Shown here piece by piece: positions 1-32,598 of a stretch of 32,598 bases of DNA. A program made the position numbers and the translations under genes. The stretch covers positions 1-32,598 of the forward strand of contig CAMHNQ010000003.1 in NCBI GenBank assembly GCA_946186495.1. Direction: 5' to 3'. Under the pieces are notes generated by a model, which saw only the letters and a list, made by a program, of their open reading frames with translations, had not been told where the DNA came from and ran no database searches. How positions within the stretch are numbered: position 1 is the first letter of the stretch; each line of letters opens with the position of its first letter. Source of the DNA: an uncultured Bacteroidales bacterium. GTDB lineage: Bacteria > Bacteroidota > Bacteroidia > Bacteroidales > WCHB1-69.

Positions 1-98
1 AGCAAAAAGCTTTTTTCTGAGATACTTATGATTGGAAAACAAACATGCGAAACTTAAATCACCATTCACTATTCACTAATCACTAATCACAAAAAAAA
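1..98 (+). repeat. Dispersed repeat copy A: conserved core, heptamer array, A-tract
   Basis: Positions 1-57 match the reverse complement of 15482-15540: two blocks of 17 identical bases (GCTTTTTTCTGAGATAC and ACAAACATGCGAAACTT) flank a diverged middle of 12-13 bases. The core is followed by four 7-base units at 63-90 (CATTCAC, TATTCAC, TAATCAC, TAATCAC) and an A8 tract at 91-98. The other copy has the same order, but its heptamer is different. No gene is visible in 1-131. The copy begins at the window edge, so its left end is unknown. The repeat is seen directly; any function is unknown. Confidence 0.75.
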
Positions 99-134
99 CT
101 CTTCCCCTGAAATCGCCTATGTCCATAATTTATG

Positions 135-142
135 TACCTTTG
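135..142 (+). promoter_or_regulatory. -7 promoter motif TACCTTTG
   Basis: TACCTTTG fits the Bacteroidota -7 consensus TAnnTTTG and lies 26 bases before the ATG at 169. No clear TTG is present at the -33 position. It probably drives the 169/662 gene pair. Confidence 0.6.
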
Positions 143-168
143 CCGTTTCAAAACAACCCCAGACCCGT

Positions 169-729
169 ATGCCGATCCGTATCGCCATAGTGTTGCTGTT
201 GTCCTGCCTGGCCGCATTCCGCCTGGCCGCCCAGACGTTCTCGCTGGCTTGGGTCCACGACTCGCTCAGCGTGCTGACACTGACGACGGACTCCCTGTCG
301 GACGAATGGCCGCTGCCTCATCCCGTCTATCAGTTCCGCACCGGCGACGTGGACGGCGACGGCGTGGAGGAGGCCTTGGTGGGCGTGGTGAAGGCCACGA
401 GGTTCTACCCCGATATGGGCAACCGGCTCTTTGTCTTCAAAAACCGCGACGGACGAGTACGTCCCCTCTGGATGGGGTCGCGATTAGGGGAAGAGATCGT
501 CGATTTCTGCGTGGCAGACGGCAAACTCATCAGCATAGAGCGGTGCCGGAACGGACAATACAACTTGGACGAGTGGGAATGGTCGAGGTTCGGCCCCCGG
601 TTCTCGAAATACATCTTGACCAACGCTACCTTGGAAGAAGTCAAACAAACATTCAACCGATATGAGAAAAATACTGACCACAGTCGTGCTGTCGATGCTC
701 GTCCTGACGGGATGGAGCCAGCAAAATGA
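169..729 (+). CDS. Exported FG-GAP-like protein of unknown function
   Basis: 186 residues. Residues 1-21 form a Sec signal peptide (hydrophobic VLLLSCLAAF, then LAAQ as the cleavage region). Residues 58-72 (TGDVDGDGVEEALVG) have the Asp-rich loop of FG-GAP/VCBS calcium-binding beta-propeller repeats, but only one such loop is present, so a full propeller is unlikely. The ATG at 169 was chosen because it follows a -7 motif and gives a clean signal peptide. The last 68 bases overlap the next gene in another frame; an overlap this long is unusual, and the tail after residue ~163 may not be conserved. Co-transcription with the DUF3160 gene is inferred. The function is not recognised. Confidence 0.7.
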   Translation: MPIRIAIVLLLSCLAAFRLAAQTFSLAWVHDSLSVLTLTTDSLSDEWPLPHPVYQFRTGDVDGDGVEEALVGVVKATRFYPDMGNRLFVFKNRDGRVRPLWMGSRLGEEIVDFCVADGKLISIERCRNGQYNLDEWEWSRFGPRFSKYILTNATLEEVKQTFNRYEKNTDHSRAVDARPDGMEPAK

Positions 730-3046
730 GAAAAAGCACTACATCCTTCCCGGCAACGGCAAGATCGATGTGGAGATGCTGAACCAGAAGATAGACCTCT
801 ATATGGACATCTCCAACCTCAGTGTCAACGAGTTGCGGGTACTGCGCAATTCGTTCTACGCCCGGCAGGGCTATGCGTTCATGATGTCCGATCTGCGGTC
901 GGTGTTCAATCAGACCACGTGGTATTGGGACACCATGATGGGCCGTTGGGAACTTGAAGAATATGCAGAATACGAAGGAAGAAAGGTGCCGGGGTACCAG
1001 TTCACCAAGGAGGAGGAGGCCTTCATGGCCAAGCTCAAGGCAAGGGAGGAGGAACTCAAGAAACACAACTTCGCCGACGGCAAGCCGGTGATTGACAACC
1101 TGATCAACCGCTTCCAAATCGAGAACCCCGACCCGAAGCTCACGGACATGCTCGTGAAACAGGGCTTCGCCATCGTGCCCGACACCTACGACCAGCTGTT
1201 CCAGGTGTATGAGAACAACGACTACCATAACTTCCCCAGCTTCGTCACCACCGACCTCTATCTGCAGCTCTACCACATGTACTTCGACTGCATGTTGCGC
1301 AGAGCCGAGAACGGCAAACTGTTCAACGCCCTGCAGGACTTCTGCCGCAAGGGCTATCGCGAATGCTCGCGCGCCGTTGCCAACCCCGTCAACCCACAGG
1401 AGAAGGCGCTCGCCGAGTTCAGCCAGGCCTATTTCGCCATCGCGCTGCGGCTGCTTGACCCCAAGGAGGAGTGTGCCGTCGCCCCGCAATACCAGAAAAT
1501 GGTAGAGGACGAGGTGGCGAAATGCACTTCCGCGAGCACCGCTTTCTCGCCTTTCATGGAATATACGGAGGTGATGTTCCCCTACGCCCTGTTCCGCCCG
1601 CGCGGGCACTACACCCGTAACGAGCGGCTGCAACGCTATTTCCGCGGCATGATGTGGGTGCAGACGGCCGCCTTCGACACCGACAAGCCCTCCATGATGC
1701 GCAGGGCCGCCTTCATGGCCAAAACCGTCTGCGGAAACGCCGAGCTGAACGCCGCCTTCAAGGCCATCTTCGACCCGATGACGTTCCTGATGGGCCAGCC
1801 CGACAACATCACCCTGATGCAGGTATATGACATTCTGCAACGCTACAACTACGCCAAACTGATCGGAAACGACAAGGAGCTGCGGAAATTTGTCGCCGAG
1901 GTGGATGTCCTGGCGGAGCGGCAGACGCGAATCCGCCCGAAGGTCCAACTCTCGGGCCGTAACAAGGTCAACCTGATGCCCCAGCGCTACCAGCCCGATG
2001 CCGAAGTGCTGCAGGAGATGTACGACTGGCAGAGCAAGGTATCGCAGCGTTTCTGCCCGAAAGGCATCGACTTCTTCGCGGCGGGCGGCAGTCCGCTCGC
2101 GCTCCAGTTAGACAAGGAGGGGGAGACCTGGGACGAGTTCGACGCGAACATGAGCCGCATGCAAAAGCGGATGGGCGAAATCGACTGGAAAGAGAACATC
2201 GCCGTGCGGTGGCAGCAGGTGCTACTCGAACTTTCCAAAGGCCGCCACCCCTCGAACGCCCCCTATTTCATGGCCGGACCCGCGTGGGGGAAGAAAGACC
2301 TGAACGCGGCCTTGGCCTCTTACGCCGAGCTGAAGCACGACGCCATCCTCTATGCCAAGCAGCCCATGGGGGCTGAATGCGGCGACGGCGGACCGGAAGA
2401 GCCCATCGTGAGAGGGTATGTGGAGCCCAACATCGACTTCTGGACGGCGGTGATCGACCTGCTGAATGCCACGAAGGAGGCCTTCGGCGCACTCGGCATC
2501 ATGACCGACGAGATGCTCGCCCTGACCGACGACATGGCTGAGGAGGCGCAATTCTTCCTGAACTGCAGTAAAAAGGAGCTTGCCGGAAAAACCTTAAGCG
2601 AGCAGGAATACCGCCAGCTCGAAATCGTAGGCGCGGTGTTCGAGAACATGACGCTGAACATGATGCGCGGCGACGGCGAGTATTTTGAATGGGAAGATAT
2701 AGAGGGTGCCGACCGCAAAGTGGCGGTCATCGCCGACATCTATACGGCCAACGGCGAAAACGTCCCCACGGAGAAAAAGGCCGTGCTCTACAACGCGGTC
2801 GGTCCCGCCGACGTCATCTATGTCGTGGTGGAGATCGGCGGCTATCTCTACCTCACGCGCGGCGCGGTCTTCTCGTACCGCGAGTTCCACGACGCTCTCG
2901 ATGTCCCCCGCCACACCGACGAGGAGTGGCAGGAAATGTTGAAGGAGAAGCCCCGTCTCGGCGTCCCCAAATGGATGGAGAGCATCACCGCCCCCATCGA
3001 AGTGCCGAAAGACGACGACTTGATCTATTACAGCACAGGGTGTTAA
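662..3046 (+). CDS. Exported DUF3160 protein with N-terminal YARHG domain
   Basis: 794 residues. Residues 1-19 are a signal peptide (MRKILTTVVLSMLVLTGWSQ). Residues ~52-100 form a YARHG domain, with the signature reading YARQG at 66-70 preceded by ELRVLRNSF. The remainder, from ~135 on, matches my recollection of the DUF3160 family, with landmarks such as TTDLYLQLYHMYFD and a C-terminal KPRLGVPKWMESI. DUF3160 proteins are large secreted proteins of unknown biochemical role, common in Bacteroidota. The gene is GC-rich, with strong third-position G/C, which produces long antisense shadow frames. It overlaps the upstream gene by 68 bases, so translation may be coupled. A heptamer array starts right after its stop codon. 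Confidence 0.85.
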   Translation: MRKILTTVVLSMLVLTGWSQQNEKKHYILPGNGKIDVEMLNQKIDLYMDISNLSVNELRVLRNSFYARQGYAFMMSDLRSVFNQTTWYWDTMMGRWELEEYAEYEGRKVPGYQFTKEEEAFMAKLKAREEELKKHNFADGKPVIDNLINRFQIENPDPKLTDMLVKQGFAIVPDTYDQLFQVYENNDYHNFPSFVTTDLYLQLYHMYFDCMLRRAENGKLFNALQDFCRKGYRECSRAVANPVNPQEKALAEFSQAYFAIALRLLDPKEECAVAPQYQKMVEDEVAKCTSASTAFSPFMEYTEVMFPYALFRPRGHYTRNERLQRYFRGMMWVQTAAFDTDKPSMMRRAAFMAKTVCGNAELNAAFKAIFDPMTFLMGQPDNITLMQVYDILQRYNYAKLIGNDKELRKFVAEVDVLAERQTRIRPKVQLSGRNKVNLMPQRYQPDAEVLQEMYDWQSKVSQRFCPKGIDFFAAGGSPLALQLDKEGETWDEFDANMSRMQKRMGEIDWKENIAVRWQQVLLELSKGRHPSNAPYFMAGPAWGKKDLNAALASYAELKHDAILYAKQPMGAECGDGGPEEPIVRGYVEPNIDFWTAVIDLLNATKEAFGALGIMTDEMLALTDDMAEEAQFFLNCSKKELAGKTLSEQEYRQLEIVGAVFENMTLNMMRGDGEYFEWEDIEGADRKVAVIADIYTANGENVPTEKKAVLYNAVGPADVIYVVVEIGGYLYLTRGAVFSYREFHDALDVPRHTDEEWQEMLKEKPRLGVPKWMESITAPIEVPKDDDLIYYSTGC

Positions 3047-3074
3047 TGGTTATGGGTTATTGGTTATTGGTTAA
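3047..3074 (+). repeat. Heptamer tandem array (TGGTTAT-type)
   Basis: Four 7-base units (TGGTTAT, GGGTTAT, TGGTTAT, TGGTTAA) begin directly after the TAA stop of the DUF3160 gene. The unit is the same as in the array at 15443-15480 read on the opposite strand, but the ~55-bp core seen next to that array is absent here. Confidence 0.7.
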
Positions 3075-3090
3075 ACAAATTCCTTGAACG

Positions 3091-3104
3091 GCCCCGTCAG
3101 GGGC
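3091..3104 (+). repeat. GTCA-loop hairpin (GCCCC-GTCA-GGGGC)
   Basis: A perfect 5-bp stem GCCCC/GGGGC closes a GTCA loop. The following bases (CAAGAGCTCGGTAGAGATAGA) run up to the ATG at 3125, so the element forms the whole immediate upstream region of the next gene. Two hairpins at 26373-26392 and 26430-26449 have the same GTYA loop with different stems. I recall similar palindromes followed by a CGGTAGA tail in other Bacteroidota genomes; this is from memory and unverified. Confidence 0.6.
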
Positions 3105-3124
3105 AAGAGCTCGGTAGAGATAGA

Positions 3125-4039
3125 ATGCTGGTTTATAAGGCTTTTTGGATTTTTACGTTTGCGGTGCTGATCTCCTTTCAGGGCGGTTGGGCGCAACCGG
3201 TGCGGCCGTCGGGCGGGGATACGCTGACGGTGGCCTTCACGGGCGACATCCTCCTCGACCGGGGGGTGCGCCGGCAGATCGAGAGCCTCGGCATCGAGAG
3301 CCTCTTCGACGCGAGGGCGGACTCCCTGTTCCGCTGCTCCGACATCGTGGTGGGGAATTTGGAATGCCCGGCCACTGCGCTACACACACCGATGATGAAG
3401 CGGTTCGTGTTCCGTGCCGAGCCGGAATGGTTAGAGGCCTTGCACGCCCACGGGTTCACCCACCTCAACCTGGCCAACAACCACTCGGTGGACCAGGGCC
3501 GTCGCGGGTTGGTGGATACGTGGCGCAATGTGGAGCGGTACGGCATGACGCCCGTCGGGGCGGGTAACACGATGGCGGATGCTGCGCAGCCCGTCCTGTT
3601 GGCGGAGCACCCCCGAAAGGTCTGGCTTCTCGCCTCCCTGCAGCTGCCGTTGGAGCATTTCCCCTATCTCCCCGAACGCCCTTCCGTCAACCAGGAGACC
3701 ATCGACTCCATGCTGGTTCGCATCCGTGCCCTGCGCGGGGTAGACAGTTCCGCCGTCATCATCGTGTCGCTGCACTGGGGCAAGGAGCACACCCTGGAGC
3801 CGGAGCCGATACAGCGCAGCATCGCCCGCCGACTGATCGATGCCGGCGCCGATGCCCTCGTCTGCCACCACACGCACACGTTGCAGTCCATCGAGCGGTA
3901 TCGCGGCAAGCCCATCTACTACAGTCTCGGGAACTTCATCTTCGACCAGCACCGGGACCTCAACCGCCGCACCTGCGTCCCCCAGCTGAAAATCACGAGG
4001 GACAGCATCTTCGTGACGGACAACCTCTTCACTTTTTGA
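3125..4039 (+). CDS. Exported CapA-family metallophosphatase
   Basis: 304 residues, a CapA/PgsA-type calcineurin-like phosphoesterase. The family is named after poly-gamma-glutamate capsule synthesis proteins, but most members have no proven substrate. Motifs in order: TGDILLDRG (39-47), GNLECP (77-82), LNLANNH (114-120), SLHWGKE (215-221), CHHTHTLQ (247-254) and YSLGNFIFDQ (266-275). The Asp, Asn and His residues of a two-metal site are therefore present. Residues 1-23 form a signal peptide (ISFQGGWAQ), so the protein acts outside the cytoplasm. No capB or capC ligase gene is nearby, so capsule synthesis should not be assumed. The start codon lies at the end of a hairpin repeat; no -7 motif is seen close by. 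Confidence 0.85.
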   Translation: MLVYKAFWIFTFAVLISFQGGWAQPVRPSGGDTLTVAFTGDILLDRGVRRQIESLGIESLFDARADSLFRCSDIVVGNLECPATALHTPMMKRFVFRAEPEWLEALHAHGFTHLNLANNHSVDQGRRGLVDTWRNVERYGMTPVGAGNTMADAAQPVLLAEHPRKVWLLASLQLPLEHFPYLPERPSVNQETIDSMLVRIRALRGVDSSAVIIVSLHWGKEHTLEPEPIQRSIARRLIDAGADALVCHHTHTLQSIERYRGKPIYYSLGNFIFDQHRDLNRRTCVPQLKITRDSIFVTDNLFTF

Positions 4040-4080
4040 CCATTCGCCACTCTCCCGGCTGGAGCGTGCCCAAGTGGCGG

Positions 4081-4096
4081 ACGCGATTAATCGCGT
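4081..4096. repeat. 16-bp palindrome shared with the 26196-26223 element
   Basis: ACGCGATTAATCGCGT is a perfect palindrome and is identical to the centre of the 28-bp palindrome at 26196-26223. It lies between the CapA-like gene and the tRNA promoter. It may be a decayed copy of the longer element. Confidence 0.6.
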
Positions 4097-4122
4097 TCGT
4101 ACTATCGGTATCAAAAAAATTT

Positions 4123-4130
4123 TATTTTTG
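4123..4130 (+). promoter_or_regulatory. -7 promoter motif TATTTTTG for the tRNA
   Basis: TATTTTTG lies 30 bases before the first base of the tRNA at 4161, a normal leader length. No good -33 TTG is visible. Confidence 0.65.
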
Positions 4131-4160
4131 CAACTTGAATTTTCGACAGCAAGCTTGTCG

Positions 4161-4234
4161 GGTCCCATAGCTCAGTTGGTTAGAGCATCTGACTCATAAT
4201 CAGAGGGTCCAAGGTTCGAGCCCTTGTGGGACCA
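4161..4234 (+). tRNA. tRNA with CAU anticodon (probably elongator Met; Ile2 possible)
   Basis: The cloverleaf is complete: acceptor stem GGTCCCA (4161-4167) pairs with TGGGACC (4227-4233), with discriminator A at 4234. The anticodon arm is TCTGA-CTCATAA-TCAGA, giving anticodon CAU, and the T arm contains GGTTCGAGCC. The 3' CCA is not encoded. CAU occurs in initiator Met, elongator Met and lysidine-modified Ile tRNAs. The regular Watson-Crick 1-72 pair argues against the initiator. Choosing between Met and Ile2 needs a covariance model. A second CAU tRNA is at 26008-26081. Confidence 0.92.
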
Positions 4235-4318
4235 CTTCCCGGTGCATGGCGCATCCTCCCCTTTCCGCTCAGTTAACAATCCTCCTTTTCGCTGTTGAAA
4301 AATATTTTTCGCAACAGG

Positions 4319-4348
4319 TTGACAGTATGCGAAAAAATTCTATTTTTG
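4319..4348 (+). promoter_or_regulatory. rpsT promoter, TTG-N19-TATTTTTG
   Basis: TTG at 4319-4321 and TATTTTTG at 4341-4348 are separated by exactly 19 bases, the best match in the window to the Bacteroidota housekeeping promoter. An imperfect inverted repeat (CTGTTG to CAACAG, around an A/T-rich palindrome) lies just upstream at ~4293-4318. The transcript would have an AT-rich leader of about 40 bases before the ATG at 4396. Confidence 0.8.
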
Positions 4349-4395
4349 CCGCTCAAAAAATTATAACGTAAAAAATCAAAAACACTTAGAGAATA

Positions 4396-4647
4396 ATGGC
4401 AAACCACAAGTCATCTTTAAAGAGAATCAGAGCAAACGAGAGAAAAAGATTAGCCAACCGTTACTACTCCAAGACGATGCGTAACGCGTTGAGAGACATC
4501 CGCGCCATCAGCGACAAGAACGAGGCCGGCCAGAAACTGTCCGCCATGACCTCCATGATCGACAGACTTGCCAAGAGAGGCATGATTCACAAGAACAAGG
4601 CCGCCAACCTGAAGTCTGGCTTGATGAAGAAAATCAATGCCCTCTAA
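4396..4647 (+). CDS. rpsT: 30S ribosomal protein S20
   Basis: 83 residues, the usual S20 length. The N-terminus MANHKSSLKRIRANERKR is the family signature and binds 16S rRNA in the body of the small subunit. The rest is strongly basic and helical, including the C-terminal motif HKNKAANLKSGLMKKINAL. It has its own strong promoter. The last 11 bases overlap the thioesterase gene, so the two are probably transcribed together and translation may be coupled. Confidence 0.98.
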   Translation: MANHKSSLKRIRANERKRLANRYYSKTMRNALRDIRAISDKNEAGQKLSAMTSMIDRLAKRGMIHKNKAANLKSGLMKKINAL

Positions 4648-5086
4648 ACCGCTCCCCGAAGAGCTTCTCTTCAAGGTCGCCGTGCCCGTGCAGGTGCGGA
4701 TGAGCGATTTAGACCCTTTCGTCCATGTCAATAACGGCATCCAATGCCATTACTTTGATCTTGGACGGAGTTTTTATTTGGAAAAGGTACTACAGAACCA
4801 GGTCGATTGGACAGCCCTCGACCTGGTTCTGGTGCATATAGACCTCGACTTCGCCGCGCCCGTGGAATTCCACGACCAGATCGTCTGCGAAACCAAAATC
4901 GTCGAGATCGGGCACAAAAGCCTCAAAATGGTGCAACGGCTCCGCGAAACCCGCACCGGCGTCGTGAAAACCACCTGCCACAGCGTCCTCGCCGGCTTCG
5001 ACCGCACCACACACCTTTCCATCCCAATCCGCGAAGAGTACAAGAGACGGATACTGGAGTTTGAGGAGATGGGACGCACAATGTGA
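4637..5086 (+). CDS. Hotdog-fold acyl-CoA thioesterase (4HBT/YbgC-like)
   Basis: 149 residues, typical for a single hotdog domain. The core motif VRMSDLDPFVHVNNGIQC (residues 20-37) corresponds to the R-x-x-D-x-D-x-x-x-H-V-N-N signature of 4-hydroxybenzoyl-CoA thioesterase relatives, with D26 the likely catalytic residue; ARG44/F46 belong to the following YFDLGRSFYL helix. Members hydrolyse acyl-CoA or acyl-ACP thioesters in the cytoplasm; the substrate cannot be read from sequence. The start ATG overlaps the end of rpsT by 11 bases, and no other start fits the N-terminal strand as well. An rpsT-thioesterase pairing has no obvious shared function, so the coupling is likely for convenience of expression. 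Confidence 0.85.
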   Translation: MPSKPLPEELLFKVAVPVQVRMSDLDPFVHVNNGIQCHYFDLGRSFYLEKVLQNQVDWTALDLVLVHIDLDFAAPVEFHDQIVCETKIVEIGHKSLKMVQRLRETRTGVVKTTCHSVLAGFDRTTHLSIPIREEYKRRILEFEEMGRTM

Positions 5087-5117
5087 CCCGTACGCCTTAG
5101 GGCCATAGCATTACCAC

Positions 5118-5864
5118 ATGATCAGCAAGAACCGTATCGCACAAATCCGAAAGCTGCACGCGAAGAAGTACCGAGACGAGAGCGGCCTCTTCCTCGTGGA
5201 GGGCTACAAGTGCGTGGAGATGCTCCTCGGCTCAGATTTCGCCGTCGAAGAGGTCATCGCCACGGAGGGTGCGCTGCGCGACAACGGATGGCTGGACGCG
5301 CACGGGGTGACGACGGCTACGGCCGAGGAGATGTCGCGCATCAGCGCCATGCAGACCTCGCCGCAACTGCTCGCCATCGCCCGGCAGAAACGTCCTGACC
5401 CCGACATTCCCGGCGACCGCCCACTCCTCGCCCTCGACCGCATCGCCGACCCCGGTAATCTCGGCACCCTCATCCGCACTGCCGACTGGTTCGACATCCG
5501 CCACATCGTCTGCTCCCCCGACTGCGTGGAACTCTACAACCCGAAGACCATCCAGGCCTCCATGGGCTCTTTCGCGCACGTCAGCGTGCACTACACCCCC
5601 CTGGCCCCATTCCTGCTAAAGGAAAGCTCCCGCCGCCGCGTAATTGGCACGTTCCTGGACGGCGAGGACGTCGGCACGTTCGCGTTCCGGGAGAACGACG
5701 TCGTTGTCATCGGCAACGAGTCGAACGGCATCTCCGGGGAGGTGGCCGCAACGGTCGCGCAACGCATCACCATCCCGTCGCCTGCGAAAAACCGTCCCTC
5801 CGCCGAATCCCTCAACGCCGCCGTGGCCGCCGCCGTGGTCATCTCCCTGTGGCGGCTGCAATAG
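5118..5864 (+). CDS. SpoU/TrmH-family RNA 2'-O-methyltransferase
   Basis: 248 residues. The three SPOUT signatures are present: DRIADPGNLGTLIRTADWF (107-125), VVVIGNESNGIS (195-206) and RITIPSPAKNRPSAESLNAA (216-235). These form the trefoil knot that binds S-adenosylmethionine. The N-terminal part (KKYRDESGLFLVEGYKCVEMLL) is the substrate-binding domain of RlmB/TsnR-like enzymes, which modify a ribose in rRNA or tRNA. The target nucleotide cannot be told from sequence alone. Only 31 bases separate it from the thioesterase gene, so it is probably in the rpsT operon. Confidence 0.9.
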   Translation: MISKNRIAQIRKLHAKKYRDESGLFLVEGYKCVEMLLGSDFAVEEVIATEGALRDNGWLDAHGVTTATAEEMSRISAMQTSPQLLAIARQKRPDPDIPGDRPLLALDRIADPGNLGTLIRTADWFDIRHIVCSPDCVELYNPKTIQASMGSFAHVSVHYTPLAPFLLKESSRRRVIGTFLDGEDVGTFAFRENDVVVIGNESNGISGEVAATVAQRITIPSPAKNRPSAESLNAAVAAAVVISLWRLQ

Positions 5865-5979
5865 CGAATGCCGTGAACCCTTGGCAGCACCGCCCCTCCT
5901 GAAACCGCCGCAACAAAAAAGCGTGATGCGCAAGCCCCGAAATTCTGCGCTTGCCCGAACGGCATACCGAGATTTTTTG

Positions 5980-5987
5980 TATCTTTG
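5980..5987 (+). promoter_or_regulatory. -7 promoter motif TATCTTTG for the DUF6913-dapA pair
   Basis: TATCTTTG lies 27 bases before the ATG at 6015. An upstream in-frame ATG at 5985 falls inside this motif and is therefore excluded as a start. No -33 TTG at the right spacing is seen. Confidence 0.7.
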
Positions 5988-6014
5988 CCCGCATTTAGAA
6001 AAGACCGTCATCCC

Positions 6015-6545
6015 ATGTTTGAGCGAATAAAGAACTATTTCCTGCACAAGCATATCAGCGCGAAAAGGCCCGACAAGACGCGGGAAGTCTGTGCGCTGCA
6101 AGACGCCGCGACCATCGGGGTGCTGTGCGAAATCACCGACGAGGACTCCTACAAGGCCATCTTCAGAATCTTCACCCAGCTACAAGAGACAGGAAAGGTG
6201 ACACACCTCATCGGCTACATCGACGAGAAGTACGTGCCTTTCTACTGCCTGCAGCAGCTCTCGGCCGACTATTTCTGCCGCAAGCAGCTCAACTGGTGCG
6301 GAGAACCCAACTTGGTCCAAGTGCAGGACTTCATCCAGCGCGACTTCGACATACTCCTCGACTTCAGCTACCGCCACCTCGCCCCTGTGGAGGCCATCCT
6401 CGCCACCTCGCGCGCCCGCTTCATCGTCGGCAGCTGCGAAGGCAACCGCGACCTCTACGACCTCTACATCCAGAGCGAGAGCGGCAACTATGAGAAGTTC
6501 CTCGGCGCCGCCTTCAATTACACCCTTAAACTCACCGGAAAATGA
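6015..6545 (+). CDS. DUF6913-like cytoplasmic protein, partner of dapA
   Basis: 176 residues from the ATG at 6015 (MFERIKNYFLHKHISAKRP). An in-frame ATG 30 bases upstream is rejected because it lies within the promoter. There is no signal peptide or membrane segment. The pattern IGVLCEITDEDSYKAI, then HLIGYIDEKYVPFY, FCRKQLNWCGEPN, FDILLDFS and ARFIVGSCEGN resembles the Bacteroidota family DUF6913 as I remember it. That family has no known function but usually sits directly before dapA. Here it overlaps dapA by 4 bases (ATGA), indicating translational coupling and a possible link to lysine/diaminopimelate synthesis. That link is inference from position only. Confidence 0.75.
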   Translation: MFERIKNYFLHKHISAKRPDKTREVCALQDAATIGVLCEITDEDSYKAIFRIFTQLQETGKVTHLIGYIDEKYVPFYCLQQLSADYFCRKQLNWCGEPNLVQVQDFIQRDFDILLDFSYRHLAPVEAILATSRARFIVGSCEGNRDLYDLYIQSESGNYEKFLGAAFNYTLKLTGK

Positions 6546-7429
6546 GAAACGACACACATAACGCCTTCAAAGGCTTAGGAGTGGCTCTCGTCACGCCCTT
6601 CAAAGAGGACGGGAGCATCGATTTCCCGTGCCTCGGACAGTTGGTGGAACGCGTGGCCGCCAACGGGGTCGACTACCTCCTGGCGCTCGGGACCACCAGC
6701 GAGTACCCCACCCTCTCGCCCGACGAGAAGGACGACGTGCTGCGCTGCATCCTCGATGCCAACGCCGGACGCCTGCCCGTGATGGTCGGCCTTGGCGGAC
6801 CCAACACCCAGTTCATGATCCGGAAGCTCGACAGGCTCGCCGCCTTCGACGTCGACGCCATTCTCACGGTCACCCCTTACTACAACAAACCCTCCCAGGC
6901 GGGACTCGTGGCGCACTACAAGGCGTTCACCGCCGCCACCGACATGCCCGTGTTCCTCTACAACGTTCCCGGACGAACCTCCTGCAACCTCGAATGCCCC
7001 ACCACCCTCCGCATTGCCGAAGAATGCCCCAACGTGGCCGGCATCAAGGAGGCCTCCGGCATGATGAAGCAAATCCTCCAGCTCCTCTCCAAACGGCCCG
7101 ACGGATTCCTGGTCATCTCCGGCGATGACCTGCTCACCCTGCCCCTCATGGCCGCAGGCGCCGACGGACTCATCTCCGTCATGGCCAACGCTTTCCCCGC
7201 ACAGGTCGCCGACATGGTACACCACATCATGCACCAGGAACTGGCCGAAGCCCGACGCATCCACCAGAAGCTCGTGCCTCTCACCATCGACTGCTTCAAG
7301 GAGGGCAGCCCTGCCGGCGTCAAAGCCATCATGACCGCACAAGGTTCCATCGAGAACGTCCTACGGCTGCCCCTCGTACCCGTCTCCGACAAACTCCAGC
7401 AGGAGATCCAATTGGCAATCAGGAATTAG
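6542..7429 (+). CDS. dapA: 4-hydroxy-tetrahydrodipicolinate synthase
   Basis: 295 residues, standard for the DapA/NAL family of TIM-barrel class I aldolases. It condenses pyruvate with aspartate semialdehyde in the diaminopimelate/lysine pathway. Visible motifs: GVALVTPF (13-20), LALGTTSEYPTLS (47-59, pyruvate-binding GTT[S]E), VTPYYNKPSQ (110-119, with the relay Tyr), LYNVPGRT (139-146, catalytic Tyr140 and Arg) and AGIKEASG (166-173) with the Schiff-base Lys169. All key residues are intact. Its start overlaps the preceding gene by 4 bases. lysC, the first step of the pathway, is at 23655-24926. Confidence 0.95.
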   Translation: MRNDTHNAFKGLGVALVTPFKEDGSIDFPCLGQLVERVAANGVDYLLALGTTSEYPTLSPDEKDDVLRCILDANAGRLPVMVGLGGPNTQFMIRKLDRLAAFDVDAILTVTPYYNKPSQAGLVAHYKAFTAATDMPVFLYNVPGRTSCNLECPTTLRIAEECPNVAGIKEASGMMKQILQLLSKRPDGFLVISGDDLLTLPLMAAGADGLISVMANAFPAQVADMVHHIMHQELAEARRIHQKLVPLTIDCFKEGSPAGVKAIMTAQGSIENVLRLPLVPVSDKLQQEIQLAIRN

Positions 7430-7457
7430 GAATCCAGGCGCACACGGGGACGCGCCC

Positions 7458-8423
7458 TCAGAACCGTTTCAGTTTGGCCTCCTCAAACGGGTCGAGCGAG
7501 AAAACGTTGTTGCTGTCCACCCTGATCACGAGCAAACCCTCCTCCCGGGCGAATTTGTCCGAATCCCGATCGTAGTTGACCGCTGCAACCGCTGCCAACA
7601 CCTCCTGGCCCGAATACTGCGGGAACAATTCCCTGAATTTCTCCATCTTTTTCTCGAAATGCTTCACCTTCTTCGGGGTGAAATTCGCCTTGACTTCCAC
7701 AGGGATGACGAATCTGTCGTTCCCGAGCAAGGCGTCGATTTCCATCAGACCGTTGGCGGCGGAATCTAACGGACGGATGTTCTTGCCGAGGCTAACCACG
7801 TCGAGACCGCCCTCCTTGAAGACTTTGAACAAGGCTGAACTCGCCAGCCCCTCCACTATGTGCCCGGTGACGCCGAGAAATTCCACCGATACGCGGGTGA
7901 TGGCAGCGTTAACGGCTGCAATGGAAGCCTTTGTCTCAGCACTGAAGTCCGCAAGGGTGGCTTCAAGGTGGGCTTTGCTTTTGGCAAAGGAGGCCTTGTA
8001 TTCTTCGTTTGACCTTTGCGATTCCTTGATACTTTCTTTCAACTCCTGCATATCCTCCTCCCACTGTCGCGTTCTCTCCTGCCACTCTGCACGGCTTTTC
8101 TGACGCTCCTCCTCTCGCTGGCGCGACCACTCATCGAGCTGCGCCCGCCATCTCTTGGCGTCGGCCTCCCGCTCGATAGCATGGAGGCGCATGATCTCGC
8201 GAATCTCCTGCATCTCACGCTCATGGGTGCGCCGAGCCTCTTCGTGCTCATCACGCACAGCCTCCAACTGGGCGCCCCGCTCGCGCACTACCGCTTCCCC
8301 GTCGTCAAGTCTTCGGTTCATCCTCTCGATTGCCTGTTCATTCCTGCTTATCCTTCCGGTGTTCTCCAACACCTTCTGCCTCAACTGAGGCAGGCTTGCT
8401 TCCGCTAACATTGTATTTTCCAT
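7458..8423 (-). CDS. Coiled-coil protein with PD-(D/E)XK nuclease-like C-terminus
   Basis: 321 residues, no signal peptide. Residues ~12-175 are a long highly charged coiled coil rich in Glu, Arg and Gln (for example EEARRTHEREMQEIREIM). Residues ~180-321 form a globular domain containing GLMEIDALLGN followed by FVIPVEVKAN. The arrangement D230-x12-E243-V-K245 fits the catalytic core of PD-(D/E)XK nuclease folds. The overall shape recalls DUF3782-type coiled-coil/nuclease-like proteins of archaea and cyanobacteria. It stands alone, convergent with dapA, with its own promoter. DNA binding or cleavage is a guess from the fold; no partner methylase or toxin/antitoxin gene is adjacent. Confidence 0.75.
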   Translation of the reverse strand: MENTMLAEASLPQLRQKVLENTGRISRNEQAIERMNRRLDDGEAVVRERGAQLEAVRDEHEEARRTHEREMQEIREIMRLHAIEREADAKRWRAQLDEWSRQREEERQKSRAEWQERTRQWEEDMQELKESIKESQRSNEEYKASFAKSKAHLEATLADFSAETKASIAAVNAAITRVSVEFLGVTGHIVEGLASSALFKVFKEGGLDVVSLGKNIRPLDSAANGLMEIDALLGNDRFVIPVEVKANFTPKKVKHFEKKMEKFRELFPQYSGQEVLAAVAAVNYDRDSDKFAREEGLLVIRVDSNNVFSLDPFEEAKLKRF

Positions 8424-8541
8424 ATTGTTTCGAATGGTTTATTGGGGTTTATTTGTGTGCTTCTTCTTAAGTTCACAGGTTGCTTGCCGGAACCCCCTGA
8501 CCCGTTCCCGACCCCACTTCCCGCATCAAGGTTTCCGGAGA

Positions 8542-8549
8542 CAAAGATA
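8542..8549 (-). promoter_or_regulatory. -7 promoter motif TATCTTTG (minus strand)
   Basis: The reverse complement of CAAAGATA. It would give a leader of about 110 bases for the coiled-coil gene starting at 8423. The rest of 8424-8716 is AT-rich, with no convincing gene. Confidence 0.55.
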
Positions 8550-8716
8550 ACACAAAAAACAATACGGAACACAAAAGCCGAAAAAAAATTTTCATCTTGG
8601 AAACCAATGCGTTATAGATATGTGTTGAAATATTTTAAGAATTATTTGTAAATTTTGTATTCATTTTTCGCAGGAAAAACGGACTCGCGCCGCAAACACG
8701 ACGCAACCGCAACACA

Positions 8717-8747
8717 CAAAAAAAAGCCCCGCATAGGCAGGGCTTTT
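8717..8747 (-). terminator. Rho-independent terminator of the three-gene mosaic-protein cluster
   Basis: Read leftward, AAAAGCCC, a 10-base loop, and GGGCTTTT run into a T tract. It lies 25 bases past the stop codon of the last cluster gene. Confidence 0.85.
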
Positions 8748-8771
8748 GATTTTATCACTTAATCGATTTCT

Positions 8772-10223
8772 TTAATTCTCGGGAATAGTGGTAACTTTCG
8801 TGAATGTATCACTACCACAAGAGGCATTCTCTTTATAAGTTAACATTACGGTCAATGTTGCTCCTGGAACCCAAGAAGTCTCAGTATTAAGGTTGATCTC
8901 CCCTTCACCGTTTGGATTAACCGTAATTGAGGTAAAAAACACATAAGTTTCGTTACCTTTAGCAACCTGATACTCTACTTTTTCTACCTTGGAAGCGTTA
9001 TAATTTTTGATAGTGACACGATACAGCTTATCATTGCCTATTTGTTCAATTTTTTCGATAGTCGGGCAGGCATCGACACCGTTCTCTAAATTTTTGATTC
9101 TTTCAACAAGACCGCAGATTTCGTGATTGTCGTCGCCGACAGGGTTCTCCACACAATCCTTGAGGTAATTGTTCTTGTCAAGATAGTAAGCCAGGTAACC
9201 GTTGAACTTCGCAAGCAAATGTTTGTACAAAGTGCTGTCCTGTGCAGACTTGAAATATTCGTAAGCGTAGTCGAATTCATCGATGGTGGTGTTGTCGATG
9301 AAGTACTTCACTGCCTTCCATACGAGGGGCATGTGGTTGAAGACATAGTCGATGGCGTAGTTGGCCACGATGTCGCGGATGGCATCGTGATGCTCGTTCT
9401 CCTGAACGGCCGCAATCACCTCTTTCACGTCGTTGGTGTCAACCTTGCCGATGTAGGCCGCCAGCACGTCCATGGCGTCTTCCTTGTGGTTGATGATGTA
9501 GTTCTTGACGGTGTCCTTCACCGCGCGCTTCACGTCGGCAGGAACGGCGTCCATGGCCGTGTAGAGGTCTTCAGCGGTGGCAAGGCCGAGGAAGTAGAGG
9601 GCCAGGTCCTTCACGACGGGTTTCTGGGTCTTGATGTAGTTGACCAGGGTGTCCTTCATGTAGGGCCAGATGTTGTTGTTGCCTGCGATGGCGGCGAGGA
9701 TGGAGTCGACACTGTTCTTCGTCGTGGTGCTTGCGGAGAGATAGCGGCAGATCTCCTCGGTGGTGAGCTCAACCGGGGCGTTGTCGGCCTGGATGGCGTA
9801 CGGTACAGCCATCACCGGGGTCTCGACCGTGGCGATTTCGGTTCCACCGTCTTTGAAGACGGCTTTCACCACCACATCCTTGCTCCAATCGATGGAGTCG
9901 AATTTTGCGGAAGGGCCGATCACGAAGGAGGCCATGCCGTTGGCCGTGGTCGTGACGTCATTGATGGTCTGGGTGTACAGAGACGTGCCATTGACAACAT
10001 TGTCCAAAATGGTGACTTCGACCGTGAGGGTCTTGTTGATAACCAGGTTCCAGCCCTGGTTATCGCGAACCACTGCCTGGTAGTTGAACTTAGGGCCTAC
10101 CGTGGGAACATCGAGATTTGTACTCTCGTAATCGTAAGGTTGGCCTTGCGGGGGATTCACCTGCGCCATTAAGATGCTCGCGCTGCAGAGGAGCATCACT
10201 AAAAAGGTTAAAATCTTTTTCAT
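8772..10223 (-). CDS. Secreted mosaic protein: Bacteroidota N-domain, helical repeats, C-module
   Basis: 483 residues. Signal peptide 1-21 (MKKILTFLVMLLCSASILMAQ). Residues ~45-146 form a beta-rich domain starting KFNYQAVVRDNQG and ending AVPYAIQA, a domain I recognise at the N-terminus of many FISUMP and adhesin-like Bacteroidota proteins. Residues ~156-356 are all-helical tandem repeats of ~46 residues: units start at DTLVNYIK (191), DTVKNYII (237) and DIVANYAI (284), with a partial unit at ~338. Residues ~366-382 are a short coiled coil. Residues ~386-483 form a beta module starting at CPTIEKI and containing KNYNASKVEKVEY, shared with the neighbouring 461-residue protein. There is no T9SS tail and no lipobox, so the anchoring mode is unknown. 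It is the last gene of a three-gene cluster, 56 bases after its neighbour. Its function is unknown; surface binding or structure is a guess. Confidence 0.8.
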   Translation of the reverse strand: MKKILTFLVMLLCSASILMAQVNPPQGQPYDYESTNLDVPTVGPKFNYQAVVRDNQGWNLVINKTLTVEVTILDNVVNGTSLYTQTINDVTTTANGMASFVIGPSAKFDSIDWSKDVVVKAVFKDGGTEIATVETPVMAVPYAIQADNAPVELTTEEICRYLSASTTTKNSVDSILAAIAGNNNIWPYMKDTLVNYIKTQKPVVKDLALYFLGLATAEDLYTAMDAVPADVKRAVKDTVKNYIINHKEDAMDVLAAYIGKVDTNDVKEVIAAVQENEHHDAIRDIVANYAIDYVFNHMPLVWKAVKYFIDNTTIDEFDYAYEYFKSAQDSTLYKHLLAKFNGYLAYYLDKNNYLKDCVENPVGDDNHEICGLVERIKNLENGVDACPTIEKIEQIGNDKLYRVTIKNYNASKVEKVEYQVAKGNETYVFFTSITVNPNGEGEINLNTETSWVPGATLTVMLTYKENASCGSDTFTKVTTIPEN

Positions 10224-10279
10224 TGTTCTATTGTTTTTATTATTAATTATTATCGTTAGGAATTATGGATAAAAGAGCT

Positions 10280-11665
10280 TTATTTTTCGTATATAGTGAC
10301 GTCCAGATTAAGGACATCGTCAGCACCACATTGAGTTCCACCAGCAAACCGGATTTGGACACTGGCAATGACTTTAGTTACATCTGCGTTGATATAGTTG
10401 GAAGGAACTGCCGCTTCCACATGGGCATCAGTGGAAGTTTCGCTTGTTTGAGGCACAGGACGAACGGTTACGTATGTACCGTCAGGATCTGTTTCGATAA
10501 TTTTGAACTCGACATTGATGTCCGTCACAACACTGGCATCGTAATTGGTGATGTCAAATTCGATGCTTTTTGTCTCCTCTATAGTAGCAACATTTGTGAG
10601 CTCAGGGCAGGTAATAGGATCAGGATCAGGATCAGGATCAGGATCGTTGTCGCCGTTGTCCTCGCATTTGTCAAAAGCCTTGACGATGTCATAGACGCAG
10701 CGCACGCTGAGGCGGTCGTCGTCGAGGCGGTTAGGGGTGAGCGGCACGTCGCAGTAGTAGGCGAGCTGCATCACGCTGTGTGAGCCGTCCTCGCAGTTGT
10801 CGGCGGTCCAGAAGTCGGTCTCGGTGAAGAGGCCCTCGAACTGCTGGGTGGTGCTGTTGAAGAGGCCGGCGGGCATGGCGGAGAAGCCGGTGGCGTTGGT
10901 GTTGGTGAGGCCGTTCCAGAGGGTGTCGGCGCGGAGGTCGGTGGCCGGGATGGCGCGCACGAGGCTCATCTCCTCACCGGAGGGCAGGTGCCAGCCGTCA
11001 GGGCAGATGCCCTGGAGGAAGCCGTCCTCATTGCAGGCGGGTTCGGCGCCGGCAGCCTCGCTCCACGTGTAGAGGAGGCCGAAGGTGAGCGAGTCGGTCA
11101 CCTGGTAGCGGTCGGAGGCGTAGATGCGGCCGGCGGTGTTGTCGCGCAGGTTGCTCTTGAACCAGCAGACGTTGTTGAGGGCAATCACGAGGTAGTCGTT
11201 AGAGACGTTGTCGAGCTTGTTTTCGGGGCACACATAGAGTTTGACCACCTGGAGGGAGTCGTAGTTGAACTCGGCGACGTTGGGGACCTGGAGCTGCACG
11301 AAGCCATGGAGGCCTTCGGCGTCGCAGTCGGTCTCGGTCTGTGCGGTGAGGAGGGTTTTGATGGAGTCCCAGGAGAGGTTGAAGCGACCGTTGCGGTAGC
11401 CTTCGCCGTAGGTGATGACGGCGATGGTGGTGTCGGACACTAACTGCATCTGGGCGATGGAGGCGGAGAGCTCGTAGCCCGCCGCGCCCTGCACGATGGC
11501 GCCGAAGGGCAGGCCGAAGGCGCCGTAGGCCTGTTCGTTTTCGTCACCGGCGATGGTCCCGGTGCTGCCGCCGGGCACGAAGCCGCGGACGGTGTTGACG
11601 GTCTGCGCCGACACGAAGCCCGCGCACAAGACCGTCATCATCAAAATCAAAAGATTCTTTTTCAT
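10280..11665 (-). CDS. Secreted FISUMP-domain protein with Asp-Pro linker and C-module
   Basis: 461 residues. Signal peptide 1-21 (ending GFVSAQ). Residues ~164-324 form a FISUMP-type domain: NNVCWFKSNL (164-173, in the place of the usual WMAENL), LLYTWSEA, ICPDGWHLPSGEEM (220-233), TGFSAMPAGL (259-268), FWTAD and LSVRCVYD. Residues 341-350 are five Asp-Pro dipeptides encoded by a six-base microsatellite. Residues ~352-461 form a C-terminal module (CPELTNV, then ITNYDASVVTDINVEF and QCGADDV) homologous by eye to the end of the 483-residue neighbour. There is no T9SS tail. The gene lies between two mosaic relatives, 45-56 bases apart, and is probably co-transcribed. Its function is unknown. 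Confidence 0.8.
   Translation of the reverse strand: MKKNLLILMMTVLCAGFVSAQTVNTVRGFVPGGSTGTIAGDENEQAYGAFGLPFGAIVQGAAGYELSASIAQMQLVSDTTIAVITYGEGYRNGRFNLSWDSIKTLLTAQTETDCDAEGLHGFVQLQVPNVAEFNYDSLQVVKLYVCPENKLDNVSNDYLVIALNNVCWFKSNLRDNTAGRIYASDRYQVTDSLTFGLLYTWSEAAGAEPACNEDGFLQGICPDGWHLPSGEEMSLVRAIPATDLRADTLWNGLTNTNATGFSAMPAGLFNSTTQQFEGLFTETDFWTADNCEDGSHSVMQLAYYCDVPLTPNRLDDDRLSVRCVYDIVKAFDKCEDNGDNDPDPDPDPDPITCPELTNVATIEETKSIEFDITNYDASVVTDINVEFKIIETDPDGTYVTVRPVPQTSETSTDAHVEAAVPSNYINADVTKVIASVQIRFAGGTQCGADDVLNLDVTIYEK
10617..10645. repeat. In-frame hexanucleotide microsatellite (GGATCA, 4.8 copies)
   Basis: Four perfect GGATCA units plus GGATC encode the Asp-Pro linker of the 461-residue protein on the minus strand. 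Gain or loss of a unit keeps the reading frame, so linker length could vary between strains. Confidence 0.85.
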
Positions 11666-11710
11666 ATCGTTGTTTTTTTTATTATCGATTAATAAAGGTT
11701 AGCACCGGGA

Positions 11711-14700
11711 TTACGGTTCGGGAATGACTTTCACGCAACGGACGGAATAGCCACGATACTTGGCACCACGAGGACTGTTATCGCTGGTGGAATTTGTACT
11801 TACCAAATCGGCATGTCTTTGCACACCCTCCATATCCTCATGGATTTGACGATAATAGGATGTTGGAGTATTGTTAACGTTACCATTCTCTGTGCTGGTC
11901 CAGAAATAAGTCAAGTCATTATAGGTACCCGGGTATTTGTTCAGACCTCTGTATCCGGCAGGCACTGCATTGAAACCGGTCGAAATGGGAGAGGAAGCAC
12001 CCGTCCAAGAACCAGCTTTCATAAGTTTGGCGGCATGACTACCACGCCATCCTTTATTATCACACATGGTGTCAGCAGGAGTCTGATTCGTACCTAATGT
12101 ATCAACATAATATTCCATTTCGCACCATTCGGCGTCTGAGGGAAGATACCAACCTGAAGGACAAACTTCCATGGCCGCATACCAATTATAGTGATATCCC
12201 ATCAGTCCAAGATGCTCAGTGGTAATCTGAATTTCTTGATTACCCGCAACTACTGAACTTATGTCATAATACTCCGCAGATGTTACATCAGCAAGGCTGC
12301 CGGAATTTTGACCTTGTTCAATTGGTTGACCAGCTCCATTCTTGCTGGAGCGCATGTTCTGGGCCATCCAGCATCGGGAACCTATTTTAACAGTGGGATA
12401 ACGGTTACCCATAGCGTCGCGCATGGAGTCCGTGCCGCACACGAATTTGTACTTCACGAGGATGGTGTCGTACTTGTAGCAGACGGTGTCGTTGTTGAAC
12501 ATGACGCGGAACTCGCAGACGATGAGGGAGTCTCTGTCGACGGCCATCCGCAGGGTGTTGCCCTGAGATTGAAGAACATGATTCAACGTATCAGTCCATT
12601 TGTAGTGGATCTCTTCGATAAGGCCGTTGTAGAACCTAGGATCATTCTCGACATCCTTGAGGTAGGTCGTGTCGCCATTTTGAATAATGTAGGAGGCGGC
12701 GGCAAGGGTGATGGTGTCGGTGGAACCGATGCAGAGCGTGTCAGAATGTTGGGTGTCGGGAGTGATGGAGACTTTCGGTCCGAGGAGGGTGTCGCCGTTC
12801 ACGAAAATGGAGTCGCTGCACTCATAGGGTTTATACGTTATCTTGATGGTGTCCTTAACCGTACAGGTTTGTCCCAGGTAAGACATCGAGAGGGTAGCTT
12901 CATAGACGTGGGTGGAGTCCGGCGCGACCTTCAGTATGCTGTCGGACACATCAGGAGCGTCTGTCCAGGAATATTGGATGTCGCCGCTTATACCGTTATC
13001 GGCCATTAGGGTAGAGCAAGCCGCCATGAGGTGCTCAACCCGGTAAGTGCCTGCACTGAGACCACTACAATATTGGCTTGCATTACTTCCAACCTCAAAC
13101 TGGCTTCTGGCCGTAAGTTTGAGGGAGTCGGCGAAGGCATGGTAAACGGTGCCGGGGTCGGCGAGGATCTCGAGTTTGGGTCCGCGGACAGTGATGGTCT
13201 TGCCGGCGGATTTTATTGTATCGCCTTTACATAGCACGAAGGAGTACAATGTGACCGTTCTGGAGCAGTAATTCATACCGAGGGTGTCCTTAAACGTGAA
13301 GTTATCAATGTTGGAAGGAAGGATGTCGGACTTATGCTGGCCGTCTATGTCCCAGTAATCGACGATGAAGCCTGCCTCGAGATTACCATAGTTCACGTCC
13401 ACCGTGCCGGACAACAGGATGCCTTTGTTCTGGGCCAGTTTGGTGGCGCTATTGTAGTCTTCGTTGCCTTCGTTCACTATAAGGGTGACTGTATTCGGGC
13501 ATCTGGGCTCGCTGCTTTGGGTGTAATCGATCGTGAAGGTTGCACTCTTCTGTGCTGATAAGGGGGTACACTTGGTCATCAGGAATGCCTGCACTCTGAT
13601 GATGTCGGCTTTGTTCAATAAGTTGTCGGAAATTTCCGCCTTCATCGAATAGGTGTTTCCATTGGTGTCGATGGTAGCATATATCGTGTCCTTCTTGAAC
13701 TGGGTGCTCGGGTAGGAGAGTTCAAAGAACGCGCTGTCGGAAGGGACATTGAGGGTGTAGGTTTCGGCTTCGGGAATGTTAGTGATTCTGGAAGTAACGG
13801 TTAGCGGACCTCTTCCGGAGTGGGTCTGTGTTCCATTTGTATCCGGAGTTAACAGGTCGGGACACTTGATGAAGTTCGGGTTGTTCTCAAGGTTCTCTAT
13901 TTTTGCTTCGATGTGGCAGATATCGAAATCAGGATCGGTCGAGCATTTCTTGAGATAGCCGTTCTTGTCGAGGTAGGCCTGGACGAGGGCGTCGAGTTCG
14001 GATCTCATGTGGGGGTACAGGTCAGAGGAGTCTGCAGATCTGTGGGTTTTGAAATAGTCGTAGGCGTAGTCGATTTCGTCCACGGTGACGGCGTCGAGGA
14101 ATTTCTTCAGGGCTTTCCATACGAGCTGTTTGTGGTTGGAGAGGTACTTGAGGGTGCTGTCGGCGAGGATGCTGACGATATCGTCGAACTGCGGGTTTTC
14201 GTTGACGGCGTTGAGCACGCGGCGGACGTCGTTGGTGTCGATCTGCCCGATGTAGGCGAGGCCGATTTCCTTGGCGACGTCATAGTTGTTGATGATGTAC
14301 TTCTTGACGGTGTCGACCACAGCGGAGTCGAGCTTGTTGTTGGCCTTGTAGGCCTGGTAGGCGTCTGCCACGTCGTCGGTGTTCACTTTGCCGAGGAAGT
14401 GGAGGATCAGGTTCTTGATGGCGGTGCGGTGAGCCTTGATGTAGTCCACGAGGGTGTCTTGGGAGTATTGGGCGATCTCGTTCCCGTTCGCGAAGAAGGC
14501 TTTGATGACTTGGTTGACGGCTTCCTCATTGATGTCTTTCAGGTAGTTGGTGATGGCCAGGGTGGTCAGCAGGGTGTCGTGGTTGAGGGCGTTCAAGGCA
14601 TAGGGCACGGGGAGCACCTCCATTTCGTCATGGATGCCGTAAGAGGCAATTTCCACCACGATCTTGGAGCCTTTCCAGTTGATCTTGCGGAGGCTGCTGA

Positions 14701-15028
14701 CGGGCAATTTCACCACGTTTGTGTTTGTTTCGGGACCCTGGTAGCTTTCGTCCACGATGATGAGGGAGAGCATGCCGTTCATGTTGGTCTTGCCTGTGAA
14801 GGTCATGCCTGTGAACTCTGCTTCGTCGGTGGTACCGGTAATTGACAGTCTACCTTCAACGTTAGCGTTGTACACCAGGTCATTCGGGGCGAACTCGCCC
14901 ACTGTGGCGTTTGTGTTGTTTCTCACCACCAGCTGGTAGGTGAGTTTCGGGTGCTGGTCCGACTGCTGGGCCAGGATCGTGCTCACTGTCACCAGGAGCA
15001 TCGCGAAAAGGGTTAAAATCTTTTTCAT
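11711..15028 (-). CDS. Large secreted mosaic protein: helical repeats, beta-rich middle, C-terminal FISUMP domain
   Basis: 1105 residues. Signal peptide 1-20 (MKKILTLFAMLLVTVSTILA). Residues ~28-148 form a beta domain (KLTYQLVVRNNTN to VLPVPYALNA) homologous to that of the 483-residue protein. Residues ~160-362 form the same helical repeat region (units DTLVDYIK at 191 and DTVKKYII at 239, then LKYLSNHK and YLDKNGYLKKC). Residues ~395-865 are beta-rich with several Cys-Pro motifs and repeated Ig/PKD-like patterns. Residues ~868-1105 form a complete FISUMP domain: VKIGSRCWMAQNM, YHYNWYAAMEVCPSGWYLPS, STGFNAVPAGYRG, TYFWTSTENG and GYSVRCVK. There is no T9SS tail or lipobox. It is the first gene of the leftward cluster. 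A surface or extracellular role is likely; the ligand is unknown. Confidence 0.82.
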   Translation of the reverse strand: MKKILTLFAMLLVTVSTILAQQSDQHPKLTYQLVVRNNTNATVGEFAPNDLVYNANVEGRLSITGTTDEAEFTGMTFTGKTNMNGMLSLIIVDESYQGPETNTNVVKLPVSSLRKINWKGSKIVVEIASYGIHDEMEVLPVPYALNALNHDTLLTTLAITNYLKDINEEAVNQVIKAFFANGNEIAQYSQDTLVDYIKAHRTAIKNLILHFLGKVNTDDVADAYQAYKANNKLDSAVVDTVKKYIINNYDVAKEIGLAYIGQIDTNDVRRVLNAVNENPQFDDIVSILADSTLKYLSNHKQLVWKALKKFLDAVTVDEIDYAYDYFKTHRSADSSDLYPHMRSELDALVQAYLDKNGYLKKCSTDPDFDICHIEAKIENLENNPNFIKCPDLLTPDTNGTQTHSGRGPLTVTSRITNIPEAETYTLNVPSDSAFFELSYPSTQFKKDTIYATIDTNGNTYSMKAEISDNLLNKADIIRVQAFLMTKCTPLSAQKSATFTIDYTQSSEPRCPNTVTLIVNEGNEDYNSATKLAQNKGILLSGTVDVNYGNLEAGFIVDYWDIDGQHKSDILPSNIDNFTFKDTLGMNYCSRTVTLYSFVLCKGDTIKSAGKTITVRGPKLEILADPGTVYHAFADSLKLTARSQFEVGSNASQYCSGLSAGTYRVEHLMAACSTLMADNGISGDIQYSWTDAPDVSDSILKVAPDSTHVYEATLSMSYLGQTCTVKDTIKITYKPYECSDSIFVNGDTLLGPKVSITPDTQHSDTLCIGSTDTITLAAASYIIQNGDTTYLKDVENDPRFYNGLIEEIHYKWTDTLNHVLQSQGNTLRMAVDRDSLIVCEFRVMFNNDTVCYKYDTILVKYKFVCGTDSMRDAMGNRYPTVKIGSRCWMAQNMRSSKNGAGQPIEQGQNSGSLADVTSAEYYDISSVVAGNQEIQITTEHLGLMGYHYNWYAAMEVCPSGWYLPSDAEWCEMEYYVDTLGTNQTPADTMCDNKGWRGSHAAKLMKAGSWTGASSPISTGFNAVPAGYRGLNKYPGTYNDLTYFWTSTENGNVNNTPTSYYRQIHEDMEGVQRHADLVSTNSTSDNSPRGAKYRGYSVRCVKVIPEP

Positions 15029-15435
15029 CTTTTGTTTGTTTTATTATTACTTATTTCTATTTTTTATTCTTGAGGGCCACTATAATAAAATATATACTAT
15101 ATAAAATTTAATGATGCACGCTCATCGTTTCGTTTTTGCCGGTCCAGATGGCAAGGGGTTATACGGGCGAGCGGTTTGACGCGAGGGCATAGCAAAATCC
15201 GCGCGGTTTCCACGCATCCACGCACCAAGCTCATTGAGCTTAACTTATTGTATCTCAATCGGTTACAAGACATTCTGCAACACTATTTTACACTATAAAT
15301 CAAGGAGCAAATATATAAAAAATATAAACGCAAAACATTTTTAGTTATTTTTTTTTCAAATTGCCGGACGGATTTTCATCGACAGGCAGCGGCCCGTTGC
15401 GGCCGGAAACATTCTTCACACGCTTGTCTATCTCC
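15029..15435. other. Long intergenic region upstream of the mosaic-protein cluster
   Basis: An AT-rich stretch follows the 1105-residue gene start (15029-15110), then a GC-richer part (15130-15230), then AT-rich sequence again. A perfect inverted repeat AAGCTC-ATT-GAGCTT lies at 15228-15242. On the minus strand TATATTTG (15308-15315) could be a -7 motif, giving a leader of about 280 bases. No gene is convincing. The leader, if real, is long enough to hold regulatory structure, but I recognise no known riboswitch. Confidence 0.4.
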
Positions 15436-15540
15436 TTTTTTCAATAACCAATAACCAATAACCAATAACCAATAACCAATTCAAGTTTCGCATGTTTGTT
15501 GTCAACTATATGTATCTCAGAAAAAAGCCTTTTCTGGCAA
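15436..15540 (-). repeat. Dispersed repeat copy B (inverted relative to copy A)
   Basis: Read on the minus strand: the core at 15540-15482 (blocks GCTTTTTTCTGAGATAC and ACAAACATGCGAAACTT, as at 1-57), then a 5.4-copy heptamer array at 15480-15443 (GGTTATT units), then a short A tract at 15441-15436. The order core, period-7 array, A tract is the same as in copy A, although the heptamer differs. This shows a composite element rather than chance similarity. Confidence 0.8.
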
Positions 15541-15700
15541 AGGTGTTGTCATCCCCGATGCCGAGACTCTCGTCCGCACGCTTTTTCCGGCTACGGCACA
15601 TCGTGCCGATGCGGGACAATTAGGCGGGCTCTACGTACTCAAGCTCAGCGGGGAGGAGACATTCACCATGTCAGCCCCCTCGAAGCCGCAGGAGTTCTGA
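15539..15700 (+). pseudogene. Decayed 3' end of a gene, abutting repeat copy B
   Basis: One frame reads KGVVIPDAETLVRTLFPATA, then HRADAGQLGGLYVLKLSGEE, then TFTMSAPSKPQEF and a TGA at 15698-15700. GLYVLKLSGEETFT resembles the end of a T9SS sorting domain (GIYxLKV..G....K), but the usual closing Lys/Arg tail is absent. No start codon or upstream domain remains; the frame runs into the repeat core. It may be the remnant of a secreted protein gene. Weak evidence. Confidence 0.35.
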
Positions 15701-15773
15701 ACGCCCGAAACAGCCCCCCAAGCCCGTGGCTGGAAAATTTTTTCCAAGTGTGTTTTTATTTGAAAAAAAAGTG

Positions 15774-15781
15774 TATTTTTG
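15774..15781 (+). promoter_or_regulatory. -7 promoter motif TATTTTTG for tRNA-Pro
   Basis: TATTTTTG lies 15 bases before the tRNA starting at 15797, giving a very short 5' leader. Confidence 0.65.
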
Positions 15782-15796
15782 CCGCCAGAAAAAAAA

Positions 15797-15869
15797 CGGG
15801 GTGTGGCGCAGTTGGTAGCGCGCTACGTTCGGGACGTAGAGGCCGGAAGTTCGAGTCTTCTCACCCCGA
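15797..15869 (+). tRNA. tRNA-Pro (anticodon CGG)
   Basis: Acceptor stem CGGGGTG (15797-15803) pairs with CACCCCG (15862-15868), with discriminator A at 15869. The anticodon arm is CTACG-TTCGGGA-CGTAG, giving anticodon CGG, which reads the proline codon CCG. The T arm GGAAG-TTCGAGT-CTTCT has one G-U pair. The 3' CCA is not encoded. A terminator follows directly. Confidence 0.95.
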
Positions 15870-15871
15870 CT

Positions 15872-15906
15872 AAACGCTTGAGAGGCAATGCTTCTTGAGC
15901 GTTTTT
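15872..15906 (+). terminator. Rho-independent terminator of tRNA-Pro
   Basis: AAACGCT pairs with AGCGTTT around an inner stem AGAGGC/GCTTCT, followed by TTG and T-rich sequence. It begins three bases after the tRNA. Confidence 0.85.
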
Positions 15907-15946
15907 GTTTTCACACAAACGTCTTTCCCCCACAACTTTCCGTTCC

Positions 15947-15979
15947 TTTGACTTCCGAACCATAAAAAGTGTATCTTTG
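15947..15979 (+). promoter_or_regulatory. Promoter TTTG-N21-TATCTTTG
   Basis: TTTG at 15947-15950 and TATCTTTG at 15972-15979. The ATG at 15998 lies 18 bases after the -7 motif, so the in-frame ATG at 15905 is upstream of transcription and excluded. It should drive the lipoprotein and OstA-like genes. Confidence 0.75.
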
Positions 15980-15997
15980 CGCACTGATTTCAAAAAA

Positions 15998-16666
15998 ATG
16001 AACAAAACCTATTATATAATAATGATGGCTTTGGCGGTACTGACCGTCACATCGTGCAATCACACCGAAAAGACTTTCTATCCCGATGGAACTCTGGAGT
16101 CTGTCATCCAATACAAAGGGAAAAAGGAAGATGGCAAGACCGTCTACATGTACCAACATCCCAACACTGTAGAAATGGAGGTGGAGATGAAGAACGGCAA
16201 GCGCAACGGAGAGTTCCGCCGCTATTACAAAAACGGGCTGCTTGACACCTACTGCGTCTATGTGGACGATGCCATAGAGGGGGTGGAGGTTTTCTACCTC
16301 GCAAACGGCTGCAAATCTGAAGAATACACTTACGTACACGGTATTAAGGAGGGGCCGCACAAGGCCTATCACCTTGACGGCAGCATCAAGATTGAAGGCG
16401 GCTTCAAAAACGACCTTTTCGACGGCCCTTGGACTTATTATGACGAACGCGGGGTTGTCGTCGGCGAAGGAGAGTTCCACAACGGGGACGGAGAAGTCAC
16501 TTTTTACGACAGAAACGGACATCCGGAGCGGACAACCCGCTACAAAAACAACAAGAAGGACGGTTCGGAGGACTATTTCACCCCTTCCGGGGATATTTAT
16601 CGCCAAATTCTCTTCAAAGAGGACCGCATCCTCAGCGACAAGACCGACTCCACCTTGCTGAAGTAA
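15998..16666 (+). CDS. YwqK-like MORN-repeat lipoprotein
   Basis: 222 residues from the ATG at 15998. Residues 1-20 are a lipoprotein signal (hydrophobic stretch, then TVTSC with Cys20 to be lipidated). The rest is a chain of MORN-variant repeats with the pattern YxxGxxxxExxYxxGxxxGxxxxYYxNG, for example YPDGTLESVIQYKGKKEDG, NGKRNGEFRRYYKNG and FKNDLFDGPWTYYDERG. Such proteins are often annotated as YwqK-family antitoxins, but in Bacteroidota they are mostly surface or periplasmic lipoproteins of unknown role. There is no toxin partner here. It ends one base before the OstA-like gene, so the two form an operon and may act together in the envelope (inference). Confidence 0.85.
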   Translation: MNKTYYIIMMALAVLTVTSCNHTEKTFYPDGTLESVIQYKGKKEDGKTVYMYQHPNTVEMEVEMKNGKRNGEFRRYYKNGLLDTYCVYVDDAIEGVEVFYLANGCKSEEYTYVHGIKEGPHKAYHLDGSIKIEGGFKNDLFDGPWTYYDERGVVVGEGEFHNGDGEVTFYDRNGHPERTTRYKNNKKDGSEDYFTPSGDIYRQILFKEDRILSDKTDSTLLK

Positions 16667-16667
16667 C

Positions 16668-18197
16668 ATGAAGCGCCTAACCCTCTTACTTGTTCTTATC
16701 CCATTGTTAAGCAGCATTTTGTACGGACAAAACAGCCGTATCATCCGTTATCGGGCAGACATGGGCTACTATGATGAAGAGGCTTTGCCCGGAGCGCAGC
16801 GGCTCATCGGAAACGTGAAATTCGCTCAAGACAATATCATTGGCTACTGCGACAGCGCTTATCTCTACGAGGCTGACAACTACTTGGTTGCCTTTGGCTC
16901 GCCTGTCCACTTCCTCATCAGCGACTCCATCCACCTGTACGGCTATCGCGCCACCTACGACGGCAATATCCGGCAAGCGAACCTCGCCGGCAAGGTAAAA
17001 CTCTCGAAAGACAACTCATATCTCCTGACCGACAGTCTGTTCTATGACCTCAACATCGATTGCGGTTATTACATCACCGGAGGTGAAATCTATAACGACG
17101 ACGACACGCTTACCAGCAGAATCGGCAAATACTACACCAACACCGACGACGCATACCTGCACGAGGACGTTCTCTTGCGCAGCAAAAAATACACTATGGA
17201 CTGCGACTCGCTGCGCTACAACGCCAGTTCGAAAATAGCCTACTTCATCTCCCCAACCCACCTCGTCAGCGAGGAAAACAACATCTACACCGAGAATGGG
17301 CTCTACAACACCCAGCTCGACATCTCCATTCTCCACGGCAACGTGCAGCTGACCGGCGAAAAGCAACAGCTTTTTGCCGACAGCCTCTTCTACGACAAAG
17401 GCAATCACCTCGGAAAAGCTTGGAAAAACGCACGTTACATCGACACCGCCAACAACTACATCCTCCAAGGAAACTATCTGGAATATCATGAGAACGGAGG
17501 CACTTCAATCGCCACGGACAGCAATCTGCTTATCGTCATCGACGACCACAACGACACGCTACATCTCCACTGCGACACTCTGAAAATCGACACGGACACC
17601 GCCTCCAACCCAACCCTCTTCCGCGCCTACTTCCACACCAAATTCCACCACAAAGACCTTCAAGGCGCTTGCGATTCCATGGTTTACAATGTTCAAGACT
17701 CGATCCTTACCATGTATTACAACCCTATTTTCTGGACCGACAACTACCAACTTACCGGCGACACCGTGCGTTTCGTCATCCTCGACTCCATCCACTCCAC
17801 CATAGAACTCTGCAAATCGGGATTCATCGTAGGCGGCTTGTTCGACGACACGGAATTCAACCAAATCAAAGGATTGAAAATCAAGGGATTTATCAAAAAC
17901 CAGAATCTCCAAAGGGTGGACATCATAGGAAACGCAGAATGCGTCTACTACATCCAAGAGGAGGACAGCACCCTCATCGGAGTCAACACCTCCATCACCA
18001 GCGAGATGCGCATTTTCTTAGACAGCAACAAAATACAACAGATCCGATACTTTGACGCCCCCTCCGGCAAGGTCCATCCCGATGAAAAGATGACAGAAAA
18101 GGATCGTAAACTTTCAGGATTCAGGTGGTTGAAACAGTACCGACCCTATAAGCCCGAGGACCTGTTCGTTCTCCCGGTCCCACGGGACAATGACTGA
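16668..18197 (+). CDS. OstA-like (LptA/LptD N-domain related) envelope protein
   Basis: 509 residues. Signal peptide 1-21 (ILYGQ). The body is a beta-jellyroll/taco repeat pattern typical of OstA-like proteins: GNVKFAQDNIIGYCDSAYLY, GKVKLSKDNSYLLTDSLFYD, GNVQLTGEKQQLFADSLFYD and LQGACDSMVYN. Each is a G-x-V-x-L/F-x(8)-D-S-x-x-Y unit. Related domains in LptA and LptD carry LPS across the periplasm. In Bacteroidota this longer OstA-like protein is widespread and thought to act in LPS transport, but its exact role is not settled. One base separates it from the MORN-like lipoprotein; uvrC follows after 35 bases and may be read through. No outer-membrane barrel is seen at the C-terminus. Confidence 0.85.
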   Translation: MKRLTLLLVLIPLLSSILYGQNSRIIRYRADMGYYDEEALPGAQRLIGNVKFAQDNIIGYCDSAYLYEADNYLVAFGSPVHFLISDSIHLYGYRATYDGNIRQANLAGKVKLSKDNSYLLTDSLFYDLNIDCGYYITGGEIYNDDDTLTSRIGKYYTNTDDAYLHEDVLLRSKKYTMDCDSLRYNASSKIAYFISPTHLVSEENNIYTENGLYNTQLDISILHGNVQLTGEKQQLFADSLFYDKGNHLGKAWKNARYIDTANNYILQGNYLEYHENGGTSIATDSNLLIVIDDHNDTLHLHCDTLKIDTDTASNPTLFRAYFHTKFHHKDLQGACDSMVYNVQDSILTMYYNPIFWTDNYQLTGDTVRFVILDSIHSTIELCKSGFIVGGLFDDTEFNQIKGLKIKGFIKNQNLQRVDIIGNAECVYYIQEEDSTLIGVNTSITSEMRIFLDSNKIQQIRYFDAPSGKVHPDEKMTEKDRKLSGFRWLKQYRPYKPEDLFVLPVPRDND

Positions 18198-18232
18198 AAA
18201 CCGCAGACTGAAAAATCAAAAACCGCATAATT

Positions 18233-20014
18233 TTGAAAGAGACCCCTGAAAATATAAAACTAATACTCAAGACTTTACCAGAGAAACCTGGTGTCTATCG
18301 CTTTTACGACGACCAGGGTACGGTCATATATGTCGGAAAGGCTAAACGGCTGAAGCGACGGGTGTCATCGTACTTCAACAAGGACCAAGACTCCCCGAAA
18401 GTGCGGATGCTGGTGACCAAAATCCGCGACATCCAAACCGTAGTAGTTGACACCGAGTGGGAGGCGCTTCTATTGGAGAACAGCATGATCAAGGAATTCA
18501 AGCCGAAGTACAACATCATGCTCAAGGATGACAAGTCCTACCCTTGGATTGCCGTCACGCGGGAGCCTTTCGCGCGGGTGTTCCCAACCCGAAGGCCAGA
18601 CCCCGCCACCATGCGCCTCTTCGGCCCATATTCCTCCGTAAAGCAGATGAACATCTTGCTCGACCTCATCAACGAAATGTTTCCGATACGCAATTGCAAG
18701 ACACTCAAGAACAACGACCGCCCGTGCATGCAATACCAAATCAAACGGTGTGCCGGGCCGTGCTGCGGTCTCATCACCGCCGAGGAATACCAGCGAAACA
18801 TCGAGCAGGCGGTTCAGATTCTCCGGGGAAACAGAAAGGAGGTGATACGGCAGTTGCGCGAAGAGATGATGCGGTATGCTGATGAATGGAAATTCGAAGA
18901 GGCCGCCGAAATGAAACGCAAAATCGGGGTGTTGGAGAACTTCATCGTCAAGTCGGTGGTGGTAAACCCCTCTCTCACCAATTTGGACGCATTCGGCATA
19001 GAGGAAGACGACAGCTGCTTCTATATCAGCTTTTTGCGCGTAGTTGACGGTGCCGTGGTACAAGCACAGACACTGGAAATCAACAACCGCCTGGAGACCA
19101 CCCGAGAGGACGCGCTCTGGACAGCCATCCTCGAGATCCGGGAGCGACTTGGCAGCCTCTCCCCCACCCTGCTGGTCCCCTTTGAACCAATCCTCATCCC
19201 CGAAGGCTGGGTTCTGCAGGTACCTCAGCGCGGCGACAAACATAAGCTGCTGGAGCTGGCCACACGCAACGCCAATTTCTACATGCTCGAAAAGAAGAAA
19301 AGACAGGATCTCGCGGATCCGGAACGGCGGAACATCCGTGTGCTGCAAGCGCTGCAGGAGGCCCTGGGAATGAAGACACTGCCACGCCGCATCGAATGCT
19401 TCGACAACTCCAACACACAAGGCGAGGAACCCGTGGCTGCCATGAGCTGCTTCATCGACGGCAAACCGGCAAAAAGCGAATACCGCCATTTCAACATCAA
19501 AACCGTTGTCGGCGCCGATGACTTCGCCTCTATGGAAGAAGTCATCTACCGCCGGTATCACCGACTCCTGGAGGAGAACAAGCCGCTGCCCGACCTCGTG
19601 GTCATCGACGGCGGAAAGGGACAACTTCACGCTGCCTGGAACGCCATTGTCGCCCTCCATATTGAAGACCGGATCATGATGGTTGGCATCGCCAAACGGC
19701 TGGAGGACATCTACAAGGTAGGCGACAATCTGCCCGTCTATATCGACAAACGGTCGGAGGCTCAGAAACTGCTGCAGCATGTCCGAGACGAAGTGCACCG
19801 GTTCGGTATCACACATCACCGAAAACGACGTGCAAAGACCAGCATCGCTTCTATTTTAGACGATGCCCCGGGTATCGGAAAAACCCTGAAAACCAAACTG
19901 TTGAAAGAATTCAAGAGCATATCGAAAATCAAAGCCGCCAGCGAAACCGAAATCGCCGCCGTCATCGGACCGAAAAAAGCCTCCGACCTCAGGCTGTACT
20001 TATCCAAAACGTAA
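18233..20014 (+). CDS. uvrC: UvrABC excinuclease subunit C
   Basis: 593 residues, normal length. It makes both incisions in nucleotide excision repair. The GIY-YIG nuclease domain is at the N-terminus (PGVYRFYD 19-26, IYVGKAKRLKRRVSSYF 32-48). Four cysteines (C155, C165, C173, C177) match the iron-sulfur site of UvrC. The UVR domain that binds UvrB is at ~201-236. The RNase H-like second nuclease domain is central to C-terminal (RRIECFDNSNTQG; VVIDGGKGQLHAA). The helix-hairpin-helix pair is at the end (DDAPGIGKTLKTKLL). The start is TTG at 18233: no ATG fits, and the homologous N-terminus begins here. This TTG is also the end of a TAATTTTG string. Confidence 0.95.
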   Translation: MKETPENIKLILKTLPEKPGVYRFYDDQGTVIYVGKAKRLKRRVSSYFNKDQDSPKVRMLVTKIRDIQTVVVDTEWEALLLENSMIKEFKPKYNIMLKDDKSYPWIAVTREPFARVFPTRRPDPATMRLFGPYSSVKQMNILLDLINEMFPIRNCKTLKNNDRPCMQYQIKRCAGPCCGLITAEEYQRNIEQAVQILRGNRKEVIRQLREEMMRYADEWKFEEAAEMKRKIGVLENFIVKSVVVNPSLTNLDAFGIEEDDSCFYISFLRVVDGAVVQAQTLEINNRLETTREDALWTAILEIRERLGSLSPTLLVPFEPILIPEGWVLQVPQRGDKHKLLELATRNANFYMLEKKKRQDLADPERRNIRVLQALQEALGMKTLPRRIECFDNSNTQGEEPVAAMSCFIDGKPAKSEYRHFNIKTVVGADDFASMEEVIYRRYHRLLEENKPLPDLVVIDGGKGQLHAAWNAIVALHIEDRIMMVGIAKRLEDIYKVGDNLPVYIDKRSEAQKLLQHVRDEVHRFGITHHRKRRAKTSIASILDDAPGIGKTLKTKLLKEFKSISKIKAASETEIAAVIGPKKASDLRLYLSKT

Positions 20015-20069
20015 ACTCCCGTATTGACCCTTAAACAGCACCTAAAAAGCGTCAAAAACAGATAAAACA

Positions 20070-21746
20070 ATGAAAAGAACCGCAATCATCCTTATTACCA
20101 TCATCACCACTGCCATGGCAATGGCGCAAAACCAACAACTCATCTATCCCGAGACCTACATCGAGACGAGTTTGGACGCAGCAACACTCAAAACAATGTC
20201 AAAAAACTTTTCCATTGACAAGGTGACCCGCAACGCAGACGGCACGTTCAACACTCGCATCTATCTATCATACAAAGACTTCGATAATTTTCTTTCCCTA
20301 AATATCCCATTCACGACCGCACCAAGAAGCCGCGCTTACGTGCAGATGGCGCACAACTATGCGCAAATGACCACAGACTGGAACCGCTACCCCACCTACA
20401 GCACCTACACGGCCATGATGGACACTTTCCGCACGCGCTATCCACAGCTGTGCGACATTGACACCATCCTGGACGACACTCCCACGCACCACAAAATACT
20501 CGTTGCGCACATCAGCAACAACTTGAACGACCGTGAAGGGAAGCCCTCCGTCTTTTACACCTCGAGCATCCACGGCGACGAAGTGGTGGGCTATTATATG
20601 ATGCTCCGCCTGATAGATTACTTGCTAACAAATTACAACACTGACACTTTTGTAACCGAGCTAATCAACAGCACCGACATATGGATATGCCCGCTTCATA
20701 ACCCCGACGGCACCTATTATTCGGGGGACAACATCCTCAACGAATCCCCCACCTCTATCCGATCAAACCGCCATGGCGTGGACCTGAACCGCTCGTTCCC
20801 GTGGGTCGGGAACCCTGCGAAAGAGAATGAAGACGAACCGGAGGTTCAGGCGATGATGGCCTTCCTGCAATCACACAACTTCACCCTTGCAGCCAACTTT
20901 CACGGCGGCGACGAAGTCTTCAACTACCCTTGGGACTTCTGGACTTCCTACGAACACAGTCATGCTGACGCCGACTGGTGGTACTTGATGGGCCGAAAAT
21001 TCGCCGACACGTGCCACAACTATTCGCCCTACTACATGAGGTTCACAGGGGACAATGGTGTCACAGAAGGCGGTGACTGGTACGTCATCACCGGTTCCAT
21101 GCAAGACTGGCACAATTGGTATCTCGGCACACGTCACGTCACCATTGAAGTGAGCAGTGACAAAGTAGTGGCATCCAACAGATTGCCAAATTATTGGAAC
21201 TACATCAGCCATTCGCTGCTAAACTTCATCGCAGAAGCGGGGAACGGGGTGCACGGCACGGTCACCGACTCCCTGACGGGTGAACCGTTAGAGGCGCTCA
21301 TCCACATCGCCAACCACGACCTTGACCACTCTTACGTGGAGACGACTCTACCATACGGCGACTACCACCGTCCGATCAAAGGCGGACAATACGCCATCAC
21401 CTATTCCGCAAACGGATACCTCCCGAAAACAATCACAACCCAAGTGGCTGACGGGGAGAGACTGGTGCAAAACGTGCAACTGACCAAAACCGTCGGCATT
21501 GAAGACTACGAGAGCCGCCTCGCCACCTATCCGAACCCTGCGAAGGATTTTGTCACCGTGGAGCTACACGGAACGGAAATCGGAAGCATCACCCTATACG
21601 ACATACAAGGTCGCTCAAGAGTAACCTATCGCGCTCAGACAGAATCATTCACAATAGACCTCAGCACCATACCCGCCGGCATCTATATCCTACACATCAA
21701 AGTCGCCGACGGGCAGGACATTTTCCGAAAGCTCACCCGACTTTAA
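20070..21746 (+). CDS. T9SS-exported M14 zinc carboxypeptidase
   Basis: 558 residues. Signal peptide 1-20 (TAMAMAQ). An N-terminal propeptide-like region runs to ~100. The M14 domain follows at ~105-385 with the zinc ligands H168 and E171 (SSIHGDE) and H278 (NFHGGDE), substrate-binding NPDG (211-214) and NRHGVDLNRSF (233-243), and catalytic E360 (VTIEVSSDK). Residues ~392-480 are a carboxypeptidase-regulatory-like beta domain (GVHGTVTDSLTGEPLEALI). Residues ~487-558 are a T9SS sorting domain (YPNPAKDFVTVEL; ITLYDIQGR; IPAGIYILHI; KLTRL), so it is secreted or bound to the cell surface to trim peptides. No -7 motif is visible in the 55 bases after uvrC. Confidence 0.92.
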   Translation: MKRTAIILITIITTAMAMAQNQQLIYPETYIETSLDAATLKTMSKNFSIDKVTRNADGTFNTRIYLSYKDFDNFLSLNIPFTTAPRSRAYVQMAHNYAQMTTDWNRYPTYSTYTAMMDTFRTRYPQLCDIDTILDDTPTHHKILVAHISNNLNDREGKPSVFYTSSIHGDEVVGYYMMLRLIDYLLTNYNTDTFVTELINSTDIWICPLHNPDGTYYSGDNILNESPTSIRSNRHGVDLNRSFPWVGNPAKENEDEPEVQAMMAFLQSHNFTLAANFHGGDEVFNYPWDFWTSYEHSHADADWWYLMGRKFADTCHNYSPYYMRFTGDNGVTEGGDWYVITGSMQDWHNWYLGTRHVTIEVSSDKVVASNRLPNYWNYISHSLLNFIAEAGNGVHGTVTDSLTGEPLEALIHIANHDLDHSYVETTLPYGDYHRPIKGGQYAITYSANGYLPKTITTQVADGERLVQNVQLTKTVGIEDYESRLATYPNPAKDFVTVELHGTEIGSITLYDIQGRSRVTYRAQTESFTIDLSTIPAGIYILHIKVADGQDIFRKLTRL

Positions 21747-21752
21747 CCCCAC

Positions 21753-21786
21753 AAAAAAAGGCCGGCAAACAAAGCCGGCCTTTTTT
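21753..21786. terminator. Bidirectional terminator between convergent T9SS cargo genes
   Basis: AAAAAGGCCGGC, loop AAACAAA, GCCGGCCTTTTTT. It has T runs on both strands and serves the carboxypeptidase gene (+) and the thioredoxin-fold gene (-). Confidence 0.92.
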
Positions 21787-21806
21787 GTATCAATGAACTG
21801 ACAACA

Positions 21807-23459
21807 TTATTTCTTGATGATCTTATGCATGGAAGTGCCGTTGTCGGTCGTGAGCTTCAGGGTGTACATGCCGTTGGCAAGATCCTTCACGGAGATGGAG
21901 GTCACATTGCCGGACTCGGCCTTCACAAGCTGGCCTTGCATGTTGAAGATTTCAACGCGCTGCACATTCTCGGAAGTGCTGATGGTCATGTTGTCGGTGG
22001 CGGGATTTGGATAAATCGTGAGGTCTGACTCGATTTCGGAAATGCCGGTGACGTTCGAGATGTTCACGTTATCAATCCACACGTTGTTGCCATAAGCGCT
22101 TCTGAACTCGAAACGGATTACCACATCATCCCTGTCGGCGATATTGGAAAGGTCCACCATCTCGCGACGCCATTGGGTAGCGGTCGGGATGAAATTGTTG
22201 CTTGTATTGCCCGTAACCGTAGCCAAGGTAGATCCCGATTTCGTATATGCAGGCTGCCACGTCTGACCGCAGTTGGTGGAGTACATCACGCGAAGCCTCT
22301 CGGAATAGTTAGAGCTATAACGTCTGTGGGCCACATCGAACGAAAGGACGGGGGTCGGCAGGCTGGAAAGGTTCTCAAACGGCAGATACAGGTTGGCAAT
22401 AGTTCCGTTATCAAGTTGATATGCATTGAAACAGACTGCTGCGCCATGATCGCCACTCAGATTGTAGGCGAAAAGGATATCTTCGGCGTTGCACCAATCA
22501 GCGGGAATTCCATTGGAGAAATCCTCGTCGATGGTCACAGAAGAGGGAGCAACGGCCACTTGGAACGACTGGGAGATGGTGTTCATGACCGTGTCGGCAT
22601 CAGAAACGCCATTCGCAGAAACAATCGTCACCGTATATTGGTGTATGCCGTCCACGTTGGAGGTAATTTGCGGCAGAGAGACAGTGGTTTTGTTGTATCT
22701 GGAGAGATTGCCCGTCCAGTCATACGTGGTGGTCTGGCCGTCAAAGTTGATGCTGAGGGTGGCAGAGGTCAGGTCGGCAGAACCCACATTTTGGAGATCG
22801 ATCGTCGGGGTGGCGGTGCAGGAGCAGTGATACACCTTTTCTATGCCGCTGACAGAGAGGATAAGGCCGTTGTTGGCCTGCGTGGCGTCGAACTGCGGGC
22901 AGGTGTTGTTTGAGGCGGCATACAGGTCAGCCGTCTGCTGTTGGCCGACTTCATAGACCAAGCGGTTCGGGCACACCATATAGACAGTCGGGAAGTAGGA
23001 GATGGCGTAGTCATTGTCGAAAGCCATGGTGTTAGGGGCCATCTTCAACGGAATGATCGGATACTCCACGCCACTCAGCCAGTTGCCTTGGGTGGCGGAT
23101 CCGCCAGCGTCGGCACCCGCACCGCTCAACGAATTGTAGTTTCCGTTGCTGCCTTCGATGGCCAGCACGCGCAACTCATTGGTACCCTCCGGACCATATT
23201 GGGCATAGAGGTTCTCCAAAGCATGGGTGTTATGGTAGCTCCAGCACGGTCCACACCAGGTGGCAAACACGTCCATGAAGACCGTGTAACCCGCATCTGT
23301 CATGTCGTAAAGGGAAATGGGGTTGGTAGAGATGATGTTGCCCGTGGACTTGTCAATCTCATAGCCAGTGAATGCAGGGGCGTAGGACCCGTTCGGCAGT
23401 TGAGCGAACGAAGCCACAGCTAAAGCACTCATACACAAAAACAAGGAAATTTTTTTCAT
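21807..23459 (-). CDS. T9SS-exported thioredoxin-fold protein with MAM-like domain
   Basis: 550 residues. Signal peptide 1-19 (ALAVASFAQ). Residues ~45-190 have a thioredoxin fold with the redox motif FATWCGPCWSYH (WCGPC at 68-72) and a cis-Pro motif ISYFPTVYMV. Residues ~195-300 are Ig-like (IDLQNVGSADLTSATLSIN). Residues ~305-475 are a jelly-roll domain (DEDFSNGIPADWC; SNYSERLRVMYSTNCGQTW; NNVWIDNVNIS). Residues ~478-550 are a T9SS sorting domain (LTIYPNPATDNMTIS; VEIFNMQGQLV; LANGMYTLKL; KIIKK). The two active-site Cys suggest extracellular disulfide exchange, but the substrate is unknown. It has its own good promoter and faces the carboxypeptidase. Confidence 0.88.
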   Translation of the reverse strand: MKKISLFLCMSALAVASFAQLPNGSYAPAFTGYEIDKSTGNIISTNPISLYDMTDAGYTVFMDVFATWCGPCWSYHNTHALENLYAQYGPEGTNELRVLAIEGSNGNYNSLSGAGADAGGSATQGNWLSGVEYPIIPLKMAPNTMAFDNDYAISYFPTVYMVCPNRLVYEVGQQQTADLYAASNNTCPQFDATQANNGLILSVSGIEKVYHCSCTATPTIDLQNVGSADLTSATLSINFDGQTTTYDWTGNLSRYNKTTVSLPQITSNVDGIHQYTVTIVSANGVSDADTVMNTISQSFQVAVAPSSVTIDEDFSNGIPADWCNAEDILFAYNLSGDHGAAVCFNAYQLDNGTIANLYLPFENLSSLPTPVLSFDVAHRRYSSNYSERLRVMYSTNCGQTWQPAYTKSGSTLATVTGNTSNNFIPTATQWRREMVDLSNIADRDDVVIRFEFRSAYGNNVWIDNVNISNVTGISEIESDLTIYPNPATDNMTISTSENVQRVEIFNMQGQLVKAESGNVTSISVKDLANGMYTLKLTTDNGTSMHKIIKK

Positions 23460-23507
23460 ACGTAACGTTTTTAATTAATACTAATGATGAATTCCAATTT
23501 CAAGTTG

Positions 23508-23537
23508 CAAAAATACATTTTTGTTTTAAATATTCAA
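23508..23537 (-). promoter_or_regulatory. Promoter TTG-N19-TATTTTTG (minus strand)
   Basis: Minus-strand -33 TTG at 23537-23535 and -7 TATTTTTG at 23515-23508, spacer exactly 19 bases. The start codon of the thioredoxin-fold gene follows 48 bases later. Confidence 0.8.
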
Positions 23538-23654
23538 CTATGAAAACATTTTTTGCAGATTTTTTCAGGCACTTGTTTCACGCACAAATTTTGATGACCA
23601 GTCCCTATTTGACAATCGTTGCGTTGCACTCGACCACATCCTTGGAGTATGGCT

Positions 23655-24926
23655 CTATTTCAGCACTATCTGAATCGTATGCCGGTTGTTCTGCCGGATC
23701 AGCACCTCCTCGCCTGCGAACATTCTGAGGACTGTCTTTTCTGACTCTTCATCGTAATGGCGGATAGTCACCAGCCGGATGTTTTCGTTGAACTTGACGA
23801 CAAATTCCTCCTGTAGGGCTTCTATACAAGGTTGCAACCGCATGGGGACGTTGTCGGTGCAAACCGAGAAGGTAAGCGCGGAATTCTGTATAAGATTGAT
23901 TTTCACGCGGTATTGGGACAGGATGTCCAAAATCTTGGAGAGATTCTCCACCCCGATAATGGAGAAGTCACGGGGGGAAACCGAAATCAACAGCTGGTCG
24001 TCTTTCACGATATAGGAAGGAATTTCCTTAATATCAGCCGTTTGCGTAATCGCACTGCCGTCATCATCCGGTTGGAAGAAGGATTTCACGAACAAGGGTA
24101 TCCGTTTGTTGTGCAGGGGGCGGAGAGTCTTCGGATGGATGACGCTTGCGCCATAATAGGCCAATTCCACGGTCTCATGGTAAGTCAAAGTGTCGATTTT
24201 GACGGCGTTGGGGAAGCGTTTGGGATCGGCGTTGAGGATACCGGGCACATCTTTCCACACCGTAACACACTCGGCGTCAAGGGTGTTGGCGAGGATAGCG
24301 GCAGAGTAGTCAGAGCCCTCGCGACCGAGTGTGGTGGTCTGGTTCTCGGCCGTGCCCGCGATGAAGCCCTGAGTCAGCACCATACCGCTCGTACGGTTCT
24401 GGAAATAGGGGTTGATGGTGTTGCAGACCAGTTTCTGGGTCACCGTCCAATCGACATGACCTTCGCGGTAGGTGTTGTCGGTGCGGACCAACTGTCGCGC
24501 ATCAAGCCATTGGACATTCAGGCCCTGATAATTCAGGTAGGTGGAAATCAACGTCGTGGAGAGCAGTTCGCCGAAGCTGACGATACGGTCGTAGTCGTAG
24601 TCGAAATTGTCGGAAGTCGGGCGTCGCAGCTGTTCGGCCAAGAGGGTGAAGAGACGTTCGGAGTGCGGAATGAATGGGTTGCCAGCGCCCATCAGTTCCT
24701 CGGCTACCCGTTCGTGCCGGGCGCGGAGCTCCGCGAGCAGGCCTTCCACCTTTTCCGGCTCGTGACAGTAGGCGTCTAACAGCTTTTCGAGGAAGTTGGT
24801 GGTCTTGCCCATGGCGGAAATCACCACCACAAGTTGCTCGTTTTCATAGCGTTGCAGGATATTCTTCAGGTTCTCGATAGCGGGCGCGTCCTTGACGGAG
24901 GCTCCGCCGAATTTGAATACTTTCAT
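23655..24926 (-). CDS. lysC: Aspartate kinase
   Basis: 423 residues, monofunctional. It phosphorylates aspartate, the first step towards lysine/diaminopimelate, threonine and methionine. The kinase domain has KFGGASV (5-11), LVVVISAMGKTTN, FGELLSTTL, GFIAGT, TTLGREGSDYSAA and VTVWKDVPGILNADP, all family hallmarks. The C-terminal ~120 residues form paired ACT domains (ISVSPRDFSIIGVENLSKIL; FSVCTDNV) for feedback control by end-product amino acids. No homoserine dehydrogenase domain is fused. The gene lies 6 bases after the M28 lipoprotein gene and is probably co-transcribed with it; there is no clear functional link. No terminator is seen after its stop. Confidence 0.95.
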   Translation of the reverse strand: MKVFKFGGASVKDAPAIENLKNILQRYENEQLVVVISAMGKTTNFLEKLLDAYCHEPEKVEGLLAELRARHERVAEELMGAGNPFIPHSERLFTLLAEQLRRPTSDNFDYDYDRIVSFGELLSTTLISTYLNYQGLNVQWLDARQLVRTDNTYREGHVDWTVTQKLVCNTINPYFQNRTSGMVLTQGFIAGTAENQTTTLGREGSDYSAAILANTLDAECVTVWKDVPGILNADPKRFPNAVKIDTLTYHETVELAYYGASVIHPKTLRPLHNKRIPLFVKSFFQPDDDGSAITQTADIKEIPSYIVKDDQLLISVSPRDFSIIGVENLSKILDILSQYRVKINLIQNSALTFSVCTDNVPMRLQPCIEALQEEFVVKFNENIRLVTIRHYDEESEKTVLRMFAGEEVLIRQNNRHTIQIVLK

Positions 24927-24932
24927 TGTCTG

Positions 24933-25916
24933 TTATTCGTTTTTGAGGACTTGCAATAAAGTTGTGCCCACCACACCAAGAGTCACGGGGTCGATGTTAT
25001 GGATGTTGTCGTTCACGGTGTGCCAGACAGGGTCGAAGCCAGTGCCGGAAGCCGCATCGTAGTGAATGATGTCAATCATCTTGAACGAGGCGTATTTGTT
25101 GACATAGTAGTGGTCGTCGGTGATGATGCCGCCAGGCTTGTTCTGGAAATATTGGCCGTGGCCGAGCTCATAGGCAGTAGCCCATACCTTGCGCACCACA
25201 TCTTGGGCATCCCGGAGGGAGAACTGTTCTTGCATGAACTGCGCGTTCGGACTGCCTACCATATCAAGCAGGATGCCGTATTTCGCCGTATACCCTTCTA
25301 TATGGGGATTTTTCGCCCAGTGCTGGGCACCGAGGCCCCACCAGTCGCCGGGAACGTTCTCGCTCTCCCGCGGACCGTAGTCCTCCGCATCGAAGAAGAC
25401 GATGTCAACGCCCACATCCGGTTGGTTCTCATGCAGTTGCCGGGCCACTTCAAGAAGCACGCCCACGCCGCTGGCTCCGTCGTTGGCACCGTCAATGGCC
25501 TGGTCGCGGTTGGCGGGATTGGGGTCGTGGTCGGCGAAAGGGCGTGAATCCCAATGCGCAGCCAGCACGATGCGCTTGGATTTCTCCGGCCCAAAGCTAC
25601 CGACGAGGTTGGCACAGGGCCACGATTTGCCGTCGTAAGTTTTGGCCGTAAACGACTGGTTATAAACGGTGTCGCAATATTGTCGGAGCTTACCAAGCAA
25701 CCAGACACGGCAGTTCTCATGCGCCTCCGAGCCGAGTACGCGCGGGCCGAAGTCGGTCTGTGCCTTCACGTAGGCGTAGGCGGAGTCGTTGCTGAAGGCC
25801 GGCAGCGTAACACTGGCCTGCGGAGTCTCTTTGGGGGCTTTCTTGGCACGGTCGCACGCCGGAAACATGACCGCCGCCACTATCATCAGTATTAAAATCG
25901 ACTTAATTTTCAACAT
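24933..25916 (-). CDS. M28-family glutaminyl-cyclase-like lipoprotein
   Basis: 327 residues from the ATG at 25916. An in-frame ATG 75 bases upstream is rejected because it lies inside the tRNA terminator and before the promoter. Residues 1-21 are a lipoprotein signal with Cys21 (MFPAC), so it is periplasmic or outer-membrane attached. The zinc-site motifs of M28/glutaminyl-peptide cyclotransferase are AAHWDSRPFADHDP (119-132), DGANDGASG (142-150), DAEDYG (176-181), LLDMVG (216-221), ITDDHYYVN (265-273) and DPVWHTVND (295-303). In Bacteroidota such enzymes cyclise the N-terminal Gln left by signal peptidase on exported proteins. Many proteins in this window have Gln right after their signal peptide. 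An aminopeptidase role is the alternative. Confidence 0.88.
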   Translation of the reverse strand: MLKIKSILILMIVAAVMFPACDRAKKAPKETPQASVTLPAFSNDSAYAYVKAQTDFGPRVLGSEAHENCRVWLLGKLRQYCDTVYNQSFTAKTYDGKSWPCANLVGSFGPEKSKRIVLAAHWDSRPFADHDPNPANRDQAIDGANDGASGVGVLLEVARQLHENQPDVGVDIVFFDAEDYGPRESENVPGDWWGLGAQHWAKNPHIEGYTAKYGILLDMVGSPNAQFMQEQFSLRDAQDVVRKVWATAYELGHGQYFQNKPGGIITDDHYYVNKYASFKMIDIIHYDAASGTGFDPVWHTVNDNIHNIDPVTLGVVGTTLLQVLKNE

Positions 25917-25962
25917 GTTACAATAGACTATTACGTTTTTCCTATGTTTAAAAAATGACGGG

Positions 25963-25992
25963 CGAAGATACAAAAAAAGATGGCTGCGCAAA
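25963..25992 (-). promoter_or_regulatory. Promoter TTTG-N18-TATCTTCG nested in the tRNA terminator
   Basis: On the minus strand TTTG (25992-25989) is the loop of the tRNA terminator hairpin, and TATCTTCG (25970-25963) follows its T run. The -7 motif has C in place of one T. The M28 gene starts 47 bases further on. Confidence 0.55.
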
Positions 25993-26006
25993 CAGTCATC
26001 TTTTTT
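25972..26006 (-). terminator. Rho-independent terminator of the CAU tRNA
   Basis: Read leftward, AAAAAAGATG, inner stem CTG/CAG with a six-base loop, then CATCTTTTTTT. It begins one base after the tRNA. Confidence 0.88.
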
Positions 26007-26007
26007 G

Positions 26008-26081
26008 TGGCGGGATCGAGAGTTGAACTCGAGACCTCCGGGTTATGAATCCGACGCTCTAACCAACTGAGCTACCCCGCC
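26008..26081 (-). tRNA. tRNA with CAU anticodon (Met or Ile2)
   Basis: Minus strand: acceptor stem GGCGGGG pairs with TCCCGCC (G-U at the seventh pair), discriminator A. The D arm is GCTCAGTTGGTTAGAGC, the anticodon loop TTCATAA gives CAU, and the T arm is TCGAG-TTCAACT-CTCGA. The anticodon stem TCGGA/CCCGG has an A-C mismatch at 31-39 and a T-G pair at 27-43. The 3' CCA is not encoded. Together with 4161-4234, one is probably elongator Met and the other lysidine-modified Ile; I cannot assign them with certainty. Confidence 0.9.
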
Positions 26082-26094
26082 TTTTTTGAGGCTG

Positions 26095-26102
26095 CAAAAA
26101 TA
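26095..26102 (-). promoter_or_regulatory. -7 promoter motif TATTTTTG for the minus-strand tRNA
   Basis: The reverse complement of CAAAAATA, 13 bases before the tRNA 5' end. Confidence 0.65.
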
Positions 26103-26195
26103 CACTTTTTTTTTATTCCGCGACAGGTGGTGAAGATTTTTCTTCAATCATCTGAAAACAAAATGGTTACGACGCATATTTTTGGTTTTTATCCC

Positions 26196-26223
26196 GTAGA
26201 GACGCGATTAATCGCGTCTCTAC
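26196..26223. repeat. Perfect 28-bp palindrome (GTAGAGACGCGATT and its complement)
   Basis: Both 14-base halves match exactly. The central 16 bases recur at 4081-4096. No T run follows, so it is not a typical terminator. Its ends (GTAG/CTAC) are the same as in the second 28-bp palindrome at 26276. Confidence 0.85.
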
Positions 26224-26275
26224 AACGGATATAACGGACGTTTCGGAATATATGACGCGCGATTTGCGATGGTAT

Positions 26276-26303
26276 GTAGGGGCGAATAATTATTCGCCCC
26301 TAC
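26276..26303. repeat. Perfect 28-bp palindrome (GTAGGGGCGAATAA and its complement)
   Basis: A second exact palindrome of the same length and with the same GTAG/CTAC ends, 52 bases after the first. The inner sequence differs. Likely the same element class as 26196-26223. Confidence 0.85.
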
Positions 26304-26372
26304 GGAGGGCAATCGAAACCAATTGTTGTAAAAACCATAAACATCTATCTATAGATCACGTGCATGAATACC

Positions 26373-26449
26373 GGCAGGCCGTTAGGTCTGCCTGGCTCGG
26401 CAGGAGACGACGCTTCCAGCGTCGCAAATCGCACGCCGTCAGGTGTGCG
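26373..26449. repeat. Cluster of three hairpins, two with GTYA loops
   Basis: GGCAGGCC-GTTA-GGTCTGCC at 26373-26392, CGACGCT-TCC-AGCGTCG at 26408-26424 and CGCACGCC-GTCA-GGTGTGCG at 26430-26449. The first and third have the same design: an 8-bp stem with one G-U pair at the same position, GCC before the loop and GGT after it. They end 12 bases short of the next gene's stop codon and lack T runs. Apart from these and the two 28-bp palindromes, 26103-26461 holds nothing I recognise. Confidence 0.75.
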
Positions 26450-26461
26450 GGGAAAAAATCT

Positions 26462-27160
26462 CTAATAATACCCTTTCCCGTGACAAAGCTGACATGTTAC
26501 ATGATAATGTGAGCACGAGACCGTTCTATTGCATTCGTTACAATATTTCGTGTCCAACCCAAAACACACGCCATCATCGCGATCTTCTCTACCTGACCCA
26601 TGGCAGCGGGCACAAGTCCTCGTGGCCGTGGTGGTCGTGGCAGGTTGAGAAGTAGATGACGAACTGGATGAAGTGGTAGTCGTTTGCGGATAGGTTGTGA
26701 CAGGATAAGTAGTTGCGGGTACTGGAGGAATGAAAGGTTGGGAACTTGGTGTGGTCGTTGGTGCGGGCTTTCGGATTAAAGAGCAGGTGGTTACCCCTGC
26801 CGGTGGCGTGGCGCGTTTATAGACATACACATTTCCGTCCATCGTTTTGATGTTGAAACTACTGTAATCGCTTTTGAATAGCAACATCGTGTTTTCCCCA
26901 TAGTAAGTGGGTCCAAGGTAGATAAGGTAACCATTCTCAGTGCGATTGTACTTGATTTTTCCGTGATTGACGGAAAAACCATCCTTGTCCGATTCGTAAC
27001 AGCCATCTTTGATAATGGTAATGAACTGACCACCTGACACATTCTCGCTAATCACCCCGTTTACCTTTTTCTTAGTTAATTTATAATAATAGGTGGTCTG
27101 CGCAATAGAAGTAAAACAAAACAACAGCAACGTGCTAAATAAGAGTATGTTCTTTTTCAT
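26462..27160 (-). CDS. Secreted protein with Ser/Thr/Pro linker and DnaJ-type zinc-finger tail
   Basis: 232 residues. Signal peptide 1-20 (FCFTSIAQ). Residues ~22-115 form a beta-rich domain (TYYYKLTKKKVNGV; GGQFITIIKDGCYESDKDGFSV; YLGPTYYGENTMLL) of a type I have seen in Bacteroidota secreted proteins, with no known role. Residues ~130-185 are a low-complexity Ser/Thr/Pro linker. The tail carries two CxxCxGxG units (CARCHGSG and CQLCHGKG) plus further Cys and His, like the zinc-binding domain of DnaJ; finding this on an exported protein is unusual. It starts 3 bases after the 203-residue gene ends, so they form an operon. Confidence 0.75.
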   Translation of the reverse strand: MKKNILLFSTLLLFCFTSIAQTTYYYKLTKKKVNGVISENVSGGQFITIIKDGCYESDKDGFSVNHGKIKYNRTENGYLIYLGPTYYGENTMLLFKSDYSSFNIKTMDGNVYVYKRATPPAGVTTCSLIRKPAPTTTPSSQPFIPPVPATTYPVTTYPQTTTTSSSSSSTSQPATTTTATRTCARCHGSGREDRDDGVCFGLDTKYCNECNRTVSCSHYHVTCQLCHGKGYY

Positions 27161-27163
27161 AGT

Positions 27164-27775
27164 TTAGTCGAGGAAATCGAGGTTGGGCTTCAGGGAATTA
27201 GGATCTATCCGTTTAAAATAATGACGTTCATTATGTTTGTCACTCCATAGTATTAATTCTGATTTGTCCAAACTAAAAGAAAAAAAATTGAATTTAGAAT
27301 CACCCCACTCTTCTCCACGGCTGGTATGATATGTTGCTTTATATGTGAATTTTGCACTTGTTGAAAAAGGTTGGTAATATTTATGGGCACCTGGAATTAC
27401 ATGGTAGTTCCACTGAGAATTAGGATTCAAAGGCTTTTCTTCAGATACTTTTCGGTTTACATAACAATAATATCTTTGTTTTAGAAGATTTAATAGAGCG
27501 TTTGGATCTTCAGCTAATTGCGCACTGAGTATATTTTTTTCATCTGCATGGAAAAGAAGCTCAACTAATCTACCATCATGGAAATAGACGCATCTAATTA
27601 GTCCTTTCCAAAGACCATTAGGCTCCTTAGTTACGACACCATCTGTTCCCACAGTTTTTTCATACAGATAAAAATAAACTTCATCACTATTGCTGAATTG
27701 TGCGCTTGTTTTGTTTGTGAATCCTGCCAAGACAACGAAAAGCAGGACAACCGTTTGAATGTAAAAGTTTTTCAT
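27164..27775 (-). CDS. Secreted protein of unknown function
   Basis: 203 residues. Signal peptide ~1-25 (LLFVVLAGFTNKTSAQ). The mature part (VYFYLYEKTVGTDGVVTKE; VYFHDGRLVELLF; FSLDKSELILWSDKHNERHYFKRID) looks like a distant, longer relative of the beta domain in the next gene: both open with a Y-x-Y strand, a basic or charged turn and a G-V motif. That similarity is by eye and weak. It is AT-richer than most of the window. No clear -7 motif is seen in the upstream 70 bases. The function is not recognised. Confidence 0.7.
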   Translation of the reverse strand: MKNFYIQTVVLLFVVLAGFTNKTSAQFSNSDEVYFYLYEKTVGTDGVVTKEPNGLWKGLIRCVYFHDGRLVELLFHADEKNILSAQLAEDPNALLNLLKQRYYCYVNRKVSEEKPLNPNSQWNYHVIPGAHKYYQPFSTSAKFTYKATYHTSRGEEWGDSKFNFFSFSLDKSELILWSDKHNERHYFKRIDPNSLKPNLDFLD

Positions 27776-27846
27776 ACTATTAAGGTTTTAAAATGATGAT
27801 AATCAATACAATATCCATTTCCCCTCCAATGAGCATGAAAACATCA

Positions 27847-28080
27847 TTATTCAAACCAGCACATAAAGAAAGGCATGAATCCTTTCGTTTTGCCGCTTAT
27901 TTCTACCGCTAGTGTCTGGAATACCATGAAACAAAATAAGGGTCGAAAGAAATCCACGCCTAAACGTGAACTTTTCGGCATCTTATTCCCTGTTTCAAGC
28001 AAGTTTTCCAGACTTTGCGATAGGAGAACAAGAGCGTCAAGCTCAATATGTCTAATAAAATTCCGCCAACCTTCCGGCAC
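27847..28080 (-). CDS. Possible small protein or gene relic (low confidence)
   Basis: A 77-codon frame with a GTG start at 28080, 23 bases after a minus-strand TACTTTTG motif. The product begins VPEGWRNFIRHIELDALVLL and ends FMPFFMCWFE, with no recognisable domain. The plus strand is also open through most of the same stretch, so coding is uncertain. It may be the remains of a larger gene. The rest of 27776-28161 holds nothing I recognise. Confidence 0.25.
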   Translation of the reverse strand: MPEGWRNFIRHIELDALVLLSQSLENLLETGNKMPKSSRLGVDFFRPLFCFMVFQTLAVEISGKTKGFMPFFMCWFE

Positions 28081-28102
28081 TATGACTTTTGGATTGACGG
28101 TG

Positions 28103-28110
28103 CAAAAGTA
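28103..28110 (-). promoter_or_regulatory. -7-like motif TACTTTTG (minus strand)
   Basis: The reverse complement of CAAAAGTA, divergent from the TATTTTTG at 28162. It would drive a leftward transcript over 27847-28096. Confidence 0.4.
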
Positions 28111-28161
28111 AGTTTTTTTTTCGTTCGGACATCTTTTTTCCGAGAGATTGAAATAAATGTG

Positions 28162-28169
28162 TATTTTTG
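28162..28169 (+). promoter_or_regulatory. -7 promoter motif TATTTTTG
   Basis: Lies 22 bases before the ATG at 28192 of the nucleotidyltransferase-fold gene. No -33 TTG at the standard distance is seen. Confidence 0.65.
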
Positions 28170-28191
28170 CGAAATGATTTAAAGGAAAAAA

Positions 28192-28542
28192 ATGAACGTC
28201 ACCGCTAATAATCAAACGGCTGTTGCTCAAGAGGAGATGCTAAACACTCTCAAACAGAACATAATCGCCTTGTTGCCATCAGGTGCGAGTGTGTTACTGT
28301 TCGGTTCCAGGGCTCGGGGTACACATCGTCCTGACTCCGATTGGGATTTGTTAGTTCTTTTGGACCGTGACGGTCATTCTACTTGGGAAGATTACGACAA
28401 CATCGGCTATCCTTTGAACATGCTTTTCTGGAATCTTGGGCAAGATGTGAATACCATCATCCAGACAAAAGACGAATGGAATCAGAAACATTTTACTCCT
28501 TTTTATAAAAATGTCATGGAAGACGCAATTGTACTGGTATGA
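28192..28542 (+). CDS. MNT-type nucleotidyltransferase-fold protein
   Basis: 116 residues. The pol-beta-superfamily signature is present: LFGSRARGTHRPDSDWDLLVLL (36-57), that is G-S-x(10)-D-x-D with D50 and D52 as metal ligands. Minimal nucleotidyltransferases usually pair with a HEPN protein in toxin-antitoxin modules, where the MNT part can AMPylate the HEPN toxin. No HEPN-like frame (R-x4-6-H) is present on either side, so this copy seems to be solitary. It has its own promoter. Whether it is active is unknown. Confidence 0.85.
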   Translation: MNVTANNQTAVAQEEMLNTLKQNIIALLPSGASVLLFGSRARGTHRPDSDWDLLVLLDRDGHSTWEDYDNIGYPLNMLFWNLGQDVNTIIQTKDEWNQKHFTPFYKNVMEDAIVLV

Positions 28543-28575
28543 GTTTGAACGAATATAATAACAATAAATAAAGAT

Positions 28576-28821
28576 ATGGCATTCACGTTTTTTAACAACA
28601 GAGAACCCCGGAAGTTCAACTACAAGCCCCGCTATTATGATCCGAAGAAAGAGGAATCGACTGGCGACGCGCGGAAGGATTTCGCCCGCAATCTCCACGA
28701 CGAATGGCAGAGCCATCGCAACCACACCAGCGGCGAGCGCAAGAACCACAACTCGCTGACCATCATCTTCATGATCTTTTTCGTCATAGTGCTCGCCCTC
28801 GTCCTCTGGAAGTTCTTCTAA
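28576..28821 (+). CDS. Small tail-anchored-like membrane protein upstream of mutL
   Basis: 81 residues. A polar, charged N-terminal part (FNYKPRYYDPKKEESTGDARKDF) is followed by one hydrophobic segment at the C-terminus (~62-80, IIFMIFFVIVLALVLW). A protein of this shape is found just before mutL in many Bacteroidota genomes; no function is known to me. It ends 20 bases before mutL, so they are probably co-transcribed. Confidence 0.8.
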   Translation: MAFTFFNNREPRKFNYKPRYYDPKKEESTGDARKDFARNLHDEWQSHRNHTSGERKNHNSLTIIFMIFFVIVLALVLWKFF

Positions 28822-28841
28822 TCCCTAAACTTACCAAACCT

Positions 28842-30710
28842 ATGGAAGACATCATCAGACTGCTGCCCGACGCGGTGGCGAACCAGATTGCGGCCGGGGA
28901 GGTGGTGCAGCGGCCCGCCTCCGTGGTCAAGGAGCTGTTGGAGAACGCCCTCGACGCGGGCGCGACGCAGATCCAGCTCATCGTCAAGGATGCCGGCCGG
29001 ACGCTGGTGCAGGTGGTGGACAACGGCAAGGGCATGTCGTTCAACGACGCGCGGCTCTGCTTCGAGCGGCACGCCACCTCCAAGCTGCGCAAGGCCGACG
29101 ACCTGTTCCGCATCTCCACGAAGGGTTTCCGCGGCGAGGCCCTGGCCTCCATCGCGGCCATCGCCCACGTGGAGCTCAAGACCAAGCCCGCCGCCGACGA
29201 AATGGGGACTCTCGTGTGCATCGAAGGCGCCGAAATCAAGGAACATGCGCCCGTGACGGCCTCCGACGGCACCTCCATCGCCGTCAAGAACCTCTTCTTC
29301 AACGTGCCCGCACGGCGCAACTTCCTCAAATCCGACAAGGTGGAACTCACCCACGTGGAGGAGGAACTCTACCGTGTCGCCCTCATCCACCACGACATCA
29401 CCTTCCAGTACTACAACAACGGGCAACTTGTCCTGATGCTGCCCGCCTCCAACATGCGCCAGCGCATCGTCAACATCTTCGGGCAGCACTTCAACGACAA
29501 GCTCTTCCCCGTGGAGCTCGACCACGAACTGATGCGCATCACCGGCTTCATCGCCAAGCCCGAGAAAGCCAAAAAGCAGAAAAGCGAGCAGTACATGTTC
29601 ATCAACCGCCGTTTTGTGCGCCACAGCCTGCTCAACTTCGCCGTGGAAAAAGCCTACGCCGACCTCATCCCGCAGGGGATGCACCCCGCCTATTTCATCT
29701 CCATCGAGATGGACCCCGCCATGATCGACGTCAATGTCAGCCCCACCAAGGTGGAAGTGAAAATCCAGGACGAACGGCTGGTCTTCGGCTTCCTCAACTC
29801 CACAGTCAAGAAAGCCCTCGGCACCATGTCGCTCACCCCAATGATTGACTTCGACGACTCTTTCCCCGACATCATCAAAGAACGACCCGAAAACCAGGAA
29901 ATTACAGTCCCGACCATCGGCGCCAATCCCAACTACAACCCTTTCGACAAGGTGCCGGAAAAAAGGCACGGGTCTCCGTTCCAGCAGTTCGGCGGCGGAG
30001 GTTTCCGTCACGAAACACCCTCCTCCAACGACTGGGAGAACTTCCTCAAGGAGTTGAACGTGGAAAAAGTGGACTATCCGAAAGAGGAACAGCAAGCGGT
30101 TGATTTTCATCATAATACGACAGAAAACAATCTCGATTTGCCCGAAAACATCCCTTTTTTCGTGTTCCAAGGTCGGTATCTCTTCTTCGAACTGAACGGC
30201 CAGGTGATGGTGGCGGATTTGCCCAACGTGCAGGAGCGCATCCTCTACGAAACTTATGTCAATGCTTTGAAAAACACCCCGATACATCCTCAGCAGAGCC
30301 TGTTCCCGCAGACGGTGACACTCACTGCAGCACAATCCGATTTAGCATTATCGCTGAAGGAGGACTTCCTGCGCCTCGGCTATGACCTCGAAAAAATCGA
30401 CAACACCCACTTGGCCGTCAACGCCACGCCCAACGACGAAGAGGATGAAGGTGACGTACAGGCGCTCATTGAAAACGTTCTTAGCGCCTACCAGACCAAC
30501 CAGGTTATCCACAAAGGTGACAAAATCGCCGGCATCGCGCAAAGCCTGGCCCGGCAAAAACGCTCAAAACAGCGGATTCCGACCACTCAGGAAGAAATCA
30601 AAACACTGATACGCAGACTATTCGAAAGCGATATGCCCACATTGACCCCTTCAGGGAAGAGCACGCTACATATCTTCGGTGCAGAGGAGCTACGACACTA
30701 TTTTGAATGA
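28842..30710 (+). CDS. mutL: DNA mismatch repair protein MutL
   Basis: 622 residues from the ATG at 28842. A longer in-frame start at 28704 lies inside the upstream gene and adds a low-complexity Arg/His stretch, so it is rejected. The GHKL ATPase domain is intact: NQIAAGEVVQRPASVVKEL with E31 and N35, DNGKGM (60-65), RHATSKL (76-82) and GFRGEAL (95-101). The transducer domain has FINRRFVRH and VDVNVSPTK-like IDVNVSPTKVEV. After a Pro/Glu-rich linker comes the C-terminal dimerisation domain. Its endonuclease motif DQHA(x)2E(x)4E reads D459-LPN-VQ-E465-RILY-E470, so Q, H and A are replaced, and the distal Cys-Pro-x-Gly motif reads TPSG. It probably acts as a matchmaker for MutS; nicking activity is doubtful. 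Confidence 0.95.
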   Translation: MEDIIRLLPDAVANQIAAGEVVQRPASVVKELLENALDAGATQIQLIVKDAGRTLVQVVDNGKGMSFNDARLCFERHATSKLRKADDLFRISTKGFRGEALASIAAIAHVELKTKPAADEMGTLVCIEGAEIKEHAPVTASDGTSIAVKNLFFNVPARRNFLKSDKVELTHVEEELYRVALIHHDITFQYYNNGQLVLMLPASNMRQRIVNIFGQHFNDKLFPVELDHELMRITGFIAKPEKAKKQKSEQYMFINRRFVRHSLLNFAVEKAYADLIPQGMHPAYFISIEMDPAMIDVNVSPTKVEVKIQDERLVFGFLNSTVKKALGTMSLTPMIDFDDSFPDIIKERPENQEITVPTIGANPNYNPFDKVPEKRHGSPFQQFGGGGFRHETPSSNDWENFLKELNVEKVDYPKEEQQAVDFHHNTTENNLDLPENIPFFVFQGRYLFFELNGQVMVADLPNVQERILYETYVNALKNTPIHPQQSLFPQTVTLTAAQSDLALSLKEDFLRLGYDLEKIDNTHLAVNATPNDEEDEGDVQALIENVLSAYQTNQVIHKGDKIAGIAQSLARQKRSKQRIPTTQEEIKTLIRRLFESDMPTLTPSGKSTLHIFGAEELRHYFE

Positions 30711-30769
30711 AAAAGCCTCCCTTAAACAGTACTGAGAGGCAAACGCTTGGCAGAGCAGATTATTAAGAT

Positions 30770-31540
30770 ATGCATTGTATTGACATAAACAGATTGACAT
30801 TCCGATACGACAAACGTATCATACTGAACGAGTTGTCATTACAATTCCCGCAAGGAGGCTTCTGTTCCATATTGGGACCGAACGGTTCGGGCAAGACTAC
30901 GCTGCTGAAGTGTATGGCTGGGTTGCTGAAGCCCGACAGTGGCACAGTGGCCCTCAACGGGAAGCCCCTGTCGGGGTACAAGATGATGGAGTTGGCGCGA
31001 GAGATCGCATACGTACCACAGTATCAAGAAGTTGTATTCGACATTGACGTTTTCGACTATGTGATGTTGGGGCGGAATCCTTATCAAACCCCATGGGAGA
31101 TGGAACGTCCAGAGGACAAGGAGATTGCGGAGGAAATGCTCATCAAATGTAACGTACACCACCATCGTGAAAAGCGCATACAGGAACTGAGCGGCGGTGA
31201 GCGTCAACGGGTGATGATTGCGCGCGCGATGGCGCAGCAAGCTGGTGTCATGTTGTTAGACGAACCTCTGTCAAATTTGGATGTCACCCACAAATTCGAG
31301 ATCATGGACATTTTGCGGCAGCTGAACGAGGAACGCGGCACCACTATCCTAATCATCCTCCACGACCTGCCCATCGCGAAGGCATATTCCAAGCAGGCGC
31401 TGTTGCTCAAAGAGGGGGAAATGCTGCATTTTGGCGAAAAAAACGAGGTCTTGACAGAGGGACTCATCCGAAAATGCTTCGATTTGTCAGACCAGCACAC
31501 CGTATCAGGCGAGGGCTTTATCACCAAGAAACTCTACTGA
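30770..31540 (+). CDS. ABC transporter ATP-binding protein, FecE/BtuD type
   Basis: 256 residues. Walker A GPNGSGKTT (36-44), Q-loop VPQ (82-84), signature LSGGERQR (140-147), Walker B VMLLDEP (160-166), D-loop SNLD and H-loop H198 are all present, so it should hydrolyse ATP. The spacing and the motif VFDYVMLGRNPY match ATPases of iron-siderophore, haem and cobalamin importers. No permease or binding-protein gene is adjacent; the downstream gene is a tRNA. It must therefore work with a permease encoded elsewhere, and the substrate is uncertain. It starts 59 bases after mutL; no clear promoter. Confidence 0.88.
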   Translation: MHCIDINRLTFRYDKRIILNELSLQFPQGGFCSILGPNGSGKTTLLKCMAGLLKPDSGTVALNGKPLSGYKMMELAREIAYVPQYQEVVFDIDVFDYVMLGRNPYQTPWEMERPEDKEIAEEMLIKCNVHHHREKRIQELSGGERQRVMIARAMAQQAGVMLLDEPLSNLDVTHKFEIMDILRQLNEERGTTILIILHDLPIAKAYSKQALLLKEGEMLHFGEKNEVLTEGLIRKCFDLSDQHTVSGEGFITKKLY

Positions 31541-31609
31541 AAGTATGCGACGTGCACCTACATTGAAAAAAGAATTTTTAAAGCCTGAGTTTCATATCAA
31601 AAAAAATTG

Positions 31610-31617
31610 TATTTTTG
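31610..31617 (+). promoter_or_regulatory. -7 promoter motif TATTTTTG for tRNA-Ser
   Basis: Lies 13 bases before the tRNA 5' end at 31631. Confidence 0.65.
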
Positions 31618-31630
31618 CCGCCCAATTTTC

Positions 31631-31715
31631 GGAGAGATGGCAGAGTGGTCGATTGCGGCGGTCTTGAAAACCGCTGAGGGTAACACCTCCGGGGGTTCGA
31701 ATCCCTCTCTCTCCG
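31631..31715 (+). tRNA. tRNA-Ser (anticodon UGA)
   Basis: Acceptor GGAGAGA (31631-31637) pairs with TCTCTCC (31708-31714), discriminator G at 31715, as expected for serine. The anticodon arm GCGGT-CTTGAAA-ACCGC gives UGA, which reads UCA-type serine codons. A long variable arm (TGAGGGTAACACCTCC) marks it as class II. The 3' CCA is not encoded. Confidence 0.96.
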
Positions 31716-31737
31716 CGGAAGTCCGAAACCAAATCAG

Positions 31738-31773
31738 AATCAGCAAATTACAAGCGTAGTTTGCTGATTTTTG
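31738..31773 (+). terminator. Rho-independent terminator of tRNA-Ser
   Basis: AATCAGCAAA and TTTGCTGATT form a 10-bp stem around a 12-base loop, followed by TTTG. It starts 22 bases after the tRNA. Confidence 0.85.
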
Positions 31774-31791
31774 CGTTAAATTCGGGACAGA

Positions 31792-31817
31792 AACGGTGGC
31801 AGAAAAACGCCACCGTT
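31792..31817. other. Strong hairpin AACGGTGGC/GCCACCGTT
   Basis: A perfect 9-bp stem with an 8-base loop. There is no T run on the plus strand; on the minus strand it is 37 bases past the XRE gene stop, with weak T content. It could end the minus-strand operon, but this is not clear. Confidence 0.5.
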
Positions 31818-31854
31818 AAGAACAAGAATCACCAACACAAAAGGTTTTATGGTA

Positions 31855-32055
31855 TCAATCCTCCTCTTCCAGCATAAACAGATCCTCTACGGTCTTGCCG
31901 AAATACCGCGCCATTTTCAGTGCCAAGAGGGTGCTGGGAACGTATTTCCCTAATTCGATGGAGTTCACCGCTTGGCGGGTCACACCGATCTTTTCCGCCA
32001 ATTCGCCTTGGGTGATGTTCACCTCGGCGCGTGCCACTTTAATTCTGTTTTTCAT
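31855..32055 (-). CDS. Small XRE-family DNA-binding regulator
   Basis: 66 residues, a single helix-turn-helix domain of the YozG/Cro type: MKNRIKVARAEVNITQGELAEKIGVTRQAVNSIELGKYVPS. TQGELAEKIG and TRQAVNSIELG are the two recognition helices. It overlaps the membrane protein gene by 17 bases, a layout common for small regulator/membrane protein pairs in Firmicutes and Bacteroidota. It probably regulates its own operon, possibly responding to the membrane partner (inference). Confidence 0.9.
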   Translation of the reverse strand: MKNRIKVARAEVNITQGELAEKIGVTRQAVNSIELGKYVPSTLLALKMARYFGKTVEDLFMLEEED

Positions 32056-32548
32056 AGTGCAAGGAACGTTTGTTATGGTACAGACGAATGTAAAAACACA
32101 GTATAAACACGTACAGAGTGGAGAAAATGTTCAGCATCATTACCCACAGGAAAGGAAATCCCCATACGAAAATCAGGCAAAGCAGCACGATTCCGCTGTT
32201 GATGTAGAGCGACAGGATCAGCGACTCATACCGGAGCTGCTCGATGAATTCGTCGTCTTCCTTATTACGGGAGAAGCCGATAAAGATGCCGGCCACGACA
32301 AACAAAATGCCAATGAATGTCAGCAGAAGGTCATCATTCGGACCGAAAGAGGACGAAAGAAGGCTGGAGAAAAGATCCCCATTGCCTTCCAGACGTTCCA
32401 TTCCGAAAAGCTCGCGGATGTTGTTCATACTGAAATCGCATTGGTCTTGGAAGGTAAAACGGAAGATAGTCAGCACTATGGTAATGCCGAATATCCACCA
32501 ACCTGCTTTTTTGTAACCATTTGGTAACAAGAATCTTGTGTTTTTCAT
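32039..32548 (-). CDS. Four-helix integral membrane protein, partner of the XRE regulator
   Basis: 169 residues with four likely membrane segments (about 15-33, 73-91, 108-129 and 131-150) and a charged loop after the second (FSRNKEDDEFIEQLRYES). There is no signal peptide and no recognised catalytic motif. The stop overlaps the start of the XRE regulator by 17 bases, so translation is probably coupled. It may sense membrane state and control the regulator, but nothing in the sequence proves this. Confidence 0.75.
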   Translation of the reverse strand: MKNTRFLLPNGYKKAGWWIFGITIVLTIFRFTFQDQCDFSMNNIRELFGMERLEGNGDLFSSLLSSSFGPNDDLLLTFIGILFVVAGIFIGFSRNKEDDEFIEQLRYESLILSLYINSGIVLLCLIFVWGFPFLWVMMLNIFSTLYVFILCFYIRLYHNKRSLHYEKQN

Positions 32549-32589
32549 AAACTTAATTTTTTAAGATGAATAAAGAAATTTTGACGCTG

Positions 32590-32597
32590 CAAAAATA
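32590..32597 (-). promoter_or_regulatory. -7 promoter motif TATTTTTG (minus strand, window edge)
   Basis: The reverse complement of CAAAAATA, 41 bases before the membrane protein start. The -33 region lies outside the window. Confidence 0.65.
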
Positions 32598-32598
32598 C

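What the first reader, a model, noticed from the sequence alone, without database searches (positions are those of the whole stretch)
8772..15028. Three-gene cluster of module-sharing secreted proteins
Three adjacent leftward genes encode exported proteins that share modules in different combinations. The 1105- and 483-residue proteins share an N-terminal beta domain and helical repeats. The 1105- and 461-residue proteins share a FISUMP domain. The 461- and 483-residue proteins share a C-terminal module (NYDASVV / NYNASKV). None has a T9SS tail, although other proteins in the same window do. This looks like a locus that evolves by duplication and domain shuffling. A surface-display or recognition system is possible but unproven.
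Basis: partly seen in the sequence, partly recalled or inferred. Interest (0 to 1): 0.7.

Follow-up and report, generated by a model that had tools for sequence, protein, structure and literature searches.

The report
Three shuffling secreted modular proteins
Three neighbouring genes of an uncultured Bacteroidales bacterium encode exported proteins built from shared, swappable modules, probably cell-surface binding proteins that change fast between related species; surface location and binding are not yet shown.

Summary
Three leftward genes (A 1105, B 461, C 483 aa) at the stated coordinates share modules pairwise: A/C an N-terminal beta domain plus helical repeats (E 3e-62), A/B a FISUMP domain (both over the Pfam cut-off), B/C a C-terminal tail (weak pairwise; E 5e-6 by profile). 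None has a T9SS tail.

New here: (1) the beta domain is a distant relative of the N-terminal domain of Bdellovibrio "mosaic adhesive trimer" (MAT) fibres, below that family's cut-off. (2) The helical module matches no family that I accept and is nearly confined to one genus: 16 of 40 genomes, each with a B-type gene beside it. (3) In 13 of those 16 the cluster lies by feoAB, nrdG/nrdD or both (7); the window copy sits elsewhere. (4) It diverges faster than the flanks (dN/dS 0.14-0.92 against 0.02-0.09), and in one close genome pair the beta domain of one gene is replaced. (5) Beta proteins elsewhere often carry FISUMP fused or just upstream.

Best reading: a lineage-specific, recombining operon of surface recognition/adhesion proteins. 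Surface display, ligand and assembly are inferred. New variant of a known kind.

The parts
11711..15028 (-). Gene A, 1105 aa: signal peptide, beta domain, helical repeats, Ig/FN3-like region, C-terminal FISUMP
14564..14968 (-). A beta domain (aa 21-155)
   Evidence: profile made from A5
13865..14563 (-). A helical-repeat domain (aa 156-388), 3 units found by the unit profile
13175..13864 (-). A two CP-type modules (aa 389-618), matched to A-type genes of relatives only; no significant match to the B or C tails
11714..12412 (-). A FISUMP domain (aa 873-1105)
10280..11665 (-). Gene B, 461 aa: signal peptide, B_N domain, FISUMP, D/P linker, beta-rich tail
11216..11602 (-). B_N domain (aa 22-150), shared by the B-type genes of relatives (name given here)
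10676..11215 (-). B FISUMP domain (aa 151-330)
10283..10615 (-). B tail module (aa 351-461, CP...NYDASVV)
   Evidence: low-confidence model
8772..10223 (-). Gene C, 483 aa: signal peptide, beta domain, helical repeats, FN3-like tail
9768..10106 (-). C beta domain (aa 40-152)
   Evidence: ten-residue blocks from 41 to 140 have mean pLDDT 62-88; weak Bdello_MAT_N match
9066..9767 (-). C helical-repeat domain (aa 153-386), 3 units found by the unit profile
8775..9065 (-). C tail module (aa 387-483, CP...NYNASKV), FN3-like in the model
8722..8747 (-). Terminator-like hairpin just after gene C (11 pairs, T tail); no terminator-like site is listed in the A-B or B-C gaps
   Evidence: pattern match; 6 found against 8.8 expected in the region

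Best explanation
A, B and C form an operon of exported, modular cell-surface proteins for recognition or adhesion. Sec exports them (signal peptides: seen). The beta domain, a distant cousin of the MAT N-terminal domain, probably holds the protein at the outer surface (inferred from MAT fibres). The helical repeats act as a spacer or stalk (inferred). The FN3-like and FISUMP modules are the distal binding parts (inferred; that FISUMP is C-type-lectin-like is taken from its reported similarity to DUF1566 and from recall, not from a fold made here). FISUMP is either fused to a beta protein or made as the separate B protein, which suggests that the two kinds of protein work together. Duplication, fast divergence and, in one genome pair, replacement of a single module (seen) let related species carry different versions, as expected for proteins that meet variable ligands such as plant-fibre glycans, other cells or phages.
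For: Module homologies. Beta domain matches Bdello_MAT_N at E <= 0.1 in 18 of 29 members, best E 4.7e-8, while no other NCBIfam model hits more than 1 member; the same model matches 71 of 104 family genomes at E <= 0.001, best 2.9e-14, and 0 of 14 control genomes. In MAT proteins a ~130 aa beta domain directly after the signal peptide is thought to sit near the cell surface (PMC10769870, passages). All 16 same-genus genomes with the helical module have a B-type gene next to a helical gene. Of 15 beta-protein loci from 15 other genomes (L031-L045), 9 have a FISUMP gene directly upstream, 5 have FISUMP fused to the matched protein and 2 more to a neighbouring beta protein; 13 have at least one of these, 11 if the two neighbours are not counted. 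dN/dS 0.14-0.92 in 18 cluster comparisons against 0.02-0.09 in 10 comparisons of the flanking FeoAB, NrdG and NrdD; 4 of the 18 (G008-G039) have no control from the same pair. C-tail identity 28% against 52% for beta and for helical (G000-G031), and 44% against 76% and 81% (G030-G011). Replacement of the beta domain in G041/G032. A FISUMP protein is listed in the membrane proteome of F. succinogenes with peptide counts on two celluloses and none on glucose (PMC4619616, passages); FISUMP and the related DUF1566 occur in variable proteins of diversity-generating retroelements (PMC4159848, passages).
Against: No T9SS tail and no lipobox, so how they would cross or attach to the outer membrane is unknown. 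No dN/dS above 1; several dS values are saturated, and the highest ratio (0.92) rests on very few changes. The tail is not always the most variable part: in G041-G032 gene C it is the most conserved (96%) and beta the least (66%). The MAT link is below the curated cut-off (0 of 104 genomes over 60 bits), and the listed matches cover roughly the first half to two thirds of that model. None of 15 S74-type fibre loci of the family carries the beta domain, though some of those stretches do not reach the start of the protein. No ligand data.
Confidence: 0.55

Rival explanations
1. Structural envelope or scaffold proteins (matrix or S-layer-like parts, or non-variable fibre-attachment scaffolds) that diverge fast because constraint is loose, not because of recognition.
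For: dN/dS stays below 1 in all 18 cluster comparisons. Many FISUMP domains per genome (27 here), as in Fibrobacter (54 in S85; PMC4704652, one passage). No ligand known.
Against: The tail of C diverges most in 2 of 3 pairs looked at, and one module is replaced between near-identical flanks, which loose constraint alone does not explain.
Confidence: 0.25
2. Periplasmic proteins that stay inside the outer membrane, for instance envelope stress or partner-binding proteins.
For: SPI-type signal peptide only; no T9SS tail or lipobox in any of the three, while two other window proteins have T9SS tails.
Against: Modular architecture with FISUMP, relation of the beta domain to MAT surface fibres (PMC10769870, passages), fast divergence.
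Confidence: 0.15
3. Targets of a diversity-generating retroelement that mutates the FISUMP domain.
For: FISUMP and DUF1566 domains are known in variable proteins of such elements (PMC4159848, passages).
Against: No reverse transcriptase over the cut-off in the window genome, which is 92% complete. 8 of 40 genus genomes have one over the cut-off, none on a contig that carries the cluster. No search for a template repeat was made.
Confidence: 0.03
4. Phage tail-fibre genes of a prophage or remnant.
For: MAT fibres look phage-like (PMC10769870, passages).
Against: No PHROG match for A, B or C at E <= 0.1; no relative of C in viral contigs, in a scan that reaches close relatives only; signal peptides; house-keeping neighbours.
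Confidence: 0.02

Closest known systems
Bdellovibrio mosaic adhesive trimer (MAT) fibre proteins (NF053851, Bdello_MAT_N)
   Same: Signal peptide, then a ~100-130 aa beta domain with detectable sequence similarity, then variable C-terminal modules; a multi-member, chimeric family (PMC10769870, passages).
   Different: Below the family cut-off; the middle is predicted helical instead of a trimeric beta-prism or beta-helix; no S74 domain; FISUMP and FN3-like ends; trimer formation untested.
FISUMP (Fib_succ_major, PF09603/TIGR02145) proteins
   Same: A and B carry the domain, over the Pfam and NCBIfam cut-offs; many copies per genome as in Fibrobacter (PMC4704652, one passage).
   Different: Here joined to, or paired with, a nearly genus-restricted helical module and a B_N domain without Pfam match.
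DGR variable proteins with C-type-lectin-like ends (DUF1566/FISUMP)
   Same: Modular exported protein with such a domain (PMC4159848, passages).
   Different: No reverse transcriptase linked to the cluster; change by divergence and module replacement instead.
T9SS-sorted modular surface proteins of Bacteroidota
   Same: Exported, beta-rich modules; the same genome encodes T9SS-tailed proteins.
   Different: A, B and C have no T9SS C-terminal signal.

Membership tests
FISUMP / Fib_succ_major domain | Profile match over curated cut-off | tested here: met
   A 105.8 and B 55.7 bits against 33.9; TIGR02145 75.7 and 73.7 against 41.65
FISUMP / Fib_succ_major domain | C-type-lectin-type fold | tested here: inconclusive
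   B model has no confidence there; no accepted PDB sequence match; 1 of 6 members weakly matches Lcl_C, E 0.0021
MAT superfamily | Beta domain after the signal peptide, over the NF053851 cut-off of 60 bits | tested here: not met
   C beta domain 18.1 bits; 0 of 104 genomes over the cut-off although 71 match at E <= 0.001
MAT superfamily | Trimeric beta-prism or beta-helix shaft | tested here: inconclusive
   C middle is predicted helical at low confidence; oligomer state not tested
MAT superfamily | C-terminal S74 chaperone-protease (13 of 21 MATs, so not in all) | tested here: not met
   No S74 match in the window genome; 0 of 15 S74 loci of the family carry the beta domain
Diversity-generating retroelement cassette | Linked reverse transcriptase | tested here: not met
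Type IX secretion cargo | Por_Secre_tail or other T9SS C-terminal signal known to Pfam and NCBIfam | tested here: not met
   no match at E <= 1 in A, B or C
FN3-like domain (C tail) | FN3 beta-sandwich fold | tested here: inconclusive

The most novel reading that the evidence does not exclude
A two-part, recombining bacterial recognition system: MAT-type fibres (A, C) whose binding end is supplied either in the same chain or by a separately encoded FISUMP partner (B), with modules swapped between species as units so that each lineage shows its own repertoire to prey, kin, phage or plant substrate.
Probability: 0.2. Interest if true: 0.75.

Novelty: new variant of a known kind. Interest (0 to 1): 0.5.

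Why it matters
It ties a common but nameless N-terminal domain of secreted proteins in this Bacteroidales family to the surface fibres with which Bdellovibrio recognises prey, and it points to a locus where single modules are replaced between close relatives. If the proteins are surface binders, the locus offers a natural series of variant modules for finding out what FISUMP domains bind; no ligand of this domain was found in the papers seen here, although it is present in dozens of copies in Fibrobacter.

Tried and rejected
Diversity-generating retroelement: no reverse transcriptase over the cut-off in the window genome and none on cluster contigs in the genus. Template repeats were not searched for.

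Phage origin: no PHROG hit, no viral-contig relative in a scan for close relatives.

S74 fibre link: S74 matches exist in 28 of 104 family genomes, but none of the 15 loci fetched carries the beta domain at E < 0.01; for L110 no ORF was printed, and in some others (such as L100, L104, L105) the ORF runs off the stretch. This speaks against a simple MAT reading.

Helical module: Fis DNA-binding-protein matches over ~50 residues in the PDB search (E 2e-4 with A4; 0.004 with A1) and scattered Pfam matches, at most 3 of 26 members per family; taken as chance helical similarity, which is my judgement. NCBIfam was run only on the whole A and C proteins. Model confidence there is too low (mostly pLDDT 30-45) for a fold statement.

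Donor of the replaced beta domain in G041/G032: none among the loci held.

Dropped rows: G005-G040 NrdD (a shadow ORF was compared), G008-G039 NrdD (not available), and G005-G040 A and B (dS undefined).

Literature: 'FISUMP' with 'Bacteroid' 0 papers, 'FISUMP domain' 0, 'mosaic adhesive trimer' 3 papers by listing, one of them read in passages, where 'bacteroid' occurs 0 times, Fib_succ_major 4, 'Fibrobacter succinogenes major paralogous' 2, a four-term search on rumen, feoB and adhesin 0, a four-term search on retroelements and the C-type lectin fold 10, seen as listing only. No paper on this cluster turned up in those searches.

Full report

The modules. Helical module: a repeat unit of about 37 residues in the profile, 46-56 residues apart in A and C, 2-5 matches (E < 0.05) per protein in 31 family members, ending in a pair of conserved cysteines. 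I accept no Pfam or PDB family for it. With profile A1 it was found in 2 of 393 genomes of the order, the window genome itself and one of the same genus; with the broader profile A4 in 17 of 104 family genomes, 16 of them of the same genus, out of 40 genus genomes held. Twelve of those 16 genomes had given rows to A4; G004, G029, G032 and G033 had not. Beta domain: 68 of 104 family genomes match gene C, at least 51 of them without a helical module. It matches the Bdellovibrio MAT N-terminal domain in 18 of 29 members with no competing family, and the MAT model itself finds 71 of 104 genomes but never passes its cut-off. [quoted passage not shown] FISUMP: 27 matches in the window genome.

The cluster in relatives. 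All 16 same-genus genomes with the helical module have a B-type gene (B_N + FISUMP) next to a beta-helical gene; the number of helical genes per cluster runs from 1 to 3, the weakest B_N match is 4e-5 (G004), and in G029, G032 and G033 the cluster is cut by contig ends. Eleven genomes have feoAB and nine have nrdG/nrdD within about 5 kb of the cluster, seven have both, and three (the window genome, G004, G029) have neither; other ORFs can lie between. In the window genome feoAB (C8:50771-53254) and nrdD (C8:72945-75017) lie on another contig, with a B-type gene beside nrdG. So the window cluster is at a different place from the usual one, by transposition or, which I think less likely, by a binning or assembly error. 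G034 has feoAB and nrdG about 1 kb apart with no cluster between them. The one named relative is 'uncultured Bacteroidales bacterium isolate RUG182' (L070), whose contig has the length of G031:C50; that RUG stands for rumen genomes is recalled.

A wider pair. Outside the helical clusters, beta proteins and FISUMP often go together. Of 15 loci from 15 other genomes (L031-L045), 9 have a FISUMP gene directly upstream on the same strand, 5 have FISUMP fused to the matched protein (L033, L036, L039, L040, L044), 2 have it fused to a neighbouring beta protein (L032, L035); 13 have at least one of these, or 11 without the two neighbours; L041 and L045 have none, and several loci are short or cut by contig ends. 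Fusion in one place and adjacency in another suggests that the two domains act together (established reasoning, not a test).

How it evolves. The tree separates A-type from C-type genes, each with one gene of the same four genomes, and gives similar paralogue sets in three other groups of genomes: duplications older than the species within each group, followed by mostly vertical descent. Divergence is fast: dN/dS 0.14-0.92 in 18 comparisons of cluster genes, 0.02-0.09 in 10 of FeoAB, NrdG and NrdD. The G008-G039 pair (4 of the 18) has no control; one control row was dropped and two cluster rows are undefined. The C tail varies most in G000-G031 and G030-G011 but least in G041-G032; the signal-peptide codons vary least in G000-G031, also at synonymous sites (conserved islands at gene starts also). 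G041 and G032 are nearly identical over most of the cluster, but in gene C the beta domain falls to 59-83% in six successive 90-base windows, while most other windows are at 90-100%; B has smaller dips to 81-90%. Their fourth gene differs at 1% of synonymous sites where FeoAB differs at 13% and NrdD at 32%. This fits exchange of genes and modules, unless one of the two assemblies is chimeric.

Mechanism. Seen: export signals, modular homology, co-inheritance, fast divergence, one module replacement. Inferred: surface anchoring through the beta domain (by analogy with MAT), stalk role of the helices, binding by FN3-like and FISUMP ends, cooperation of B with A and C. Literature hints: a FISUMP protein in the membrane proteome of F. 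succinogenes on cellulose (PMC4619616, passages), FISUMP listed under cellulose-binding proteins in Fibrobacteres (PMC4704652, one passage), FISUMP/DUF1566 in variable proteins of retroelements (PMC4159848, passages).

Verdict. Observation confirmed; evolutionary interpretation supported; recognition function likely but unproven. Not filed as MAT, DGR or T9SS cargo, because a defining feature of each was tested and not met.

Noticed in passing
window 26462-27160 and 27164-27775: Two small neighbouring proteins with signal-peptide-like starts on the minus strand; the first ends in CxxC repeats that look like a DnaJ-type zinc finger, unusual for an exported protein (reading of the sequence and recall only).
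   Followed up: no
window 7458-8423; L047 5736-6476; L063 14456-15301: Coiled-coil protein just downstream of gene C (nuclease-like C-terminus by recall only); relatives at 28-30% identity lie just downstream of gene C in G005 and near another beta/FISUMP giant gene in the window genome.
   Followed up: partly
codons 1-21 of genes A, B, C and of their G031 counterparts: The signal-peptide coding ends are islands of conservation even at synonymous sites (pS 0.10-0.26 against 0.61-0.88 in the other modules, G000-G031), which could be a translation-start constraint or a recombination anchor.
   Followed up: partly
L062 (G000:C7:47000-63000) 5292-13434: A second cluster of beta and FISUMP proteins in the window genome, with a small gene between two of them whose sequence resembles a T9SS-tailed window protein.
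   Followed up: no
L065 1577-5227 (G000:C94): Another B-type + beta-protein pair in the window genome, without helical module.
   Followed up: partly
L055 528-3013 (G039) and L088 2799-5262 (G034): FeoAB is split over two frames in these two genomes, either decay or assembly error.
   Followed up: no
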